A stretch of DNA of 64,000 nt. Origin: Phycisphaerales bacterium. GTDB taxonomy: Bacteria > Planctomycetota > Phycisphaerae > Phycisphaerales > SM1A02. Shown here piece by piece: positions 1-64,000 of this stretch (positions are counted from its first letter, which is position 1; every line of letters starts with the position of its first letter). Below the pieces are notes generated by a model. That model ran no database searches. It was not told the DNA's origin and saw only the letters and a list, made by a program, of their open reading frames with translations. The translations under genes and the position numbers were made by a program. The DNA is taken from contig JAQWTL010000012.1 of assembly GCA_029242715.1 (NCBI GenBank), positions 124,001 to 188,000 on the forward strand, given 5' to 3'.

Positions 1-666
1 GTCATCGCGCGTCCCTTTACCCGCGTGAAGGATCCGATGAGCGGCTTCCTGGGACTTCGCAGGCAGACCTTGCAGCAGGCAGAAGACCTTGATCCTGTCG
101 GTTACAAGATCGGTCTTGAACTGATTGTGAAATGCCGTTGTGACAATGTTGCAGAAGTGCCGATCCATTTCAGCACGAGGCGTCATGGGGAAAGCAAGCT
201 TACGCTGAAGGTTCAACAGGATTACCTTCGCCATATCCTGCGACTGGCAAGGTGGAAATATCCGGAGCGATCCAGTTTCATCCCCTTTGCGATCGTCGGC
301 GCCATGGGCGTCGGGGTGTATGTGGCGTTGCTTGCGATCCTGGTTCCGCTGCTTTCTGATTCAATCGGAAAATCCTGGACCATTGCAATTGCCATACTCC
401 TCACCATGTGCTTCAACTTCATTCTCGACAGGAAGCTGGCGTTCTGGTGGTCTCCCAGGGATCAGGTCGCGGGCCAGTTTCTCGGGTTCCTGGCCATCTG
501 CTCTGTTCCCGTGCTCATCAACTTCTGGGTGACCTCCTACTTTGCAGTAGACGATCAGATGGCAACACCCCTGGCAGGTGTCATTGGTGCCGCAGTAGGT
601 TCGGTGCTTGGGCTTGTCTTCAACTGGACGATCAGCAGGTTGCTGATATTCAGCCGACCACGTTGA
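1..666 (+). CDS. Family 2 glycosyltransferase (DPM1-like) fused to a GtrA-type membrane domain, 5' truncated
   Basis: The reading frame is open from base 1, so the N-terminal nucleotide-sugar-binding half lies outside the window. The visible 221 residues begin with the tail of a dolichol/polyprenol-phosphate mannosyltransferase-type catalytic domain: D-P-M-S-G-F near residue 10, Y-K-I-G-L-E near 36, and an F-x-x-R-x-x-G-E-S-K-L motif near 57. This is followed by about four hydrophobic segments (residues ~95-210) typical of a GtrA domain. Family knowledge: such fusions attach a sugar to a polyprenyl phosphate carrier and move or anchor the lipid-linked sugar for envelope glycosylation. The 3' end overlaps the convergent small gene at 650 by 17 bases. 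The fold assignment is good; donor sugar and acceptor are unknown. Confidence 0.85.
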   Translation, partial: VIARPFTRVKDPMSGFLGLRRQTLQQAEDLDPVGYKIGLELIVKCRCDNVAEVPIHFSTRRHGESKLTLKVQQDYLRHILRLARWKYPERSSFIPFAIVGAMGVGVYVALLAILVPLLSDSIGKSWTIAIAILLTMCFNFILDRKLAFWWSPRDQVAGQFLGFLAICSVPVLINFWVTSYFAVDDQMATPLAGVIGAAVGSVLGLVFNWTISRLLIFSRPR

Positions 667-1039
667 GGGTCTTGATCTGCTTCTTCACATCTGCCAGTGC
701 AGACGTGATGTCGATGCTTGTCCCATTGGCCGATTGCCATTTCCATCCGGCTTGCTCAGCGCGGCTCAAGAGCCTCTCCTGATGTCGTAGATTGGCTACT
801 TGTGTATCGAGGAAGTAGCCATCCTTGGAGATGCCGGCAAGATCAGCTTTGAGCTGCAGGTATTGGGCAAGTGCGGATACGGCCATGGAGTCGTTGGCTG
901 GGAGGTAGATCGTTTCCCCATCCGGGCCCTTTGACAGTTTGATGTCCTTGGCGGGAACGTCCTTCTGCTCGGCACAGCCCTGTGCGGCAAGGCAGGCGGT
1001 GATGAGCATGAGTGGTATCAAGCGGGCGATCCGATGCAT
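650..1039 (-). CDS. Small exported lipoprotein-like protein, unknown function
   Basis: A 129-residue protein. The start at 1039 is chosen because an AGGAGG ribosome binding site lies six bases upstream; a longer frame to 1066 lacks this. The N-terminus (M-H-R-I-A-R then a hydrophobic stretch) is a signal peptide ending in A-A-Q-G-C, which resembles a lipobox but has a non-standard residue before the glycine. The mature part is hydrophilic, with the sequence G-P-D-G-E-T-I-Y-L and a basic helical C-terminus. I do not recognise a family. It is convergent with the glycosyltransferase and transcribed in the same direction as uvrA, 69 bases beyond the end of uvrA, so co-transcription is possible. 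It is probably periplasmic or membrane-tethered. Confidence 0.6.
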   Translation of the reverse strand: MHRIARLIPLMLITACLAAQGCAEQKDVPAKDIKLSKGPDGETIYLPANDSMAVSALAQYLQLKADLAGISKDGYFLDTQVANLRHQERLLSRAEQAGWKWQSANGTSIDITSALADVKKQIKTLNVVG

Positions 1040-1108
1040 TTCAGGCCTCCTGGTGGGGTTCATCAAGAGCGTACACGATGCAACGTGGGCATGTTTTACC
1101 TGAAGGAA

Positions 1109-4006
1109 TCAAGCGGTCACACGCCGTCGTTTTCGTTTGGTGGCGTCAGCCGCCTTGATGCCGCTGGCTTTCAGATAGTGGCCTGTAAAGCTTCCCTTGA
1201 CGCTTGCAACTGTTTCAGGTGTTCCTTCGGCAATGACCCGGCCGCCACCTGAGCCGCCTTCTGGCCCGAGGTCAATGATCCAGTCAGCATTTCGGATCAC
1301 ATCAAGATTGTGCTCGATGATCACCAGAGTGTTGCCTCTGTCCGCAAGTCGGTGAAGGACCTGAGTAAGCCGATCAACATCCGCAAAGTGAAGCCCGGTC
1401 GTGGGCTCATCCAGGATGTAGAGACCGTGCCCGATGCTTCGGGTGCCCAGTTCTCTTGCGAGTTTCACCCGTTGGGCTTCGCCGCCGGAGAGAGTCGTGG
1501 AGGGTTGTCCGAGTTCAAGGTATCCAAGCCCGACGTCATTGAGACATTGAAGCATTCGGTGAATCGGTGGATGCGCTTCGAAGAATTCGACGGCATCCTC
1601 AACAGCCATGCCCAGGACATCGGCTATGGATTGCTGTCTCCATGTCACATCCAGTGTTTCAGGGTTGTATCGAGTCCCTTTGCAGGATTCGCAGGTTACG
1701 AATACATCAGGCAGAAAGTGCATCTCAATCTTGCGGACGCCTTGTCCCTGGCATGATTCACACCGGCCTCCTTTTACATTGAAACTGAAGCGGCCAGGTG
1801 CATAGCCACGGATTTTGGCTTCACGGGTCTGCGTGAAAAGCTTTCGCACTCCATCAAAGACGCCTGTGTAGGTGGCGGGATTGGATCGGGGGGTTCGCCC
1901 GATGGGGGATTGATCAACTTCAATGATCTTCTCAATCTTGCCCAGTCCTGTAACGCGAGTATGCCGGCCGGGCTTGGGGCCTGTTCCGTGCAGGTGACGC
2001 CAGGCGGCCTTGTGAAGGATGTCGGTGATGAGTGTTGATTTTCCGGAGCCTGATACGCCTGTGACGCATACGATCCCGCCAAGAGGCACCGTCACGTCAA
2101 TGCCTTGGAGATTATGAGCGGCGGCACCCTTGATGACGATTTCTCGTCGCGAGGACACAGGTCGTCTTTCTTCAGGTGTTTCAATTTTTCTGCGACCTGA
2201 TAGATAATCGCCTGTCAGCGATTCCTTGCAGGCCAGGATGTCATCAACAGTGCCTTGTGTGATGACGCGCCCACCGTGTCTTCCGGGGCCAGGGCCGATA
2301 TCAACCACGTGATCTGCCGAGCGGATCATGCCTTCATCATGTTCAACGACGAGAACGGTGTTGCCGATTCCAGAGAGTCTCTGAAGGGTCTGGATGAGTC
2401 GGTCATTGTCCCGCTGGTGCAGGCCGATCGTTGGCTCATCAAGGACATAGCAGACGCCGACAAGTCCCGAACCGACCTGGGTTGCCAGGCGGATGCGCTG
2501 AGCTTCGCCGCCAGAAAGGGTGGTACTTGTTCTGTCAAGAGTGAGATAGCCCAGGCCTACGCTTTTCAGAAAACCGAGTCGTGACTGAATCTCGCGAAGA
2601 ATCGGTTCAGCGATGGTGGCATGATCGCGGGCCATCACGAGCGACTCCATGGCCCGAGTAGCATCCTCGATGGTCATGGCGGCTACTTCCGCGATGTTCA
2701 CTGGTCCATCGGCTGTTTCAATCATGACGTGAATGGCTTCGGTTCTCAGTCTCTGGCCTCTGCATGAAGTGCATGACCTGGAACTCTGGAACCCTGCCAG
2801 GCGTTCTCGTACGCGGTCGCTGTCGGTATCCAGGTAACGGCGCTCAAGGTTTGGAACAACACCTTCAAAGCGGAAGCCATCCGTGCCGCCTTCAAGCAGT
2901 ACGGCCTTCTGTGCCTTGGAGAGTTTGGAGACTGGCGTCTTCTTCTCGACACCCATCTCCTCGCAGAACCGCCTGAGTTGCCTGCTGTACCAGGCATTGA
3001 GTCGCCGGCCATTCTTGGTCCATGGAACGATGGCACCTTCGCCCAGACCGATGGAAGGATCCGGTATCACCAGTCCCTCATCGAAAGCCATGATGGTCCC
3101 CAGGCCATCGCATGATTCACAGGCGCCATGGGGGGAGTTGAAGGAAAAAAGGCGAGGCGCCATTTCAGGGAGGCTGCACTCTGGATGGTCCGGGCACGCA
3201 AGGTGTTCACTGAATCGATGGGTCAGCCAATCTTCGCCATCCTGCTCAAGAACAGTGATCAGCCCGCTGCCAGCCTTGAGTGCCGTTTCGACGGACTCGA
3301 AGATCCTTGTACGGGCCGAGGGCTTGACTACGACACGATCAACTACGGCATCAATGTCGTGCATCTCATAGCGGCCAAGTTCAAGTGGGTTGTCGCCGCC
3401 ACGGGAAAGGGCTTCTCGTATATCGATGATGGCGCCATCAACTCTTGCTCGGACGAAGCCGGCTTTCTGGAGGTCTTCGATGGCCTCCCTGTGGAATCCC
3501 TTGCGGCCTCTGATGACCGGAGCGCAGATGATCAGTTTTGTGCTGTTGCCAAGGGTCAGGAGCCTGTCGACGATCTGTGTCGGGCTGGCTCCGGAAATAG
3601 GCTGCCCGCAGGTTCCTTGTCTGGAGGGTTTCCAGCAAGTCGGGTTGCCACATCTGGCAAAGAGAAGTCTCAGGTAGTCCCAGATCTCTGTTGTAGTCGC
3701 AACAGTGGATCTCGGGTTATGCCCGCCACCGCGTTGTTGAATGGCAATGGTCGGCGGCAAGCCAGTAATTGATTCGACATCAGGTTTCTGCATCTGTTGC
3801 AGAAACTGGCGAGCATACGCGCTGAGCGATTCCATGTACTTTCGTTGCCCCTCGGCAAAGATCGTGTCAAAGGCCAACGAACTTTTGCCTGAACCAGAGA
3901 CGCCGGTTACGACGACCAGTTGATCTCTGGGAATGGAAAGGTCCACTTCCTGGAGATTGTGCTCACGGGCACTGGTAACCGTGATGGAACGGGGGGCAGT
4001 CGACAC
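1109..4006 (-). CDS. uvrA: Excinuclease ABC subunit A
   Basis: A 965-residue UvrA, the damage-recognition ATPase of nucleotide excision repair that loads UvrB onto lesions. Two ABC modules are visible. The first has Walker A G-V-S-G-S-G-K-S-S at about residue 35 and its signature L-S-G-G-E near 490. The second has Walker A G-V-S-G-S-G-K-S-T near 655 and signature L-S-G-G-E near 840. Zinc-binding Cys pairs occur in the insertion (C-P-D-H-P-E-C ... C-E-S-C, ~280-305) and in the second module (C-E-S-C-Q-G-Q-G near 750, partner C-E-S-C-K-G). Length is slightly above the usual ~940. The frame opens with GTG at 4006 and there is no in-frame ATG before the conserved S-A-R-E-H-N-L motif, so GTG is taken as the start. 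Bases 4007-4073 separate it from the upstream permease gene. Confidence 0.97.
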   Translation of the reverse strand: MSTAPRSITVTSAREHNLQEVDLSIPRDQLVVVTGVSGSGKSSLAFDTIFAEGQRKYMESLSAYARQFLQQMQKPDVESITGLPPTIAIQQRGGGHNPRSTVATTTEIWDYLRLLFARCGNPTCWKPSRQGTCGQPISGASPTQIVDRLLTLGNSTKLIICAPVIRGRKGFHREAIEDLQKAGFVRARVDGAIIDIREALSRGGDNPLELGRYEMHDIDAVVDRVVVKPSARTRIFESVETALKAGSGLITVLEQDGEDWLTHRFSEHLACPDHPECSLPEMAPRLFSFNSPHGACESCDGLGTIMAFDEGLVIPDPSIGLGEGAIVPWTKNGRRLNAWYSRQLRRFCEEMGVEKKTPVSKLSKAQKAVLLEGGTDGFRFEGVVPNLERRYLDTDSDRVRERLAGFQSSRSCTSCRGQRLRTEAIHVMIETADGPVNIAEVAAMTIEDATRAMESLVMARDHATIAEPILREIQSRLGFLKSVGLGYLTLDRTSTTLSGGEAQRIRLATQVGSGLVGVCYVLDEPTIGLHQRDNDRLIQTLQRLSGIGNTVLVVEHDEGMIRSADHVVDIGPGPGRHGGRVITQGTVDDILACKESLTGDYLSGRRKIETPEERRPVSSRREIVIKGAAAHNLQGIDVTVPLGGIVCVTGVSGSGKSTLITDILHKAAWRHLHGTGPKPGRHTRVTGLGKIEKIIEVDQSPIGRTPRSNPATYTGVFDGVRKLFTQTREAKIRGYAPGRFSFNVKGGRCESCQGQGVRKIEMHFLPDVFVTCESCKGTRYNPETLDVTWRQQSIADVLGMAVEDAVEFFEAHPPIHRMLQCLNDVGLGYLELGQPSTTLSGGEAQRVKLARELGTRSIGHGLYILDEPTTGLHFADVDRLTQVLHRLADRGNTLVIIEHNLDVIRNADWIIDLGPEGGSGGGRVIAEGTPETVASVKGSFTGHYLKASGIKAADATKRKRRRVTA

Positions 4007-4019
4007 GCCCCACAGGATA

Positions 4020-4045
4020 GGCCCATGGTGGGTTGATCATGGGCC
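4020..4045. repeat. Perfect 8-bp inverted repeat between permease gene and uvrA
   Basis: GGCCCATG and CATGGGCC flank a 10-base spacer in the 67-base gap between the end of the ABC permease and the start of uvrA (both minus strand). There is no T-run, so it is not a standard intrinsic terminator. It might be a weak terminator or processing hairpin, or an operator for uvrA. No LexA-type box was recognised here. Only the symmetry is certain. Confidence 0.4.
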
Positions 4046-4073
4046 ATAAGTCAGGTTCAGGAGAATGTTGTGC

Positions 4074-5207
4074 CTAGCCGACTTCGCGTCTCTGGAAGAG
4101 GATCACGCCGGCAGCAATTGCGGCAATCGAATAGGCAAGGGCGTACAGGATCGATTCCCAGACATAGCCGAGGGGGATGGAGATTCCCTGGGTGAGGGCA
4201 TCGGTCAGCCACATGACCTGGAAGTTCGGGAGCACGTCATAGCCGATGATGAAGGCCCAATACTGGGCATATTCACCAGTGGTCGCCAGGTCAGTCAGCG
4301 GCACCGAGGAAACATCCACCATCTTCACCAACTCCTCGGTTTCTCCGTCCTTGAAGTTGATGATGGAGATGATCTCTTCCTGGGTGGTGAGCCCTTGCTC
4401 CTTGGCATTGGCCAGCCAATGGGCTTCCATCTGCTTGATTTCTGAAAGGAATATCGAGTCAGAGAGCAGTCCCATCAAGAAGAGGCCAATGGTCAGAAGG
4501 ATCGTCATCAGTTGGCCGGCCCGAGTGCTGATGGCAACAGCAATGGCGCACATCATCAAGATGGCCATCATCATTGCAATGATCGCCAGCCAAAGATCAG
4601 GCTTCAGTCCCAGTGCCATGCTTCTGGTGGAGAAATCAGGTCCGAAGTTGATTGCCAGGAGCCAAGCGAGCAGCAGTAGGGGAGTGGTGAAGAAAATCAC
4701 CGAACTGGTGAACACCATGTTGTAGAAATAATTGCACCAGGCGGCGGCGGCCCAACCAATGAGAACGCCTCCGACTCCGAAGATGATGACGGGCATGTGG
4801 AGGGGGTCACGTACCGTTTCCTGGACGGCATGAGTCTCCACGAGCATGAAGATGAAGAATAGGAAGAGGGTGCAGAGCATCATCGCCAGGGAGACACCAA
4901 GGAATTTGCCCAGCACGAAGATGGGTCGGCCCACCGGCTTGGAGATGACGGTCAGGGCAGTCTTGTTGGCGATCTCCCGCCCAAGGACGCTGGTGGCGAT
5001 GAATCCTGAGAGCAGGGCGGCTGCCATAAAAATAGTTGCCAGGCCGATATCGATGAGCATCCTCTGGTTTTCGTCCATTGTGAACGCCGAAAGCGGGTTG
5101 CTGAGGATGATCAGCAGGCTGGCCCCAATCAGGACTACCAGCACTACAGGCTGCCTGACGCTCTCAAAAAAGGTGTTCCGGATGATTGCGAGGAGTTGTT
5201 GGAACAT
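4074..5207 (-). CDS. ABC-2 type transporter permease (orphan, divergent from the SPFH block)
   Basis: A 377-residue integral membrane protein. The open frame extends upstream to 5561, but that extension is rich in Arg, Pro and Cys, lacks membrane character and runs into the divergent gene, so the ATG at 5207 (M-F-Q-Q-L-L-A-I-I-R) is preferred. About six hydrophobic segments are present. The N-terminal pattern R-N-T-F-F-E-S-V-R-Q-P and the following G-R-E-I-A-N-K-T-A-L-T-V-I-S-K-P resemble ABC-2 permeases that pair with GldA/NosF-type ATPases; a large extracytoplasmic loop lies between the last helices. The downstream permease at 11324 carries the related motif I-W-H-V-M-T-K-P-V-G, so the two may be paralogs. 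No ATPase is adjacent on this strand; the ATPase at 10143 is the likely partner. Substrate unknown. Confidence 0.8.
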   Translation of the reverse strand: MFQQLLAIIRNTFFESVRQPVVLVVLIGASLLIILSNPLSAFTMDENQRMLIDIGLATIFMAAALLSGFIATSVLGREIANKTALTVISKPVGRPIFVLGKFLGVSLAMMLCTLFLFFIFMLVETHAVQETVRDPLHMPVIIFGVGGVLIGWAAAAWCNYFYNMVFTSSVIFFTTPLLLLAWLLAINFGPDFSTRSMALGLKPDLWLAIIAMMMAILMMCAIAVAISTRAGQLMTILLTIGLFLMGLLSDSIFLSEIKQMEAHWLANAKEQGLTTQEEIISIINFKDGETEELVKMVDVSSVPLTDLATTGEYAQYWAFIIGYDVLPNFQVMWLTDALTQGISIPLGYVWESILYALAYSIAAIAAGVILFQRREVG

Positions 5208-5416
5208 GGGTGGGGTGCCAAAGGGCCCTGTTGGGAGATGTGGTCTGGCATGGTACCGCCGGGACCCTTTCAGGGGGATACTCCTGCCCGAGGTCGCAGG
5301 GTTCGACCGAAACTGATATTTTGCCCCCGCCCATAGAACCTCAACGGGGCGGTGGCACGTATGAAGTGGAACTCCCCGATTTCCGATCCTCCTGCAGCGA
5401 GCAACGAAACAGCACC

Positions 5417-7630
5417 ATGAGAGTCGATCACTTGGCCTATCAGAGGGCCACAAACGTGGCTGCCTTTGGATTCTGTCTCCAACTTTTGGTGGCGATGACC
5501 TTCTTGGTCTATGGACTTGCTGTGGGGGACAGTCCATCAATCCTCGCATCACTGTGGGCATTTCCCCCAGTCCTGATCTGGGTCGGCCTGATGATGGTCT
5601 TCAACCAGCACAAGCTGGAAAGACTTGAATCACTTGAGGAAGACCAACTGGCTTCCGGAGGCATGGCCGGGGAGTCCATATTCGATCGATCCGGAGATGA
5701 GATCAGAGTCGCAGCAGGCCGACTTCGTTTGCTGTATCGCTGGGCCTTGCCGATCGCCAGTGTTCTCTACGTCGGAACCATGGCGATATTGGCATGGCGC
5801 ATGCTCGAGTGGCTTTCCGGAGTTGCCGGCGCTGATGTGATTTTAGGGGACAGCTATCTGGCCCTGGCTGATGGCAAGGGTTGGTTGGTTGCGCTTTGTC
5901 TGGGCTTTGCTGCAGCTTGCTTCATCTTCTCTCGTTACTTGAGCGGCATGTCGGAACACAAGGCCTGGCAGAATCTGCGTGCGGGCGCCGGAGCGATGGT
6001 TGGCAATGCCCTTGTGCTGCTTGCAGTGGCCGTTGGTGTGATCTTCCGTTTCTTCGAAGTCAATGATGTCCTTGAGGTTGTTGGCTGGAGCATTCCGATC
6101 TTCATGTGTGTTGCAGCGGCGGAGGTTCTGCTCAACATCATTCTGAACATCTATCGTCCTCGTGTAGCCGGGGAATATCCACGGCCCGGATTTGATTCCC
6201 GTGCCTTGAGTCTGATGGCCCAGCCTGATTCATTCGTTCGTTCGATGAACGATGCGGTCAACTATCAGTTCGGTTTCGATATCTCCAGTTCATGGGGATA
6301 CCAGCTGGTTCTGAGGAGCGGAGGCTGGTTGATTGTTCTCGGGGCTGTTGCCTTGATTGGGCTGAGCACCATGGTGGTCGTTGATGGCCGGGAAGAGGGG
6401 CTCCGCATTCGCCAGGGACGGATCATCGGCGGCGATGGTCATGAGGTCCATGGGTCGGGCTTGTTCATGAAGCTTCCCTGGCCACTTGAAACAGCCCAGC
6501 TTTACGAGGTCACCACCGAGCGAGAGCTGTCTCTGAATGGCAAGGAAGAGGTACTGCCCCGTCGATCATTGTGGGGCAGGGACAAGTTGAAGTTGATTCC
6601 TGGTGATGTGATGCTGCCATTCATCGTGGGCCGTTCAAGGCTTGGCGACGATCAGCAGTTCAACCTGCCCAGCTCCATATCCGAGCAGGTCGCAGAAGGT
6701 CAGGATGACTCAAGTGTTGATGACGTCAACGCTCTTGTAGACATGCAGGTCAACCTTTCATACAGAATTCGTGGGTTGGACGCCTCTGGAAAGAATGGCG
6801 GACTTCTGCAATATCTGTCATTTGGAACAGATACCAAACGACGCGAACGTTTTACAGAGCGAGAAAAGGCTCTGCAGCTAGTGGCACTTTCAGTGGTGAC
6901 CAAATACATCGGCACCCTGGGGCTTGATGATGTCCTCTCAAAGAAGCGTGGTCAGCTTTCTGCTGAACTGCTTAAGCGAATTCGTCCGGCCTTTGACCAG
7001 CTTGATACTGGGGTGGAGCTCATTGGAGTATCAATCCCGCTGGTGCGTCCTGTCGATAATCTGGCATCTTCCTTCGAGGATCTCGACGTCGCGATTCAGC
7101 AAAGTGACAGCGAAATTGCCAAGGCAGAGAGACAGAGCGTCGTGGTCCTGACGGAAACAGTCGGTGACCCGGATCTCGTTGAACGCGTCCTGGCAGCCAT
7201 TGATGCTGCAAACGAGGCGGACGAGGTTTATGAAACGGCCGTCCAGCAGCATGGCGAAAATTCACCCGAAGCGGATGATGCAGCGAAAGATCGCGAGCTC
7301 AAGACATTTGCTGCTGCGAAGCTGGTGAGACAGGGCGGCGGCGGTGCTGCTGAACTGATTGCCATGGCTGAACGTGATAGCTGGGTGAAATTGATGCAGC
7401 AACGAACACAAGCCAGCAGGATTCAGGGGCAGGGAGCTGCCTACCACGCGGCGCCAGAGCTCTACAGGCAATGGTGGATCATGCAGGCCTACAACCGCAA
7501 CTTTGCGGATCTGCGTAAGTACGTCGTCGGCATTGAACCTGATCGCATGAAGGTCAATGTCGGCTTGAGCGAATATGCCTCTCCGGGCACCATTTACAGT
7601 GACACGCTTCAGTCAGAGGATGATGAGTAA
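5417..7630 (+). CDS. Polytopic membrane protein with SPFH (band 7) domain, HflK-like
   Basis: A 737-residue protein, much longer than ordinary HflK (~420). The frame is open from 5186, but the first 77 codons are unlike protein and cover the divergent promoter region, so ATG 5417 (M-R-V-D-H-L-A-Y) is chosen; no strong ribosome binding site precedes it. The N-terminal ~320 residues contain about seven hydrophobic helices. They are followed by an SPFH domain starting at V-V-V-D-G-R-E-E-G-L-R-I-R-Q-G, with the typical G-L-F-M-K-L-P-W-P entry motif, and then an Ala/Glu-rich coiled-coil region. SPFH proteins form large membrane cages or microdomain scaffolds; HflK/HflC restrain the FtsH protease. 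This gene heads a six-gene co-directional block with two further SPFH genes and an ABC transporter. Extra N-terminal helices suggest a membrane platform rather than a plain HflK. Confidence 0.8.
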   Translation: MRVDHLAYQRATNVAAFGFCLQLLVAMTFLVYGLAVGDSPSILASLWAFPPVLIWVGLMMVFNQHKLERLESLEEDQLASGGMAGESIFDRSGDEIRVAAGRLRLLYRWALPIASVLYVGTMAILAWRMLEWLSGVAGADVILGDSYLALADGKGWLVALCLGFAAACFIFSRYLSGMSEHKAWQNLRAGAGAMVGNALVLLAVAVGVIFRFFEVNDVLEVVGWSIPIFMCVAAAEVLLNIILNIYRPRVAGEYPRPGFDSRALSLMAQPDSFVRSMNDAVNYQFGFDISSSWGYQLVLRSGGWLIVLGAVALIGLSTMVVVDGREEGLRIRQGRIIGGDGHEVHGSGLFMKLPWPLETAQLYEVTTERELSLNGKEEVLPRRSLWGRDKLKLIPGDVMLPFIVGRSRLGDDQQFNLPSSISEQVAEGQDDSSVDDVNALVDMQVNLSYRIRGLDASGKNGGLLQYLSFGTDTKRRERFTEREKALQLVALSVVTKYIGTLGLDDVLSKKRGQLSAELLKRIRPAFDQLDTGVELIGVSIPLVRPVDNLASSFEDLDVAIQQSDSEIAKAERQSVVVLTETVGDPDLVERVLAAIDAANEADEVYETAVQQHGENSPEADDAAKDRELKTFAAAKLVRQGGGGAAELIAMAERDSWVKLMQQRTQASRIQGQGAAYHAAPELYRQWWIMQAYNRNFADLRKYVVGIEPDRMKVNVGLSEYASPGTIYSDTLQSEDDE

Positions 7631-7635
7631 TAGGT

Positions 7636-8616
7636 ATGAAGAAAGTAGCAGCCATAATCATTGGCCTGATAATCCTGTTCGTCCTGCTGTTATTCAGCAT
7701 GACCTACTCAGTAGGCTTCAACCAGGTGGCATTGAAAAGTCACTTTGGAAAGGTTGATGCCTCCAGCATCATCCGTGAACCGGGCCTACATTTTCGCTGG
7801 CCATTCTTTGCAGACAGTGTCACGACCTATGACACCCGTGTTCAGTTGATCCAGCCAGGCGAGGAAACTCTCCAGACTTCCGATGGCCTCCAGGTCGTGG
7901 TCAAAGGTTTTCTTCTCTGGAAAGTCGACGTTGACGGCGAAGGGCCTCTTCACTTCTACCAGTCCTATCCACAGCAGGGGGATGCTGAGGAATTGTTGAT
8001 TGGTGAGTTCCGAGATGTGGTTTCAGTAGTCAGCGAGTACGAATTCAGCGATCTGATTGGTCCTGATAACAAGCTGGAGCAGATCGAACAGAAGATGTTT
8101 GAGAGAGTCACACAGAAGGTTGGCCAGGGCATCAAGCCTGTCACGATCGGACTGAGCAGGGTTCTTCTTAGAGAGAAGACGTCCCAGCAGGTCATCAGCC
8201 GCATGCGTGCAAGCCGTGACACACTTGCTGAGAATGCACGAGCTCGTGGCGAAGCAGAAGCACAGCGAATCAAATCTGAAGCGAAGACGATTCGGGACAA
8301 GATCTACGCCTTCGCCGAACAGCGGTCACAGGAAATCAGGACTCGCGCAGATGAACGCAGTGCCAAGTACCTCAGAGAAATGAGTGAGGATGAAGAGTTG
8401 GCCATCTTCCTTATCTGGATCGATACTCTTGAAAAGGCACTTGCGAAAAATACAACCGTCATCATCGATACCGATTTCGCCCCGTGGCATCTCATGAAAC
8501 CAGAACCGCCGGAGGGTGAACTGACGATCCCCAAGCCGAATTCCTACATGAATCCTGTCGACTCGACGAAGGCAGATGCTGAGGCTCCAACACGGAGCGC
8601 CGACAAGGGATCCTGA
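7636..8616 (+). CDS. hflC: HflC-like SPFH protein (protease modulator family)
   Basis: A 326-residue protein with one N-terminal membrane helix (residues ~5-25), an SPFH domain beginning V-G-F-N-Q-V-A-L-K-S-H-F-G-K, and the P-G-L-H-F-R-W-P-F loop. The HflC/HflK signature R-M-R-A-S-R-D-T-L-A-E-N-A-R-A-R-G-E-A-E-A-Q occurs near residues 190-215, leading into a long charged coiled coil. Length matches HflC (~330). It starts five bases after the previous gene stops and is followed by the next SPFH gene with a one-base gap, so it is clearly in an operon. Family role: membrane-associated regulator of FtsH, acting with HflK. The symbol reflects similarity by motif, not proven orthology. Confidence 0.85.
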   Translation: MKKVAAIIIGLIILFVLLLFSMTYSVGFNQVALKSHFGKVDASSIIREPGLHFRWPFFADSVTTYDTRVQLIQPGEETLQTSDGLQVVVKGFLLWKVDVDGEGPLHFYQSYPQQGDAEELLIGEFRDVVSVVSEYEFSDLIGPDNKLEQIEQKMFERVTQKVGQGIKPVTIGLSRVLLREKTSQQVISRMRASRDTLAENARARGEAEAQRIKSEAKTIRDKIYAFAEQRSQEIRTRADERSAKYLREMSEDEELAIFLIWIDTLEKALAKNTTVIIDTDFAPWHLMKPEPPEGELTIPKPNSYMNPVDSTKADAEAPTRSADKGS

Positions 8617-8617
8617 C

Positions 8618-10114
8618 ATGACTGAGCATGAGAATGACAACCAGGCCGGCGATGGCCGACAGCCAGATGGCAACATTCCTGTCGAGGAAACGCCGCTGGA
8701 GGTAGAGCAGGTTCGACGGGCCGCTTCGGCGCAGTTTGTCGTCTCTTCAGACGTCGGTTCTGCGGCAGCGCTTCGCGAGGCCATGGACCCTGCGAATCGC
8801 TCGCTGGCAGACGCGTTGCAGATGAGCTTCCGCGTTCTGCAGATAGTCATTGTTGTTCTGCTGGTGCTGTTCTTCTTTTCTGGCTTCAAGACGGTTGGCC
8901 CGACTCAGAGTGGCGTGGCAACAGTCTGGGGTCGAATTGTTGACAAGACCGGGCTCGATCCCGGCCTCCAGATGAACTGGCCTCCTCCAATCGGAGAGTT
9001 CGTGCTGTTCGAATCTGATGGCCGTACGGTTACTGACCAGGGTGTCTTCCTTCCGATGTCTCTCATGGCTGAAGGCATGGAGAGATCCCTGGAGAGCGCC
9101 AACAACCGGGACGAACTTCTTCCAGGTGAGGATGGCTCCTTCCTGACAGATGGCGGCGAACTGGCCCATGTGTATGTGCAGGCCAAATACTCGATTGATA
9201 ATCCTGTTCACTATCTCAAGACAATTCCAGACGCAATGGCTGGGGCGGTCGTAAGAGTCTCCATACAGCGTGCGGTTGTTCATGTAGGGGCAAGCCACAA
9301 GCTTCAGGAACTACAGGACGATTTCTCCAACGAGGAAATCCAGGAACTTGTTGCTGATTCGGCGCAGTCTGTGCTGGATGGATTTGACAGTGGAATTAAA
9401 ATTACATCAGTGACCTTGATCAACGAGGTTATTCCGCCTCTGTTCATCAAGAAGATCAGTGGGAACTTCAGCCAGGCAAAGCAGTCTGCGGAATCCCGCA
9501 AGGAACTGGCTCGCAAGGATGCACAGGACATGCTCATTACTGCTGCTGGAGAGTCCTATCGGGACCTCGAGCAGTTGATGGCAAGCTACGAGGAATCTTG
9601 GGCACAGGGCAAGCCTGATGCGGATGAGAAGCTTGCCAAGATGAACGCCTTCTTTGACAGCAAGCAAATCGCAGGTGAAGCGGCTCGTTCAATCAGTACG
9701 GCCAACCGTTTCAAATCACGGATAGACCAGACGCTTGGGCGAGAAGCAAGGCGGTTCGCCGGACTTCTTCCTTCGTATCGAAAGCACCCCGAACTTGTGA
9801 TTGCTGAAAAATGGCTCGCCGCCTATGGAACCGTCATGGATCGTCCTGACGCTGAAATCATGTACGTTCCCCGGGGGCTCGGATCCATGGGAATCGATAT
9901 CAGTGGTCTCGAATCCGTGCGTGATATCCGGCGTCGTGCCGACCTCAAGGCTCGTGAGAATTCAAAGGCCATGTTGTCGGGAACAGCATCTGATTACATG
10001 CTCAGAGCTGATGAGATAAAACTCGGTCAGGCTCAGAGGCAGTTGAAGATCGATAAGGATTCAGGATCCGTCAGCGGCATGCGTAAAGAGCTGCTGGAAG
10101 ACGAAGACAAGTAG
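8618..10114 (+). CDS. HflK-like SPFH protein
   Basis: A 498-residue protein. The start at ATG 8618, one base after the stop of the preceding gene, fits operon spacing better than the longer open frame from 8576. An acidic cytoplasmic N-terminus of about 65 residues precedes one membrane helix (V-I-V-V-L-L-V-L-F-F-F-S-G-F, ~residues 75-90). The SPFH domain follows (K-T-V-G-P-T-Q-S-G-V-A-T-V-W-G-R, with G-L-Q-M-N-W-P-P-P), then a long Glu/Lys/Ala coiled coil. The order N-tail, helix, SPFH, coiled coil matches HflK. As the third SPFH gene in a row it suggests a three-component hetero-oligomer, beyond the usual HflK/HflC pair. The D-S-A-Q-S-V-L-D region near 250 matches the HflK helical segment. 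Confidence 0.82.
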   Translation: MTEHENDNQAGDGRQPDGNIPVEETPLEVEQVRRAASAQFVVSSDVGSAAALREAMDPANRSLADALQMSFRVLQIVIVVLLVLFFFSGFKTVGPTQSGVATVWGRIVDKTGLDPGLQMNWPPPIGEFVLFESDGRTVTDQGVFLPMSLMAEGMERSLESANNRDELLPGEDGSFLTDGGELAHVYVQAKYSIDNPVHYLKTIPDAMAGAVVRVSIQRAVVHVGASHKLQELQDDFSNEEIQELVADSAQSVLDGFDSGIKITSVTLINEVIPPLFIKKISGNFSQAKQSAESRKELARKDAQDMLITAAGESYRDLEQLMASYEESWAQGKPDADEKLAKMNAFFDSKQIAGEAARSISTANRFKSRIDQTLGREARRFAGLLPSYRKHPELVIAEKWLAAYGTVMDRPDAEIMYVPRGLGSMGIDISGLESVRDIRRRADLKARENSKAMLSGTASDYMLRADEIKLGQAQRQLKIDKDSGSVSGMRKELLEDEDK

Positions 10115-10142
10115 GGGTGTCCCTGCGAAGGAGTGACTGGTG

Positions 10143-11327
10143 ATGGTTCGGCATGGTGATCGAGAGTTGATCGTCGAGGCGGTCGGCCTCACCAAAGTCT
10201 TCCGTGATTTCTGGATGCGTACCAAGGCTGTGGCAGTCGATCACATCGACTTTCATATAGAGCCGGGCGAGATCTTTGGGCTTCTTGGTCCCAACGGTTC
10301 TGGAAAAAGTACGACTATCAAGATGATCCTGGGCCTGCTGCACAAGACGGCAGGTCGATTGGTGGTCTTAGGCAAGAATCCATCTGATGTCAGTATCAAA
10401 CGTCGTATCGGATTCCTGCCAGAAGAGTCGTATCTGTACCGGTTCCTCAATGCCAGAGAAACACTTGATTACTACGGACGTTTGTTCCAGTTGGACCGCA
10501 ACACAAGACGGCGCCGTACGGAAGAGTTGCTGGAAATGGTCGGCTTGACGGCTGTTGCTCACCGTCCGATCGGCGAATTCTCAAAGGGTATGACCCGCCG
10601 TATCGGTATCGCTCAGGCACTGGTCAATGATCCCGACTTCCTGATTCTGGATGAGCCGACATCTGGTCTCGACCCAATCGGCACCAAGCAGGTCAAGGAA
10701 TTGCTGCTGGAACTCCGTGCTCGCAAGAAAACGATTCTTCTCAGTTCTCACCTGCTTGCAGATGTCCAGGATGTCTGTGACCGAATGGTGATGCTCTATG
10801 GAGGAACTATTCAGGCCAAGGGTACGGTAGATGAAATGCTCAAGGATTCAGAGCACACGGTCATTGAGACCCCACGTTTGAAACCTGAAACCATCGCCCG
10901 TGTCGAGGAACTCATTCAGTCCATGGAAGGGGTAGCAATCGACAGTATTCGCGAGCCTCGCCAGCGACTTGAAGATGTCTTCATGAAAATGGTTGAAAAG
11001 GCCCGTGAGAACAAGGTCGCAACCTCCGGTGCTTCAGAAGGCGGTCAGACGGCTTCCTTCCTCAAGGAGGAGACAAGCGGTGAAGTTCTTATTGATTCGC
11101 TTGTCAATGAGCAGGTTGATGTTCTCAAGTCAAAGGTCGCAGAGGCTCCAGAAGTCGAATCAGATCAGAATGTTCAAGATCAGGTTCTTGAGACCTTGTC
11201 TTCGCCAGAGCCAGAGAAGAGATCTGTCACCAAGCCCCCGCCTGAGGCTCCCAAGGATGTTGACCATGGAATGATCGAAGGTCTGCTGTCGCCTGACAAG
11301 GGCGACGAGGAGACCGAGCAATCATGA
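10143..11327 (+). CDS. ABC transporter ATP-binding protein with acidic C-terminal tail
   Basis: A 394-residue ATPase of the ABC-2 (GldA/NosF/CcmA-like) group. AAGGAG at 10128-10133 is nine bases before ATG 10143, which decides this start over the in-frame GTG at 10140. Visible motifs are Walker A G-P-N-G-S-G-K-S-T-T near residue 45, a signature-like F-S-K-G-M-T-R-R-I-G near 145, Walker B F-L-I-L-D-E-P-T-S-G-L-D near 165, and H-loop L-S-S-H-L near 200. The ATPase core ends near residue 290; a Glu/Ser/Pro-rich tail of about 100 residues follows, not part of the usual fold. It overlaps the permease gene by four bases (ATGA), so the two are translationally coupled. The tail may contact the SPFH scaffold (speculation). 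Confidence 0.92.
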   Translation: MVRHGDRELIVEAVGLTKVFRDFWMRTKAVAVDHIDFHIEPGEIFGLLGPNGSGKSTTIKMILGLLHKTAGRLVVLGKNPSDVSIKRRIGFLPEESYLYRFLNARETLDYYGRLFQLDRNTRRRRTEELLEMVGLTAVAHRPIGEFSKGMTRRIGIAQALVNDPDFLILDEPTSGLDPIGTKQVKELLLELRARKKTILLSSHLLADVQDVCDRMVMLYGGTIQAKGTVDEMLKDSEHTVIETPRLKPETIARVEELIQSMEGVAIDSIREPRQRLEDVFMKMVEKARENKVATSGASEGGQTASFLKEETSGEVLIDSLVNEQVDVLKSKVAEAPEVESDQNVQDQVLETLSSPEPEKRSVTKPPPEAPKDVDHGMIEGLLSPDKGDEETEQS

Positions 11328-13396
11328 ATACGGGTGCTGGCTTCTATCGCAACCTGCAGAGATTGCAGGAGCGTATCTGGATTCGTGTTCTGCTCAGTGT
11401 GATCGCACTAGGGGCTTGTGCTGGCTACTTCATTCCGATTCTCTTGTTCAGCTATGGGGCTGAGCGTGATCAGTCTGCGATTTACGAGGTCTTGACCGGT
11501 ACGGAAGCAGAGACAAATCAGCGGAAGCTCAGGGATACGGGCAAGATTTACGTTGATGGCCGCGTCTTCGAGGTGCCACCTGAATTCATGCCTGAAATCT
11601 TTGACGAAGAAGGCACGTTGACCAGTCCACAATTGGCGGTCCTTATCGCCATGCGCCCCCAGGTCGATTCAATTCTCTCCTGGGCGCCTCGATGGCTGGT
11701 GATGCAACCCAGTACGACATGGACTGTGATGTGCCTTTTGCTTCTGTGGCTGTGGCTCATCATATGGATCGGCCTGTTTGTTCCCTTCTTGATAACACTT
11801 GTTGTGACGATCGTCCTGTACATCCTGACAGGCTGGATGGGCTTGACGGATCTTCAATGGGCCATCGCTGGGATTGGGCTGCTGACGTTCACGTTCCTCC
11901 TGCTCATACGCTTGCTCTTGATGGTCTTGGCATGGCCAAACCAGATACTTGCCGTCGCGCACACTTTGATCCGCGAAGCCTCTCGCACACGGCTGACGTT
12001 GTTGTTCATCATCGTGATCCTCATCATGCTGCCGCTCTTGCCTCTCACGCTGGATCCGGAATCTCACCTGCGATTCCAGTTGCAGAACTTCATGAGTCGC
12101 AGTCTCGAGTACACCTTTGCACTGGCGTCGATCATGACTCTGCTGCTGGCCTGTGGCACAGTTGCATTTGAAATTAGAGACCGACATATCTGGCATGTGA
12201 TGACCAAGCCCGTGGGGCACATTCAATACCTGATTGGAAAGTGGCTGGGCATCGTCCTTCTGAACGCATGCCTCCTGGCAGTCGCAGGGGTGTCTGTCTT
12301 CCTCTACATCCAGTTTCTCCGGACGACGAGCACTTCGACAGGAATGGCGGCCAATGAAGACCGTTTCATTGTGGCCCAGGAGCTTCTCGCTGCTCGAAGC
12401 GAAACCAGGCCGACGCTTCAGGTTCTTGATGAGGAAACCATCCGGCTCGAGATTGATCGTGCAATCAGCAATGATCCTGCGTTCGCTCGGTGGAAGCAGG
12501 ATGAGACGCTGCCCATGGTGCGTGAGAAGATGAGGCGGGATTTTGTAGAGACGGTTGAGCGATCACAGCGTTCCATCCCACCTGGCCGCAATGGACAGCC
12601 AGGTGTCGGCACATTCCTCTTTGAAGGTCTCGATGTCGCTGCTCAGAAACAGACTCCGATTACGTTGAACTACCAATTCATCACGATGGCTGCAGATGAA
12701 CATGAGCGTTATGTGGCCGGATTCATGTTCAACAGGGACAAGGAGTCTGTGCTTCTTCGTGAGTACATTCCAACTGTGCCACAGGTTGTCCGAATTCCTT
12801 CGTCGCTCATCCAGCCAGACGGGACATTGGAAGTCACGATTCTGAATTACTTTGAGCCGCCGCCAGGTCGGTACTATGGCCAGATGTTTTTCGAGAAGGG
12901 TGGGCTGGAACTTCTCTACAAGGCGGGCGGATTCGATGCGAACTTTGTTCGCGTGATGTTGATCCTGCTCATCAAGTTGGGGGTACTTGCGGCCCTTGGC
13001 GTGTTCTTCGCCACCTTCCTCAATTTCCCCGTGGCTTGCCTGACGGCGTTCACCATTTTCATTGGCGGGCAGATGGCGCCGTTCCTTGCCAGTTCTCTGG
13101 AGGTCTACTGGCCCGAGTCAACTGAAAAGGTTGATTGGCAGAACGTCGGGCAGGTTGTGAAGTGGGGATTCGAGTCGAGCATCCGTGGCCTGGCTCAGGC
13201 GATGGTCTTCATGCTGGGAGCTTTCGGGGAATATCACCCTGTCAGTTTGCTCGTAGAAGGCCGTTTAGTGAGCTGGAAATCGGTTTTAACCAGTTTCCTG
13301 CGACTTGAATTGATCTGGGGAGGCCTCGCCCTCGTACTGGGCTGGGTGGTACTGCGTTCGCGTCAATTGGCCATCTACAGTGGCGGACAAGGCTGA
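11324..13396 (+). CDS. Large ABC-2 type transporter permease
   Basis: A 690-residue membrane protein coupled by an ATGA overlap to the ATPase. Hydrophobic helices occur near residues 20-45, 130-200 (several), 215-290, 300-330, and in a C-terminal cluster ~545-690. Between them is a soluble loop of about 200 residues (roughly 335-540) that should face outward. The motif I-W-H-V-M-T-K-P-V-G matches the cytoplasmic coupling segment of ABC-2 permeases. It is about twice the size of ordinary ABC-2 permeases, so one chain may combine an ABC-2 core with an extracytoplasmic domain, as in some exporters of folded or lipid-linked substrates. Substrate is unknown. Its neighbours point to a membrane-scaffold-associated exporter. 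Confidence 0.85.
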   Translation: MNTGAGFYRNLQRLQERIWIRVLLSVIALGACAGYFIPILLFSYGAERDQSAIYEVLTGTEAETNQRKLRDTGKIYVDGRVFEVPPEFMPEIFDEEGTLTSPQLAVLIAMRPQVDSILSWAPRWLVMQPSTTWTVMCLLLLWLWLIIWIGLFVPFLITLVVTIVLYILTGWMGLTDLQWAIAGIGLLTFTFLLLIRLLLMVLAWPNQILAVAHTLIREASRTRLTLLFIIVILIMLPLLPLTLDPESHLRFQLQNFMSRSLEYTFALASIMTLLLACGTVAFEIRDRHIWHVMTKPVGHIQYLIGKWLGIVLLNACLLAVAGVSVFLYIQFLRTTSTSTGMAANEDRFIVAQELLAARSETRPTLQVLDEETIRLEIDRAISNDPAFARWKQDETLPMVREKMRRDFVETVERSQRSIPPGRNGQPGVGTFLFEGLDVAAQKQTPITLNYQFITMAADEHERYVAGFMFNRDKESVLLREYIPTVPQVVRIPSSLIQPDGTLEVTILNYFEPPPGRYYGQMFFEKGGLELLYKAGGFDANFVRVMLILLIKLGVLAALGVFFATFLNFPVACLTAFTIFIGGQMAPFLASSLEVYWPESTEKVDWQNVGQVVKWGFESSIRGLAQAMVFMLGAFGEYHPVSLLVEGRLVSWKSVLTSFLRLELIWGGLALVLGWVVLRSRQLAIYSGGQG

Positions 13397-13413
13397 GATA
13401 ACCAGGGGACACC

Positions 13414-15396
13414 ATGGGACGGGATCGCATCATTCAATTGGCCATGTGCGTCGTCATCATCGCCGGTCTTGCGGTCGGAGGTGGTCTGCTGGGAAATCTC
13501 ATCGAGACCTCAGAACGACGAGCTTTGCGCTACACGGATAACGCGGATGAGAACATGCCTCCCTTCGTGGCCATTGGTACCGCGATTGGTGCGATTCGAG
13601 GTTTGATTGTCGACTATCTCTGGATCAAGGCCAACATGCTGGTTGAACGTGGTCAGTATTACCAGGTGATGGAAGATACGGATCTGATCACGAAACTTCA
13701 GCCGCGATTCGCTCCTGTCTGGGTGTTTCATGGGCACAACCTTGCCTACAACATTTCAGTAGCGACAAATACGCCGCAGGAGCGATGGGAGTGGGTCAAG
13801 GCAGGGATTGATCTGGTTCGTAACAAGGGCCTGAGGTACAACCCGAATGACATGGAGCTTCACAAGGAGCTTTCTTTCTGGCTTGGCCACAAAGTTGGCG
13901 GCTATTCCGATGATGCCCATCTCTACTACAAGCGAGAATGGGCTCGTGAATGGCATAACCTGCTTGGTGAACCACCAATGGAGCAGGAAGCAAGAAATGC
14001 CTGGATCCAGAAAGTTGCAGATGCGCCCGATACGGTTGATGCAGCCATCGAGCGTACGCCAGAGGTGGCAGAGCTTCTTGAGCGACTCAAAGGTGGGGTG
14101 GACTCGATTGACGACTCATTCGGTTTCGAGCCTGACAAGCGATTTCTGGAACTGCACGCACTGTGGGAAGCAGTAAACCAGCAGTCCTACATTGCCGAGC
14201 AACTCGGTTTCAGCGAGGAACTGGATCGACAGGGGTCCCGCATGTTCCGTCTGTTCAATGAACTGCATGCAGATCCCAGGTTCGACGGCGCCTGGGACAC
14301 GCTCCTGAGCTATGTTCGGAAGCGAACGCTGAAAGACGACTACAACATGGATCCGGTGCTGATGGCCGAGTACACCAAGGAAATCGGTCCAATCGACTGG
14401 CGCCATCCTCATGCACACTCGTACTACTGGGCCCGCAGAGGCTCGGATCTTGGTGAATTCAGGGCCCTCTCTGAGCGTGACGAGACCCTTCGAATCAACA
14501 ACGACCGTCAACAGGCTCATGCACTTCAGGCGCTTGCTAGAACTGGTCGTGTTTATTACGACCCGTTCTCACCGGGCTATCCCGGTCAGGCGCCGGAGCC
14601 AAGGTTCATCGATACGATCGATGATCACTTCGAAAAGTTCTACATCAAGTACTTTGATGCAAAGGGTGCCGGCGGTGAAACATTCATCGCATTCATCAAG
14701 AACTTTCTCTCGGACGCGATCAGGGAAATGTACAGATACGGCGAGATCGAACGTGCGCAACAAATGCTCGATTTGCTTGATGCCCGGTTTGGTCGTGGCG
14801 GATATCCGCCGAACAGTCAATATGACGTAGACCTTGATGTTTTCGTGGCCAATGAGACGCAGGGTGAATACGAACGGCAGCCTCACATGGCTCCAGCGGA
14901 TGTCATCGGATCACTTCGATACGGATTCCGTGTTGGCGTAGGCGAGAACCGCCCCGAGGTTTATCGAGAGGCAACCGAGTTTGCCAAGTGGGTAACCGAG
15001 TTCTTCCGTGGAAGTGACAATGTCAACTTCACTACCAAAATGGGAATTGGCAGGCTTCGTGACATTCTGACAACGCTCGATAAGAGTGCAGAAATCGCCT
15101 TTACTCAACTGATGCTTGACCCGATTGTTCCGTTCGAAGAACGCATTACGATCTGGTCTCAGATTGACAACATGGAGCCACAGTTGCGAGTTCGCGTCTA
15201 CGATCAACTGATTCAGCCGCTCTCCAATCAGTATGCTTCAAGTCCCTTGTCCCAGGCCATTCCATTGGAAGAGGCCTTCCCGAAGCCTCCTGGTCTGGAG
15301 GCCTTCCGGGCGCAGATGGCCATGGAAGCCGAGGCTGAGCGCGATGCGAAGGAAAGCTTGGAAGTTGGTGCGAAGGTGAAGTCGCTGGGTGATTGA
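13414..15396 (+). CDS. Unrecognised membrane-anchored helical protein of the SPFH/ABC block
   Basis: A 660-residue protein I cannot assign to a family. An AGGGGA ribosome binding site precedes ATG 13414, 17 bases after the permease stop. One N-terminal membrane helix (residues ~7-30) is followed by a long, mostly soluble region rich in Trp, Tyr, Arg and Glu. The segment G-A-I-R-G-L-I-V-D-Y-L-W-I-K-A-N (residues ~57-72) and the run containing T-K-L-Q-P-R-F-A-P-V-W look like helical, TPR-like repeats. The C-terminus is a charged coiled coil. The single anchor and large globular part suggest a periplasmic partner or adaptor for the permease, or a cytoplasmic one if topology is inverted. The gene ends six bases from the convergent FAH gene, so it is the last member of the block. 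Confidence 0.75.
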   Translation: MGRDRIIQLAMCVVIIAGLAVGGGLLGNLIETSERRALRYTDNADENMPPFVAIGTAIGAIRGLIVDYLWIKANMLVERGQYYQVMEDTDLITKLQPRFAPVWVFHGHNLAYNISVATNTPQERWEWVKAGIDLVRNKGLRYNPNDMELHKELSFWLGHKVGGYSDDAHLYYKREWAREWHNLLGEPPMEQEARNAWIQKVADAPDTVDAAIERTPEVAELLERLKGGVDSIDDSFGFEPDKRFLELHALWEAVNQQSYIAEQLGFSEELDRQGSRMFRLFNELHADPRFDGAWDTLLSYVRKRTLKDDYNMDPVLMAEYTKEIGPIDWRHPHAHSYYWARRGSDLGEFRALSERDETLRINNDRQQAHALQALARTGRVYYDPFSPGYPGQAPEPRFIDTIDDHFEKFYIKYFDAKGAGGETFIAFIKNFLSDAIREMYRYGEIERAQQMLDLLDARFGRGGYPPNSQYDVDLDVFVANETQGEYERQPHMAPADVIGSLRYGFRVGVGENRPEVYREATEFAKWVTEFFRGSDNVNFTTKMGIGRLRDILTTLDKSAEIAFTQLMLDPIVPFEERITIWSQIDNMEPQLRVRVYDQLIQPLSNQYASSPLSQAIPLEEAFPKPPGLEAFRAQMAMEAEAERDAKESLEVGAKVKSLGD

Positions 15397-15401
15397 TGGA
15401 C

Positions 15402-16058
15402 TCAGGCTCGTTGGATCTGATTCCTCACGCAGCCAACCCCTTCGATTACAACTTCAACATGATCTCCATGCTGAAGGAAGCCTGGGGGCGTTCGTCCGGC
15501 GCCAACTCCAGCAGGGGTGCCAGTAAGCAGAACCGTTCCACCAAGCAGCGTCATTCCGCGACTGAGCTCGACCAGCAGTTCGACAACTGGAAAGATCATG
15601 TCTCCTGTCGAGGCCTGTTGCATGATCTCACCATTCACTCTTGTAGTGAGCTGCAGGCTCTGGGGATCCGGTAGATCACGTGCGGGCACTGACTGGCCAA
15701 TCGGGCAGAACGTGTCGAAGCTCTTGCCTCTGATCCATTGTCCACCGGATCCTTTCTTCTGCCACCATCTTGCGGAGACGTCGTTGGCGGCCGCATAACC
15801 TCCAACAGCATCCATGGCAGTATCGGGTGAGGCGTCCCGAAGATCCTTGCTCAGAATGACGGCCAGTTCCCCTTCGTAATCAACTTCCGGGCCATGTTGG
15901 TTGCATATGGAAGGTATGACGATGTTGTCTCCATCATTGATGATGGAGGCCGGGTTCTTCATGAAGACAGTCGGTGCATCCGGCAGGTCAGCGCCCATCT
16001 CCCGGGCATGATCTGCATAGTTGCGACCAATGCAGATGATGGCTGGTGGGGTATTCAC
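15402..16058 (-). CDS. Fumarylacetoacetate hydrolase family protein
   Basis: A 218-residue single-domain FAH-superfamily enzyme. Recognisable features are the start [14 protein letters not shown], the metal-binding region [10 protein letters not shown] (Glu pair) near residue 60, A-A-N-D-V-S-A-R near 90, the [10 protein letters not shown] loop near 113, and the end motif [10 protein letters not shown]. Family members cleave C-C bonds of acylpyruvates or decarboxylate oxaloacetate; the short form is closest to acylpyruvate hydrolase or oxaloacetate decarboxylase (FAHD1-like). The start overlaps the yidD stop by four bases, placing it last in the clc-rnpA-yidD operon. That location has no obvious metabolic reason. 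Confidence 0.9.
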
Positions 16059-16351
16059 GTTCCTGAATCTCCTGGCTTATCCGTTTCATTGGAGGTGCCT
16101 GGTACAGGGTCATAGCCTGCATTTCCGAGTGGATGGCAACGCGATAGTCTGCGGAAAGCCAGCCAGCAGCCCTTGATGGCTCCGTGGCACTGAATGGCTT
16201 GGACCGCATAACGCGAGCAGGTCGGTTGAAAGCGGCAATGTTGTCCAATCAACGGACTGAGCGTTGCCTGGTAGATTCGGATGAAGCCGATGCAGGTCAT
16301 TGCAGCCAGTCCAACTCGCTCTGGTGGATGTGGTTGACTGTTTGGGGTCAT
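16055..16351 (-). CDS. yidD: Membrane protein insertion efficiency factor YidD
   Basis: A 98-residue YidD-family protein, which helps YidC insert inner-membrane proteins. Family hallmarks are [13 protein letters not shown], then C-R-F-x-P-T-C-S-R-Y-A near residues 39-49 and [16 protein letters not shown] near 61-76, with the conserved Cys residues present. It overlaps rnpA by four bases upstream and the FAH gene by four bases downstream. The rnpA-yidD neighbourhood is conserved across bacteria. yidC, which usually follows, is not here. Confidence 0.93.
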
Positions 16352-16698
16352 GTTCTGCAGGCAGCTTTCTGAATGGCTCGGTCAAGCAAGGTCTGGTACT
16401 CGTTGCGTGAATATGCCTTATGGGCTCTGATCGTGACAACCAGATCGTAACCGTTCCGGTCATGTTCTGGCATGAGTCTGAAGGCTTCTCGGAGCAGTCT
16501 CTTGAAGCGGTTTCGCCTCACGGCGTTTCCGGAATGTTTCGGGATCGAAAGACCCAGCCGATCATGCTCGAGCCCGTTGGCCATCACATGTACTCGCACG
16601 GGTCCCCGGTATAAGGATGTGCCTTCCTTGTAGACCAGCTCGAATTGCTGGCTGCTGAGAAGCCGCCGCGACTTGTTGAACCCGAATGCCACCTTCAA
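16348..16698 (-). CDS. rnpA: Ribonuclease P protein component
   Basis: A 116-residue RnpA, the protein subunit that binds the 5' leader of pre-tRNA with the RNase P RNA. Visible are the [11 protein letters not shown] start, the conserved R-N-R-x-K-R-L-L-R-E-x-F-R basic helix (near residues 62-74), and Y-D-L-V-V-T-I-R. It overlaps the ClC gene by four bases at its start and yidD by four at its end. In most bacteria rpmH (ribosomal protein L34) lies just upstream of rnpA; here a chloride channel gene takes that place. Confidence 0.95.
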
Positions 16699-18509
16699 TC
16701 ATCCTGGTCCAGGGCGGACTGGTAGCTGCGCATCAGATGTGACCGTGTCACCAGGCCGATGATGGTTTGATCTTCTTCATCAAGTACAGCCAGGGAATCA
16801 GCATCGCATCGTGAGAACTTCTGCAGTACGACATCCAGTGATTCGTCCGGGGTCACCGTGGGCAGCTTGCTTCGCTGCAGTTCATTGACCTGCAAGAGCG
16901 GGATGGCTTCCCGGTAGACCAGGGCCGCTTTGAGGTCCTCAGCAGTGACCATGCCAGCGTAATTCCCTTCCTCATCAACGACCACGAAGTCCATGGCTCC
17001 GCTTTTTTCAGTCAACTTCAGAAGTGTGGCGGCCGTTTCGGAACTCGGAACCGTGGTGGCCTTCTTGATGGACAGGTCGGAAACAGTCATCTTTCGGAGG
17101 ATCGTCAGATCGCTCATGGAGCCTGATCGCAATCCAGCTGCGCGGAGTTTGTCGCTGTAGATGCTGTCGCGGCAGAGCCAGCGTGCAAGCAGAGTACTCA
17201 CGACTGCTGCGAACATGAGAGGCATGATGACATCGTAGGAGCGAGTCAGTTCATAGACGATCAGGATGGCCGTCAGTGGTGCGTGTGTTGTGGCGGCGAC
17301 GACAGCAGCCATTCCAACCAGGGCGAACTGCGCAGGTGTTCCGTTGGGGAGCCATCCCATTGCGTCAACGCCGATTCCGACAGCGCCGCCGACGCTGGCG
17401 CCAATCAGAAGTGAGGGGGCGAACAGGCCGCCTGCGCCGCCTGAGCCGATGGTCAGGGACGTGCCCAGAAGCTTCAGGCCGAAGGTGGCCAACAACACCA
17501 ATGCCAGCAGGCCCGCGCCTTCATCAAGCTGGCCAGTTTCCATGTTTTCGTAGAGCTCGGGCTGCAGCAGTGAAGTGATGGTGGAATAGCCATTGCCATA
17601 GAAGTAGGGGAGTTGCTCCAGGCCGGCAAACAACACGGCGCCGAGTCCAAGGCAACCAAGCAGTAAACCACCCACTGCAGGTTTCAAGAGGAGCGGAACC
17701 GGCAGCTTTTCAAAGAACTTCGAGACCCATTGAAGGCAACGAATGAAGCCTACTGCAGCAAGTCCACAAAGAACTCCGAGCATCAGATAGAGGGGGAGGA
17801 CTGAAATATGGAAATTCCCGTCATGCTGGGCGAATCCTTCACCAAGCTCAAAGATGGCCTGGTCATGCAAGATGCCCTGGGTTGCCGCAGCGGCTACCAC
17901 TGAAGCAATCACGATCGGCGTGAACGTGCGAAGTGAAAAGTCTCGAAGCAGAATCTCCATGACAAAGAAAATGCCTGCGATGGGTGCGTTGAACACCGCG
18001 GCAATGCCAGCAGCAGCGCCACATCCCAGAAGCGTTGTCGTAGTCTGCGTACTCGAGTGAATGAGTCTTGCACTGTTAGAGCCAAACACGCCACCGATCG
18101 TCGCGATAGGGCCTTCGGCACCAGCTGAGCCACCCGAGGCAATGGTTAGGGAGGAGTTGATCCATTGCTGAAGCGCAACCTTCAGGCGTATCCGGCCTCG
18201 CTGTCTCCTGACGCCGTAGATGATGGTGGTGACGCCGGGGCCCACATTAGGGGCACGGATGATTGCCCTGACCAGCCCTACAAGCAGTCCACCAACTGCC
18301 GGGGCCAACAGGATCACAAGCCAGAAGAGCGGAGATTTGGCGAGTGCATCACCGGCAAATTCGGCCCATCTCAAGGGGGCGATGAACAGTGTTGCTACCA
18401 AGGCCATCAGCAGTCCGATAGCGACAGCAGCGACAAGCAGGTGCCAGTCACGGCGAAAGCCCAGCCGATGGCTTAGGCGGCGGATCAGCCTGGTGGTGGA
18501 GATGGTCAT
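16695..18509 (-). CDS. ClC family chloride channel/antiporter with C-terminal CBS pair
   Basis: A 604-residue ClC protein. The membrane domain (residues ~20-445) carries G-S-A-G-A-E-G-P near 142, where the Glu matches the gating glutamate of Cl-/H+ exchangers. A-A-G-I-A-A-V-F-N-A-P-I-A-G-I-F-F follows near 170 and the second ion-path motif G-S-G-G-A-G-G-L-F-A-P-S-L near 360. The selectivity motif that is G-S-G-I-P in EriC is replaced by another sequence, so ion preference is uncertain. Two CBS domains follow (~475-530 and ~545-600), known in the family to sense adenine nucleotides. It is the first gene of an operon with rnpA, yidD and the FAH hydrolase. The promoter should lie in 18510-18707, shared divergently with rpoZ. 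Confidence 0.93.
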   Translation of the reverse strand: MTISTTRLIRRLSHRLGFRRDWHLLVAAVAIGLLMALVATLFIAPLRWAEFAGDALAKSPLFWLVILLAPAVGGLLVGLVRAIIRAPNVGPGVTTIIYGVRRQRGRIRLKVALQQWINSSLTIASGGSAGAEGPIATIGGVFGSNSARLIHSSTQTTTTLLGCGAAAGIAAVFNAPIAGIFFVMEILLRDFSLRTFTPIVIASVVAAAATQGILHDQAIFELGEGFAQHDGNFHISVLPLYLMLGVLCGLAAVGFIRCLQWVSKFFEKLPVPLLLKPAVGGLLLGCLGLGAVLFAGLEQLPYFYGNGYSTITSLLQPELYENMETGQLDEGAGLLALVLLATFGLKLLGTSLTIGSGGAGGLFAPSLLIGASVGGAVGIGVDAMGWLPNGTPAQFALVGMAAVVAATTHAPLTAILIVYELTRSYDVIMPLMFAAVVSTLLARWLCRDSIYSDKLRAAGLRSGSMSDLTILRKMTVSDLSIKKATTVPSSETAATLLKLTEKSGAMDFVVVDEEGNYAGMVTAEDLKAALVYREAIPLLQVNELQRSKLPTVTPDESLDVVLQKFSRCDADSLAVLDEEDQTIIGLVTRSHLMRSYQSALDQDD

Positions 18510-18707
18510 GGGAAGTAGAAGGGGGGTTCTCCGCGACCGCTATCGGCCAAAAGTCCGGCAGGATACCACCCATGAGGCCTTATGGCCTTCCAGAATCGAC
18601 AACCAGCCTTGAATGGGGTAAGATGCCCGACTTGGCCGATTTGGGCCGTCTTTTGGCCCCAGGGTTCGCCACTTCCATGGCCGGGCAAATGGTTGGAGCA
18701 CCAGGAC

Positions 18708-18953
18708 ATGATTGAAGCATTGCGAAGCGACGACATCATCCACCGCATGGGCGGTCGGTTCAAGCTGTGTGCGTTGATCCAGCGGCGGCTCAAGGAGCTG
18801 GTCGTGGATGGCGCTCGACCGCTCGTTGAGCGTGAAGGTCGCACAGATCTTGAGCTGGTCATCGAGGAAATCACCCAAGGCAAGATCATCCCCGAGTGGG
18901 TTGATGCCACGGACGACGACTGCTCCGATGGGCCTGGCTGGCCTGTGGACTAA
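18708..18953 (+). CDS. rpoZ: DNA-directed RNA polymerase omega subunit (divergent, planctomycete-type)
   Basis: An 81-residue protein. ATG 18708 has GGAG at 18695-18698 nine bases upstream; the longer frame from 18582 is not protein-like. The core pattern G-G-R-F-K-L-C-A-L-I-Q-R-R-L-K-E-L-V followed by G-A-R-P-L-V matches omega in this phylum: a helix that clamps the beta-prime C-terminus, then R-P-L-V. E-L-V-I-E-E-I-T-Q-G-K-I replaces the usual A-L-R-E-I-x-x-G-K-I ending. The following gene is a CoaC flavoprotein, and rpoZ-coaBC is a common bacterial gene order, which supports the call. The acidic C-terminus (D-D-D-C-S-D-G-P-G-W) is extra. Confidence 0.8.
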   Translation: MIEALRSDDIIHRMGGRFKLCALIQRRLKELVVDGARPLVEREGRTDLELVIEEITQGKIIPEWVDATDDDCSDGPGWPVD

Positions 18954-18995
18954 AGTCGCCGGCTCGACGGCACTTTCCCCGGGAGACCGGGCTTC

Positions 18996-19571
18996 ATGGC
19001 TACTCAGAATCGAACATCTGAATCCAGGCAGATCCTGATCGGGATCTGTGGTGGTATTGCGGCCTACAAGATGGCCGAGGTCGTGAGCACTCTCGTCAAG
19101 CGTGGCGATGAAGTGACCGTTGCGATGACTCGCGATGCGACACGCTTCATCGGAGAGGTCACATTCCAGTCACTCAGTGGGCGTCCTGTCTACACGGACC
19201 CCTGGTCTCACTCTGAATCGCTTGAGTCGCCTCACATCGCCTTGGCCAGGCAGGCTGATGTCATGCTGGTATCACCATGCACCATGGACATGCTGGCTCG
19301 CCTGGTTGCTGGCCATGCGGATGATGCGGTCAGTCTCTTGGCCGCCTCCATCGATCGAAGCGTTTGTCCTGTGCTGTTGGCGCCATCGATGAACGAAACC
19401 ATGCTTGCTCAGCCGTCTACTCGACGCAATCTTGGCCAACTTGCGGAGGATGGTTTCAGGGTCATCGAGCCCGGAACAGGCTGGCAAGCCTGTCGGACCG
19501 AAGGTGCTGGCAGGCTGCCAGAGCCCAGTGAACTGGTATCCGCCTTGGATGCCGCGATTGGGACCTCCTGA
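18996..19571 (+). CDS. coaC: Phosphopantothenoylcysteine decarboxylase (stand-alone CoaC flavoprotein)
   Basis: A 191-residue HFCD-family flavoprotein that decarboxylates 4'-phosphopantothenoylcysteine in coenzyme A synthesis, using FMN. Seen: I-L-I-G-I-C-G-G-I-A-A-Y-K near residues 13-25, the catalytic His in S-P-H-I-A-L-A, the substrate-binding A-P-S-M-N-E-T-M motif near 130, and A-C-R-T-E-G-A-G-R-L-P-E-P, which carries the active-site Cys and flap. Length equals the decarboxylase domain only; the CoaB synthetase domain usually fused behind it in bacteria is absent, and a terminator follows. CoaB must be elsewhere. The gene lies 42 bases after rpoZ, presumably in one transcript. Confidence 0.9.
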   Translation: MATQNRTSESRQILIGICGGIAAYKMAEVVSTLVKRGDEVTVAMTRDATRFIGEVTFQSLSGRPVYTDPWSHSESLESPHIALARQADVMLVSPCTMDMLARLVAGHADDAVSLLAASIDRSVCPVLLAPSMNETMLAQPSTRRNLGQLAEDGFRVIEPGTGWQACRTEGAGRLPEPSELVSALDAAIGTS

Positions 19572-19605
19572 GCAGCTCGGACTGTTGATCTTGAATCATT
19601 GACAA

Positions 19606-19640
19606 GGCCCCGAGCGTCGAGACGCCCGGGGCCTGTTTTA
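19606..19640. terminator. Intrinsic terminator between coaC and rpoD
   Basis: A GC-rich hairpin: GGCCCCG, one mismatch, GCGTC, a two-base loop region, GACGC, one mismatch, CGGGGCC, followed by TGTTTTA. It separates convergent coaC (+) and rpoD (-) and could serve both strands. Confidence 0.8.
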
Positions 19641-19660
19641 TTTCAGGATGAAAGCAGGTT

Positions 19661-21514
19661 CTATTCCTGGTCTTTCTGCTGCTCGTCTATGAAGCTGGAG
19701 AGCCTTCTTCGACGGACAGGATGCTGGAGCTTCCGGATGGCCTTGGATTCAACCTGCCGGACGCGTTCGCGGGTGACCTTGAAGATCCTTCCGACTTCTT
19801 CCAACGTGTAGGTGTAGCCATCACCAATGCCGTACCGAAGCTTGAGAATCTCTCGTTCTCGGTAGGTCAATGTCTTGAGGACATCGTTGATCCGGCTTCG
19901 GAGCATCTCGCTGGTAGCGGTTTCGGAAGGGGTTTCCTGTCGCTCGTCTTCGATGAAGTCGCCGAACTGGGAATCCTCGGACTCGCCCACCGGTCGATCG
20001 AGGCTGATGGGGTGCCGTGAGATCTTCATGACGCGTCGTGTTTCCTCGACACTCATGTTGGCCTGTTCAGCAAGTTCCTCGATGGTAGGCTCGCGACCGA
20101 TCGCCTGCAGCAGGCGTTTCTGGATCGTGCGAAGCTTCGACATGGTCTCGATCATGTGGACTGGTACACGGATCGTGCGGGCATGGTCGGCGATGGCCCT
20201 GGTAATGGCCTGCCTGATCCACCACGTTGCATACGTGGAGAACTTGTAGCCTCGCATGTACTCGTACTTGTCAACAGCTCGCATGAGCCCGGTGTTGCCT
20301 TCCTGGATGATGTCAAGGAAAGGCAGGCCGCGATTGCGATACTTCTTGGCAATCGAGACCACGAGGCGGAGGTTGCCGCCGCTGAGATCTCGCTTGGCCT
20401 GCTCGTACTCCTCAAAGACTTCCTCGATACCTCGCAGTCGTTCGGTGAGGTCCTCAGGGGATTCCTGCACGAGACCACGGAGCCCCATGAATTCTTCTCG
20501 CATGGCCTGGATGTCTTCTGGATGATGTCGCTCAGGGTTCTTTTCTGCTCGATCGAGTTCGCGGGTCAAGTCCTTGATCTTCCTGGAAATCGACTGGATC
20601 TTGCGAAGCAGAGGCTGGATTCGAGCTGTACGCAGGCAACATTCCTCCAGGAGTGTTGCGATCTTGCGACGGCGGTTGTTCATCCGTTCAAGGATCCGCT
20701 CGCTGGCTTCCGGTTCCTGCTCGATGGTGCCCCAGTCCTGTTCATTCAGTTCGAGCAGGGCTCGGATCGTGACGAGGTTGATCGGGATCCGCTTGGCGAC
20801 CTTTTCCTTGGCATTGGTCTCGGCTGTTGAGATACGCATCGTGCGATCAAAGGGGAGATCTCCCTGATGCACCTGCTGCAGAACCTCGACGGCCTGGGCA
20901 GCCGCGTAGTCGCACTCAAGAACCTTGCGGCGGAAGATCATCCTGGTCGTCTCGATCTTCTTGGCAAGTCGGATTTCCTCTTCCCGTGTCAGCAGGGGAA
21001 TAGTGCCCATCTGGGTCAGATACATTCTGATGGGGTCATCAATTCGCTTTGAACCAGCAGCCTCCATGTTTTCGGTGATTTCGGCAGCTTCTGATTCATC
21101 GAGCAGTTCGTCATTGGCATCAACGACTCCACCGTCTTCATCATCCTGGCCGTCTTCGCTGGATCCGGATTGCTGTTCGACCTGGGTATTGGTGAGGCCG
21201 AATGTTCGGAACGGACTGTCTCGCTTGAACTTCAGGTTCGTCTGAAGAGGCGCGTAGAAGGGCAGGCCTCTTCGCAGGCGAGGGTCCTCATAGTTGAGGC
21301 ATTCAATCCCGAGTTCCTTCATCAGTTGGAGAAGTTCATCGATCTTGTCCGGACGAACCATTTCGTCAGGCAAGGCGGTATTGAGCTCCTCGTAGCTGAT
21401 CCACGTCCGTTTCTCGCCATGGAGAAGTAGATCGCGGATAGAGGGGTGCATTGGGGGCAAGGTAGCTTTCACTGTTCGTCCTTCCGGTGTCGATCCCAGG
21501 CACGTTGGGATCAT
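19661..21514 (-). CDS. rpoD: Primary RNA polymerase sigma factor, sigma-70 family
   Basis: A 617-residue housekeeping sigma factor. Region 1.1-like N-terminus (I-S-Y-E-E-L-N-x-A-L-P); region 1.2 [16 protein letters not shown] near residue 160; then a long charged non-conserved insert (~200-380). Region 2 follows with [16 protein letters not shown] and the -10 recognition helix [17 protein letters not shown], region 3 (H-M-I-E-T-M-S-K), and region 4 with [10 protein letters not shown] and the -35 helix [10 protein letters not shown]. An internal ATG at 21451 (596 residues) starts just before the conserved part and is an equally possible start; neither has a strong ribosome binding site. It lies directly downstream of dnaG, the classic macromolecular-synthesis operon order. 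Confidence 0.95.
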
Positions 21515-21526
21515 CTGTCTCTTAAT

Positions 21527-21541
21527 CGCCGCTTCGCGGCG
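21527..21541. repeat. Short GC-rich hairpin between dnaG and rpoD
   Basis: CGCCGC and GCGGCG enclose a three-base loop in the 40-base gap between the dnaG stop and the rpoD start. There is no T-run after it on the minus strand. It may be an mRNA processing or attenuation hairpin within the dnaG-rpoD transcript, as processing between these genes is known in other bacteria. This role is inferred. Confidence 0.4.
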
Positions 21542-21554
21542 GTTTCGGTGTGTT

Positions 21555-23393
21555 CTAATCGTTTCCAGTTGATCTCAGGATAGCGCTGGCACGTCGCTTG
21601 CGCGTCCCGAGATCCTTGATGACATCTGCTGGTGTTCGCTCATCAGTGTCGTCGCGATTCCGCCAGTCAGACAGTTCTTGTCTAAGTACTTCCTCCTGAA
21701 CGCGATCATCGAGTGCCGCAATGGCTCGCAGGAGAGGGTGTTCTGTTGTGGTCTCATCGGAATCCTTCGCCAGCCTTTCACCGATGAAGTAAAGCCGTGA
21801 GGCCAATTCCCGGTGCGACTCGTCGTCCAGTCTTCCGAGAACGGCTTGCATGGTTGGTAGATTCGCCTGGAGGAGGTCCTCCATTGTGTTGGCCAGTGCC
21901 TGGTGGGCTGGATCAAAGAATCGATCTGCGGACAGGACCGCTGCAGAGGCAAGGCCGGTTTCCTTGAGGCTCTCGGGCCGAAAGAGAAGAACGGCCAGCA
22001 GATCACGTTCAGCGATCTGCCTCGCGCCAGTTGTGCGTTGTTCGTTCTCGGCAACAGGTTGCGAGGCAGCCTTGGCGGGAGTCCTTCGAAGCAGGGCATC
22101 GACGTCTCTTGGGGCAACAGCCATCACTTCAGCGATACGGTTGACGAGCATGGATCTCCGGAGCCCATCGACCTCGTTCAATCCAAGACCGCGGAGTGTC
22201 TCGATGAACTGTTCAAGCGTTCGTTGGCGTGCAGAGAGGCCTTTCGTATCGTCCAGCCGTTCCTGGAATCGTTCCAGGAGGTACTCGATGGCATCCCTGG
22301 AGGCCTCGACGGCTTGATAGAAGCGTTGTTTTCCATCACTTGTTCGAAGCATGTCGTCAGGGTCCTGGCCTTGTTCCAGGACACAGATCCCTACATCGAC
22401 AGGATGACGGAAGACGTTGCGAACGGCACGTTCAGCAGCATTGCGTCCAGCCTCGTCACCATCGAAGACCAGAACGATCCGGTCGCAGAGTCTTGCAAGC
22501 TTTCGAACATGTTCATCGGTCATGGCCGTTCCAAGAGTCCCGACCACGTTTTCGATACCAGCTCCATGGCAGGCGATCACGTCCGTGTAGCCCTCGGTGA
22601 CGATAGCCACGCGGGATTTCACGATCGAAGCCCTGGCCAGGTGCAGGCCGTAGAGAGTTCGACCCTTATGGAACAGGTCATGTTCCTGTGAGTTGAGGTA
22701 CTTGGGTTGATCATCATCAGAGAGCGCTCGGGCTCCAAAGGCGATGGGGTTTCCAGTTTCATCGTGGATGGGAAAGATCAGCCGATTTCGGAACGTGTCA
22801 TAGGAGCCGTCGCCTTCATTTCGCTTCTTGAGAAGCCCCGAGGCAACAAGAACCTTTTCCGGAAGCTCCGGGCCCAGCAGGGCGTTTCTCAGGGAATCCC
22901 AGCCGGCAGGGGCTGCGCCAAGTTCAAATCGTTCAACCATCTCAGGGGCAATGCCACGTTGCTTGATCGTATCTCGGGCTTGCTTTCCAGCATCTTCTTC
23001 AAGTGATTTGCAGAAGAAGTCACATGCAGCCTTGGCAGCCTTGCGAAGCCATGTCTTGCGGTCAGCGGTGTTGCGAGCGGCCGGATCGGATCGACCGGTC
23101 TGTTCGATCTGCATTCCGACACGATCCGCGAGGAACTCGACGGCTTCTGCGAAGTTCTTCTGCAGGTGCTCCTGCACGAATCTGAAGCAGTCACCGCTGG
23201 CTCCGCATGAATGACACTTGTAGAAATGGTTGCCTTTGTGGGTGACCACCGCAAATGAGGGGTTCGAGTCATCATGGAATGGACATAGCCCAACATGCTC
23301 ACGCCCCTTGGGCGTCAGCACGATGTGCTCACCGATCAGTGCCGCGAGATCAGTCAGCTCGCGGACTCGGTCGATATCAGTCTGCTCAAACAT
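21555..23393 (-). CDS. dnaG: DNA primase
   Basis: A 612-residue DnaG that makes RNA primers at the replication fork. ATG 23393 ([11 protein letters not shown]) is chosen over longer in-frame starts because the family begins close to this point. The CHC2 zinc finger is intact: L-C-P-F-H-D-D ... Y-K-C-H-S-C-G (residues ~38-62). The TOPRIM core shows V-T-E-G-Y-T-D-V near 268 and V-F-D-G-D-E-A-G near 315, carrying the metal-binding acidic residues. The C-terminal helicase-interaction part is divergent. Upstream is a long leader with a perfect -10 hexamer (see separate entry). It is followed by rpoD. Confidence 0.95.
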
Positions 23394-23845
23394 GATGCTT
23401 CTGGGGAAAATCTGCATGGAGGACGAATGGACTCCATGGATCAAGAACAGCAGATGGCCCCAAACTCTCCTCGGCCTGGTCTCAAATCCTGGCGACCAGT
23501 GTGATGCCTTCATTCATTCATTGAAAAAGCGTTTATGCCCAATCCCAAGATGCCGAACTGATATCAAGGGTTCTGCGGGCGTGACCGCTTCCATACGACA
23601 GAAGATTGAATTTTTTGCGGACCGAGGAAGTCGGTTGTAGTGGGAGTCCCAAGTTCAAGGCGAAGAGGGTTGCCTTGGCTTGGAGGGATACACCCCATGG
23701 GTACTTCGGTCGCAGTAATTATAGCTTATTCCTGCAATGGCTCAGGGCAAATTACATCCGGCAATACCGTCCGAGAAAATGCAAAAAAAAGCCATGAGGA
23801 CAGCCCATGAGTTCGTCATTTCGCATTCAAAGGGGATCTAGGGGG
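23394..23845 (-). promoter_or_regulatory. 452-base intergenic region: promoter and structured leader upstream of dnaG
   Basis: No convincing gene lies here; rpsU, often upstream of dnaG, is absent. On the minus strand TATAAT (plus-strand 23718-23723) is a perfect -10 box. Candidate -35 elements are poor: TTGCCC is 21 bases away. Transcription from it would give a leader of about 315 bases before dnaG. Just downstream (plus 23649-23683) is a two-part stem, CCAAG/CTTGG enclosing AAGGC/GCCTT with a 10-base loop. The leader could regulate dnaG-rpoD or could contain a small RNA. An eight-A run (23783-23790) lies further upstream. Start and structure are inferred from sequence only. Confidence 0.45.
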
Positions 23846-24127
23846 TCAACCCTGTCCAGCAGCCAGTTTCTGCTTTCGGGTGTATCCGTACTTTCGCTTG
23901 AGTGGTTTGACCACTAATCCATTGCGAATGGCTCTTGTAGAGGCTTTCACGCGGGTTGGCGCGCCATCCACGATAGCGGTGACCGTCTGGATGTTTGGCT
24001 TGAACTTCCGTCGGCTAAGGCCAGAAATCTTCAGGCCAATACCGCCTTGATGCTTAGGGCGACCGCGATAGCAGATCTTGCGGCCAGTGGTCGTTCGTTT
24101 ACCGGTGAAGTGGCATACGCGAGGCAT
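23846..24127 (-). CDS. rpmB: 50S ribosomal protein L28
   Basis: A 93-residue basic protein beginning M-P-R-V-C-H-F-T-G-K-R-T-T-T-G, the typical L28 start (a zinc-type L28 would have a second Cys pair; here Cys5 has C19 only). The middle S-R-R-K-F-K-P-N-I-Q and the end part V-K-A-S-T-R-A-I-R-N-G-L-V are family-typical. L28 sits near the E-site of the large subunit. It lies alone between dnaG and clpX in the same orientation, with 148 bases upstream that may contain its promoter. Confidence 0.95.
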   Translation of the reverse strand: MPRVCHFTGKRTTTGRKICYRGRPKHQGGIGLKISGLSRRKFKPNIQTVTAIVDGAPTRVKASTRAIRNGLVVKPLKRKYGYTRKQKLAAGQG

Positions 24128-24275
24128 TGGATACGCTCCATGGAGCCCGGAAAGTCATTTCCCGGGGAATCGAGCAGTCTAGCAGGATGCTTGCTGATCG
24201 TCGAGATCAAACCCTGCCAAGGGGTCTTGGGGTCATATCGGGGCCTGAAAGGGTCTGGGAAGAGCCGGTTGGGGG

Positions 24276-25709
24276 TCAGGCGGATTCTTTGGCCGTCCGG
24301 CGAGGCAGTTCCTCGATGGTCAAACCTCTCTCGATGGACTCGGCGTCCAGGACATAGGTCACCCCAGCATTGTCCAGATCTGGCAGGTCATACATCAGGT
24401 TCAGCATGTACTCATCCAGAACAGCTCTCAGTGCCCTGGCTCCAGTGCCACGGGCCATGGCTCGCTCTGCAAGGAGCTTGAGTGAGTCATCTGTGAACTC
24501 AAGCCCGGCGCCCTCCAGTTGGAAGAGGTGCTGATACTGGCGAATGATGGCATTTTTGGGTTCGGTGAGGATTCGGACCATGTGCTCTGCTGACAAGGGC
24601 ATCAGTGGAGTGAGAACCGGAAGTCGGCCCACAAGTTCCGGAATCAGTCCGAATTGAAGTACGTCCTGGGGAGTGATCTGTCCTAGTAGTTCGCAGGATT
24701 CCTGCTGTGGCAAACTACTCGTGACAACAGCCGTATCAGCGGAGAAGCCGATGCGTTGTCGACCCAGTCGCTTCTGGATCAGGTCTCCGATTCCTTCGAA
24801 GGATCCACCGCAGACGAACAGGATATGAGTCGTATCCATCTGGATGTACTGCTGTTCAGGGTGCTTTCGGCCGCCTTGTGGTGGCACGTTGGCAACCACG
24901 CCTTCCAGCATCTTGAGCAATGACTGCTGGACACCTTCGCCCGAAACGTCACGGGTGATGGAGACGTTGTTTGATGTCTTGCCGATCTTGTCGATTTCAT
25001 CGATGTAGATGATGCCTCGCTGGGCGGCATCCAGATCGTAATCTGCTGACTGAAGCAGCTTGAGCAGGAGGTTCTCGACGTCCTCGCCTACGTAGCCTGC
25101 TTCTGTCAGTGTCGTGGCATCACCAATGGCAAATGGCACATTGAGGATCTTGGCTAATGTTCTGGCCAGGAGAGTTTTGCCTGTACCAGTCGGGCCGATC
25201 ATCAGGACATTCGACTTGTCCAGTTCGACATCCGAATCCTCGTTCTCAAGGTGGCTCAATCGCTTGTAGTGATTGTGAACCGCGACAGAGAGTGTCCGCT
25301 TGGCTTCTTTCTGGCCAATGATGTACTGGTCGAGGAACTCGTTGATCTGCCTTGGGGAGGGGATGGTTGTAAACAGCGGTCGAGAGCTGCTCATCCGACG
25401 TTTTTCCTGCCGGAAGATGTTCTGGCAGAGATCTGTGCAGTTGGAACAGATATAGATGTCGTTGGGGCCTTCGACCATGGGGCCGACCTCTCGAGAGGTC
25501 TTGCCACAGAATGAGCAGGTGGTCACGCGACGACCTCGAAAGCCGCCATCATCGCCACCATCACCGCCATCCTGTGATCCACCGCCGCCGCCGCCGCCGC
25601 CACCGCCGCCAAATCCGCCGGGGCCTTCCGGTGAAAGATCTTGGGCACCAGCTGCTGCGATGAGCGTATCCAGTGGATCGGGAGTATCGGAATCGTTTCT
25701 TCGTGGCAT
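24276..25709 (-). CDS. clpX: ATP-dependent Clp protease ATP-binding subunit ClpX with polyglycine linker
   Basis: A 477-residue ClpX unfoldase, which recognises tagged proteins and feeds them to ClpP. ATG 25709 begins M-P-R-R-N-D-S-D; an upstream extension to 25790 is not conserved-looking. After ~35 residues comes a run of 11 glycines in a Gly/Asp-rich stretch, then the C4 zinc-binding domain (C-S-F-C-G-K ... I-C-S-N-C, residues ~63-92). The AAA+ core follows with Walker A G-P-T-G-T-G-K-T near 175, Walker [11 protein letters not shown] near 240, the pore and sensor regions, and Arg finger region [11 protein letters not shown]. Usual ClpX is ~420 residues; the excess is mostly the Gly-rich N-terminus. 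clpP is not adjacent. Confidence 0.95.
25578..25610 (-). repeat. GGC/GCC trinucleotide run encoding 11 glycines in clpX
   Basis: Eleven consecutive glycine codons (mostly GGC on the coding strand) precede the ClpX zinc finger. Such a tract is prone to slippage and may vary in length between strains. Confidence 0.85.
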
Positions 25710-25940
25710 TGTGTTCAGGTCATCCTGCTCTTGACTGAATCCGCACAGTGTACCGCCTGCCTTGCATTCATACCCCGTAGTCTTATGCATGTAAGGGAGT
25801 CTGATGGTCCAAATGTGCCACGAATCGCCTGAAACGCGAATAGCTATCTGGAATGATCCATAAAGTTGATTCGGTCGGAATTGAACATTCCTGCTTGCCT
25901 AAAGGCGTTTTTTGATTTGGCAGGCCTGGGCGGCGATGGT

Positions 25941-26258
25941 TCAGCTGCCCTTGGGGGGGCTGCCGGGGCCTGAGGAGGTTACGCCAGCATCCTTGTGCAG
26001 GTGTTCACAGGCTTTCTTGAACTCTTCCTCGGTGAGCTCACCTTGATCTCGCATCTGTCGAAGTGTTTTGAGGTTGAAGGAGAGTGAGATCGTCTGGTCT
26101 TTTGAGGCGTGATATCGGCGGCGAATCGCAAGGATTACAAAGCCTCCGACCAGCACGGCTCCCAGGAGCAACATCAGCCACATGATGACTTCCAGGCTGA
26201 AGCCTTCAACTTTCTTTGCAGCTGTTGAACCAAGGTTGGCAGCCAGGGTATTGAACAT
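25941..26258 (-). CDS. Small membrane protein with C-terminal SHOCT domain
   Basis: A 105-residue protein with one membrane helix (W-L-M-L-L-L-G-A-V-L-V-G-G-F-V-I-L, residues ~27-44) and a C-terminal SHOCT-like motif (L-R-Q-M-R-D-Q-G-E-L-T-E-E-E-F, near 65-80). SHOCT is a short helical motif found at the ends of many bacterial membrane proteins, probably for oligomerisation. The N-terminal region should be extracytoplasmic and the SHOCT end cytoplasmic. It lies 21 bases after the tig stop and upstream of clpX, so it may be co-transcribed with chaperone genes. Specific function unknown. Confidence 0.8.
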   Translation of the reverse strand: MFNTLAANLGSTAAKKVEGFSLEVIMWLMLLLGAVLVGGFVILAIRRRYHASKDQTISLSFNLKTLRQMRDQGELTEEEFKKACEHLHKDAGVTSSGPGSPPKGS

Positions 26259-26279
26259 GGGGCTGTCCAGAGACCAGAG

Positions 26280-27827
26280 TCAGGAGGTCTTCTTGCTGGA
26301 AGATTTCTTGGTCGAGGCCTTCTTCGTAGAGGCCTTCTTTGTGGAAGCCTTCTTTGTGGAGGCTTTCTTGGTTGAAGCCTTCTTGGCAGGGGCCTTCTTG
26401 CTTGCGGCTTTCTTGGTCCCGGTCTTCTTGGAGGTCTTCTTATCTGCTGTGTCACCACCGGAATGAAGTTCGTTCCACTCATCAAGTGGCATGTCAGTGA
26501 TCTTCATCTGGCCAACCATGGCATCGGCGGCCTTGTCATCACGTACCTGGCCACCAATGGAGGGAAGCTGTCCGGCTTTTGCCAGTTCGCTGCGGACATG
26601 ATCCGGCCGCAGGCCACGCTGCATGGCCATGCTCGCGATTCTCGCGTTGATCTCTGCTTCATGAACCTGGGTTTCGAAATGCATGGCCAATCGTTGCAGG
26701 ATGAAGTAGTTCTTCATCCGTTGCTTCATGCCGACCTCGGCATCATCACGAATCTCAGCCAGTTTGACCTCAACTTCCTCGGGAGTATGTTCACCGGAGG
26801 CCATCATCTCGTGGCGCATCCTGTCCAGTTCTCTCTGGATCTGATCTCCGGAGGCTCGTTCGGGAAGCTCGATATCAATGACCTCGTTGATCTTTTCGAG
26901 GCCCTGTTTACGCATGACTGTGGCTTGTTCCTCGTCACGACGCTGTTCAAGAGCCAGGCGGATCTGTTCACGAAGGACTTCCTCGCTGCCAAGATTGAAT
27001 TGCTCAATGAGCTCTTCCTCGGTTGCTGGAACGATTCGTTCGCAGAGGTGGATGGTGTACTCAATGGTGATCTTCTTGCCGCGGAAGTCTTCTCGCTCGT
27101 GGCCTTCAGGGCCAGTGGTGGAGATGGTGATCGTGTCTCCAGCCTTCGCGGATTGGAAGTGGGTGTTCATGTCATCAATGAGCAGGCCGACTACCTGTCC
27201 CTTCTCGCCAGCTTCTGGCAGGACGATCAAGGCCTGGTCATGCACAAACAGGGGAGCCTCTTCACCATCAGCGGTGAGCTTGACCGAGCCAAGCATCCGG
27301 TCGTGGGGTTCGAAGCCCTTTTCAAGTCGATCTGCCTTGCCGGCCCGGAGGCACTGGCGTTCCACTTCGGCATCGATGTGTTCATCGGCAACTTCCAACT
27401 GCGGCCGGATGATCTCGATGCCGCTGAAGTCGGGGAATTCAAATTCAGGAACGATTTCAACCTCAAGCTCGAATGCGAAGGGCTTGCCTTCCACCAGTTT
27501 GAGGTTTTCATAGCCATCAACGACCTCAGGGTTCCCAAGAACCAGGAGCTTGTTGTCTGTCACTGCTTTTTCCATGCCCTCACGAACGAGTTTCTGGACA
27601 GTCTCTTCCTGCATGGCTGTTCCGAACCGACGTTTCAGGAGATGACTGGGGGCCTTGCCCTTTCGGAAACCAGGTAGGACCGCCTGCGTTTGCAGGGTTC
27701 CCATGCTGACGCTCATTTCCTTATCGATGGAATCTGCCGGCACCTTGACCGAGATCAGTTTGCGGGCAGGTCCAGCATCCTTGACCGTGATGTTGAAGTC
27801 CAGGGTGGTCTCAGTTGTCTCGGTCAT
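26280..27827 (-). CDS. tig: Trigger factor with lysine-rich histone-H1-like C-terminal tail
   Basis: A 515-residue ribosome-associated chaperone. ATG 27827 starts M-T-E-T-T-E-T-T-L-D-F-N-I-T-V-K; the upstream frame to 27920 is not protein-like. The ribosome-binding signature appears as G-F-R-K-G-K-A-P-S-H-L-L (residues ~55-66), close to the canonical G-F-R-x-G-K-x-P. A PPIase-like middle domain and helical C-terminal arms follow to about residue 445. The last ~60 residues are repeats of K-K-A-S-T and related K-K-x pentads, not part of trigger factor proper, and resemble bacterial histone-H1-like proteins. tig-clpX proximity is conserved. The tail may bind RNA, DNA or ribosomes. Confidence 0.93.
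   Translation of the reverse strand: MTETTETTLDFNITVKDAGPARKLISVKVPADSIDKEMSVSMGTLQTQAVLPGFRKGKAPSHLLKRRFGTAMQEETVQKLVREGMEKAVTDNKLLVLGNPEVVDGYENLKLVEGKPFAFELEVEIVPEFEFPDFSGIEIIRPQLEVADEHIDAEVERQCLRAGKADRLEKGFEPHDRMLGSVKLTADGEEAPLFVHDQALIVLPEAGEKGQVVGLLIDDMNTHFQSAKAGDTITISTTGPEGHEREDFRGKKITIEYTIHLCERIVPATEEELIEQFNLGSEEVLREQIRLALEQRRDEEQATVMRKQGLEKINEVIDIELPERASGDQIQRELDRMRHEMMASGEHTPEEVEVKLAEIRDDAEVGMKQRMKNYFILQRLAMHFETQVHEAEINARIASMAMQRGLRPDHVRSELAKAGQLPSIGGQVRDDKAADAMVGQMKITDMPLDEWNELHSGGDTADKKTSKKTGTKKAASKKAPAKKASTKKASTKKASTKKASTKKASTKKSSSKKTS
26311..26400 (-). repeat. 15-bp tandem repeats encoding K-K-A-S-T pentads in the tig tail
   Basis: Six consecutive 15-base units, each with a conserved central GCCTTCTT or GCTTTCTT (plus strand), lie in register with the reading frame. 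Further degenerate units flank both sides. Third-position changes between units show they are old enough to have diverged. Confidence 0.85.
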
Positions 27828-27953
27828 GATCAGGCTCCGCCCCGTACGGGGTCGTTTTTCGCCCCGGTATGGTGGCGTTTTGAACCGGGAAGGGTACCAG
27901 AATGCCCTCGCCAAGGCCATGACAGCCTTGCTGAGGGCGGCATGTTCTCTTGA

Positions 27954-28742
27954 TCAACTTGCCTGAAGGCCTTCAGAGAGGTGCCTGGTGAATTCAATGG
28001 CAGCGGCAGCGGGGTCATCAGCCTCTGTCATGCGACGGACCAGGGCTGAGCCAACGATGGCTGCATCAGCATGCTCATTGACTTGTCGAACATGTTCCGG
28101 GGTGGCAATGCCAAAGCCTGCGGCGATGGGGAGGTTGCTCTGTTGGCGGATCATGTCGACTTGACGGGCGATCTCTGGTGCCTGTTCGGACTCGCCGGTC
28201 AGGCCGGCTCTTGCCAGGAGGTAAACAAATCCTCGGCATGCCTTGAGGATCATGGTGGCTCGTTCCACGCTGGTCGTGGGGGCGATCAGGAATGTCAGTG
28301 ATAGATCGTGCTTGTCGGCAAGGGCACGCAGTGGGGCGGTTCTGTTGATGTCCATGTCAGGGACAATGAGGCCGTCAAAGCCGGCAGTTGCAGCACGGTG
28401 AGTGAATTCATTCAATCCCATGCGTTCGATGATGGATTCGCTGACCATGGCGACCAGGCCAAGTGAGACATCTGATCGAATGGATTCAACAAGTTCAAAC
28501 AATGACTCGACGCGCAGGCCGCTCTCAAGTACTTCGTGCATGGAGGAGGCGATCACAGGCCCATCTGCAATCGGGTCAGAGAACGGGAAGCCGATCTCGA
28601 CGATGCTTGCACCTGCCTGCTCAAGGCCGAGCAAGGCATTTCTGGTGTCCACTAGAGATGGAAAGCCACCTGTAAGGAAAGGCATCAGTCCGCCTGTGCC
28701 CGATTCTCGAAGGCTTGTGAAGATGTCATCAATGCGTGACAT
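27954..28742 (-). CDS. trpA: Tryptophan synthase alpha chain
   Basis: A 262-residue TrpA that cleaves indole-3-glycerol phosphate to indole and glyceraldehyde-3-phosphate and passes indole to TrpB. The (beta/alpha)8 motifs are clear: M-P-F-L-T-G-G-F-P near residue 20, catalytic Glu in I-V-E-I-G-F-P-F-S-D-P-I-A-D-G-P (residues ~47-62), catalytic Asp in G-L-I-V-P-D-M near 128, and phosphate-binding G-F-G-I and I-V-G-S-A-L-V near the end. trpB is not adjacent. It lies three bases downstream of the MazG-like gene, so translation is probably coupled. Confidence 0.96.
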   Translation of the reverse strand: MSRIDDIFTSLRESGTGGLMPFLTGGFPSLVDTRNALLGLEQAGASIVEIGFPFSDPIADGPVIASSMHEVLESGLRVESLFELVESIRSDVSLGLVAMVSESIIERMGLNEFTHRAATAGFDGLIVPDMDINRTAPLRALADKHDLSLTFLIAPTTSVERATMILKACRGFVYLLARAGLTGESEQAPEIARQVDMIRQQSNLPIAAGFGIATPEHVRQVNEHADAAIVGSALVRRMTEADDPAAAAIEFTRHLSEGLQAS

Positions 28743-28745
28743 GGA

Positions 28746-29042
28746 CTATTTCGTTCCCTTCGGGCCGCCATCTGCGAGGTACTTCTCGTGAATGGCGTCT
28801 GCCAGGTCGACACCTGTGATATTGGCCAGTGTTGCCAGCCATGCCATCACGTCGGCAAACTCTTCACGCAGATTGGCATCGTCGCCGTCCCCACGTTCCC
28901 GCTTGGCGAAAGCCTCTGATAATTCGCCTACTTCCTCCATGAACCAGAGAAAGGTGGCTGGGACGCCACGGGCCGAGTCTGTTTCGAAGTACCGCTCCCT
29001 GATCAGTGCCTGGAAGTCTCGCAAGGTGGAATCCGTGCTCAT
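28746..29042 (-). CDS. MazG-type nucleotide pyrophosphohydrolase
   Basis: A 98-residue protein; ATG 29042 (M-S-T-D-S-T-L-R-D-F-Q) is chosen because an upstream extension to 29147 would run across the tRNA promoter and into the tRNA-Val gene. The metal-binding pattern E-E-V-G-E-L-S-E-A (residues ~36-44) and E-E-F-A-D-V-M-A-W (~62-70) is the E-x-x-E ... E-x-x-D arrangement of single-domain MazG/dUTPase-like all-alpha NTP pyrophosphatases. These hydrolyse non-canonical or excess NTPs to NMP and pyrophosphate; HisE-like phosphoribosyl-ATP activity is a related possibility. Together with trpA it forms a two-gene operon. Exact substrate unknown. Confidence 0.88.
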   Translation of the reverse strand: MSTDSTLRDFQALIRERYFETDSARGVPATFLWFMEEVGELSEAFAKRERGDGDDANLREEFADVMAWLATLANITGVDLADAIHEKYLADGGPKGTK

Positions 29043-29077
29043 GGGAGACAAGGATAGCGGGCCATACGGATAGCGTT

Positions 29078-29105
29078 TTGCCATGGCTGTCCTTCCCGGT
29101 ACACT
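29078..29105 (+). promoter_or_regulatory. Candidate sigma-70 promoter for tRNA-Val
   Basis: TTGCCA (29078-29083) and TACACT (29100-29105) are separated by 16 bases, which would start transcription about 30 bases before the tRNA. It also lies in the 5' region of the divergent MazG-like gene. Supported only by hexamer match and position. Confidence 0.45.
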
Positions 29106-29140
29106 GTCCGGGCTGGAACAGTCGTGCGTTCCGGTACTCA

Positions 29141-29214
29141 GGGCCATTGGCGCAGTTGGCTAGCGCGCTTGTATGACACACAAGAGGTCACTGGTTCAAG
29201 TCCAGTATGGCCCA
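29141..29214 (+). tRNA. tRNA-Val (anticodon GAC)
   Basis: A complete cloverleaf can be drawn. The acceptor stem GGGCCAT pairs with ATGGCCC and is followed by discriminator A at 29214. The D arm is GCGC/GCGC. The anticodon stem CTTGT/ACAAG encloses loop ATGACAC, giving anticodon GAC at 29175-29177 for codons GUC and GUU. The T arm ACTGG/CCAGT has loop TTCAAGT. The 3' CCA is not encoded (CTGAAG follows), so it is added enzymatically. Confidence 0.95.
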
Positions 29215-29224
29215 CTGAAGACAA

Positions 29225-29250
29225 AGAACCCCGCTTCACAGCGGGGTTCT
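29225..29250 (+). terminator. Intrinsic terminator after tRNA-Val
   Basis: AGAACCCCGCT and AGCGGGGTTCT form a perfect 11-bp stem with loop TCAC, ten bases after the tRNA. The following GTCGTTC is only modestly T-rich. It may also terminate the convergent minus-strand transcription. Confidence 0.8.
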
Positions 29251-29301
29251 GTCGTTCAGGTAGAGGCAAGTGATCTGGGCAACTGCCATGCTTGTTGAGG
29301 T

Positions 29302-29874
29302 CTATTCCTCATCACCAAGTGGGGCGTATCGCATGTAGTCCAGGCCGAGGCTGGCACCAGCCATGAGGCCACTCTGCGCGCCTTGGTAGACCGCAACACC
29401 ATCGGTAAATGAAGCCGCCCCGGCTCCACCAGCATTGATGGCGACAATCGTTGCGCCGACGTCACCAGTCAGTTTGTTTTCTTCAAACTCTGACATTGTT
29501 TCCGAGTTCTGGAACACAACGAGCATCTTGAAGCCCTGGGCGCCTGCTTGCAGGCCTGCAGAAGCAGTGTTGAGATTGGCCCAGCCCACTTGTTGGTGGT
29601 TGTTGTTGTAGACAACGCCTCGACCAAATTTGCCGCCAGTGATGATGATGCCATATTGGCCGATACCCGGGTAGATGATGTAGCCCGCGGAGTTGTCGAT
29701 CTGGCGTTGCAAGCCACTGACATTTTCGGTGAACCAATTGATCGCCGTACGGCTGTCATCAATCAGTTTGCCTTGATCTTCTTGCTTCGGGACAGTTGAG
29801 CAGCCCTGATTGATGCACAGGAAGAGTGCGCCGAGAAGAAAAGGAATGAGGAATGTGCTTGGCTTGAAGGACAT
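29302..29874 (-). CDS. SYLF (YSC84) domain lipid-binding lipoprotein-like protein
   Basis: A 190-residue exported protein. Residues 1-25 form a signal peptide ending in I-N-Q-G-C, a lipobox-like site with an unusual residue before Gln. The mature part matches the SYLF/YSC84 fold: G-Y-I-I-Y-P-G-I-G-Q-Y-G-I-I-I-T-G-G near 63-80, G-V-V-Y near 86, and V-F-Q-N-S-E-T-M near 119, ending with a Gly/Ala-rich hydrophobic half. SYLF domains bind phosphoinositides in eukaryotes; in bacteria they are periplasmic or outer-membrane-associated with unproven roles. It stands alone, with 50 bases to the upstream FG-GAP gene on the same strand. Confidence 0.85.
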   Translation of the reverse strand: MSFKPSTFLIPFLLGALFLCINQGCSTVPKQEDQGKLIDDSRTAINWFTENVSGLQRQIDNSAGYIIYPGIGQYGIIITGGKFGRGVVYNNNHQQVGWANLNTASAGLQAGAQGFKMLVVFQNSETMSEFEENKLTGDVGATIVAINAGGAGAASFTDGVAVYQGAQSGLMAGASLGLDYMRYAPLGDEE

Positions 29875-29924
29875 GGGGGATGGTCTCTACTCTTCAGGTG
29901 AAATATGGTGCGTGGGGGAGGTAA

Positions 29925-31349
29925 TCATTCACAATAGCCCCAGGCATCAACAACGTCCAGTAGATCATCGATGTTGACCGCTCCATTGCCATCAACATCT
30001 GATGAGCAGAGAGTGTCACAATTCCACTCATTCAGAACAGCGAGCAAGTCTTCAATATCAACGGAAGCATCGCCATTGATATCGCCATGGCATGTCGGAG
30101 GGAGTGGTTCCAGATCAAAGATGTAGGCGGCGCCTGCATTGGATCCAGCAGATGTGTCATTGACATAGGAGCCTGCGATCACACGAGTTCCCATGAGATC
30201 AAAGGAACGCCCGAAAAGGTCGCCGGAAGAAGCATCTGACGACGTCATGGTCGCCGTGTGAGTCCAGGTGCCATCCAGTTGGTGACGGAAGCTGTAGAGC
30301 GCGCCGCCGTTGTTGGCCGCGACGTCCTGACCTTCGGCGCCAACGAGGATCCGGTTGCCCAGGACTCGAACACAGCGTCCGAAATAGTCCTCGGTGGCGG
30401 TCGCTGGAGCGGTTAATTTGGCGAACTGGCCCCATCCGCCTCCAGGTATGCACTCGAAGACATAGGCACTGCCACCGAAAGAGGCTTGATCGCTGTCCTT
30501 GAAGGCACCGATGACAGCTCGGCCAGCATGGAGGTCAACGCTGGTGCCGAATTGATCACCTGGGTCGCCGTCATCTGCCATGAAGACTTCTTCCAGGAGC
30601 CATTCGCCATCTGCCTGGCGTACGTAGTAATACGCCGCTCCCGTGAATTCGCCCACGCCACCTGCTCCCACGAGTAGGGCGTTGCCAGAGATGCTGATGC
30701 TTTGTCCAAAGAACTGACCAGGTTCGCCATTTCCAAGGTCAAGCCTGCCGGTCTCGGGCCAGGTTCCATCGGCCTGTCGTTCGTGGATTCGTACGCTGCC
30801 GCTGTTGGAGTCATCTCTTGGGTTTGAGATGATTGCCAGGTCACCTTGCAGGCAGACTTCATCTCCGAAGTTGTCCTGTCCCTCGCCATCCCATGGCACC
30901 ATCTTGGCCTGTTGGGACCATGTTCCATCGGACTGACGTTCATAGATGTAGGTGCATCCACATCGAGAGCCGTTGTTCATCGCGTACTGGGCGCCAATGA
31001 TCATGCGATCTCCATCAATGCTGATACCAGAGCCGAACTTGTCATTCGTTGAGATGTCCTCAGGAATGAGTTTGGCGGTCTCCAGCCAGGTGTTGTCTGA
31101 CTGCCGCTGAAAGAGATAGACACTTCCTGAATCGTCGCCCTGGTCATCATTCTTCGTACTTGCGACGGCAGCCAAATCACCAGAGATGCAGATGTTGCTG
31201 CCAAACCGATCATTCTCGGCTGCGTCTGATGCAATCAGGATGGCGCTTTCTCCGAAGATGCCGCCTGCGGCCATGCTTGTGCACAGGGCGAATGTCATCA
31301 TTGAAGATGTAATGGAAGTGACGATCGAAAGCGGTGGATGATTGGTCAT
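29925..31349 (-). CDS. Secreted FG-GAP repeat protein with C-terminal EF-hand (dockerin-like) pair
   Basis: A 474-residue exported protein. ATG 31349 is preferred over 31367 because GAGGAG lies eight bases upstream. Signal peptide residues ~1-30. Then come about seven to eight repeats of ~50 residues with the pattern D-x-F-G-x-S/G-I-x-I-x-G-D/N-x-L/A, then G-A, typical of FG-GAP/beta-propeller domains as in integrin alpha chains. The end has two calcium-loop motifs, D-I-N-G-D-A-S-V-D-I-E-D-L-L and D-V-D-G-N-G-A-V-N-I-D-D-L-L, with Cys residues between and W-G-Y-C-E at the C-terminus. It is paralogous to the protein at 40887. Likely a calcium-stabilised cell-surface or secreted adhesin-like propeller; ligand unknown. 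Confidence 0.85.
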   Translation of the reverse strand: MTNHPPLSIVTSITSSMMTFALCTSMAAGGIFGESAILIASDAAENDRFGSNICISGDLAAVASTKNDDQGDDSGSVYLFQRQSDNTWLETAKLIPEDISTNDKFGSGISIDGDRMIIGAQYAMNNGSRCGCTYIYERQSDGTWSQQAKMVPWDGEGQDNFGDEVCLQGDLAIISNPRDDSNSGSVRIHERQADGTWPETGRLDLGNGEPGQFFGQSISISGNALLVGAGGVGEFTGAAYYYVRQADGEWLLEEVFMADDGDPGDQFGTSVDLHAGRAVIGAFKDSDQASFGGSAYVFECIPGGGWGQFAKLTAPATATEDYFGRCVRVLGNRILVGAEGQDVAANNGGALYSFRHQLDGTWTHTATMTSSDASSGDLFGRSFDLMGTRVIAGSYVNDTSAGSNAGAAYIFDLEPLPPTCHGDINGDASVDIEDLLAVLNEWNCDTLCSSDVDGNGAVNIDDLLDVVDAWGYCE

Positions 31350-31584
31350 CGATTCTCTCCTCAGCATCTATTTGAACCATGATGTTCAATGGAATCAAGT
31401 GAGAGATGTCACGCAGCATGAAAATGCGATAAATCAGCCGAATACTGCGGCTTCATCATTCTTCAAAGCCATTTCTGCTGGTGATTTTTCAGGCCACAGT
31501 TCGATCTGGGTTATCATCGCAACTTACTTGCTGTCTGGATCCGAATATTTGATTTGAATTCTTCATGAGAGCGTAGGGGGCGTA

Positions 31585-32064
31585 ATGTCGACAGATCAAT
31601 CCAGTTCTCAGGCTGCAGCGAAGCCCGGTGCGTCTCCTCCGTCTCCATTGAAGTCGCATGACCGCTCTTATCCGCAGTATCTACGGCATGCGGATCGGGT
31701 TCTTGGCTTGTTCGCCATTCTGTCGCTCATGGCAGGTGGAACAATCCTCATCTTTCAAATCTGGCAGACGGATATCCATGAATGGGTCTGGCGTTTGTGT
31801 GGCAATCTCGGAGCCCTTCTGGCGTTTTGTCTGTTTTCATTTGGAATCAACCAGTTGCTTGGCCGCAGCTCATCCCTCTTTGCAAGGCTGTCTCATCTGT
31901 TTCTGATTATCTGCCTCATTGGCTGTCTGGTCGTTGTCACCCTTGTGATCTGGGGAGAGGCAGATGCTGATGTTGCCTGGAGGGCAATTGGAACGATTGC
32001 CACTCTCATAGTGGTGTCTTGTATTGGCATCGCAGTTTCCAAGACATTTGTACATAAACAGTAA
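31585..32064 (+). CDS. Small four-helix membrane protein, unknown function
   Basis: A 159-residue protein preceded by a TAGGGGG ribosome-binding-like sequence. A Ser/Pro/Ala-rich hydrophilic N-terminus (~35 residues) is followed by four hydrophobic helices (about 40-58, 70-90, 103-123 and 135-150) and a short basic tail. I recognise no family. It lies between a secreted protein gene (divergent, 235 bases upstream) and a DoxX-like gene 184 bases downstream. Confidence 0.7.
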   Translation: MSTDQSSSQAAAKPGASPPSPLKSHDRSYPQYLRHADRVLGLFAILSLMAGGTILIFQIWQTDIHEWVWRLCGNLGALLAFCLFSFGINQLLGRSSSLFARLSHLFLIICLIGCLVVVTLVIWGEADADVAWRAIGTIATLIVVSCIGIAVSKTFVHKQ

Positions 32065-32248
32065 TAGATTGAACCGTCGCGATTGATTGATCGTTCTGGT
32101 TCACCAGCCATGCAAATCTTTCTCATTTGAATGACATGAATGCACGTAGCAAGGCGGCCCTTCGGTTCAAGCCGGGGGGGCTGCTCGTTTCATGTCATCT
32201 TCCGGCCGAAATTCTTGTCGTGGTATGGTTCGCATCAAGGAGATAGTC

Positions 32249-32698
32249 ATGTTCCAAAACGAACGAATCATGATGGTCTTGATGAGACTGGCAGTCACAT
32301 TGTTGTTCCTGATCACCTTCCTGCTGGCAGGCATTGAGAAGTGGATCGATGTTTCCCGTGAGAGCGGCGCGCCGGGCTGGTTCATAGACCAGTTTGGTGA
32401 GACCATCCTGGGTCGGTTGCCGCTGGGGCCTCAGTACATCGGAATCGCTTTCTTCGAGACCATCTTGGCAGTTGGTGCGGTCATCAGCTTGTTTGCATGT
32501 GAGTGGCTCGGAGGCCGTGCACCGATTCTCAAGTGGACCCTGGTGGGCGTTCTCTTCCTCTTCATCGCCTTGGGGTTTGGTTCTCGAATCGCAGGCGATT
32601 ACGCCGCAGCGGCGGATCAATTCATGTATTTCATTGGAACGCTCATCGCATTGGTGGTCATCGATCGGGATGATCGCATTGAGTCAGGTGCGAAGTAG
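32249..32698 (+). CDS. DoxX-like small integral membrane protein
   Basis: A 149-residue protein. AAGGAGA lies just upstream of ATG 32249, which decides this start; the frame is open from 32192. Four predicted membrane helices. The pattern near the first helix (L-I-T-F-L-L-A-G-I-E-K-W), the hydrophobic second half of E-T-I-L-A-V-G-A-V, and the general size and spacing resemble the DoxX/DoxD-type fold, but the similarity is weak by eye. DoxX-like proteins appear in redox or stress settings. Downstream is an odd 61-codon open frame in the same frame. Confidence 0.55.
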   Translation: MFQNERIMMVLMRLAVTLLFLITFLLAGIEKWIDVSRESGAPGWFIDQFGETILGRLPLGPQYIGIAFFETILAVGAVISLFACEWLGGRAPILKWTLVGVLFLFIALGFGSRIAGDYAAAADQFMYFIGTLIALVVIDRDDRIESGAK

Positions 32699-32707
32699 AG
32701 TTATTGA

Positions 32708-32893
32708 GCGTTTCGATCAGGAGCAATCGCCGTACGCGGCCCGCACCTTGTCACTGTTCGACTGAGCACGTCCCTCAATGGCGAGCAATATGTGGACGAG
32801 AAGGCTGTTAACGAGTTCTGGAACAAGATGAAGCGGCAGGTCATACTCCAAGAGCCTGCTCCAGTGCCGCCCGCCAACAACAACAACTTCAAG
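32708..32893 (+). pseudogene. 61-codon open frame without start codon, possible gene remnant
   Basis: Between the DoxX-like gene and the convergent kinase-like gene, one frame stays open for 61 codons from a stop at 32705-32707 to TAG at 32891-32893. The translation looks protein-like: V-R-L-S-T-S-L-N-G-E-Q-Y-V-D-E-K, F-W-N-K-M-K-R-Q-V, then a Pro-rich and N-N-N-N-F-K ending. No ATG begins it except one late internal ATG; a GTG occurs before D-E-K-A-V. It is in the same frame as the DoxX-like gene, separated by two stops. I do not recognise a family. It may be the 3' end of a decayed gene, a GTG-started short gene of about 35 codons, or chance. Confidence 0.35.
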
Positions 32894-32914
32894 TAGGGCC
32901 CGCCCGGCCAGTCA

Positions 32915-33991
32915 TCAGCTCGGCAATACCCGCAGGGCATCCAGTTCTTCCACCAGGGCGCTGAATCGCAGGACGACGCTGCGAATGAGTTGTCCCGTGC
33001 GTGACTCAGCTTCGGCTTCAGCCATACTGAGGCTGGAAGCAAACGCGGGAATTCTCATGACGATCAGAGCTGACAGCAGGAAGTCATCAGTGGCGTCCTC
33101 GATCGAATACCCATGCACGCCGCCCATGACCAGAGCATCATGCCAGGCACGGATAACCTCCATGTGATGGCCGGCTCGATCATCAATCAGGTCGCTGCCG
33201 CCGAACAATCTCGCAAGATCAACAGCCCCAATGCCCCGGCTCACCAGTTGCCAGTCAATGATGCAGGCTTGAGGCTGTATGCCGCTTTCATCCATCATGA
33301 CGTTGTCGGCTCGTAGATCGCTGTGGAGCAATGTCTTGGGCCGACTCCGCATTCGATCATCGATCCAGTCACGGGCTTCTTCGACGCGGTATGCCATTTC
33401 GATGCCGCGTTGACCGATGATGTCTTTCCAATTGTTGCGAAAAGCTTCCCATTCCTCGTGGCCCGCAACGGAATAGAAATTGTCCTTCCATTCCCAGGGC
33501 ACCCAATCCAACTTTGAGAGTTCCAGGTTGTCCCAGTATCGGGCTTGCAAAGTGCCGATCTCGGCAACTGTCTTGCAGATCCACTCGTGTGACATGCCTT
33601 TGATTTGATCACAAGGTGTCATCCAGGACAGGTCTTCCATGATGATGACTTCTTCCCCATGTGTGGCTGAAGCATGGAAGATGTGAGGGACTCGGGTTTC
33701 AATGCCAGGGGCGATCTCTTTGTAAAAACGGGCTTCCCGCTGGAAGGCGTGCATGTTCTCGCTGATCTCATGGAATTCACCCGGTGGCGGGGGAATCTTG
33801 ATCACGATTGTGCTGGGAAGCGTCTCATCGGAAGAAGCCCAGGTCAGTTCGGCCTTGGCCATCGTGCTGAGGAATCCCGTCTCTTCGGCACCTAGTCCGG
33901 AAGCGCGGCTGTCAACAATTTCACCGAGGTGGCCAAGGACGGCATTGAGCCATTCGGTTGTTATGCCTGAGATGTCTCGGGGCGTTTGCAT
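32915..33991 (-). CDS. Aminoglycoside/choline kinase-like phosphotransferase (APH/EcKL superfamily)
   Basis: A 358-residue protein-kinase-like phosphotransferase. The nucleotide-binding half has I-V-I-K-I-P near residue 65 and acidic E-R-E-A-type E-A-R-F-Y near 87. The catalytic loop L-L-H-S-D-L-R-A-D-N-V near 222-232 contains the Brenner motif, and the metal-binding D is in C-I-I-D-W-Q near 245. Family members phosphorylate small hydroxylated molecules (antibiotics, choline, ecdysteroids, acyl-type substrates). It overlaps the pntB stop by one base (TAATG), implying coupled translation with the proton-pumping transhydrogenase genes. Substrate is unknown, and resistance is not implied. Confidence 0.85.
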   Translation of the reverse strand: MQTPRDISGITTEWLNAVLGHLGEIVDSRASGLGAEETGFLSTMAKAELTWASSDETLPSTIVIKIPPPPGEFHEISENMHAFQREARFYKEIAPGIETRVPHIFHASATHGEEVIIMEDLSWMTPCDQIKGMSHEWICKTVAEIGTLQARYWDNLELSKLDWVPWEWKDNFYSVAGHEEWEAFRNNWKDIIGQRGIEMAYRVEEARDWIDDRMRSRPKTLLHSDLRADNVMMDESGIQPQACIIDWQLVSRGIGAVDLARLFGGSDLIDDRAGHHMEVIRAWHDALVMGGVHGYSIEDATDDFLLSALIVMRIPAFASSLSMAEAEAESRTGQLIRSVVLRFSALVEELDALRVLPS

Positions 33992-35454
33992 TAGCTGCGA
34001 AGACCGCCAAGCATGGCGTCGGTATTATCACGGGCATCACCGAATAGCATTCGCGTGTTGTCCTTGAAGAACAACGGGTTCTGTACACCGGCATAGCCAG
34101 TAGCCATGCTGCGTTTCATCACCACGACCATCGTGCTCTTCCAGACCTGGAGGACCGGCATGCCGGCGATCGGGCTGGTCGGGTTGTCTTCCGCATCGGG
34201 ATTGACGATGTCATTGGCTCCGATGACCAGGACGAGATCTGTTTCCGGAAGGTCGTCATTGACCTCATCCATCTCAAGGACGATGTCATAGGGGACACCG
34301 GCTTCGGCCAGCAGAACGTTCATGTGTCCAGGAAGGCGGCCGGCAACAGGGTGGATGGCAAAGCGTACGGTGACGCCTGCGTCGCGAAGTTTACGGGTGA
34401 CTTCAGCCAGAGCGTGCTGGGCCTGGGCGACCGCCATGCCATATCCGGGAACGATGACCACGCTCCTGGCCGACATCATCTGATCGGCAGTCTCATCGGC
34501 GGAGATCTGGATGACTTCACCCTGATCAACATCGCCTGAGGCAACTACGGTCCCTCCGTCCGTTCCGAATCCTCCCAGGATCACACTGACGAACGAACGA
34601 TTCATGCCACGACACATGATGTAGGAAAGGATGGCGCCGCTGCTGCCTACCAGTGCTCCAGTGATGATCAGAAGATCGTTGCCCAGCATGAAGCCAGCAG
34701 CTGCGGCGGCCCAGCCAGAATAGGAATTGAGCATCGAGACGACCACGGGCATGTCGGCGCCGCCGATGGCAGCCACGAGGTGAGCGCCCATTATGCCGGT
34801 CAGTGCCGCTGCAATAACAAGGAGGACAATGCCTGTTGCAGTTGCTTCGCTGTTCAGGAACCAGACACCAAGCAGGATGGTGACTATCAAGCCGATCAGA
34901 TTCAGCAGATGCCGTGCAGGCAACATCAGGGGCTTGCCGGAAAGTTTTCCGTGCAGCTTGAGGCAAGCAATGATTGACCCGGTGAAGGTAATGGCTCCAA
35001 TGCAGATGCCGATATAGACCTCGATCTCATGCACGGTCAGTTCAGCCGGTGTCATGGCCTGATGAGGATCAAGGAAGCTGGCAAACCCGACAAGGACTGC
35101 AGCAATACCCACAAAGGAGTGCAGCAATGCGACCAACTGAGGCATCTCGGTCATCTTGACCCGGACAGCAAGCCATCCGCCGCCGATCAGTGCTGGCACC
35201 ATGGCGATGGCGAGAATCCCATATCGATTGACTTCTGCGCTGAAGATCGCCACGCCCAGTGCCAGGATCATGCCGATGATCCCGTAGAAGTTGCCGCGTT
35301 CGGCAGTTTCCTGCTTGGAGAGTCCGCCGAGGCTCATGATGAACAGAACAGCAGCAACGAGGTAGGCAATCGTGACAAAGCTGTCACTGGCCACGGGGCC
35401 ATGAGGCACCGCGGTGGTGCTTACTGTTGCCAGGTTGTATGCGTGGTGGATCAC
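33991..35454 (-). CDS. pntB: NAD(P) transhydrogenase beta subunit
   Basis: A 487-residue PntB. The frame opens with a TTG at 35478 inside pntA; the GTG at 35454 with AGGAAG upstream is preferred. The protein has about eight to nine N-terminal membrane helices ([11 protein letters not shown] near residue 20 and many Gly-rich segments), then the NADP(H)-binding domain III with [14 protein letters not shown] near 335, [17 protein letters not shown] near 365 and [10 protein letters not shown] near 418. Transhydrogenase couples proton translocation to reduction of NADP+ by NADH. The start is four bases after the pntA stop. Confidence 0.96.
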
Positions 35455-35458
35455 CGGG

Positions 35459-37021
35459 CTACTTCCTGAACATCGCAAGCATGCGGCGAGTTACGGTGAA
35501 TCCGCCGGCAATATTGATAGTGGCAAAGAACACGGCAAAGGCGCCGAAGACGATGGCTGCAGTATTGGCTTCAGTTGAGAGGTGAAGCATCCCGCCGAGA
35601 ATGATGATGCCACTGATGGCATTCGTCACGCTCATCAGAGGCGTATGCAGGGCAGGTGAGACGTTCCAGACGACTTGCCATCCAACGAAGCAGGCAAGCA
35701 CGAATACGGTGAAGTGTTCGACGAAAGAGATCGGTGCCCAGAGTCCAATGACGAGTGCCAGCAGAATGGCTCCAAGGATCCCGCCTGCTTTCCAGGCGCC
35801 TGCTGCAACGGCTTCCTTCTTGGCAATCGAGGCTGCTTCCTCGCTGTCCGGGAGTGGTCGTGAGCCAAAGTCTTCGGCGTAGGCGGGAGTCTCAGGCTTG
35901 GTCTCTTCCCGTTTGGGAGGTGGCCATGTGATCTCGCCATCCTGCATTACCAGAGCGCCGCGTACGACCTCGTTCTCTCGATCGATTGAGAAGTTCTCTC
36001 CGCCACCCATCTCCTCGAGCATCTTCACCAGTGTGCTGGCGTAAAGTCGGCTGGAAAGAATCGACATTCGGCTGACAAGGTCGGTGTATCCGACGATTGA
36101 AACACCGTGATGCACGATTTTCTTGTCGGGTACGGTCAGTGAACAGTTGCCGCCTTTTTCAGCAGCCACATCGATGATCACCGAGCCTTCCTTCATGCTC
36201 TCGACCATGCCCGCGGTGATCAGCTTTGGAGCTTCTCTTCCTGGAATGATGGCCGTGGTGATAATGATGTCCACTTCGATGGCCTGCTGTGCAAACAAGG
36301 CCATCTCGGCTTCAAGGAAGGCATCGCTCATGACCTTCGCATAGCCACCTTCGCCTTCGCCGGATTCCTCGAAGTCCAGCACCAGGAATTCGCCGCCAAG
36401 GCTTTCAACCTGTTCCTTGACGGCAAGTCTCGTGTCAAAGGCCCGGACAATTGCGCCCATGCTTCGAGCAGTGCCAATGGCTGCCAGCCCGGCTACGCCG
36501 CCACCAATGATCAGGATCTTGGCAGGATCGACTCTGCCAGCGGCAGTCATCTGTCCTGCAAAGTAGCGGGGGTAGGCGTGGGCGGCTTCAATGACGGCCC
36601 TGTACCCCGCAACGCCTGCCATGGCGCTGAGTGCATCCATTTTCTGTGCTCGCGTGATCCGCGGTACACAGTCCATGGCCAGCACGGTTGCTTTGCGGGC
36701 TGCCAGGTGCTCAAGGAGTTCATCGTTTTCTGCAGGATGAATGAACGAGAGGACTCTGCCACCTTCACGAAGCTGATCAGCTTCGGCAGGTGTTGGCGGC
36801 TTGACCTTGAGAACCATGTCGGAATCCGACCAGATCGTTTCAGCATCAACAATCGTGGCTCCAACCTCGGTGTACTGGTCATCGGTGAACTCGGCACCTT
36901 TGCCAGCGGTCTTCTCGAGCATCACCTCGAAGCCCAACTCCCGCAGTTTGCGAACTGTGCGCGGCACGGCAGCAACGCGGCGTTCCAGCGGGTCAACTTC
37001 GCGGGGAATGCCGACTTTCAT
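35459..37021 (-). CDS. pntA: NAD(P) transhydrogenase alpha subunit
   Basis: A 520-residue PntA of the E. coli type, with NAD(H)-binding domain I and the first membrane helices in one chain. Seen: start [17 protein letters not shown], the NAD-binding [13 protein letters not shown] near 170, the D-T-R region near 195, [10 protein letters not shown] near 253, and [10 protein letters not shown] near 288. A Glu/Lys-rich linker (~375-405) leads to four hydrophobic helices at the C-terminus. The product supplies NADPH at the cost of the proton gradient. It is first in the pntA-pntB-kinase operon; the promoter should lie in 37022-37175. Confidence 0.96.
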
Positions 37022-37175
37022 CGCTGGTTCGAGTCCTGACTAGTTGCAGTTTGAATGACGGGGTGGATTGTGGGGTGTAAATTAACCCCGGTGTTGGGGT
37101 CGGATTGTAGTGAATGAGACCGTTTTGCGGGACCAGTAGCATTTGAGGCTTGTGTCGTCGGCCAGAAAGGCCAGA

Positions 37176-38930
37176 ATGCAATCAGTAAAGGTGCTTTTCA
37201 TGCTCAAGAACGGTCTTTTTCAGCTGATGTTGATTGGTGTCGTGATCAGTTCAGCCCAGGCGGACATCATCAATGTCCCGGGTGATCAGCCCACCATCCA
37301 GGGAGCAATCAATATTGCTGCTGCAGGAGACATCATTCTGGTTGCTCCTGGGAACTACCCCGAGCAGATCGACTTCATCGGGAAGGCTGTTCATATCCAG
37401 TCAGCCTCCGGTTCAGACCACACGACCATCCAGGCAGTTGCCCCGGGTTCCATCGTTACGGCAGCCAACGGGGAGACCCCCGCAAGTCAGTTGGAGGGAT
37501 TCACGCTTGAGGGCGGTGATGGCCTGAAAGGTGGGGGGATTCATATCAATGGGGGTTCGCCGACGATCAGAAACTGTGTGATACGAGATTGCCTGGCGAC
37601 CTTAGGTGGCGGGGCATACGTGGAATCAGGAGATCCATCGTTTCACTGGTGTCGGTTCGAGGGCAACATCGCTTCCAGCGGAGCAGGCCTGTATGTGAAT
37701 GGCAATGCCTCCATTGACGATTGTGACTTCGACAGTAACTTTGCTTCAGCTACTGGCGGGGCGATTCAAGTCGACTTCGGTTTCATTGACGGCAACAAGA
37801 TTCGTATTGAAAACAATGAAGCCGGAAACAATATCCAGGACCAGGGGAGTGGGGCTGCAATCTATGGATTGGAATCCACTATGGAACTGGATGACATTAC
37901 GTGCAAGGACAACTTGGCCTGGACAGCCGGGGGCATCTGGTCTTATCGATGTGTGATCGATGTATCCAACAGCCTCTTCGAGAGGAATATGGCGGAAAAA
38001 AATGGTGGCAGTGCCATGGCCTACTACGGTTCTCATCAGTATGAGAATTGCACAATCCTTGACGGGCAGGCTGAGAATGGTGCTGGCCTCATGCATCAGT
38101 ACTCGCTGGTCACGATGCGAGATTGCGAGTTCAAGACAAATACTGCCTTTGTAAATGGTGGTGGGTTCTACGGGATTGACTTGGGCCAGCAGTCCAGATT
38201 GGATTCATCGAGCCTGTCAGGAAATTCCGCCGAGTCCGGGGCGGGCATGATGGTGACCGGAAGCTCAGAATTTAAAATGAATTTCAATGTCTTCACCAGC
38301 AATATCGCGTCCATTGATGGTGGCGGTCTTCATGCGGAGTGGTCTTCATTCAACTCCAATCAATGCGGCTTTCTGGGCAATACATCAGGCCGCCATGGAG
38401 CGGCCATGTCACTTGTGGATTGCGACGGGCAATTCAGGGGTTGGCAAGCAGGCCAGAATGTTGCCGATGTCGATGGTGGGGTGGTCCATGCAATTCGTGG
38501 GTCTCAGTACTTCTTCGGTTCTGACTTTCAATCCAACACGGCGAAAAAGGGGGCCGGCGTGGCTTGCCGGGCGTGTGACGTTCTGGTCTCAGGCTCATCC
38601 ATTCGAGTCAATGACGCCTCGTTAAGTGGCGGCGGATTCCACATCGAGGTTCCGGGCGAGCTGATGCTTGGTGGCAGCCTTGTCTGTGGAAATCAACCTG
38701 ATCAGATCGTGGGGCCATTCCAGGAATTCGGACCAAACACAATTGCTCCTGAATGCAGTGATTGTGATGGTGATGTGGATGCAGATTCCTTCATAGGGAT
38801 AGATGACCTTCTGGCAGTCATCAATGCCTGGGGGGCCTGTGTTGGATGTGCTGAGGATGTCGATGGCGATGGCGTCGTAGACATCTCTGATCTCTTGACC
38901 GTCCTGAAAAACTGGGGCTGGTGCGACTAG
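37176..38930 (+). CDS. Secreted right-handed parallel beta-helix protein with C-terminal EF-hand pair
   Basis: A 584-residue exported protein. ATG 37176 is preceded by GAAAGG; ATG 37200, preceded by AAAGGTG, is an alternative. A signal peptide ends near I-S-S-A-Q-A. The mature start I-I-N-V-P-G-D-Q-P-T-I-Q-G-A-I-N is the usual beginning of bacterial beta-helix domains (Pfam Beta_helix/DUF1565 style). About 15 rungs of G-G-G-x-x ... N-C/x-x-F-x-x-N-x-A pattern follow. The end has D-C-D-G-D-V-D-A-D-S-F and D-V-D-G-D-G-V-V-D-I-S-D-L-L calcium loops, then W-G-W-C-D. Such helices bind or process surface polysaccharide; no catalytic residues were identified. First of four consecutive exported-protein genes. 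Confidence 0.85.
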   Translation: MQSVKVLFMLKNGLFQLMLIGVVISSAQADIINVPGDQPTIQGAINIAAAGDIILVAPGNYPEQIDFIGKAVHIQSASGSDHTTIQAVAPGSIVTAANGETPASQLEGFTLEGGDGLKGGGIHINGGSPTIRNCVIRDCLATLGGGAYVESGDPSFHWCRFEGNIASSGAGLYVNGNASIDDCDFDSNFASATGGAIQVDFGFIDGNKIRIENNEAGNNIQDQGSGAAIYGLESTMELDDITCKDNLAWTAGGIWSYRCVIDVSNSLFERNMAEKNGGSAMAYYGSHQYENCTILDGQAENGAGLMHQYSLVTMRDCEFKTNTAFVNGGGFYGIDLGQQSRLDSSSLSGNSAESGAGMMVTGSSEFKMNFNVFTSNIASIDGGGLHAEWSSFNSNQCGFLGNTSGRHGAAMSLVDCDGQFRGWQAGQNVADVDGGVVHAIRGSQYFFGSDFQSNTAKKGAGVACRACDVLVSGSSIRVNDASLSGGGFHIEVPGELMLGGSLVCGNQPDQIVGPFQEFGPNTIAPECSDCDGDVDADSFIGIDDLLAVINAWGACVGCAEDVDGDGVVDISDLLTVLKNWGWCD

Positions 38931-38995
38931 TCAAGGGCCGGGCTCTGTCCGGTGGGGCCAACCACGGTGGACTAATCTGGTCGTACAGTACATCC

Positions 38996-40093
38996 ATGAT
39001 CACGCTTGTTCTGATGACGACAACAACTTGGTGTGCTGGCGGAGTAGAGGCCATTGCTGTGGCCGATCCGGCGTTCGATGCGGCGTTGACGACATGGGTC
39101 CTTGAAGGCGAATTGCCATTGGAGGATGCCTGTCTGGAAACTCCTGACGGCACGCCTGATACCAGTACTGGCCAATGTCTTGCACTGAGAGGCGAACAGG
39201 CGATTCGCACGTGCGGTCCCATTGTGGGCAGTCTTCCCCCAGGGAGATCCTTGGATATCAACCTGTCATTGCGGGAACATCAAGCAGCCGAAGCATTGCT
39301 TCAACTTCAACTGGTCGATGAAGAAGGGAAGGTGCTGGCAATCGCCGTCCTGGAGCCGGGGCCGGAGTGGGAGCGGCAGCGTGTCTCGATTGATGGCAAT
39401 GATAAAACGGTAGACGCGTCCTGGCTGAGGCTTGGGCGGACGGGGGAAACGGGCCAGATCCTTGTTGACAATATTGCAATGGAACGTCTTGGTGGACCAG
39501 AAGAGGGCTTCGTGTCGTTGTTCAATGGCAAGACGCTTGATGGTTGGGTTCGCGATACGGAGGGGTATGAAGTGATTGATGGGGCGATCCGTTGCAAGCC
39601 CGCATCAGGTGGCGATCTTCGAACTACAGGGCAATACGAAGACTTCGTGTTTCGATTTGAGTTTCAAATGGTTCCCGGTGCCAACAATGGCATTGCTGTC
39701 CGGGCACCAATCGAGGGGAATGCTGCGTATCTCGGAATGGAGATCCAGGTGATTGACAGTACGGCGCCGGGGTATGCGAATCTCAAGCCGTGGCAGTTTC
39801 ATGGATCTGCTTATGGATTAGCGGCGGCTGAGCGTGGCTGGTTGCTGCCTCCATCTGAATGGAACCGTGAAGAGATTCGTCTTGAAGGAGATCATCTGAC
39901 CGTGACATTGAATGGGCATGTGATTCTCGATGAACACATCAATCCAATCCTGGAAGCTGGGCCGCCTTCTGGAAGTGAGCATGAGGGTGCCCGTCGCACT
40001 TCGGGCCATATCGGGTTCTGTGGCCATGGCAGTGATGTCGCTTACCGCAATATCCGGATCCGACCTTTGGGTAAGCAGGACTTGGATCCCTGA
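38996..40093 (+). CDS. DUF1080 (3-keto-disaccharide hydrolase fold) exported protein
   Basis: A 365-residue protein. ATG 38996 gives a signal peptide (M-I-T-L-V-L-M-T-T-T-T) and avoids overlap with the previous gene; the frame is open from 38921. Residues ~25-165 form a beta-sandwich-like region (jelly-roll type, with E-W-E-R-Q-R-V-S-I-D). The DUF1080 domain begins G-F-V-S-L-F-N-G-K-T-L-D-G-W near 180 and includes F-R-F-E-F-Q-M, N-N-G-I-A-V-R-A-P and the E-I-Q-V-I-D-S core, ending H-I-G-F-C-G-H-G. Planctomycetes have many DUF1080 proteins; characterised members act on glycosides by a 3-keto route. No EF-hand tail is present. The N-terminal jelly-roll may bind carbohydrate. Confidence 0.88.
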   Translation: MITLVLMTTTTWCAGGVEAIAVADPAFDAALTTWVLEGELPLEDACLETPDGTPDTSTGQCLALRGEQAIRTCGPIVGSLPPGRSLDINLSLREHQAAEALLQLQLVDEEGKVLAIAVLEPGPEWERQRVSIDGNDKTVDASWLRLGRTGETGQILVDNIAMERLGGPEEGFVSLFNGKTLDGWVRDTEGYEVIDGAIRCKPASGGDLRTTGQYEDFVFRFEFQMVPGANNGIAVRAPIEGNAAYLGMEIQVIDSTAPGYANLKPWQFHGSAYGLAAAERGWLLPPSEWNREEIRLEGDHLTVTLNGHVILDEHINPILEAGPPSGSEHEGARRTSGHIGFCGHGSDVAYRNIRIRPLGKQDLDP

Positions 40094-40222
40094 GCGGCCC
40101 TGGGCTCTCAAGAGGTTGTTTAAGCCGCTTGCAGGGAGTTGGTCGATCCAGGCACTTTTTTCCGCTTGACAGGGATACAAGCTGCAAGCAGCATGAAAGA
40201 CAGAGATCTGGAGGCTTTGGTC

Positions 40223-40849
40223 ATGTTTACTCGCGGTGCGTTGCTGACATTGTTCTTCTGCGGCTTGTGTGCCGTGAACGCTGCTGCTGGTCTTGAGGCC
40301 TATGTCTCCTGGAAAAACATCCAATGGGATCCTGACACGGAGCAAGGCAGCATCGAGGTTCACTGGCAAAGTGAAGTGACGCTGGCAGGCTTCCAGTTCA
40401 ACATGACCGAAGGCAGCACACTGAATGCAGTTGAGCCGCTGGAGTGTGATGAGGGGTGGTCTCTCTACGCGAACAATGATCTGGTGCTCGCATTTTCCCT
40501 TCAGGCCAATGCCTACATCGATCCTTCTGATTTGGAAGTCGGACTGGTGACCGTTCTGTTTGAGGCACCTTATGGAACGCCGCTGCGATTTGTTGATCCT
40601 ATTTTCGCGTCACCGGATGCTCACGAAATCGACATCAATGCCAATGATGTTCGCTACGTGGGCATGCCTGAATGTCCAGGCGATGTCTATCCGCCGAATG
40701 CAGGTGATGAATACGTTGATGTGAATGATGTTCTCAGCATCATTGGTGACTGGGGAGTTGTTGGGAGCCAATACGATGTCAATGGCGATTTGATCGTTGA
40801 TGTCCTGGACCTGCTTGAAGCGTTGAACTTCTGGGGCCCCTGTGGCTGA
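40223..40849 (+). CDS. Exported cohesin-like protein with C-terminal EF-hand (dockerin-like) motif
   Basis: A 208-residue protein. ATG 40223 has GGAGG eight bases upstream and gives a clear signal peptide (L-L-T-L-F-F-C-G-L). Residues ~22-140 are beta-rich, with L-A-G-F-Q-F-N-M near residue 58, L-V-L-A-F-S-L near 85 and G-L-V-T-V-L-F-E-A near 105. The spacing of these resembles a cohesin or related carbohydrate-binding jelly-roll. The C-terminus has Y-V-D-V-N-D-V-L-S-I-I-G-D-W-G and D-V-N-G-D-L-I-V-D-V-L-D-L-L loops, ending F-W-G-P-C-G. The cohesin comparison is by pattern and unproven. The next gene lies 37 bases downstream, so they may be co-transcribed. Confidence 0.7.
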   Translation: MFTRGALLTLFFCGLCAVNAAAGLEAYVSWKNIQWDPDTEQGSIEVHWQSEVTLAGFQFNMTEGSTLNAVEPLECDEGWSLYANNDLVLAFSLQANAYIDPSDLEVGLVTVLFEAPYGTPLRFVDPIFASPDAHEIDINANDVRYVGMPECPGDVYPPNAGDEYVDVNDVLSIIGDWGVVGSQYDVNGDLIVDVLDLLEALNFWGPCG

Positions 40850-40886
40850 GAGACCGCGCGTGGGCTGTTGAGCGAGAGAGGCTGAT

Positions 40887-42257
40887 ATGCAAGCCCTGTT
40901 TGCGAGCATGTTTCTTGCGGTATCAGGATCCGTCGGATTTGCCGAGTCCTGTGTTGTCGATATCCCCCTCAGTGACCAGGCGACCAACGAAGCCATGATC
41001 GGGACGTCTGTGGCTATGGATGGTGAGTGGGCTGTTGTCGGCGCACCGCTTGATACTGGGCCATCATGGGCCAGTGGTGTTCTGTATGTCTATCAGTCGA
41101 TCGATGAACAATGGGTCCTGGACGCCCGTCTTGAAGCAGAGGACGGCGATATTGGAGACATGCTCGGTGTAAGTGTGGACATTCTCGATGACACGATCAT
41201 TGCAGGGGCCTGGTTTGACAATGACGATGGCAGTAACTCCGGAGCGGCATACGTTTTTCAGCGTGGGCAATCAGGGTGGAATCAGATCCAGAAACTCGTG
41301 ATGCCTGATGCGGCTCCTGAAGATGCCTTTGGGCGAACCGTGGCCATTGGTGAAGATTTCTGTGCAGTGGGGGCGCCGTTGGATGACAACCAGGGGTCCT
41401 CGTCAGGATCAGTTGTCGTCTTTGACAGGGATGACTCGGGGCCCTGGACGTTTGCTGAAAAGCTGCTTCATCCCAGCGGCGCTGCTGGAGATGAGCTTGG
41501 GTTGTCACTGGTCGTTGATGGGAATCGGATTCTGGCAGGAGCTCCGTGGTCCAATGAGGGGCGTGGTGAGATTCATCTCTGGGAGCGTCCAGGAAGTTCG
41601 TGGATGCACACGTGGTTCATGACAAATGAAACGATTGGATCGCCCGATGATTACTTCGGGTTCAGTCTTGCACTTGAAGGCACTCGAATGGTTGCCGGTT
41701 GCTACAGGGATGATTCCTATGGCATCGATGCCGGCAGCGTCTGGGTGATGGAGCAGGTATTTGATGGCTGGGCTTATCAAAAGCATCCTCCACCCATGCC
41801 GGAAGCAGGTTCCCAGTTCGGCGTCTCGGTATCACTTTCAGGAGACCGATTGCTTGTGGGGGCACGCTATGCAGTGGTTGATGGCGAGAATGCAGGTCGT
41901 GCCTACCTGTTAGGCAGCGAGAATTTTGATTGGTCCCTGCTGGAACCGCTCGATGGTGAAGGGCTGCAGGCCGAAGCCGAATTCGGTTGGGCATTGGCTC
42001 TTGATGAAGAGCGTGCCATCATCGGGGCCCCATATCAGCCCCTGATCGGATATCTGCAAGCCTGGGATGGCCTCCTTGATGGTTGTGATTGCTCAGGTGA
42101 TGTTGATGGCGATGGGCTTGTTGGCGTCAATGACATGCTCGCAGTGCTTGAAGCCTGGGGAGATTGTCCTGCTCCCTGTGATGCAGATGTAGATGGGGAT
42201 GGAAGCGTCGGAGTTGATGATGTGCTGTTCATCATTTCCGCCTGGGATCTCTGTTAA
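40887..42257 (+). CDS. Secreted FG-GAP repeat protein with C-terminal EF-hand pair
   Basis: A 456-residue exported protein, paralogous to the gene at 29925. Signal peptide residues 1-20 (M-Q-A-L-F-A-S-M-F-L-A-V-S-G). Seven or so repeats follow with D-x-F-G-x-S/T-V-A-I/L and a G-A-P element: G-A-P-L-D near residue 52, D-A-F-G-R-T-V near 146, D-Y-F-G-F-S-L near 254, S-Q-F-G-V-S-V near 312, and A-E-F-G-W-A-L near 363. The C-terminus carries D-V-D-G-D-G-L-V-G-V-N-D-M-L and D-V-D-G-D-G-S-V-G-V-D-D-V-L calcium loops and ends S-A-W-D-L-C. It is the last of the four exported-protein genes. Confidence 0.85.
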   Translation: MQALFASMFLAVSGSVGFAESCVVDIPLSDQATNEAMIGTSVAMDGEWAVVGAPLDTGPSWASGVLYVYQSIDEQWVLDARLEAEDGDIGDMLGVSVDILDDTIIAGAWFDNDDGSNSGAAYVFQRGQSGWNQIQKLVMPDAAPEDAFGRTVAIGEDFCAVGAPLDDNQGSSSGSVVVFDRDDSGPWTFAEKLLHPSGAAGDELGLSLVVDGNRILAGAPWSNEGRGEIHLWERPGSSWMHTWFMTNETIGSPDDYFGFSLALEGTRMVAGCYRDDSYGIDAGSVWVMEQVFDGWAYQKHPPPMPEAGSQFGVSVSLSGDRLLVGARYAVVDGENAGRAYLLGSENFDWSLLEPLDGEGLQAEAEFGWALALDEERAIIGAPYQPLIGYLQAWDGLLDGCDCSGDVDGDGLVGVNDMLAVLEAWGDCPAPCDADVDGDGSVGVDDVLFIISAWDLC

Positions 42258-42513
42258 GTACAAAATTGACAAGGGTTTGCTGCAAGAGAGTCTTGCCATG
42301 GGCTGCCTGGCGCTCTTTCAGTTTTCAGTCATGGGCCATTCAGGCGGTCCATGGCAAATTCAACGAGTTCACATGCGTGACTGGTTGTAGATAAAGGATT
42401 TGCATGAAGCGGTCGTCAGCTCATGCACGTTCTATCCACGTTGCCATCGGGCCAATGTCCTGTTGCTATAACAATCAGGTCCGATATTCATGGACTGCGT
42501 GGGGAGGCAACGG

Positions 42514-43140
42514 GTGACAAATGGCGTCATGATCGATGTGAAGCCCTTGGTCCAAGATGGACCTGGCGGCATCTCAGAAAAGAAGATCTACACCACCGGA
42601 GAAGTGGCGACACTGACTGGACTGTCTCAGCAAACAGTCATTCGTTGCTTTGATTCAGGTCGGATCGGAGGCTTTCGTGTTCCTGGGTCAACTTCACGCA
42701 GGATTCCTCGTGAAGAGCTTCGGCAGTTCATGAAAACACATCAGATTCCCGCCAATAACGAAGAGATGCCTTCTTACAGAGTTCTCTTGATTGACGATGA
42801 TCGTGAAACCATTGAGGTTGTGACACAGGCATTGGAGGCGATGGAACGCGTCGGCCTGGAAGTAGCCTCGACTGCTTGGGAAGCAGGCATCATGACTGTT
42901 TCCTCTAGTCCTGACATTGTGATAGTTAGCGGCAGGCTGTGCGACCTAGACATGGAACAGGTCTGCCGGAGCCTGCAGGGACGCGTCGAGTCGCAGTCTG
43001 TGCGAATCATCGCATTGGCCCGACGTTTCCGGCGAGAAGAAATGGACGTTCTTCGGGAACTGGGTGTGGAATCATTTTTCAGGCCTCCATTGAAGGCCAG
43101 TCAGATTCTCGACCTTATCCCAGACAGACTGACTTGTTGA
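42514..43140 (+). CDS. HTH (excisionase/MerR-like) regulator fused to a degenerate response-regulator receiver
   Basis: A 208-residue regulator. GGGGAGG at 42501-42507 lies six bases before GTG 42514, the preferred start; an ATG at 42490 would add eight residues. Residues ~26-75 are a helix-turn-helix of the excisionase type (I-Y-T-T-G-E-V-A-T-L-T-G-L-S-Q-Q-T-V-I-R). The C-terminal domain (~87-205) has a receiver fold beginning Y-R-V-L-L-I-D-D-D-R, but the phosphoacceptor Asp is replaced by Ser (I-V-I-V-S-G-R-L), the conserved Thr by Ala (I-I-A-L-A-R), and the conserved Lys is displaced (F-F-R-P-P). Phosphorylation is therefore unlikely. Position next to the exported-protein genes suggests it may control them. 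Confidence 0.85.
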   Translation: MTNGVMIDVKPLVQDGPGGISEKKIYTTGEVATLTGLSQQTVIRCFDSGRIGGFRVPGSTSRRIPREELRQFMKTHQIPANNEEMPSYRVLLIDDDRETIEVVTQALEAMERVGLEVASTAWEAGIMTVSSSPDIVIVSGRLCDLDMEQVCRSLQGRVESQSVRIIALARRFRREEMDVLRELGVESFFRPPLKASQILDLIPDRLTC

Positions 43141-43165
43141 CATGACCGATGCTCAGGAAGCAGAG

Positions 43166-43200
43166 ACGGCCCCGGTGGTTATACCGGGGCCGTTCTCTTT
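43166..43200 (+). terminator. Intrinsic terminator after the HTH regulator
   Basis: ACGGCCCCGGT and ACCGGGGCCGT form a perfect 11-bp stem with loop GGTTAT, followed by TCTCTTT. It lies 26 bases after the regulator stop and may also end the convergent sod transcript. Confidence 0.88.
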
Positions 43201-43340
43201 GTGGATCAATCCTCGGTGCAACCAAGGTTGGGCGGGCGGCCCTCATGTCGCCCTGCCACTCTGATTGCGATGGCCGGAGAGCATATCTCACAGGAAACCA
43301 TCAAATTCAAGGCAGTTTCCGGTAGAGCATTCTTCAGTGA

Positions 43341-43988
43341 TCAAGAGCTGGCAACGGCTCCCTTGGCAGCGTTGTAGCGTTCAGCCACAGCAGCCCAGTC
43401 AACCACGTTCCAGAATGCCGTGATGTAATCAGGCCTTCGGTTCTGGTAATTGAGGTAGTAGGCGTGCTCCCAGACGTCGAGTCCCATGATTGGGGTGCAT
43501 GTGCAATCACAGCCACAGGCGCCATCCATGAAGGTATTGTCCTGGTTCGGAGTGGAGCAGACACACAGGCCATCGCCACAAACACAGAGCCATGCCCAGC
43601 CTGAACCGAACCGTGTTGCAGCAGCATCCGCAAACTTCTTCTTGAAGTCATCGAAGGATCCGAATGAGGCGTCGATTGCCGCGGCAAGGTCGCCGCTGGG
43701 GTTGCCGCCGCCGTCAGGGCTCAGGATTGACCAGAAGATGCTGTGGTTGCAGTGTCCTCCGCCATTGTTCCTGACGGCGCCACGGATCGCGTCTGGGACG
43801 GAATCCAGCTTGCCCATCAGTTCTTCAATTGTCATAGAGGACAGGTTGTCATGGCCTTCCAGGGCAGCATTCAGTTTGCTGACGTAGCCAGCATGGTGCT
43901 TGTCATGGTGGATTTCCATGGTCTTGGCATCGATGTGCGGTTCCAAGGCATCAAATGCATACGGAAGGTCGGGAAGTGTGTACGTCAT
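43341..43988 (-). CDS. sod: Fe/Mn superoxide dismutase with Cys-rich insertion
   Basis: A 215-residue SOD. ATG 43988 ([10 protein letters not shown]) matches the usual SOD start; the frame is open further upstream. Metal ligands are present: His in E-I-H-H-D-K-H-H, His in [10 protein letters not shown], and Asp/His in L-D-V-W-E-H-A-Y-Y. Gln in T-P-N-Q-D suggests the Mn or cambialistic type. The hairpin preceding the third ligand contains eight Cys: C-V-C, L-C-V-C and A-C-G-C-D-C-T-C. Known SODs have few Cys here. Function: disproportionation of superoxide. The Cys cluster could bind a metal or form disulfides (inferred). Confidence 0.95.
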
Positions 43989-44150
43989 GATCTTTGATTC
44001 TCCTCTTCGCAGCGGGCTCACATTCCTATGGAAACCCGTTCTGCGCGGCTTGTGAGTATAAAGCAGGAAGGTATATTCCTGCGTTGACTCTTGAGGCTTC
44101 GTTCGAGATGATTTCAATGCAGGCTGATCTGCACGACCTGGAGGCTGTAA

Positions 44151-44285
44151 ATGACTGCTGAGACGAACACACCGGCAACCGAGGATGGCGGTTCGGCTGA
44201 ATTCGGATGCTGGAAGTGGATCTTTATCTGCCTGATCATCCTCGCCGTGATTGGCGTCGGATTCCTGGTTTTGGCAGGGGGCTGA
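44151..44285 (+). CDS. 44-residue single-span membrane peptide
   Basis: A short gene with a strong GGAGG ribosome binding site six bases before ATG 44151. The sequence [10 protein letters not shown] is hydrophilic and acidic, then [18 protein letters not shown] is a membrane helix, ending L-A-G-G before TGA. Topology is probably N-terminus in the cytoplasm. It lies divergently from sod with 162 bases between and ends five bases before the convergent carboxylesterase stop. Function unknown. Confidence 0.65.
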
Positions 44286-44290
44286 TCGGC

Positions 44291-44968
44291 TCAGCTTCCA
44301 GCAGCCTTCTTTGACCATTCAGCGAGCCCCTCGACGGCACCTGGCCCGATTCCATGTCCTATGGGTTCTTCGATCCAGCTCAAGTCAGCCGCTGTTGTGG
44401 CATAGAAATCACGCAGGGCATGGCCATGTCCTATCGGTATCAGTTCATCGAGCGTTCCATGAGTCAGGAGCACCGGTAGTCCAGAGGGGACATTCTCATT
44501 TGCGATCTCAGGATTATCAAAAAGGGCTTCAACCAGTCGGCCACTGCAGGCTGCAATTCCTGCCAGCGGCACACGTGCTTGTAAAAGCAGGGCATGGGCC
44601 AGCATGGCTCCCTGACTGAATCCCATGACCATGACACGTGAAGCATCGCACTCGATGTTCTGTGTTGCGTTGGCGATGAAATTCGAGGCAATGTCCACAC
44701 TGTCCTTTGCCCCTTGGAGGTCATACTGGATTTCGCCGCTTGCATCCTGATGAAGGTTGAACCAGGCTCTGCCTCCCGGCATGCCATGGGCAGAGAGATC
44801 GATCGGGGCTTGGGCAGCCAGGACATGCAGCCTGGGGTCCATGACATCAGCCAGGCCGATCAGGTCATGCATATTGGCTCCGAAGCCGTGGAAAAGCACG
44901 AGCAAGGGTGGCGGTGAACCAGTTTCCAGTCGGGGGGGGCGTGAGATGTATTCAAGTGCTTCTGTCAT
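44291..44968 (-). CDS. Phospholipase/carboxylesterase family alpha/beta hydrolase
   Basis: A 225-residue alpha/beta hydrolase of the YpfH/carboxylesterase (Abhydrolase_2) group. Seen: H-G-F-G-A-N oxyanion region near residue 27, nucleophile Ser in V-M-G-F-S-Q-G-A near 117, catalytic Asp in [10 protein letters not shown] near 171, and His in E-P-I-G-H-G-I near 203. These enzymes hydrolyse short acyl esters or lysophospholipids; cytosolic, as no signal peptide is visible. The upstream DUF4870 gene is divergent, with 30 bases between starts, so a promoter must overlap. Confidence 0.93.
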
Positions 44969-44998
44969 GATTCCTCCAGACTATCAGGCTGGTAGTCT

Positions 44999-45460
44999 AT
45001 GAAGATAGAGCAGTCAGATACTGCAGTAGGAGTACGTGCTTTGGTCGAACAGCAGCCCATACCAGAAGATTCCAACGAGCAGTCAGTCGAGAAGATGCCT
45101 CCGCGTCGAGTCATCCATTCGGAGGAACCCGAGACAAACAGCGATCAGCGGATGATTGCGATGTTGGCACATTTGCTCGGCATCGTGTCCGGGCCAATTG
45201 CAGCCCTCGTGATCATGCTGGTCAAGAAGGGCGATGACTGGGTCGAAGGTGAGGCCAGAGAAGCCTTGAACTTCCAGATCACGATATTGCTGATCCAGAT
45301 CTGTGGTGTCATCCTGACGATCGTTCTTGTCGGCATACTTGTTCTGGTTGCGGCTGCGGTGCTTAATGTCATCTTCTGTGTTATTGCCGCTGCAACAGTC
45401 CACTCTGGCAAGTCCTATCGTTACCCATTGGCGATCCGGCTGATCCAGCATTCAGTTTGA
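44999..45460 (+). CDS. DUF4870 (Tic20-like) membrane protein
   Basis: A 153-residue protein with a hydrophilic N-terminus of ~50 residues, then about three helices. The pattern M-I-A-M-L-A-H-L-L-G-I-V-S-G-P, followed by E-A-R-E-A-L-N-F-Q-I and a later A-A-A-V-L-N-V-I-F-C-V, is typical of DUF4870. Function in bacteria is not established. An internal ATG at 45095 could be the start, but no ribosome binding site favours either. Confidence 0.85.
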   Translation: MKIEQSDTAVGVRALVEQQPIPEDSNEQSVEKMPPRRVIHSEEPETNSDQRMIAMLAHLLGIVSGPIAALVIMLVKKGDDWVEGEAREALNFQITILLIQICGVILTIVLVGILVLVAAAVLNVIFCVIAAATVHSGKSYRYPLAIRLIQHSV

Positions 45461-45531
45461 TCAGTAGAGGCAGCCTGCTTGCTGTCCTGCCGTGATCTTG
45501 ATGTTCATATGATTTGGCAAGGAGAAGGCTG

Positions 45532-46626
45532 ATGCATACCGTCTTTGCTTCTGCATGCCGATATACACAAGGCCATGGTGCGACTGCTTCGCTCGCATCG
45601 GAAATGCGTTTCCTCGGACTCGAGGGATCTGTGGCAATTCTCTCGGGGCCTACGGTGCGCGGGCTGCTTTCCGAGTGCTGGGAACAGGTTCTTGGCGAAG
45701 CAGACATTGGTCACTTTCTTGTTCCGTTCAATGGGGAATGTTCAAGAGCAGCCATCGCAGCGGCCAAGGAGACGATCAGGGAGCAAGGTGCTTCCGTCGT
45801 CCTGGGGGCTGGTGGGGGAAAGGTACTGGACACTGCCAGGGCGGCTGCAGCATCGCTGCAACTGCCATTCATTTGCTGTCCGACTGTGGCTTCCACTGAT
45901 TCACCATGCAGCGCGTTGTCAGTCATCTACTCCGAAGATGGCGTCTATGAGGATTTTGATTCCTTTGGTCGAAATCCCGATCTCGTTCTTGTTGACACCG
46001 AAGTCATTGTTGGCGGACCTGTTCGTTACTTCATTGCAGGAATGGGCGATGCGTTATCAACCGTCTTTGAGGCTCGTGCATGCATCAAATCCGGGCACTC
46101 AAATCTGAGAGGTGGATTGGCGACCATTGCGGCATCTGAAATTGGAGAGGCGTGCTACAGGACCATAATGGGCTGTGGCCGCGAGGCGCTTGCGGACATG
46201 CGACGGCAGCAGGCGACTCCTGCGTTCGAGCGTGTCGTCGAGGCCAATACGCTTCTCTCTGGAATCGGATTTGAATCAGGAGGACTTGCGGCGGCGCATG
46301 GATTGCACAACGCCATGACTGCGGCTGAGGGAACCCATCCCTTTCTCCATGGCGAGAAGGTTGCATTCGGGGTCATGGTCCACCTTGCGATAGAGAAGCA
46401 GCCTGTTGAGCTGGTCGAGCAAGCCATGGGATTCTGTCGGGATGTCGGGCTTCCGGTCACGCTCGAGAGCATCGGGTTGTCATCAGACGACACAGCCACC
46501 CTTCGGACGATCTCAGAGTTGGCAGTTCAGCCGGGCGGTCTCATTCACAATGAGCCATTTGATGTTTCAGCGGAAGCGGTGTTTCAAGCGATGCTTGAGG
46601 CTGATCGCCGAGGTCGTGGCATGTGA
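45532..46626 (+). CDS. gldA: Glycerol dehydrogenase-like (GldA family) NAD-dependent alcohol dehydrogenase
   Basis: A 364-residue family III iron/zinc-type alcohol dehydrogenase. AAGGAG at 45519-45524 supports ATG 45532; the TTG-started frame from 45514 would overlap that site. Seen: V-L-G-A-G-G-G-K-V-L-D-T-A (NAD-binding, residues ~88-100), P-T-V-A-S-T-D-S-P-C-S-A-L-S-V-I-Y (115-131), metal ligand Asp in G-M-G-D-A-L near 168, and the two His ligands in A-A-H-G-L-H-N-A-M and F-L-H-G-E-K-V-A-F-G near 250 and 270. It oxidises glycerol to dihydroxyacetone or acts on similar diols. It is convergent with the DMT transporter, with a three-base gap. Confidence 0.92.
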   Translation: MHTVFASACRYTQGHGATASLASEMRFLGLEGSVAILSGPTVRGLLSECWEQVLGEADIGHFLVPFNGECSRAAIAAAKETIREQGASVVLGAGGGKVLDTARAAAASLQLPFICCPTVASTDSPCSALSVIYSEDGVYEDFDSFGRNPDLVLVDTEVIVGGPVRYFIAGMGDALSTVFEARACIKSGHSNLRGGLATIAASEIGEACYRTIMGCGREALADMRRQQATPAFERVVEANTLLSGIGFESGGLAAAHGLHNAMTAAEGTHPFLHGEKVAFGVMVHLAIEKQPVELVEQAMGFCRDVGLPVTLESIGLSSDDTATLRTISELAVQPGGLIHNEPFDVSAEAVFQAMLEADRRGRGM

Positions 46627-46629
46627 TTG

Positions 46630-47559
46630 TCAGCGACCACTTCCAAGCCTTGCAAGCCCAATACCTAGAAGCACGATGAATCCCGCAAGGATTTGCAAGG
46701 AGTTGAGTTCCTCGCCGAGTATCAGCCAGCCCCAGCAGGCTGCGCCAACTGGCTGAAGAAGCAGCGTCACGGCGGCCAGGCTCGCGGGTAGTGACGCCAG
46801 TGAGAAGATGATCAGTCCTTGCCCGATGCAGTGGGGGACAATGGCCAGCAGCAGCAGGTAGATCCATGCCTCAGATTCATCTGGTAGAAAAGCTTCGCCA
46901 CTGATGATGGTGCTTATGAAGAGCACGATCATGCCTCCACCAGTTGCATAAACAATCACACTCAAAGCGTCCCATTGCCTGCGCACGCGTTTTACGGAAA
47001 GCAGGTAGCTGGCGTACCAGAAGGCCGTCAGGATCGCCAAGATGTCTCCTGCCATCGGCGAGCGTCCTTCTTCCGGGTGAGGGCCGGTGAGTAGAAGAAG
47101 GACAACGCCTCCGAGCGCCATGGCGGCGCCGATTGGAAACTGCCATTGCAGATGTTCTTTGAGGACGAGCCATCCGACGAATCCAACGAGAACGACTTCC
47201 AGGTTGGCGAGCAAAGTGGCATTGGCAGCAGTGGTCAATGGAAATGAAAGATGCCAGGTGAGCAGATCAAATCCAAAGAGGATTCCCGGAAGAAGCAGCC
47301 ATGCAAGGGACATGCTTTTTTTGCTGGCGATTTGTTTGTTTCGTGATCTGGTGATCAGCCAGGCGGTCAGAAGAATCGGAAAAGCCAGAGTGAGCCGCCA
47401 GAAGGCAGTGGCAATCGGCCCGATGCTTGAGGCGTCCATTGCCAATTTGGGCAGAATGGCTGCAAAGGCAACAGCGAGGGCTCCTAGAACCAAGGCTCCT
47501 AATGCAAGGCGGGCCTTGGCTGGATTCTGCTCGGTAATCTTTGGCGTTTCTGTGCCCAT
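46630..47559 (-). CDS. EamA/DMT superfamily transporter
   Basis: A 309-residue inner-membrane protein with ten hydrophobic helices in two EamA repeats (~residues 20-150 and 165-305). The first repeat has A-F-W-R-L-T-L-A-F-P, the second F-W-Y-A-S-Y-L-L-S-V-K. The short internal spacing Q-P-V-G-A-A-C-W-G-W-L-I-L-G-E is family-typical for the last helices. Family members export amino acids, nucleotide sugars or other metabolites; substrate is unknown here. It stands alone on its strand. Confidence 0.9.
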   Translation of the reverse strand: MGTETPKITEQNPAKARLALGALVLGALAVAFAAILPKLAMDASSIGPIATAFWRLTLAFPILLTAWLITRSRNKQIASKKSMSLAWLLLPGILFGFDLLTWHLSFPLTTAANATLLANLEVVLVGFVGWLVLKEHLQWQFPIGAAMALGGVVLLLLTGPHPEEGRSPMAGDILAILTAFWYASYLLSVKRVRRQWDALSVIVYATGGGMIVLFISTIISGEAFLPDESEAWIYLLLLAIVPHCIGQGLIIFSLASLPASLAAVTLLLQPVGAACWGWLILGEELNSLQILAGFIVLLGIGLARLGSGR

Positions 47560-47636
47560 GCGCGGATTTGTAGCAGGTCAGGCTGATTTACGCTTGCTAA
47601 ACTACTCGGGAATACCACATGGATGGAGGAACTCCC

Positions 47637-47906
47637 ATGAAATGCTCACTAGTTCTTGGCGGCCTGCTTCTCTTTGCTGCCGGTTGCAACAATGCTCAGG
47701 TTGGTGCTGGCGCAGGTGCTGGAATTGGTGCCTTGGCAGGCCAGGCGATTGGTCGGAACACAAGTTCAACACTGATCGGTGCTGGTGCAGGTGCTGCAGC
47801 TGGTTACGTGGTTGGTAATGAGATGGACAAGCAGAAGGCCGAGCAAGACCGCCAGCGTATGCAGCGTGAGATAGACGACAACCGCTATCGCTCGAACGAA
47901 GAGTGA
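47637..47906 (+). CDS. Glycine-zipper lipoprotein
   Basis: An 89-residue lipoprotein. GGAGG lies eight bases before ATG 47637. The signal peptide ends in L-F-A-A-G-C, a good lipobox. The mature part G-A-G-A-G-A-G-I-G-A-L-A-G-Q-A-I-G and G-A-G-A-G-A-A-A-G-Y-V-V-G forms a glycine-zipper 2TM-like hairpin, followed by a charged helix. Such proteins resemble the OmpA-like/SlyB group in the outer membrane; function unproven. Confidence 0.82.
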   Translation: MKCSLVLGGLLLFAAGCNNAQVGAGAGAGIGALAGQAIGRNTSSTLIGAGAGAAAGYVVGNEMDKQKAEQDRQRMQREIDDNRYRSNEE

Positions 47907-47971
47907 TCCTTGTAAAACCGGTACGTTCTGGCCGGCCACCAGGGGTCGCTTGACGAGTCCGGAGAAGTCAT

Positions 47972-49798
47972 TTGAAGATACAGCCAGCAGGCATCACCCG
48001 TGTGATGATGCGAGAGCCTCGCATTTATGCGGTGGCGATTGGTGCAATGGTTGTCTCATCATTGTTTCTGTATCTGATGCCGCTTGTGCCCCAGGTCATC
48101 ATCGATGGTGTCCTGCTCCCCTCTGAAGGTGGGCCGACCGAATTTGAAGACTTTCTGCTCTCCTTGATGGGAGGAGTTGATTTTCTGCGTGGCAATCTCT
48201 GGTGGCCAGCGGTGCTCATTCTTTTGCTGAGTGCTGCTGCGGGGCTCTTTGCCTACTTCAGAGGCGTGTACGCGGCAAAGGCAACTGAACGAATCATCCA
48301 GCGGATGCGCAACGATCTTTACCGTCGACTCCAACGGGTGCCGTTGAATTTCATCGATCGGTCGGAAACTGGAGACCTGATTCAGCGATGCACATCTGAT
48401 GTGGACACGGTTCGGATTTTCCTGTCCGCGCAGGTTGTAGAAATGGGCAGAGCAGTTGCCATGCTGATCGTACCGCTGCCCATCATGCTTCTTGTGAGTC
48501 CACTGATGACTCTTGCATCGGTTGTTCTCCTGCCTTTTATCGTGTTGTTTGCAGTCTTCTACTTCAAACGGATTCGATCGACCTTCCTTCGTGTTGATGA
48601 GGCAGAAGCGGATCTGACCAGCAAGATCCAGGAAAATGTCATGGGTATCAGGGTCGTCCGGGCTTTTGCGCAGCAGGCGCAGGAGACAGGATCCTTTGAT
48701 CATCGCAATGCCACCCATCGTGATCTGGATAACAAGCTCTATCGGGTCCTTGCATGGTTCTGGTCAACGTCCGACTTGATGTGCATGGCGCAGAAACTCA
48801 TTGTTCTTGGAGTTGGCCTCTGGCTGCTCTTCACAAGTCAACTGGAGGCGGGAGCTTTCTTCTTCTTCCTGACGGCTGTTGGCATGTTTGTCTGGCCAAT
48901 TCGACAGATGGGTCGCATCCTTGCAGAACTCGGCAAGGCGCAGGTCGCATTGGGGAGAATTCAGTATGTCCTCGGTCAGTCCGAAGAAACGGATGGCGAA
49001 TCCGGACTGGTCCTGGATGCAGCTTCGCTTTCCGGTTCAATCGTATTTCGAAATGTCACATTCTCGCATGCGGAATCAGCGCCCGTTCTTCTGGATGTCA
49101 GCTTTGAGATACCAGGAGGTTCAACAATTGCATTGGTCGGTCCCAGTGGTTGCGGGAAATCGACAATCATCAATCTGTTGATGCGTTTTTACCAGCCTGA
49201 TGAGGGCAAGATTCATCTGGATGGTATTGATTTGAGTTCCATTGATCGCACGTCACTTCGATCGAACCTGAGTGTCGTCCTGCAGGAGCCATTTCTGTAC
49301 TCCCGTAGCCTGCTCGATAATCTTGCCATGGGGCGTTCGAGTGCAGGAGAGGTTGAAATCGTTGAAGCAGCGTCTATTGCTGCGATACATGACTCCATCA
49401 TGGGATTCGATGATGGATATTCGACAGTAGTTGGCGAGCGTGGCATGACGTTGTCAGGTGGGCAGCGGCAGCGAATGTCGATAGCACGGGCGTTATTGCG
49501 AGATCCGGCGGTTCTGGTTCTGGACGACGCTTTGAGCGCGGTAGACACGAATACGGAGCGTGCGATCCTTTCAGCGCTTCAGCAACGTCACCATCGGCAT
49601 ACCACCATCATTGTGGCGCATCGTCTTACTACGGTGATGCAAGCCGATGAAATCTTCGTACTGGACAAGGGTCGCATCATCGACAGGGGTTCACATCATG
49701 AACTGCTGAAACGAGAAGGTTTATATCAACGGCTTTGGGAGATCCAGCATGAAGGCATGGATGCCATTACGGAGCTTGGCGGGGGGGACTTGTCATGA
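47972..49798 (+). CDS. ABC exporter half-transporter, degenerate Walker B subunit
   Basis: A 608-residue fused permease-ATPase. GGAG at 47961-47964 supports TTG 47972; ATG 48005 is an alternative. Six helices (residues ~20-310) carry the exporter fold. The ATPase domain has Walker A G-P-S-G-C-G-K-S-T near 390, Q-loop V-V-L-Q-E-P, signature L-S-G-G-Q-R-Q-R near 495, Walker B L-V-L-D-D-A-L-S-A-V-D near 515 (Asp in place of the catalytic Glu), and H-loop V-A-H-R-L near 550. The E-to-D change marks this as the non-hydrolysing site of a heterodimeric exporter. It overlaps the next gene by four bases (ATGA). Confidence 0.92.
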   Translation: MKIQPAGITRVMMREPRIYAVAIGAMVVSSLFLYLMPLVPQVIIDGVLLPSEGGPTEFEDFLLSLMGGVDFLRGNLWWPAVLILLLSAAAGLFAYFRGVYAAKATERIIQRMRNDLYRRLQRVPLNFIDRSETGDLIQRCTSDVDTVRIFLSAQVVEMGRAVAMLIVPLPIMLLVSPLMTLASVVLLPFIVLFAVFYFKRIRSTFLRVDEAEADLTSKIQENVMGIRVVRAFAQQAQETGSFDHRNATHRDLDNKLYRVLAWFWSTSDLMCMAQKLIVLGVGLWLLFTSQLEAGAFFFFLTAVGMFVWPIRQMGRILAELGKAQVALGRIQYVLGQSEETDGESGLVLDAASLSGSIVFRNVTFSHAESAPVLLDVSFEIPGGSTIALVGPSGCGKSTIINLLMRFYQPDEGKIHLDGIDLSSIDRTSLRSNLSVVLQEPFLYSRSLLDNLAMGRSSAGEVEIVEAASIAAIHDSIMGFDDGYSTVVGERGMTLSGGQRQRMSIARALLRDPAVLVLDDALSAVDTNTERAILSALQQRHHRHTTIIVAHRLTTVMQADEIFVLDKGRIIDRGSHHELLKREGLYQRLWEIQHEGMDAITELGGGDLS

Positions 49799-51615
49799 CC
49801 CAGATGAGCCCTCATGTGGAGGATGTTCTAGGGACTGTTGATCGGGGCCTTTGGCGACGTGTTGCTCGCCATGGTTCTCGATACAGGAAGTTTGGGCTGT
49901 CAATGATGATCGGCGGCATCTTGATCGCCATTGTCGAAAGTCTCCTGCCACTGATGTCAGGTCTGCTGATCGATGCGGCGATAGACAAGAACGTCGTTCA
50001 GATCACCTGGTATTCAGTCGTTTATGCAGTGCTTTCAATTGGATTCTGCATACTTGTCTGGTGCTTCATCATCGCGGCAGGCAGGCTGGCAACTGGCATG
50101 GCTCACGACATGCGACGAGCGTCTTTCGTTCGGCTCCAGGAACTCGAGTTCGCGTATTTCGACAAGCAGCCGGCGGGCTGGATCGTGTCCCGCCTTACTT
50201 CTGATTGCCGAAAGGTCGCTTCGCTCATGCCGTGGTTCCTGCTGGATCTTTGCTGGGGAGCGACGTTCCTCCTGTTTTCAAGCATCGCCATGCTGGCCAT
50301 TGACTGGGTGCTTGGGCTATGTGTCATGGCTGTTGTTCCACTGCTGGTCGTGGTCACGATCTTCTTCGAAAGAAGACTGCTGAAAAGTTCCAGGTTGATG
50401 AGAAAGACCAACTCTGAATTGACAGCGGTCTATAACGAGGGCATCACGGGTGTGCGGACGACCAAGTCGTTGACACGTGAGTGTGAGAACATCGAGGAGT
50501 TCGAGTCTGTTTCGCAGTCCATGCGTGACTACTCCATGTTGAATGCCGTCCAGACTTCGATATTCGTTCCAATCGTTACCAGTGTCGGGGGTATTGGTGT
50601 CGGCATAGCGCTCTCTGTAGGTGGTCTTCAAATCGAAGAGGGCTATGGCCTCACGATCGGAATGCTGATTGCCTTCATGCAATATGCGGTTTTGTTTGCA
50701 ATGCCTGTTCGAGAGCTTGCTGCCAGGCTCTCTGACCTGAAGGGGGCTCAGGCAGCAGCGGAGCGCATCGAGGGGTTGCTGGAACGGGAACCTGAGATTC
50801 ATGATTCAGAGGAGGTCCGGCATCGTATAGAGGTAGCAGCGGCCGGGAATCAATCTGGAGTTGCAGATGATGGGGGAGATCCCAGAATCAAAACAATCGA
50901 TTTCAAGGATGTCTCCTTCTGGTACAAGCCCGCAGAACCTGTTCTGAATCACTTCGATCTTTCCATTACGCCTGGCGAGACAATTGCGCTTGTCGGGCCG
51001 ACGGGGGGAGGCAAGACCACAATTGCATCCCTGCTTTGCAGGTTCTATGAACCATGTGAAGGTGGCATTTACCTCAATGGTGTCGAATACAGAAAGCGGA
51101 GTCTGCACTGGCTCCAATCAAGCCTTGGCATCGTGCTTCAGGAGCCCCATCTGTTCTCGGGCACGGTCGCAAGCAATATTGCCTACTCATCTCCCGCTGC
51201 GTCACAAGAGAAGATTGAAGAGGCCGCTCGAACTGTCGAGGCTCATGACTTCATCATGCAGTTGAAGGATGGTTATGGCACGGAGGTTGGTGAAGGCGGA
51301 GGAAGGTTGTCCGTGGGGCAGCGGCAGTTGATTGCCCTGGCCCGCGCGATCATTGCTGATCCGCAGGTCTTTGTAATGGACGAAGCGACATCGTCAGTTG
51401 ATACGGAGACCGAGCACCACATCCAGCGGGGGATTGAGGCGGTGCTTTCTCAGCGAATTGCCGTCGTCATTGCCCACAGGCTTTCAACGGTCCGATCTGC
51501 AGACAGAATCCTCGTGATCGAGGGGGGCCGAATTGTCGAGCAGGGCAGCCACAAGGCCCTTCTTGAGGCAGGAGGGGCCTATATGGCTCTTTACCGCCAA
51601 CATTTTGCCGGGTGA
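49795..51615 (+). CDS. ABC exporter half-transporter, catalytic subunit
   Basis: A 606-residue fused permease-ATPase, translationally coupled to the preceding gene. Six helices precede the ATPase domain: Walker A G-P-T-G-G-G-K-T-T near 400, signature L-S-V-G-Q-R-Q-L near 505 (non-canonical G-to-V), Walker B F-V-M-D-E-A-T-S-S-V-D near 525 with catalytic Glu intact, and H-loop I-A-H-R-L-S near 560. The pairing of a degenerate Walker B in the partner with a non-canonical signature here is exactly what heterodimeric exporters of the BmrCD/TM287-288 type show. Likely multidrug or lipid export; substrate unknown. Confidence 0.93.
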   Translation: MTQMSPHVEDVLGTVDRGLWRRVARHGSRYRKFGLSMMIGGILIAIVESLLPLMSGLLIDAAIDKNVVQITWYSVVYAVLSIGFCILVWCFIIAAGRLATGMAHDMRRASFVRLQELEFAYFDKQPAGWIVSRLTSDCRKVASLMPWFLLDLCWGATFLLFSSIAMLAIDWVLGLCVMAVVPLLVVVTIFFERRLLKSSRLMRKTNSELTAVYNEGITGVRTTKSLTRECENIEEFESVSQSMRDYSMLNAVQTSIFVPIVTSVGGIGVGIALSVGGLQIEEGYGLTIGMLIAFMQYAVLFAMPVRELAARLSDLKGAQAAAERIEGLLEREPEIHDSEEVRHRIEVAAAGNQSGVADDGGDPRIKTIDFKDVSFWYKPAEPVLNHFDLSITPGETIALVGPTGGGKTTIASLLCRFYEPCEGGIYLNGVEYRKRSLHWLQSSLGIVLQEPHLFSGTVASNIAYSSPAASQEKIEEAARTVEAHDFIMQLKDGYGTEVGEGGGRLSVGQRQLIALARAIIADPQVFVMDEATSSVDTETEHHIQRGIEAVLSQRIAVVIAHRLSTVRSADRILVIEGGRIVEQGSHKALLEAGGAYMALYRQHFAG

Positions 51616-51761
51616 GCGGCCATTTCATACCTCATGCCTGATCTGGAGCTGGAACGAGCCGCTGGCGCTGTATCTTGAAGGGCGATGGCTTTCAGGCCAT
51701 GCTGTCCACTCGCATTCAAGAGATCGCCCATGATTGGCGAATTCAAGAGGAGTTAGAAAAC

Positions 51762-54260
51762 ATGTTTCATCGATGCCTGGCTGGGCTTGTTCCAGCAATT
51801 GTGATCACCGCTTCTGTTTCAGCAGATGTCATTGACGCCAATCTGGCGCAGCGAATGGAGGAAGTGGGGCCTGGCGGGACTGTTTCTGCACTTGTGTATC
51901 TGAATGAGCAAGTCGATATTCGGAATCTCTCAGAGGACATCGCGGAACAGCGACTTGGGCGAACACTTCGGCACCAGATGGTCGTCGAGACGCTTCAGGA
52001 TATTGCAGCTGCCAGTCAGGGGCCGATCCTCGGTGACATTGACGGTCTTCGTATTCAGGGGCTTGTCGATACTGCCAAGCCATATTGGATTGCAAACCTG
52101 ATCCATGTCGAGGGCCGCCCTGGGGCCATCAAGCAGTTGTCACTGAGAGATGATGTTGGACATATCTATCTTGACTATGGAATTGAATTGATCGAACCCG
52201 ATGCGAAGGGCCCCGTAGTGCCCGCCGCAAATGGTGCTCGAGGCGCCAATCCGACTCCGGGACTGACTGCCATTCGTGCAGATGTTGCCTGGGGCCTTGG
52301 CTTTGATGGGGAGGGTGTACTTGTAGCCATCCTGGATACAGGCGTGGATGGTGGCCATCCGGCATTGCAAGGTCGCTGGGCTGGAAACCATCCTTCTTAC
52401 AGCGGGCATCCAGAGTGGGCATATCACGATCCCTATGGTGGCAATCACGGCAACCCGGTTGATTCCAGCTATCACGGGACCCATGTGATGGGTACGGTCT
52501 GTGGTGGCCTTCCCGGTGAAGTCATCGGAGTGGCTCCTGGCGCCATGTGGATGGCATCACGGGGAATTGATGAGGGTGGCATCGCGCAGACAGTCCTCAA
52601 TGCCATCGACGCGTTCCAGTGGATGGCCGATCCCGACGGTATCGCATTCACTTCATGGGACGTTCCCAATGTCTGTTCGAACTCATGGGGCCTTGTGTCA
52701 TCTCATGGTTACCCCGATTGCGATGAGACCTTCTGGTCCTACATCGATGCGCTGGAAGCAGCCGGCTGCCTGGTCATGTTCTCGGCAGGCAACGAAGGGT
52801 CAGCCAGTAATTCACTTCGCAGGCCTGGTGATCGCGCTATCAGTGATTACAGCTCGATGGCCATCGGGGCCATTGACCCTCACTCAGGCGGCTACCCGAT
52901 CGCCAGTTTTTCATCGCGTGGTCCGACCTATTGCACGGAGACCGGGTCGGCTGCAGTGAAGCCCGATGTTTCAGCACCTGGTGTCGACACCTATTCGGCA
53001 TCTCCCGGGGGCAGCTACACAAATCTCAGTGGCACCTCAATGGCATCTCCGCATGTCAATGGCGCGATTGCCCTGATGTTCCAGGCCAATCCTGAACTTG
53101 AGATCGATATTGCCAAGCTAATCGTTTATGAAACAGCCACAGACCTGGGAATTGCAGGCAAGGACAATGACTACGGCTATGGAATGATCGATTGCGTCAG
53201 AATGATCGAGTCAGCCCTGGAAACCGTCACGCTCTCTTGGGATTTCCCATCCGGTCGTCCAGACTGGTTGGAGCCATCTGGCGGTCACGAGATCGAGATC
53301 ACCATTTCCGGCAACGAACTACAGCCTGACCCAAACTCCGCATTGCTTCACATCATCGCTGGGGGAGGAACGATCGAGATCCCTCTCATCCATGATGGAG
53401 GTTCGAATTATCGTGCGGTCTTCCCTGAATTGAATTGTGGCGCCGTTGTCAGTTACTACTTCTCAGTCGAATCCACGGAAGGCGACTTCTCTACAAGTCC
53501 TTACAGTGCTCCAGACTCAACATGGTCCGGAACTGCATGGTCGGGTTATGAGCAGAGTTATCTGGATGACTTTGAATCAGATCAGGGTTGGGAAATCGTC
53601 TCTGGTGCTCTGACTGGTAACTGGGTACGCGCGACACCATCCGAGGGTGGTGATCGTTGTGATCCGGGATCTGATTCAGATGGCAGTGGCCAGTGCTACG
53701 TGACTGGCAATAGTGGTGATGAAGATGTGGATGATGGCGAGACTGTTTTGACATCACCAACCATGGATGCCGCTGCAGATGAGGCCATTATCGAATACGA
53801 CTTCTGGTACAACAACGGCGCCAGCTGTGGCGGTGCGGATTCAGGCAATGATGTGTTCATTGTTGAAATATCCGCCGATGGCGGTCTCAACTGGTATCTG
53901 CTGGATACCGTTGGCCCCACTGGTTCTGAGGTCAACGGAGGTTGGATCACACGGGCCTATCCGGTTGTTGATCTTGCCGTCGGCCCATCAGATCAAATGC
54001 GACTTCGTTTCACCTGCGGCGATCTTGGAGAAGGCTCCATTGTCGAGGCGGGCGTTGATAATGTTCGTATCGGCTATCACTTCTGCAATGAAAGCAACCC
54101 ATGCCCGGGTGACTTCGATGAGGATGGCTACATCGGTGTCAATGACATCCTTTACATCATCTCAGCGTGGGGTACTCCTGACGGTGATATCAATGACGAC
54201 AACGAGACCAATGTCGATGACGTCCTTCTGCTGCTGAATGCATTTGGAGACGAATGCTGA
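51762..54260 (+). CDS. Secreted subtilisin-like (S8) serine protease with C-terminal EF-hand pair
   Basis: An 832-residue exported protease. ATG 51762 has GAGGAG upstream and begins a signal peptide; the frame is open from 51675. The S8 catalytic triad is intact: Asp in V-A-I-L-D-T-G-V-D-G near residue 190, His in Y-H-G-T-H-V-M-G near 238, and Ser in S-G-T-S-M-A-S-P-H near 425. An N-terminal propeptide-like part (~30-165) precedes it. C-terminal to the protease is a jelly-roll/P-domain-like region (~490-770), then D-F-D-E-D-G-Y-I-G-V-N-D-I-L and D-I-N-D-D-N-E-T-N-V-D-D-V-L calcium loops and a final F-G-D-E-C. Likely degrades external protein. Confidence 0.93.
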   Translation: MFHRCLAGLVPAIVITASVSADVIDANLAQRMEEVGPGGTVSALVYLNEQVDIRNLSEDIAEQRLGRTLRHQMVVETLQDIAAASQGPILGDIDGLRIQGLVDTAKPYWIANLIHVEGRPGAIKQLSLRDDVGHIYLDYGIELIEPDAKGPVVPAANGARGANPTPGLTAIRADVAWGLGFDGEGVLVAILDTGVDGGHPALQGRWAGNHPSYSGHPEWAYHDPYGGNHGNPVDSSYHGTHVMGTVCGGLPGEVIGVAPGAMWMASRGIDEGGIAQTVLNAIDAFQWMADPDGIAFTSWDVPNVCSNSWGLVSSHGYPDCDETFWSYIDALEAAGCLVMFSAGNEGSASNSLRRPGDRAISDYSSMAIGAIDPHSGGYPIASFSSRGPTYCTETGSAAVKPDVSAPGVDTYSASPGGSYTNLSGTSMASPHVNGAIALMFQANPELEIDIAKLIVYETATDLGIAGKDNDYGYGMIDCVRMIESALETVTLSWDFPSGRPDWLEPSGGHEIEITISGNELQPDPNSALLHIIAGGGTIEIPLIHDGGSNYRAVFPELNCGAVVSYYFSVESTEGDFSTSPYSAPDSTWSGTAWSGYEQSYLDDFESDQGWEIVSGALTGNWVRATPSEGGDRCDPGSDSDGSGQCYVTGNSGDEDVDDGETVLTSPTMDAAADEAIIEYDFWYNNGASCGGADSGNDVFIVEISADGGLNWYLLDTVGPTGSEVNGGWITRAYPVVDLAVGPSDQMRLRFTCGDLGEGSIVEAGVDNVRIGYHFCNESNPCPGDFDEDGYIGVNDILYIISAWGTPDGDINDDNETNVDDVLLLLNAFGDEC

Positions 54261-54287
54261 GCCAACTTACTCTTGCTGATTAAATTG

Positions 54288-54330
54288 CGGCCCGGGGTTC
54301 CATGTGGATCCCGGGCCGTTCTTCTTCTTG
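54288..54330 (+). terminator. Intrinsic terminator after the subtilase gene
   Basis: CGGCCCGGGGTTCC and GGATCCCGGGCCG pair (one bulge) around loop ATGT, followed by TTCTTCTTCTT. It separates the protease from the downstream peptidase-like gene. Confidence 0.85.
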
Positions 54331-54354
54331 TCATCAGGCTGGTAAAGTGTGGCC

Positions 54355-55728
54355 ATGATTCAATTGCTCAGTCTTGTCTTTTTTCTGTTTCCAGCAGGTC
54401 CGCCTCCAGTCCATTCTGTCTGTGATATCTCACAGCAATTCACGTTCTACATGGACGGGCGTTTTCACAGGCAGTACCTCGAGGAAGATGCGAGGGACGC
54501 TCGTAACTGGGGAAGTCTTTCAGAGCTGGATCTTTCGAACACGAATCTGCTGGTTCTGACGGCTGGCGACATGCGAATCCCGTATTCGAAAGCCGCAAGG
54601 GAGAACATCTCAGGCTTCCTTGCCGAAGGCGGAACCGTATTGATCATGGCAGATGGGACAGGTAAGCCTGTTCCCATTGCTCCAGTGCTGGCTGAATATG
54701 GCGCTGTTCTGGAGGACCATCAGGCCGTCAAACCTCTGGTGGGCGTTGGAGAACTTTCGGGCAAGGAAGTTGCTTATCGGCGAGGTGGAACCATCAAGCT
54801 GGATAACGAATGGTCGACCCTGATTCAGGATGCCGATGGCAGGCCGGTGCTGGCAGAACGTCGGGTGGGCAAGGGAGCGATCGTCTTGGGCAGCAGAGGT
54901 CTCTTTGGCCAGAAGCCCGATGCCTCTGACCCAATCAATGACAACTGGGTTGGACCGATGCTGGTTGCCCGTGCCTCTCGAAAGACCATTGACCCAAAGC
55001 TTCGTCATCGTGTTACTTGGGCTGAAGAAAGTCGTCAGGCCGGTCCGTTGAAGATCGAATTCCATGATGGAACGGAACAGTTTGCTGATGATGTCGTTGA
55101 GGTCTATGAGGAAGTGCGGCCGCATCTGCTTGAGATCACGGGAGTCGAGCCAGCCCCTGGCATGATTCAGAGGTTGCTCATTCTTCCGACAGGAGGAGGC
55201 GGTTTTTCCAGTGGTGTCTGTATTGCCATTGGCGCATGGTGGGGTGGATTCCCTGAAAAGCGGTATCCGATGGTGGAGCTGATCGCTCATGAGGCGGGGC
55301 ATTCCTGGGTACTGCCCTATGCCGAGCCATTATGGAATGAGCCCATCGCTACCTGGTTGGGCATCCAGGTTGGCCGGCGAATGGGGATGCCTGAGGCGGA
55401 GAAGACCCTGGAGCGTCAGCTTCGCAAAGGTCGAAAGCTCGATCCTGATTTCACGGAATTAAACCCCATGGCCAAGGGGGCTCATCGTGATCTGATCTGG
55501 GGAAAGTCCTATTACGTCTTTGAGACCCTGGAAAAGACACATGGCCCTGGAGCCATGGCGAAGTACTTCAGGACCAAGAGAGATGTACTTGAACCGGGCC
55601 GTGAGGGTTACTCAATGGATGATTGTGTGGCTGTCTGGAGCCTGGCAGTAGATGAGGATCTTTTTCCATGGTTCCAGTCATTGGCCTTTGATGTCGATCG
55701 TTCCCGGACAGATCTCCCAAGTCCCTGA
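54355..55728 (+). CDS. Exported HEAGH metallopeptidase-like protein with N-terminal ThuA/GATase-like domain
   Basis: A 457-residue protein; ATG 54355 follows an in-frame GTG at 54349. A short signal peptide (L-L-S-L-V-F-F-L-F-P) ends near residue 20. Residues ~40-200 look like a Rossmann-type domain: L-L-V-L-T-A-G-D near 66, G-F-L-A-E-G-G-T-V-L-I near 88, G-K-G-A-I-V-L-G-S-R-G near 175, as in ThuA or glutamine-amidotransferase-like folds. The C-terminal half carries H-E-A-G-H near 311-315 and a later N-E-P-I-A-T-W, which could supply the third zinc ligand of a gluzincin. Both domains together are not a family I recognise. Function: possibly peptidase or peptidoglycan/glycoprotein processing. 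Confidence 0.7.
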   Translation: MIQLLSLVFFLFPAGPPPVHSVCDISQQFTFYMDGRFHRQYLEEDARDARNWGSLSELDLSNTNLLVLTAGDMRIPYSKAARENISGFLAEGGTVLIMADGTGKPVPIAPVLAEYGAVLEDHQAVKPLVGVGELSGKEVAYRRGGTIKLDNEWSTLIQDADGRPVLAERRVGKGAIVLGSRGLFGQKPDASDPINDNWVGPMLVARASRKTIDPKLRHRVTWAEESRQAGPLKIEFHDGTEQFADDVVEVYEEVRPHLLEITGVEPAPGMIQRLLILPTGGGGFSSGVCIAIGAWWGGFPEKRYPMVELIAHEAGHSWVLPYAEPLWNEPIATWLGIQVGRRMGMPEAEKTLERQLRKGRKLDPDFTELNPMAKGAHRDLIWGKSYYVFETLEKTHGPGAMAKYFRTKRDVLEPGREGYSMDDCVAVWSLAVDEDLFPWFQSLAFDVDRSRTDLPSP

Positions 55729-55774
55729 TTTGCCCCACAGTACTTCTGCTTCCTGTGGTATCTTTCCGGCCCTC

Positions 55775-57643
55775 ATGCTCCATACCGCAGATCCCAATCT
55801 CAGGAATGTCGCGATCATCGCGCATGTCGATCACGGCAAGACCACTCTCGTGGATTCGTTGTTGGCCTTTTGTGGCTCCATGGAACTGGACCGCTCCGAG
55901 GCAGATTGTGTCCTGGATTCAGATCCACTTGAGCGTGAGCGTGGTATCACGATTACTTCGAAGAACTGTGCTGTCACATATCACCCCAAATCCGGCGAGC
56001 ACCTCGGCAAGACCTGTCGGATCAACATCATCGATACGCCCGGTCACGCAGACTTTGGAGGCGAGGTCGAGCGTGTTCTGAAGATGGCCGATGGTGTGTT
56101 GCTTCTGGTGGACGCTTTCGAGGGGCCTATGCCTCAGACGCGGTTTGTTCTTGGCAAGGCTCTTGAACTTGACCATCCGATCATTGTTGTCATCAACAAG
56201 TGTGATCGACCAAATGCTCGCCCAGATAGTGTCATCAATGAAGTCTTCGATCTCCTGGTGGCGCTTGGCGCCAGCGATGAACGACTTGATTTTCCGGTGA
56301 TCTATGCTTCAGGTCGCGATGGCTGGACTACAACTGAGGAAGGTGTGCACGAGGGCGACATGCAGCCACTTCTGGATGCAACCATGTCGCATCTTCCGGC
56401 GCCAGTTGGTTATGCCGACGTTCCGTTGCAGATGCTGATCGCCAGCCAGGATTACTCGCCTTATGCCGGGCAGATTGCCATCGGTCGAGTCTATGCAGGT
56501 GCCTTGTCAGCAGGTCAGGCCGTGACGATCTGTCATGAAAACAAAAATCGAGTTGCAAGAGCGCAGAAGCTCTACCGCTTTAAGGATCTGGGCAAGGTGC
56601 CCGCAGAGCTGGTATCGGTAGGTGATCTCTGTGCGGTGGAGGGGATAGGTGATTTTGAGATTGGCGACACAATCGCCTGTCCTGAACAGCCGAATCCTAT
56701 TGCCAGAATTGCTGTCGATGAACCGACTTTGCACATGCTGTTCAGAATCAATGATTCGCCGAATGCTGGCCGCTCAGGCCAATTCGTCACCTCTCGTCAG
56801 ATTTCTGATCGGCTTGATCGAGAATTAAGAAGCAACTTGGCCCTTCGTGTCGAGCCTGGAGATGGGGCGGATGAATTCAAGGTGGCCGGTCGTGGCTTGC
56901 TCCACCTTGGCATCCTTCTTGAAAACATGCGACGCGAGGGCTACGAACTGACAGTTGGCCGACCTCAGGTTATCGAGAAGGAAATTGATGGTGTGAAGTG
57001 CGAGCCTATCGAGCTCCTCACTCTGGATGTCGATCAGGATCATGTTGGGGCTGCCATGGAATTGCTTGGTACTCGTGGCGGTGAAGTCCAATCGCTTGAG
57101 CAACGTGGCGATCGAATGTATGTCGAATGTGAAATTCCAGCTCGCGGTCTCATTGGTTTACGAAGCCACATGCTTACTGCGACTGGTGGCGAAGCCGTGA
57201 TGTATCACTGCTTCCAGAAATATGCTCCAGTTCGGACTACGGCATATCGACGAAGTAATGGTGTTCTCGTTGCAACAGCGAATGGTCAGGCGGCTACGTA
57301 TGCCATGATCAATTTGTCACAGCGTGGGATCCTGTTCGTCGAGCCTCAGGACGTGGTCTATACAGGTCAGATTGTTGGCGAGAATGCGCGTGACAATGAT
57401 CTTGGCGTGAATATCGTCAAAGGCAAGGCGTTCTCCAACGTGCGAGAGTCCAACAAGGAAGCAACTGTTGTCCTGAAGGCCTCAAGGGAAATCACCCTTG
57501 AATATGCTCTTGAATACATACAGGATGATGAGTTGGTCGAGATCACACCGGATTCGATCCGACTCAGGAAGAAAATCCTTGATGAAGGCCGCCGCAAGCA
57601 AATGTCGCGACAGCAGAAATCTGCAGCGGCCAATCAGGATTGA
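55775..57643 (+). CDS. typA: Translational GTPase TypA/BipA
   Basis: A 622-residue ribosome-binding GTPase. ATG 55775 (M-L-H-T-A-D-P-N-L-R-N-V-A-I-I) is preferred over the upstream open frame. Motifs: A-H-V-D-H-G-K-T-T (G1, residues ~16-24), R-G-I-T-I-T (G2) near 58, D-T-P-G-H-A-D-F (G3) near 87, N-K-C-D (G4) near 143. EF-G-like domains follow and the TypA-specific C-terminal region includes A-R-G-L-I-G-L-R-S near 455. TypA helps ribosome assembly at low temperature and stress. It ends 10 bases inside the convergent ridA. Confidence 0.96.
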   Translation: MLHTADPNLRNVAIIAHVDHGKTTLVDSLLAFCGSMELDRSEADCVLDSDPLERERGITITSKNCAVTYHPKSGEHLGKTCRINIIDTPGHADFGGEVERVLKMADGVLLLVDAFEGPMPQTRFVLGKALELDHPIIVVINKCDRPNARPDSVINEVFDLLVALGASDERLDFPVIYASGRDGWTTTEEGVHEGDMQPLLDATMSHLPAPVGYADVPLQMLIASQDYSPYAGQIAIGRVYAGALSAGQAVTICHENKNRVARAQKLYRFKDLGKVPAELVSVGDLCAVEGIGDFEIGDTIACPEQPNPIARIAVDEPTLHMLFRINDSPNAGRSGQFVTSRQISDRLDRELRSNLALRVEPGDGADEFKVAGRGLLHLGILLENMRREGYELTVGRPQVIEKEIDGVKCEPIELLTLDVDQDHVGAAMELLGTRGGEVQSLEQRGDRMYVECEIPARGLIGLRSHMLTATGGEAVMYHCFQKYAPVRTTAYRRSNGVLVATANGQAATYAMINLSQRGILFVEPQDVVYTGQIVGENARDNDLGVNIVKGKAFSNVRESNKEATVVLKASREITLEYALEYIQDDELVEITPDSIRLRKKILDEGRRKQMSRQQKSAAANQD

Positions 57644-58020
57644 ATGATCGCTTCGGCCTCGATCTCCACAAGAGCATCAGCAAACAAGCCTGTGACAACA
57701 ACCATCGTCGACACGGGTGCCGTGTCGCCAAATCGTTGCTTGAAGGTGAGGCCGATGGTTTCGGCATCTTCCATTCGCGTTATATACGTCCGCAGGCTGA
57801 TGACTTCACAGAGGCTGGCCCCGGCCTCCTGCAGAGCGGCCCCGATGCGATCAAGGATGCAGTTCACTTGACCTGCAGGATCATCTGGATGAAGAAGGCC
57901 CCCCTGACTGTCTGCAGCAATCGTTCCAGCGACCACGATGTGGTTGTCCACACGTACGGCCCGTGAATATCCATATCGAGCTTCCCAGGGTGTACCGCTG
58001 GAGATGTTCTGGCGAGCCAT
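57634..58020 (-). CDS. ridA: RidA/YjgF family enamine/imine deaminase
   Basis: A 128-residue protein; start ATG 58020 matches the short family length (the frame is open far upstream but that part is low-complexity). Seen: Y-G-Y-S-R-A-V-R-V near residue 16, G-T-I-A-A near 32, and V-S-L-R-T-Y-I-T near 73, with the family Arg and a terminal V-E-I-E-A-E-A-I. RidA proteins hydrolyse reactive enamines/imines from PLP enzymes. The start lies only 19 bases from the divergent mogA, so their promoters overlap the coding regions. Confidence 0.88.
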   Translation of the reverse strand: MARQNISSGTPWEARYGYSRAVRVDNHIVVAGTIAADSQGGLLHPDDPAGQVNCILDRIGAALQEAGASLCEVISLRTYITRMEDAETIGLTFKQRFGDTAPVSTMVVVTGLFADALVEIEAEAIIQS

Positions 58021-58039
58021 GGTCGAGGACTCCGTTAGC

Positions 58040-58588
58040 ATGGCGGTCATGACCGCAGAAATTGGAATCGTCACCGTATCCGACCGAGCCCATCGTGGGG
58101 AATATGAGGACCGTGGTGGCCCGGCCATAGAGGCCTGGCTCAAGGAAGTGCTAGCCAGTCCATGGCAGCCCGTGAGCAGGCTCGTGCCTGATGAACAGCC
58201 GCAGATAGAAGGCGTGCTGAAGGAACTTGCTGATGAGTGCGGCTGTGGGCTGATCGTGACAACTGGCGGCACTGGTCCAGCTCCCAGGGACGTCACGCCT
58301 GAGGCAACCGAGGCAGTCTGTAATCGCATGCTGCCTGGATTCGGGGAGCTCATGCGACTGGAGTCCCTCAAAGTCGTTCCCACAGCAATTCTGTCCAGGC
58401 AGGTGGCTGGCATTCGCGGATCTTCTCTGATCATCAACCTCCCTGGGAAGCCCTCAGCCATCGGGGAGTGCCTGGATGCTATTTTCGCAGCCGTTCCATA
58501 TTGCCTTGACCTTATCGGGGGAGCTCGTCTCGAGACAGATCCAGATCGACTGGTTGCCTTCCGACCTGGCGCTACAATGAAGCCGTGA
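58040..58588 (+). CDS. mogA: Molybdenum cofactor biosynthesis protein MogA/MoaB
   Basis: A 182-residue MoCF-fold protein. ATG 58040 with GAGGA upstream is chosen; the frame is open from 57938. Motifs: I-G-I-V-T-V-S-D-R-A near residue 10, V-T-T-G-G-T-G near 75 and D-V-T-P-E-A-T near 87 (the molybdopterin-binding region), and I-N-L-P-G-K-P near 135. It adenylylates molybdopterin in Moco synthesis. The stop overlaps the next start by four bases (GTGA), linking it to the sufE gene. Confidence 0.93.
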   Translation: MAVMTAEIGIVTVSDRAHRGEYEDRGGPAIEAWLKEVLASPWQPVSRLVPDEQPQIEGVLKELADECGCGLIVTTGGTGPAPRDVTPEATEAVCNRMLPGFGELMRLESLKVVPTAILSRQVAGIRGSSLIINLPGKPSAIGECLDAIFAAVPYCLDLIGGARLETDPDRLVAFRPGATMKP

Positions 58589-59019
58589 CAACAAACGCCC
58601 CCATGACGATCGAGCAGTTGAATGAGGCCTTCGAGTTCCTGGAGGACTGGGAGGATCGTTATCGCTTCATCATGGATCTTGGCAAAAAGCTACCGCCCAT
58701 GCCAGATTCCGAGCGAACCAAAGAAAACTTGGTTCACGGATGTCAAAGCACCGTGTGGGTTTCTGCTCAGTCGCCAGGCGGAGTTGGCGCTCCTGTACAT
58801 CTTCATGCAGACAGTGATTCTGATCTGGTCAAGGGTTTGGCGGCCATGGTCGTGATCATGCTCTCTGGCAAGGGCGCTGCTGAGATTGCGACCTGCGATC
58901 TGGAGGCCAGTTTCGACCGACTGGGTCTGCATGAACATCTCAGCCCGACACGCAGCAATGGTCTGCATGGGATGGTGAGACAGGTCAAGTCACGTGCGGC
59001 TGCAATTGCAGCCGCATGA
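58585..59019 (+). CDS. sufE: SufE family sulfur acceptor protein
   Basis: A 144-residue protein starting at GTG 58585, overlapping mogA by four bases. The sulfur-accepting Cys is in L-V-H-G-C-Q-S-T-V-W near residue 52, and the pattern G-K-K-L-P-P-M and H-A-D-S-D-S-D-L-V-K-G-L is typical. SufE takes persulfide sulfur from SufS for iron-sulfur cluster assembly. No suf operon is adjacent. It ends directly against the convergent flavin reductase. Confidence 0.93.
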   Translation: MTTNAPMTIEQLNEAFEFLEDWEDRYRFIMDLGKKLPPMPDSERTKENLVHGCQSTVWVSAQSPGGVGAPVHLHADSDSDLVKGLAAMVVIMLSGKGAAEIATCDLEASFDRLGLHEHLSPTRSNGLHGMVRQVKSRAAAIAAA

Positions 59020-59604
59020 TCATGCTGTGATCTGATACAGCTTGCGTACCGTCTCAGTGACCTGGGTTCCAAGCGACACGACCTGTTCATGCAAGGCGTC
59101 GTTTGAAATTCGGCCCTTTTCCGCCATGAGTTCATGGACATTCGGAATGGCAATCTGTTGTGGCAATACCGTTACATGGATATTGCCGAGGATCCATCGG
59201 ATACTGGAAAGGCCCCGCACGCCACCAAGGCTGCCTGGTGAGGCAGACATCAAGCCAGCAACCTTGTGCTTGAAGCAGTCCAGTCGAGAGCACCCTTCCT
59301 GAGGCCTGGAGAGCCAGTCGATCGCGTTCTTCAGGGCTGCGGTCAATGAACTGTTGTATTCCGGAGAGGCGATCAGGAGCCCTTGATGGCTCCGGAAGAG
59401 ATCCTTGAGTGCGACCACCTGCTCTGGCAGTCCATGCTGTGCCTCAAGATCCTCGTCATATACGGGCAGGGGATAGTCGCGAAGGTGGATGACGGTGACT
59501 TCGGCACCTGCTTGTCGGGCGGCATCTGCGGCAATTTCTACGAGTTTCTGATTCCACGAATCTCGGCGGAGGCTGCCGCTGAAGGCAAGGATTTTGGGGG
59601 ACAT
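59020..59604 (-). CDS. NADPH-dependent FMN reductase
   Basis: A 194-residue flavodoxin-like reductase. The start I-L-A-F-S-G-S-L-R-R-D-S-W-N near residue 5 is the phosphate-binding loop; I-A-S-P-E-Y-N-S-S near 77 is the flavin-binding loop. Chromate-reductase/ChrR-like or azoreductase-like; reduces quinones or dyes in known members. It is the only gene on its strand between sufE and the transporter. Confidence 0.9.
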   Translation of the reverse strand: MSPKILAFSGSLRRDSWNQKLVEIAADAARQAGAEVTVIHLRDYPLPVYDEDLEAQHGLPEQVVALKDLFRSHQGLLIASPEYNSSLTAALKNAIDWLSRPQEGCSRLDCFKHKVAGLMSASPGSLGGVRGLSSIRWILGNIHVTVLPQQIAIPNVHELMAEKGRISNDALHEQVVSLGTQVTETVRKLYQITA

Positions 59605-59687
59605 CTGGTGGCTCCATCAGGCTTGTGGGGATGGAGAGTGTACTCATGAGCGGTTGGTGATGTCCTGAATCGGGTACTGTTCTCCAC

Positions 59688-61262
59688 GTGCATGGTTCAG
59701 ACCAAGGAACAGGCGGCCGCCCCTCGGGGAAGCGACTCTCTCTCTTCGTCCTAGCGATGATGAATGTTGCCGTGGTGGTTGGCCTTGAAGGGCTGCCCAC
59801 CATGGGCAATTTCGGCCTGAGTTTGGTGGTCATCTATGCCTTCTTCGCGGTGATCTTCTTCCTGCCTGTTGGACTTGCCGCAGCTGAACTGGGCGGTGGA
59901 TGGCCTGCAGAGGGCGGGGTCTACAACTGGATCAAGGAAGCCATGGGGGAGCGAATGGCTTTCGTTGGCATCTGGTGCCAGTGGGTTCAGATTGTCGTGT
60001 GGTATCCGACAGTGTTGGCGCTCTGTGCCACCTCCATCGCCTACATGTTCAATCCGGCCTATGACCAGTATGTCTGGTTTTCGGTTCCAATCATGCTCAT
60101 CGTTTTCTGGGCATCAACCCTGATCAATTTCAAGGGTTTGAACTTCAGTGGCATGATGACCACCATCTGCCTCTATGCAGGCACGTTCATACCTGTTCTG
60201 ATGGCGATTGGTTTTGCAGTCTGGTGGGTTGCCAGTGGTCGGGAAAGTTATGTTCCATTGACATTCGATGCCTTGTTTGATTTCACGCCAGGGACAAATG
60301 CTCCTGTTGACCAGGTTGCTTCCACTGGAATCGGGCATCATGCTCAGGGGCATCCTCATGTCGAAGGGCTTCATGCAGAATCGGCGCCATTCACCATCGG
60401 TTCTCTTGTTGCAGCAGTTGCCGTGTTCTCCTTTCTCTCCGGCCTCGAAGTCAATGCGGTTCATTTCCGGCGAGTTCGCAACCTGCAGCGGGCTGTTCCG
60501 ATTTCGCTTCTGATCTCTGGCGTCTTGATTCTGCTGGTTTCGGTGCTTGGTGCCCTGAGTGTGGCGGTTCTTGTTCCCCTTGAAGAAATGAAACTGACAG
60601 CGGGCACCTTGCAGGTTTTCCAGAAGGTCTTCGGGACACTGGGTATCGAATGGTTGTTGCCAGTCATGGCTTTTCTGGCTTTGTTTGGGATGATCGGCCA
60701 CATCATGGTCTGGGTCATTGGCCCTACCGAATCGCTCAGGGTGGCGGCATCAGATGGTGTCATTCCGCCTATCTTCCAGAAAACGACTCGAGGCGGTGCT
60801 CCGAGAAACGTGATGCTCGTCCAGGCTCTGGTGGTTTCTCTGATATGCCTGATGAACCTCTTCCTGGATCTCAATCGTGTTTTCTATGTGCTGACCATCA
60901 TTTCAGCCCAGATCTATCTGGTGATGTATGCCTTGATGTTCATCTCATTGATACGCCTGCGACTCACGCAGCCCAAAGTGAATCGTCCATTCCGGATTCC
61001 CGGAGGAATCATGGGCGTCTTTGTGGTCGGGGGCATCGGTCTGCTGGGTTGTCTTGGCGGCATCGTGTTCGGTTTCTTCCCGCCTTCCCAGAGTGATATA
61101 AAGATGCCAGCAGAGTTCCTGATTCCAGTGGTCTCGATTGGATTCCTGGTCACGATGATTCTTCCTTTCATCTTCTTCAAATGCCGCAATCCTGAGTGGG
61201 CCAAGAACAGCGATCTTCCTCGGGCTGAAGAAGCCAGGAAACGATGGATACGAGGCGACTGA
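59688..61262 (+). CDS. APC superfamily amino acid permease/antiporter
   Basis: A 524-residue, 12-helix permease. GTG 59688 is used; M-M-N-V-A-V-V-V-G at 59757 is an alternative start. The helix-1 segment L-F-V-L-A-M-M-N-V-A-V-V-V and helix-2/3 motifs (A-E-L-G-G-G-W-P-A-E-G-G-V-Y-N-W) match glutamate:GABA antiporters (GadC-type) and amino acid/organic-anion exchangers. It overlaps the sulfotransferase-like gene by one base (TGATG), making a three-gene operon with the aminotransferase. Confidence 0.9.
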   Translation: MHGSDQGTGGRPSGKRLSLFVLAMMNVAVVVGLEGLPTMGNFGLSLVVIYAFFAVIFFLPVGLAAAELGGGWPAEGGVYNWIKEAMGERMAFVGIWCQWVQIVVWYPTVLALCATSIAYMFNPAYDQYVWFSVPIMLIVFWASTLINFKGLNFSGMMTTICLYAGTFIPVLMAIGFAVWWVASGRESYVPLTFDALFDFTPGTNAPVDQVASTGIGHHAQGHPHVEGLHAESAPFTIGSLVAAVAVFSFLSGLEVNAVHFRRVRNLQRAVPISLLISGVLILLVSVLGALSVAVLVPLEEMKLTAGTLQVFQKVFGTLGIEWLLPVMAFLALFGMIGHIMVWVIGPTESLRVAASDGVIPPIFQKTTRGGAPRNVMLVQALVVSLICLMNLFLDLNRVFYVLTIISAQIYLVMYALMFISLIRLRLTQPKVNRPFRIPGGIMGVFVVGGIGLLGCLGGIVFGFFPPSQSDIKMPAEFLIPVVSIGFLVTMILPFIFFKCRNPEWAKNSDLPRAEEARKRWIRGD

Positions 61263-61999
61263 TGAACCGGATCATTGCCATGTGGTCTGGGCCGCGGAAT
61301 ATCTCCACGGCCATGATGCGGTCATGGGAGAACAGGCCGGATACCACCGCCTGGGATGAACCCCTGTATGCCTGCTTTCTCCTTCAGACGGGGATCGATC
61401 ATCCTGGTCGCGAACATGTGCTTGAAAAGCACTCGCATGAAACCTGCTACGAATCCGTGGTTGAAAGATTGCTTGCTGATATTCAAACGCCGATCTTCTA
61501 TCAGAAACATATTGCGCATCATCTTCTTGACGACATGGACAGATCATGGATGGATGATGAAAGAGTGGACCATTGTTTCCTGATCAGGGATCCTCGTGAA
61601 GTGATTCTGTCTCTGCATAAAAGATTCCCGGGAATGGAACTCCGTGATACGGGGTTGCCTCAACAGGTCGAGATTTTTCAACGACGACTGGAGGTAACGG
61701 GCCAGACGCCTCCCGTCATTGATGCACGTGATGTTCTGGAGGACCCTGGGGGCACACTTGGCGCGTTGTGCGATCGTCTTGATATTCCATTTGTTGACTC
61801 GATGCTTTCATGGCCTGAGGGGCCGCGGGCTTGTGATGGAGCCTGGGCGGATTGGTGGTACGACTCTGTCAGAGCCTCAACAGAATTTGCGGCCTGGTCT
61901 CCCAGGGAAGGCGATGTGCCAGATCATCTGGGCCCGGTGCATGATGCATGCCAGGCACTTTACGAACAGTTACATGTCCATCGGATCAGGGGAACATGA
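61262..61999 (+). CDS. Sulfotransferase-like P-loop protein
   Basis: A 245-residue protein; ATG 61262 overlaps the permease stop (TGATG). It has the PAPS-binding-like start W-S-G-P-R-N-I-S-T-A-M-M near residues 8-19, D-E-P-L-Y-A near 33, and the 3'-phosphate region R-D-P-R-E-V near 108, with W-W-Y near 200. In plants the same architecture is fused in one chain to a class IV aminotransferase; here that aminotransferase is the next gene. Substrate unknown, and the sulfotransferase activity is inferred. Confidence 0.85.
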   Translation: MNRIIAMWSGPRNISTAMMRSWENRPDTTAWDEPLYACFLLQTGIDHPGREHVLEKHSHETCYESVVERLLADIQTPIFYQKHIAHHLLDDMDRSWMDDERVDHCFLIRDPREVILSLHKRFPGMELRDTGLPQQVEIFQRRLEVTGQTPPVIDARDVLEDPGGTLGALCDRLDIPFVDSMLSWPEGPRACDGAWADWWYDSVRASTEFAAWSPREGDVPDHLGPVHDACQALYEQLHVHRIRGT

Positions 62000-62000
62000 C

Positions 62001-62906
62001 GTGCTCCAGAAATATGACGAACGCAATCGTGACCTGCTGATCAACATCAATGGAAAGATACTGCATCGAGATGAAGCAGGTATCAGTCCATTTGATTCAG
62101 CCGTTCAGGGCGGAGATGCCGTATGGGAAGGCCTCCGCGTTTACGACGGCCGCATATTCCGTTTTCGGCAGCATCTGGATCGACTCCGTGCTTCGGCGGA
62201 GGCGGTGTCATTTGCCGAGATCCCTTCGCATGAATCAATCATCGAAGAGGTTCGCCGGACGCTTGAAGCCAATGGCATGCGTGATGGCGTTCATATTCGA
62301 CTGACCCTCACACGAGGCTTGAAGGTGACCAGCGGAATGGATCCACGTCTCAACACCTCCGGGCCTACGCTCATCGTGCTCGCTGAGCACAAGCGTCCGG
62401 TATATGACAAGTCAGGCCTTCGTCTTGCGACAAGCAGTATTCGAAGATTCTCACCGGATCAACTGGATCAGCAGATCCACTCATGCAACCTTCTACAGTC
62501 AATCATGGCCAAGATCCAGGCCAACAATGCCGGTGCGGATGATGCGCTGATGCTGGATGCGCGTGGATTCATTGCTGAAACCAATGCAACACATCTTTTT
62601 TTCGTACACGGTGAAATGGTGACGACTTCACATGTGCTTTGTTGTCCTGAGGGCGTGACTCGCTCGGTGGTCCTGGAGTTATGTCGCAAATCAGGAATCC
62701 AATGCCATGAAGGGGACTACGAACTGGAGCACGCTCTTTGCGCGGATGAGGTCTTCTGTACCGGGACCATGGGCGAGCTTGCTTCTGTCGTTGAAATCGA
62801 TGGGCAGATGATTGGCGATGGAAAAATCGGGTCCATGACCACAAGGCTTTCGGGACTGTTCAGTGAATGTGTTGCCGATGAAGCTGAGCCAGTGCTTGAT
62901 ACGTGA
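62001..62906 (+). CDS. Class IV (branched-chain/D-amino acid type) aminotransferase
   Basis: A 301-residue PLP enzyme. AGGGG lies eight bases before GTG 62001, two bases after the upstream stop; an in-frame ATG 61974 would overlap. Motifs: G-G-D-A-V-W-E-G-L-R-V-Y near residue 34, R-L-T-L-T-R-G near 96, H-S-C-N-L-L near 160 with the PLP Lys just after in I-M-A-K-I-Q, and T-G-T-M-G-E-L near 253. It transaminates branched-chain or D-amino acids in the family. Forms an operon with the sulfotransferase-like gene; ends directly against xylB. Confidence 0.9.
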   Translation: MLQKYDERNRDLLININGKILHRDEAGISPFDSAVQGGDAVWEGLRVYDGRIFRFRQHLDRLRASAEAVSFAEIPSHESIIEEVRRTLEANGMRDGVHIRLTLTRGLKVTSGMDPRLNTSGPTLIVLAEHKRPVYDKSGLRLATSSIRRFSPDQLDQQIHSCNLLQSIMAKIQANNAGADDALMLDARGFIAETNATHLFFVHGEMVTTSHVLCCPEGVTRSVVLELCRKSGIQCHEGDYELEHALCADEVFCTGTMGELASVVEIDGQMIGDGKIGSMTTRLSGLFSECVADEAEPVLDT

Positions 62907-64000
62907 TCAGTCCGCGTGAAAGATGGGGGCGAGTGCGGGGTACACGGTCCGCCACCGATCATGCAGGTCATCGTAGAGCCGGGCGTCATGAGAAGGTTCA
63001 TGGGCGGCTGATTCGTGAATGAATGCCTTCATGGCATTACGGACATCAGGGAATCGGCCGCTGCCGACCATGGCCAGGAGTGCGGCGCCATAGGCGGAGC
63101 CATCTGTCACATTGACCGTGCTGACCGGGAGGTTGAAGATGTCGGCGGCCATCTGTCTCCAGAAACTGCTTCTGGCGCCGCCGCCGGTCATTCTGATGGA
63201 AGTGATGCTCTGGCCACTTGAACGTATAAGATCAAGACCATCCTTGAGTCCAAAGAGAACGCCTTCCAGTACAGCTCTTGCAAAGTGCGATCTCTCATGC
63301 TGATTGGTCATTCCAACGAAGGCACCGCGTGCTTTGGGATCAGCATGTGGAGTTCGTTCCCCGGTCAAGTAGGGGAGGAAGCAGAGACCGTTGCAGCCCG
63401 GAGTCACTGTTCTTGCACCTTCAAGAATTCGGTCATACGCAGCAGCATCGGGTCCTTCAAAGGTATCTCGGTACCACTTGAGACTTCCTCCTGCACTGAG
63501 CATGACACCCATGACATGCCAGGCGCCGGCAACCGCATGACAGTAGCCATGCAATGCGCCTGTAGGGTCGTGCGGTCGTGTGTTGCGGTCTGCAAAGACC
63601 ACGCCTGAGGTGCCCAGGTTCAAAGAGGCGACGGATTCATTCCCGATGCCACAGCCAACTCCACCAGCGGCCTGATCGCCAGCTCCGGCCACTACCGGTG
63701 TGCCGGGTCGAAGGCCAGTCATGGAAGCGGCCCTGGCCGATACGGTTCCGGCGATGTCCTGTGATTCACAGACCTCAGGGAGCAGGGGCCGATCGATCTC
63801 CAGCTTCTGGAGGATCTCATCTGACCAGTCGCGTGTCTCCAGATCCAGCAGCGATGTGCCTGAAGCATCGGATGCATCCATGGCATACGTTCCGGTCAGT
63901 TGGAATCGAACGCTGTCCTTCGGCAGAAGTATCTGCCGGGTTCGAACGAATACCTGTGACTCATGTTGCCTCATCCACAGAATCTTGGGCGCAGTGAAAC
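62907..64000 (-). CDS. xylB: Xylulokinase (FGGY family), 5' end beyond window
   Basis: The frame remains open to the window edge at 64000, so the N-terminus is missing; the last visible upstream codons read F-T-A-P-K-I-L-W, a xylulokinase pattern. About 364 residues are present. Motifs: L-P-K-D-S-V-R-F-Q-L-T-G, the catalytic Asp in G-A-G-D-Q-A-A-G, L-G-T-S-G-V-V-F near 110, and the ATPase-core R-M-T-G-G-G-A-R-S-S. It phosphorylates D-xylulose, linking xylose to the pentose phosphate pathway. The stop abuts the aminotransferase stop. Confidence 0.92.
   Translation of the reverse strand, partial: FTAPKILWMRQHESQVFVRTRQILLPKDSVRFQLTGTYAMDASDASGTSLLDLETRDWSDEILQKLEIDRPLLPEVCESQDIAGTVSARAASMTGLRPGTPVVAGAGDQAAGGVGCGIGNESVASLNLGTSGVVFADRNTRPHDPTGALHGYCHAVAGAWHVMGVMLSAGGSLKWYRDTFEGPDAAAYDRILEGARTVTPGCNGLCFLPYLTGERTPHADPKARGAFVGMTNQHERSHFARAVLEGVLFGLKDGLDLIRSSGQSITSIRMTGGGARSSFWRQMAADIFNLPVSTVNVTDGSAYGAALLAMVGSGRFPDVRNAMKAFIHESAAHEPSHDARLYDDLHDRWRTVYPALAPIFHAD

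Follow-up and report, generated by a model that had tools for sequence, protein, structure and literature searches.

Conserved pairing of a sulfotransferase gene with a lysine-less class-IV-aminotransferase-like gene in bacteria and archaea

A sulfotransferase gene (ST) and a class-IV-aminotransferase-like gene (AT) form a conserved pair, one copy of which lies in the window, the 64,000-nucleotide stretch of Phycisphaerales DNA analysed in this study. AT lacks the lysine with which aminotransferases of its class form the PLP Schiff base. We give a probability of roughly 0.5 to the reading that the two proteins form a conserved module, in which ST sulfates an amino-acid-derived compound and AT acts on the same compound without Schiff-base lysine chemistry.

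The gene pair and its linkage

ST (PF19798, Sulfotransfer_5) spans 61262..61999 on the plus strand, to which all coordinates here refer, and encodes 245 aa from the ATG at 61262 to the TGA at 61999. AT occupies 62001..62906, from a GTG at 62001 to a TGA ending at 62906. An in-frame ATG at 61974 is a possible alternative start and would overlap ST. The GTG is the likelier start because the family consensus start, MLQxFDxRNRD, fits it. With this start, one base separates the ST stop from AT, instead of the two counted in an earlier sequence-only reading. That reading otherwise described the locus correctly: both reading frames are real, lie at the coordinates it gave and match PF19798 and PF01063, respectively, and they contain the motifs it quoted, DEPLYA at ST residues 32-37 and GGDAVWEGLR at AT residues 46-55. 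As it had noted, the pair also lies behind an amino-acid transporter gene. This is an APC-family, GadC-like permease (59688..61262, below NCBIfam cut-offs, start codon uncertain), whose stop (61260-61262) overlaps the start of ST by a single base. The pair is under purifying selection, with dN of 0.11-0.31 in eight comparisons in which silent sites were near saturation.

AT was found near ST, on the same strand and within about 1.3 kb, in all 30 loci from the window's order, the window's own included, and in 67 of 80 wider loci from about nine phyla of bacteria and archaea; the two sets overlap by a few contigs. Nocardioides litoris and Dokdonella fugitiva are examples of cultured carriers. 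Among 61 genomes of the order, ST and AT were present in the identical 33, and carriers and non-carriers were intermixed within four families. The pairing is old and wide, and these counts show that ST and AT behave as a unit, adjacent beyond chance. That unrelated genes came together by accident or by hitchhiking is extremely unlikely: such a reading could draw on the genomes with AT and without ST described below, but it is contradicted by the way ST and AT co-occur and stay linked in about nine phyla and in both gene orders. The shared pathway suggested by the sequence-only reading agrees with this behaviour as a unit, and the amino-acid link described below is plausible. The part of the suggestion that made the second protein an ordinary aminotransferase did not survive, since that protein has His in place of the Schiff-base lysine.

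Two types of AT were distinguished by the residue at the lysine site, which is His in ST-first loci and Asn in AT-first loci. Of the 13 loci that had no neighbouring AT, 8 belonged to genomes in which a His-type AT was found elsewhere. Five ST genomes had lysine-bearing AT genes only (ST is at the extreme end of a contig in two of them and not in the other three), which argues against the shared-compound module. So does the finding that, of nine Azospirillum-like genomes carrying Asn-type AT, seven had no ST found anywhere. Strict obligate pairing was therefore rejected for the Asn form, and AT must have a role without ST in those genomes.

The sequence-only reading had also proposed a search for other bacteria carrying the pair or a fusion. 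The pair was recovered widely, as counted above, but no prokaryotic fusion was found among the 80 loci, where none of five long ST reading frames contained AT in the same frame. No relative was seen in the viral contigs (one scan) and phages searched. Plasmids gave four weak PF19798-relative matches; of the three read, two lay near cysC, and no aminotransferase was among the genes listed alongside the three. PF19798 is among the search profiles of PMC12506393, in whose main text the words "aminotransferase" and "BCAT" do not occur. We also considered re-pairing of ST between His- and Asn-type AT, as partner labels were mixed in the first ST tree (6 changes, of which starred branches force 2 to 3). 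In an AU test on a thinned ST set, which left out STs without a known partner and one long-branch row, a single clade was not rejected for Asn-type (p 0.523) or His-type partners (p 0.435), and the claim was therefore dropped. Near-identical rows were left out of both the AT and the ST trees.

An aminotransferase fold without the Schiff-base lysine

AT matched PF01063 with an E value of 3.2e-43 (148.6 bits vs a cut-off of 28.5). Its predicted model had a pLDDT of 91.7, and the 50 fold matches listed for it were class-IV-type transaminases and similar proteins. The best NCBIfam matches were BCAT-like. All 20 NCBIfam models matched fell below cut-off, including those for IlvE branched-chain aminotransferase (TIGR01122, 187.2 vs 245.55; PRK08320, 235.7 vs 363) and D-amino-acid transaminase (TIGR01121, 139.9 vs 277.45).

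Alignments placed the codon CAC (62478..62480), which encodes His169 in P0002 numbering, in the column of the PLP Schiff-base lysine. In this column the AT family had 70 His and 25 Asn in 97 rows, two being cut off there. Rows left out were L026 and L084 (cut at the lysine column), L010 (a short AT fragment) and L160 (length, score and stop filter). The lysine was missing from every readable family row and kept in 35 of 35 unpaired homologue rows, and the lysine-less rows formed one clade with support of 99/95 (69 sequences, thinned at 80% identity). As a check of the alignment, the wild-type structure 7z79 gave Asn and the mutant 9j32 (N174K) gave Lys in this column. The name "aminotransferase" therefore misleads for AT, whose function probably differs from what the name says.

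We rejected AT as an ordinary aminotransferase on the missing lysine. The PF01063 match, the BCAT-like NCBIfam matches and the fold similarity to archaeal branched-chain aminotransferases (Z 36.5-37.5) would suit the role assigned by the sequence-only reading, that of a branched-chain or D-amino-acid aminotransferase in a sulfated amino-acid pathway with ST. This role is contradicted by the sequence at the lysine site and by the scores below every NCBIfam cut-off. In addition, the window's own genome has two other class-IV genes, both lysine-bearing, which could do that work, and the role is very unlikely.

Four further residues distinguished the family when 142 lysine-less rows were compared with 35 Lys rows, some genes being counted twice. 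Trp51 (62124..62126) was found in 141 of the lysine-less rows, with one gap, and was Phe or Tyr in all 35 Lys rows. His107 (62292..62294), Lys117 (62322..62324) and Lys140 (62391..62393) were each present in every one of the 142 lysine-less rows and in none of the 35 Lys rows. The two lysines raise the question of whether AT is still a PLP enzyme whose Schiff base has moved to Lys117 or Lys140. Their invariance would fit such a relocation, as would the kept phosphate-site residues R70, T229 and R230; the loss of Glu202 in Asn rows speaks against it, and we consider it unlikely.

R70, T229 and T265, which we take to be the PLP phosphate-site residues, were invariant across His and Asn rows, and R230 was also kept in the lysine-less rows. 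Glu202, presumably the Glu that binds the pyridine nitrogen, was present in the window's AT and in 107 of 107 His rows and was replaced by Thr or Ser in all Asn rows. This loss weakens the case of the Asn clade for PLP-type chemistry and counts against the shared-compound module as well. Tyr173 was lost in both types. Together with the absence of the lysine from all family rows read, the losses at Glu202 and Tyr173 would suit a pseudoenzyme without catalytic activity, a regulatory or scaffold subunit that binds to ST or to ST's ligand. The tight ST-AT gene linkage fits such a complex, and a plant fusion, if real, would fit too. However, several aligned active-site columns beyond the framework are invariant, and AT persists without ST in seven genomes. 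We regard the pseudoenzyme as possible, though on the doubtful side.

The sulfotransferase, the gene neighbourhood and a proposed function

ST matched PF19798 with an E value of 7.6e-46 (156.8 bits vs a cut-off of 23.2), and its predicted model (pLDDT 96.1) had sulfotransferases as fold matches. Besides this fold, ST has conserved putative cofactor-binding motifs, whose residues were compared in 69 aligned rows. MWSGPRNIST (61280..61309), with W8, S9, G10, P11, R12, N13 and S15 invariant, is the putative 5'-phosphosulfate-binding loop, and LIRDPREVILS (61580..61612), with R109 and S117 invariant, is the putative 3'-phosphate-binding motif. DEPLYA (61355..61372), with D32 and E33 invariant, is a candidate for the catalytic base, a role we assume by analogy.

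APS kinase was found in all 33 ST carriers and in 24 of 28 non-carriers of the window's order. It was also found in 28 of 30 pair genomes, selected from the 80 loci, and in 11 of 14 control genomes. Since it is also common in genomes without ST, its presence weakly supports PAPS use by ST. PAPS reductase had no match in the window's own genome, a point in favour of the module. The same genome has other sulfotransferase-like genes. These genes and the APS kinase of genomes without ST weigh against the shared-compound module.

An amino-acid permease preceded the pair in 6 of 6 loci of the window's genus, the window included. It was not seen in the 80 wider loci, and its sole sightings were in the window's genus; the other loci among the order's 30 had short flanks (1.5 kb). 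An amino-acid-type ABC transporter preceded AT in all four regions read from the seven ST-less Azospirillum-like genomes. The amino-acid link of the pair is plausible because of these two transporters. Neighbour clusters and Pfam scans revealed no third gene at a constant place across phyla that could name the pathway, a further point against the module; the neighbours found were lineage-specific. Marine group II loci had a SAICAR-synthetase-like gene upstream, marine group III loci were flanked by an FAD oxidoreductase on the upstream side and a desaturase-like gene on the downstream side, and Chloroflexi loci had a molybdopterin enzyme downstream. ABC-transporter ATPases shared by 17 loci were set aside; they are of several kinds, and their places and strands change. 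Opposite-strand frames common to 12 loci were set aside; four were scanned and had no Pfam match.

Under the shared-compound module, ST would sulfate a small compound derived from an amino acid, with PAPS as the donor, as its family, motifs, fold and PAPS supply suggest. This compound probably stems from amino acids or amines taken up from outside, given the transporters beside the pair. AT has the fold-type-IV aminotransferase fold and, at the level of sequence, keeps the PLP phosphate-site residues, with His or Asn in place of the Schiff-base lysine and a pocket that gains the invariant residues Trp51, His107, Lys117 and Lys140. Because of these features, AT most likely acts on ST's compound by chemistry independent of a Schiff-base lysine. 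The pocket may suit an anionic ligand, for example the sulfated product or its precursor.

AT-family genes score as aminotransferases in Pfam and would be assigned to amino-acid pathways, yet they lack the residue that the reaction needs. That the family lost the lysine and then kept its rebuilt pocket, in archaea as well as in bacteria, points to a reaction or a binding function not yet described. The adjoining sulfotransferase offers a concrete handle for finding AT's substrate.

Comparison with known systems

The nearest solved structure to AT is 7z79, an aminotransferase-like protein of Variovorax paradoxus from the same lysine-less family (40% identity to the AT model, Z 38.3, rmsd 1.6 over 294 aligned residues). 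It sits within the Asn clade, with Asn instead of AT's His at the lysine site, and does not keep Glu202. Its depositors also made the N174K variant (9j32); no paper on this protein was found among the literature matches listed. The archaeal branched-chain aminotransferases 5mqz and 5e25 share AT's fold and most framework residues. They differ from AT in keeping the lysine, in having Phe in place of Trp51 and Tyr in place of His107, and in having neither Lys117 nor Lys140.

For ST, the nearest solved sequences are the CurM and olefin synthase sulfotransferases 4gbm and 4gox (E 1.7e-7 and 6.1e-7, with less than half of the profile covered), whose folds match the ST model with Z of 13.8 and 14.2 at 17% identity in the structural alignment. 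Unlike ST, they are polyketide synthase domains, and we know of no aminotransferase link for them. These sulfotransferases sulfate a hydroxyl, which is then eliminated. ColD and E1 are PMP-dependent dehydratases of fold type I that act on sugars, and in them His replaces the PLP lysine. They share this His with His-type AT.

The His-type module could be a new activation-elimination pair. ST would sulfate a hydroxyl of an amino-acid-derived compound and so make it a leaving group, and AT, a fold-type-IV protein holding PMP or PLP without a Schiff-base lysine, would expel the sulfate via His169. We consider this improbable. If true, it would give ColD and E1 a fold-type-IV counterpart in two domains of life, perhaps fused in plants. 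The literature searched gave no description of the plant sulfotransferase-aminotransferase fusion, to which the sequence-only reading ascribed the order of the His-type pairs and similar motifs. If it belongs to the family, the same function would be present in model plants, where knockouts are easy.

Linkage and spread of the gene pair

In the window, a PF19798 sulfotransferase gene (ST; 61262-61999, + strand) lies between an APC-family amino-acid permease gene directly upstream (59688-61262, +) and a class-IV-aminotransferase-like gene without the PLP Schiff-base lysine (AT; 62001-62906, +). The permease stop codon overlaps the ST start by one base. A single base separates ST from AT, given an AT start at GTG 62001, which agrees with the family consensus. 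The motifs quoted in the sequence-only reading were recovered in the ST and AT translations. A xylulokinase gene (62907-63998, -, continuing past the window edge; TIGR01312 above cut-off) converges on AT. It adjoins the pair in five of the six loci of the window's genus, the sixth being cut by the contig end, and the permease lies beside the pair in all six. Further upstream in the window, a subtilase-like protein (51675-54260, +) has a dockerin-like repeat, assigned by eye, at its C-terminal end, and a molybdopterin adenylyltransferase-like gene (57938-59019, +) overlaps a SufE gene by four bases.

ST was present in 33 of 61 genomes of the window's order, including the window's own, with one genome (G007) showing only part of ST, where its contig ends. 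The identical set of 33 genomes carried AT, at an identity of 55% or above. Carriers and non-carriers both occurred within four of the six families searched. AT shared the strand of ST and lay no more than about 1.3 kb away in 30/30 loci fetched, a count that includes two partial AT matches (L010 and L026).

When 84,980 species genomes were scanned with an ST alignment, at least 594 stretches matched, of which 582 were confirmed. The best 80 were kept, a few of their contigs being common to the 30 loci. These 80 came from Planctomycetota, Verrucomicrobiota, Gemmatimonadota, Chloroflexota, Bacteroidota or Rhodothermota, Pseudomonadota, Fidelibacterota and Actinomycetota, and from marine Thermoplasmatota among the archaea; since loci were picked by likeness to the window ST, the true range of the pair may differ. 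In 67 of the 80, AT was a same-strand neighbour of ST (42 in the order ST-AT, 25 AT-ST). Eight of the other 13 genomes carried an AT with His at the lysine position elsewhere; in the remaining five, the homologue search gave lysine-bearing genes only. Among those five, ST stops no more than 45 bases short of its contig's end in L050 and L062, and 0.7-6 kb of sequence follows it in L040, L081 and L082. In marine group III archaea (L039, L087, L097, L108), the pair is flanked by an FAD-dependent oxidoreductase gene ahead of AT and a desaturase-like gene after ST.

An apparently rebuilt site in the aminotransferase-like protein

In HMMER alignments, His169 of AT aligned with the PLP-binding lysine of solved structures. 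This column held His in 70 rows, every one in ST-AT order, and Asn in 25, every one AT-ST; two AT rows end short of it and are unreadable there. Two other class-IV genes of the window's own genome have Lys. The nearest structure, 7z79 (Variovorax paradoxus, "aminotransferase-like protein"), and 9j32, its N174K mutant, differ at precisely this column, which confirms the alignment from outside. Later loci brought the rows to 107 His, 26 Asn (including 7z79) and 14 Lys, and Azospirillum-neighbourhood genomes added 9 Asn and 21 Lys. Some genes are counted twice in these totals, and thinning at 80% identity left 69 lysine-less sequences. In the tree, the His rows (51) and the Asn rows (18) each fell on one side of a branch (both 100/100), and together they split from 14 Lys rows (99/95), one of which, L112, sits on a long branch.

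His107, Lys117, Glu138 and Lys140 were present in 142/142 lysine-less rows, and Trp51 in 141, the other row having a gap. Glu138 occurred in one of 35 Lys rows and the other four residues in none. Asp195 and Thr206 were also invariant in lysine-less rows, but are weaker family marks, as 21 and 4 of the 35 Lys rows, respectively, have them. The putative phosphate-site residues Arg70, Thr229 and Arg230 were retained in lysine-less rows; Glu202 was retained in His rows and gone from Asn rows. Silent changes predominate within the genus. On these sequence comparisons, the AT site appears rebuilt rather than decayed. We take positions 107, 117 and 140 to line the substrate pocket, as mapped for E. 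coli IlvE and for D-amino-acid transaminase; the extra positive charge there would suit an anionic ligand.

AT without the sulfotransferase

Nine of 41 genomes around an Asn-type Azospirillum carried an Asn-type AT, and ST adjoined it in two. The other seven had no ST near AT or anywhere in the genome, in a whole-genome search covering 18 of the 41 genomes and all nine AT carriers. AT therefore has a role apart from ST. The seven ST-less rows retain the signature residues except Cys224. An amino-acid-type ABC transporter operon lay upstream of AT in all four ST-less regions read (L199-L202, of the seven). Together with the APC permease in the window's genus, this makes amino-acid import a recurring theme. 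In L199, a GntR-type regulator lies past the operon's far end, and AT is followed by a CLC-type chloride channel.

Sulfotransferase fold, PAPS supply and proposed function

The ST model (pLDDT 96.1) matched olefin synthase, curacin and human tyrosylprotein sulfotransferases (Z 13.3-14.2, rmsd 4.0-4.7), and the same rows had query-normalised TM-scores of about 0.4-0.55 in Foldseek. The nearest solved sequences, CurM and the olefin synthase domain, cover less than half of the profile. Seven further stretches of the window's own genome hold sulfotransferase-like genes, and PF13469 matches, counted irrespective of the pair's position, occurred in 10/11 archaeal genomes. Three distant plasmid-borne PF19798 genes were read (L164-L166), and the genes listed next to them included no aminotransferase. 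Two lie near cysC (Dolichospermum and one Streptomyces), and the third, from a second Streptomyces, is part of an adenylation-domain cluster.

APS kinase makes PAPS. It was found in 57 of the 61 genomes (33/33 with ST, 24/28 without), and 28 of the 30 pair genomes hand-chosen from the best 80 also had it; being so common, it is permissive, not telling, for PAPS use by ST. PAPS reductase had no match in the window's own genome. Among 20 pair genomes searched, six, all bacterial, had a long match. The 11 archaeal genomes among the 20 had none, or a match confined to the first 77 positions or fewer of the 175 (E 3.4e-6 or weaker), and five of these matches still exceeded the family cut-off. With no long match there, PAPS in these archaea probably serves something other than reduction. 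Six pair-carrying marine archaea (G074-G079; genomes of about 0.9-1.5 Mb) gave four full, one partial and one absent APS kinase match, and no full-length PAPS reductase match.

We suggest that ST would sulfate an amino-acid-derived compound, and that AT, lacking a Schiff-base lysine, may also act on that compound, as an enzyme or a binding subunit. Among the matches listed in the open-licence literature, no description of the Asn form, the His form or the ST-AT pair was found, and one may be in print elsewhere. The boldest reading, by analogy, is sulfation followed by elimination, in which His169 would take the role of the His in ColD and E1. The putative plant sulfotransferase-aminotransferase fusion put forward in the sequence-only reading was the prompt for this finding. 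The lysine-less Asn form is already known as a structure deposit, 7z79.
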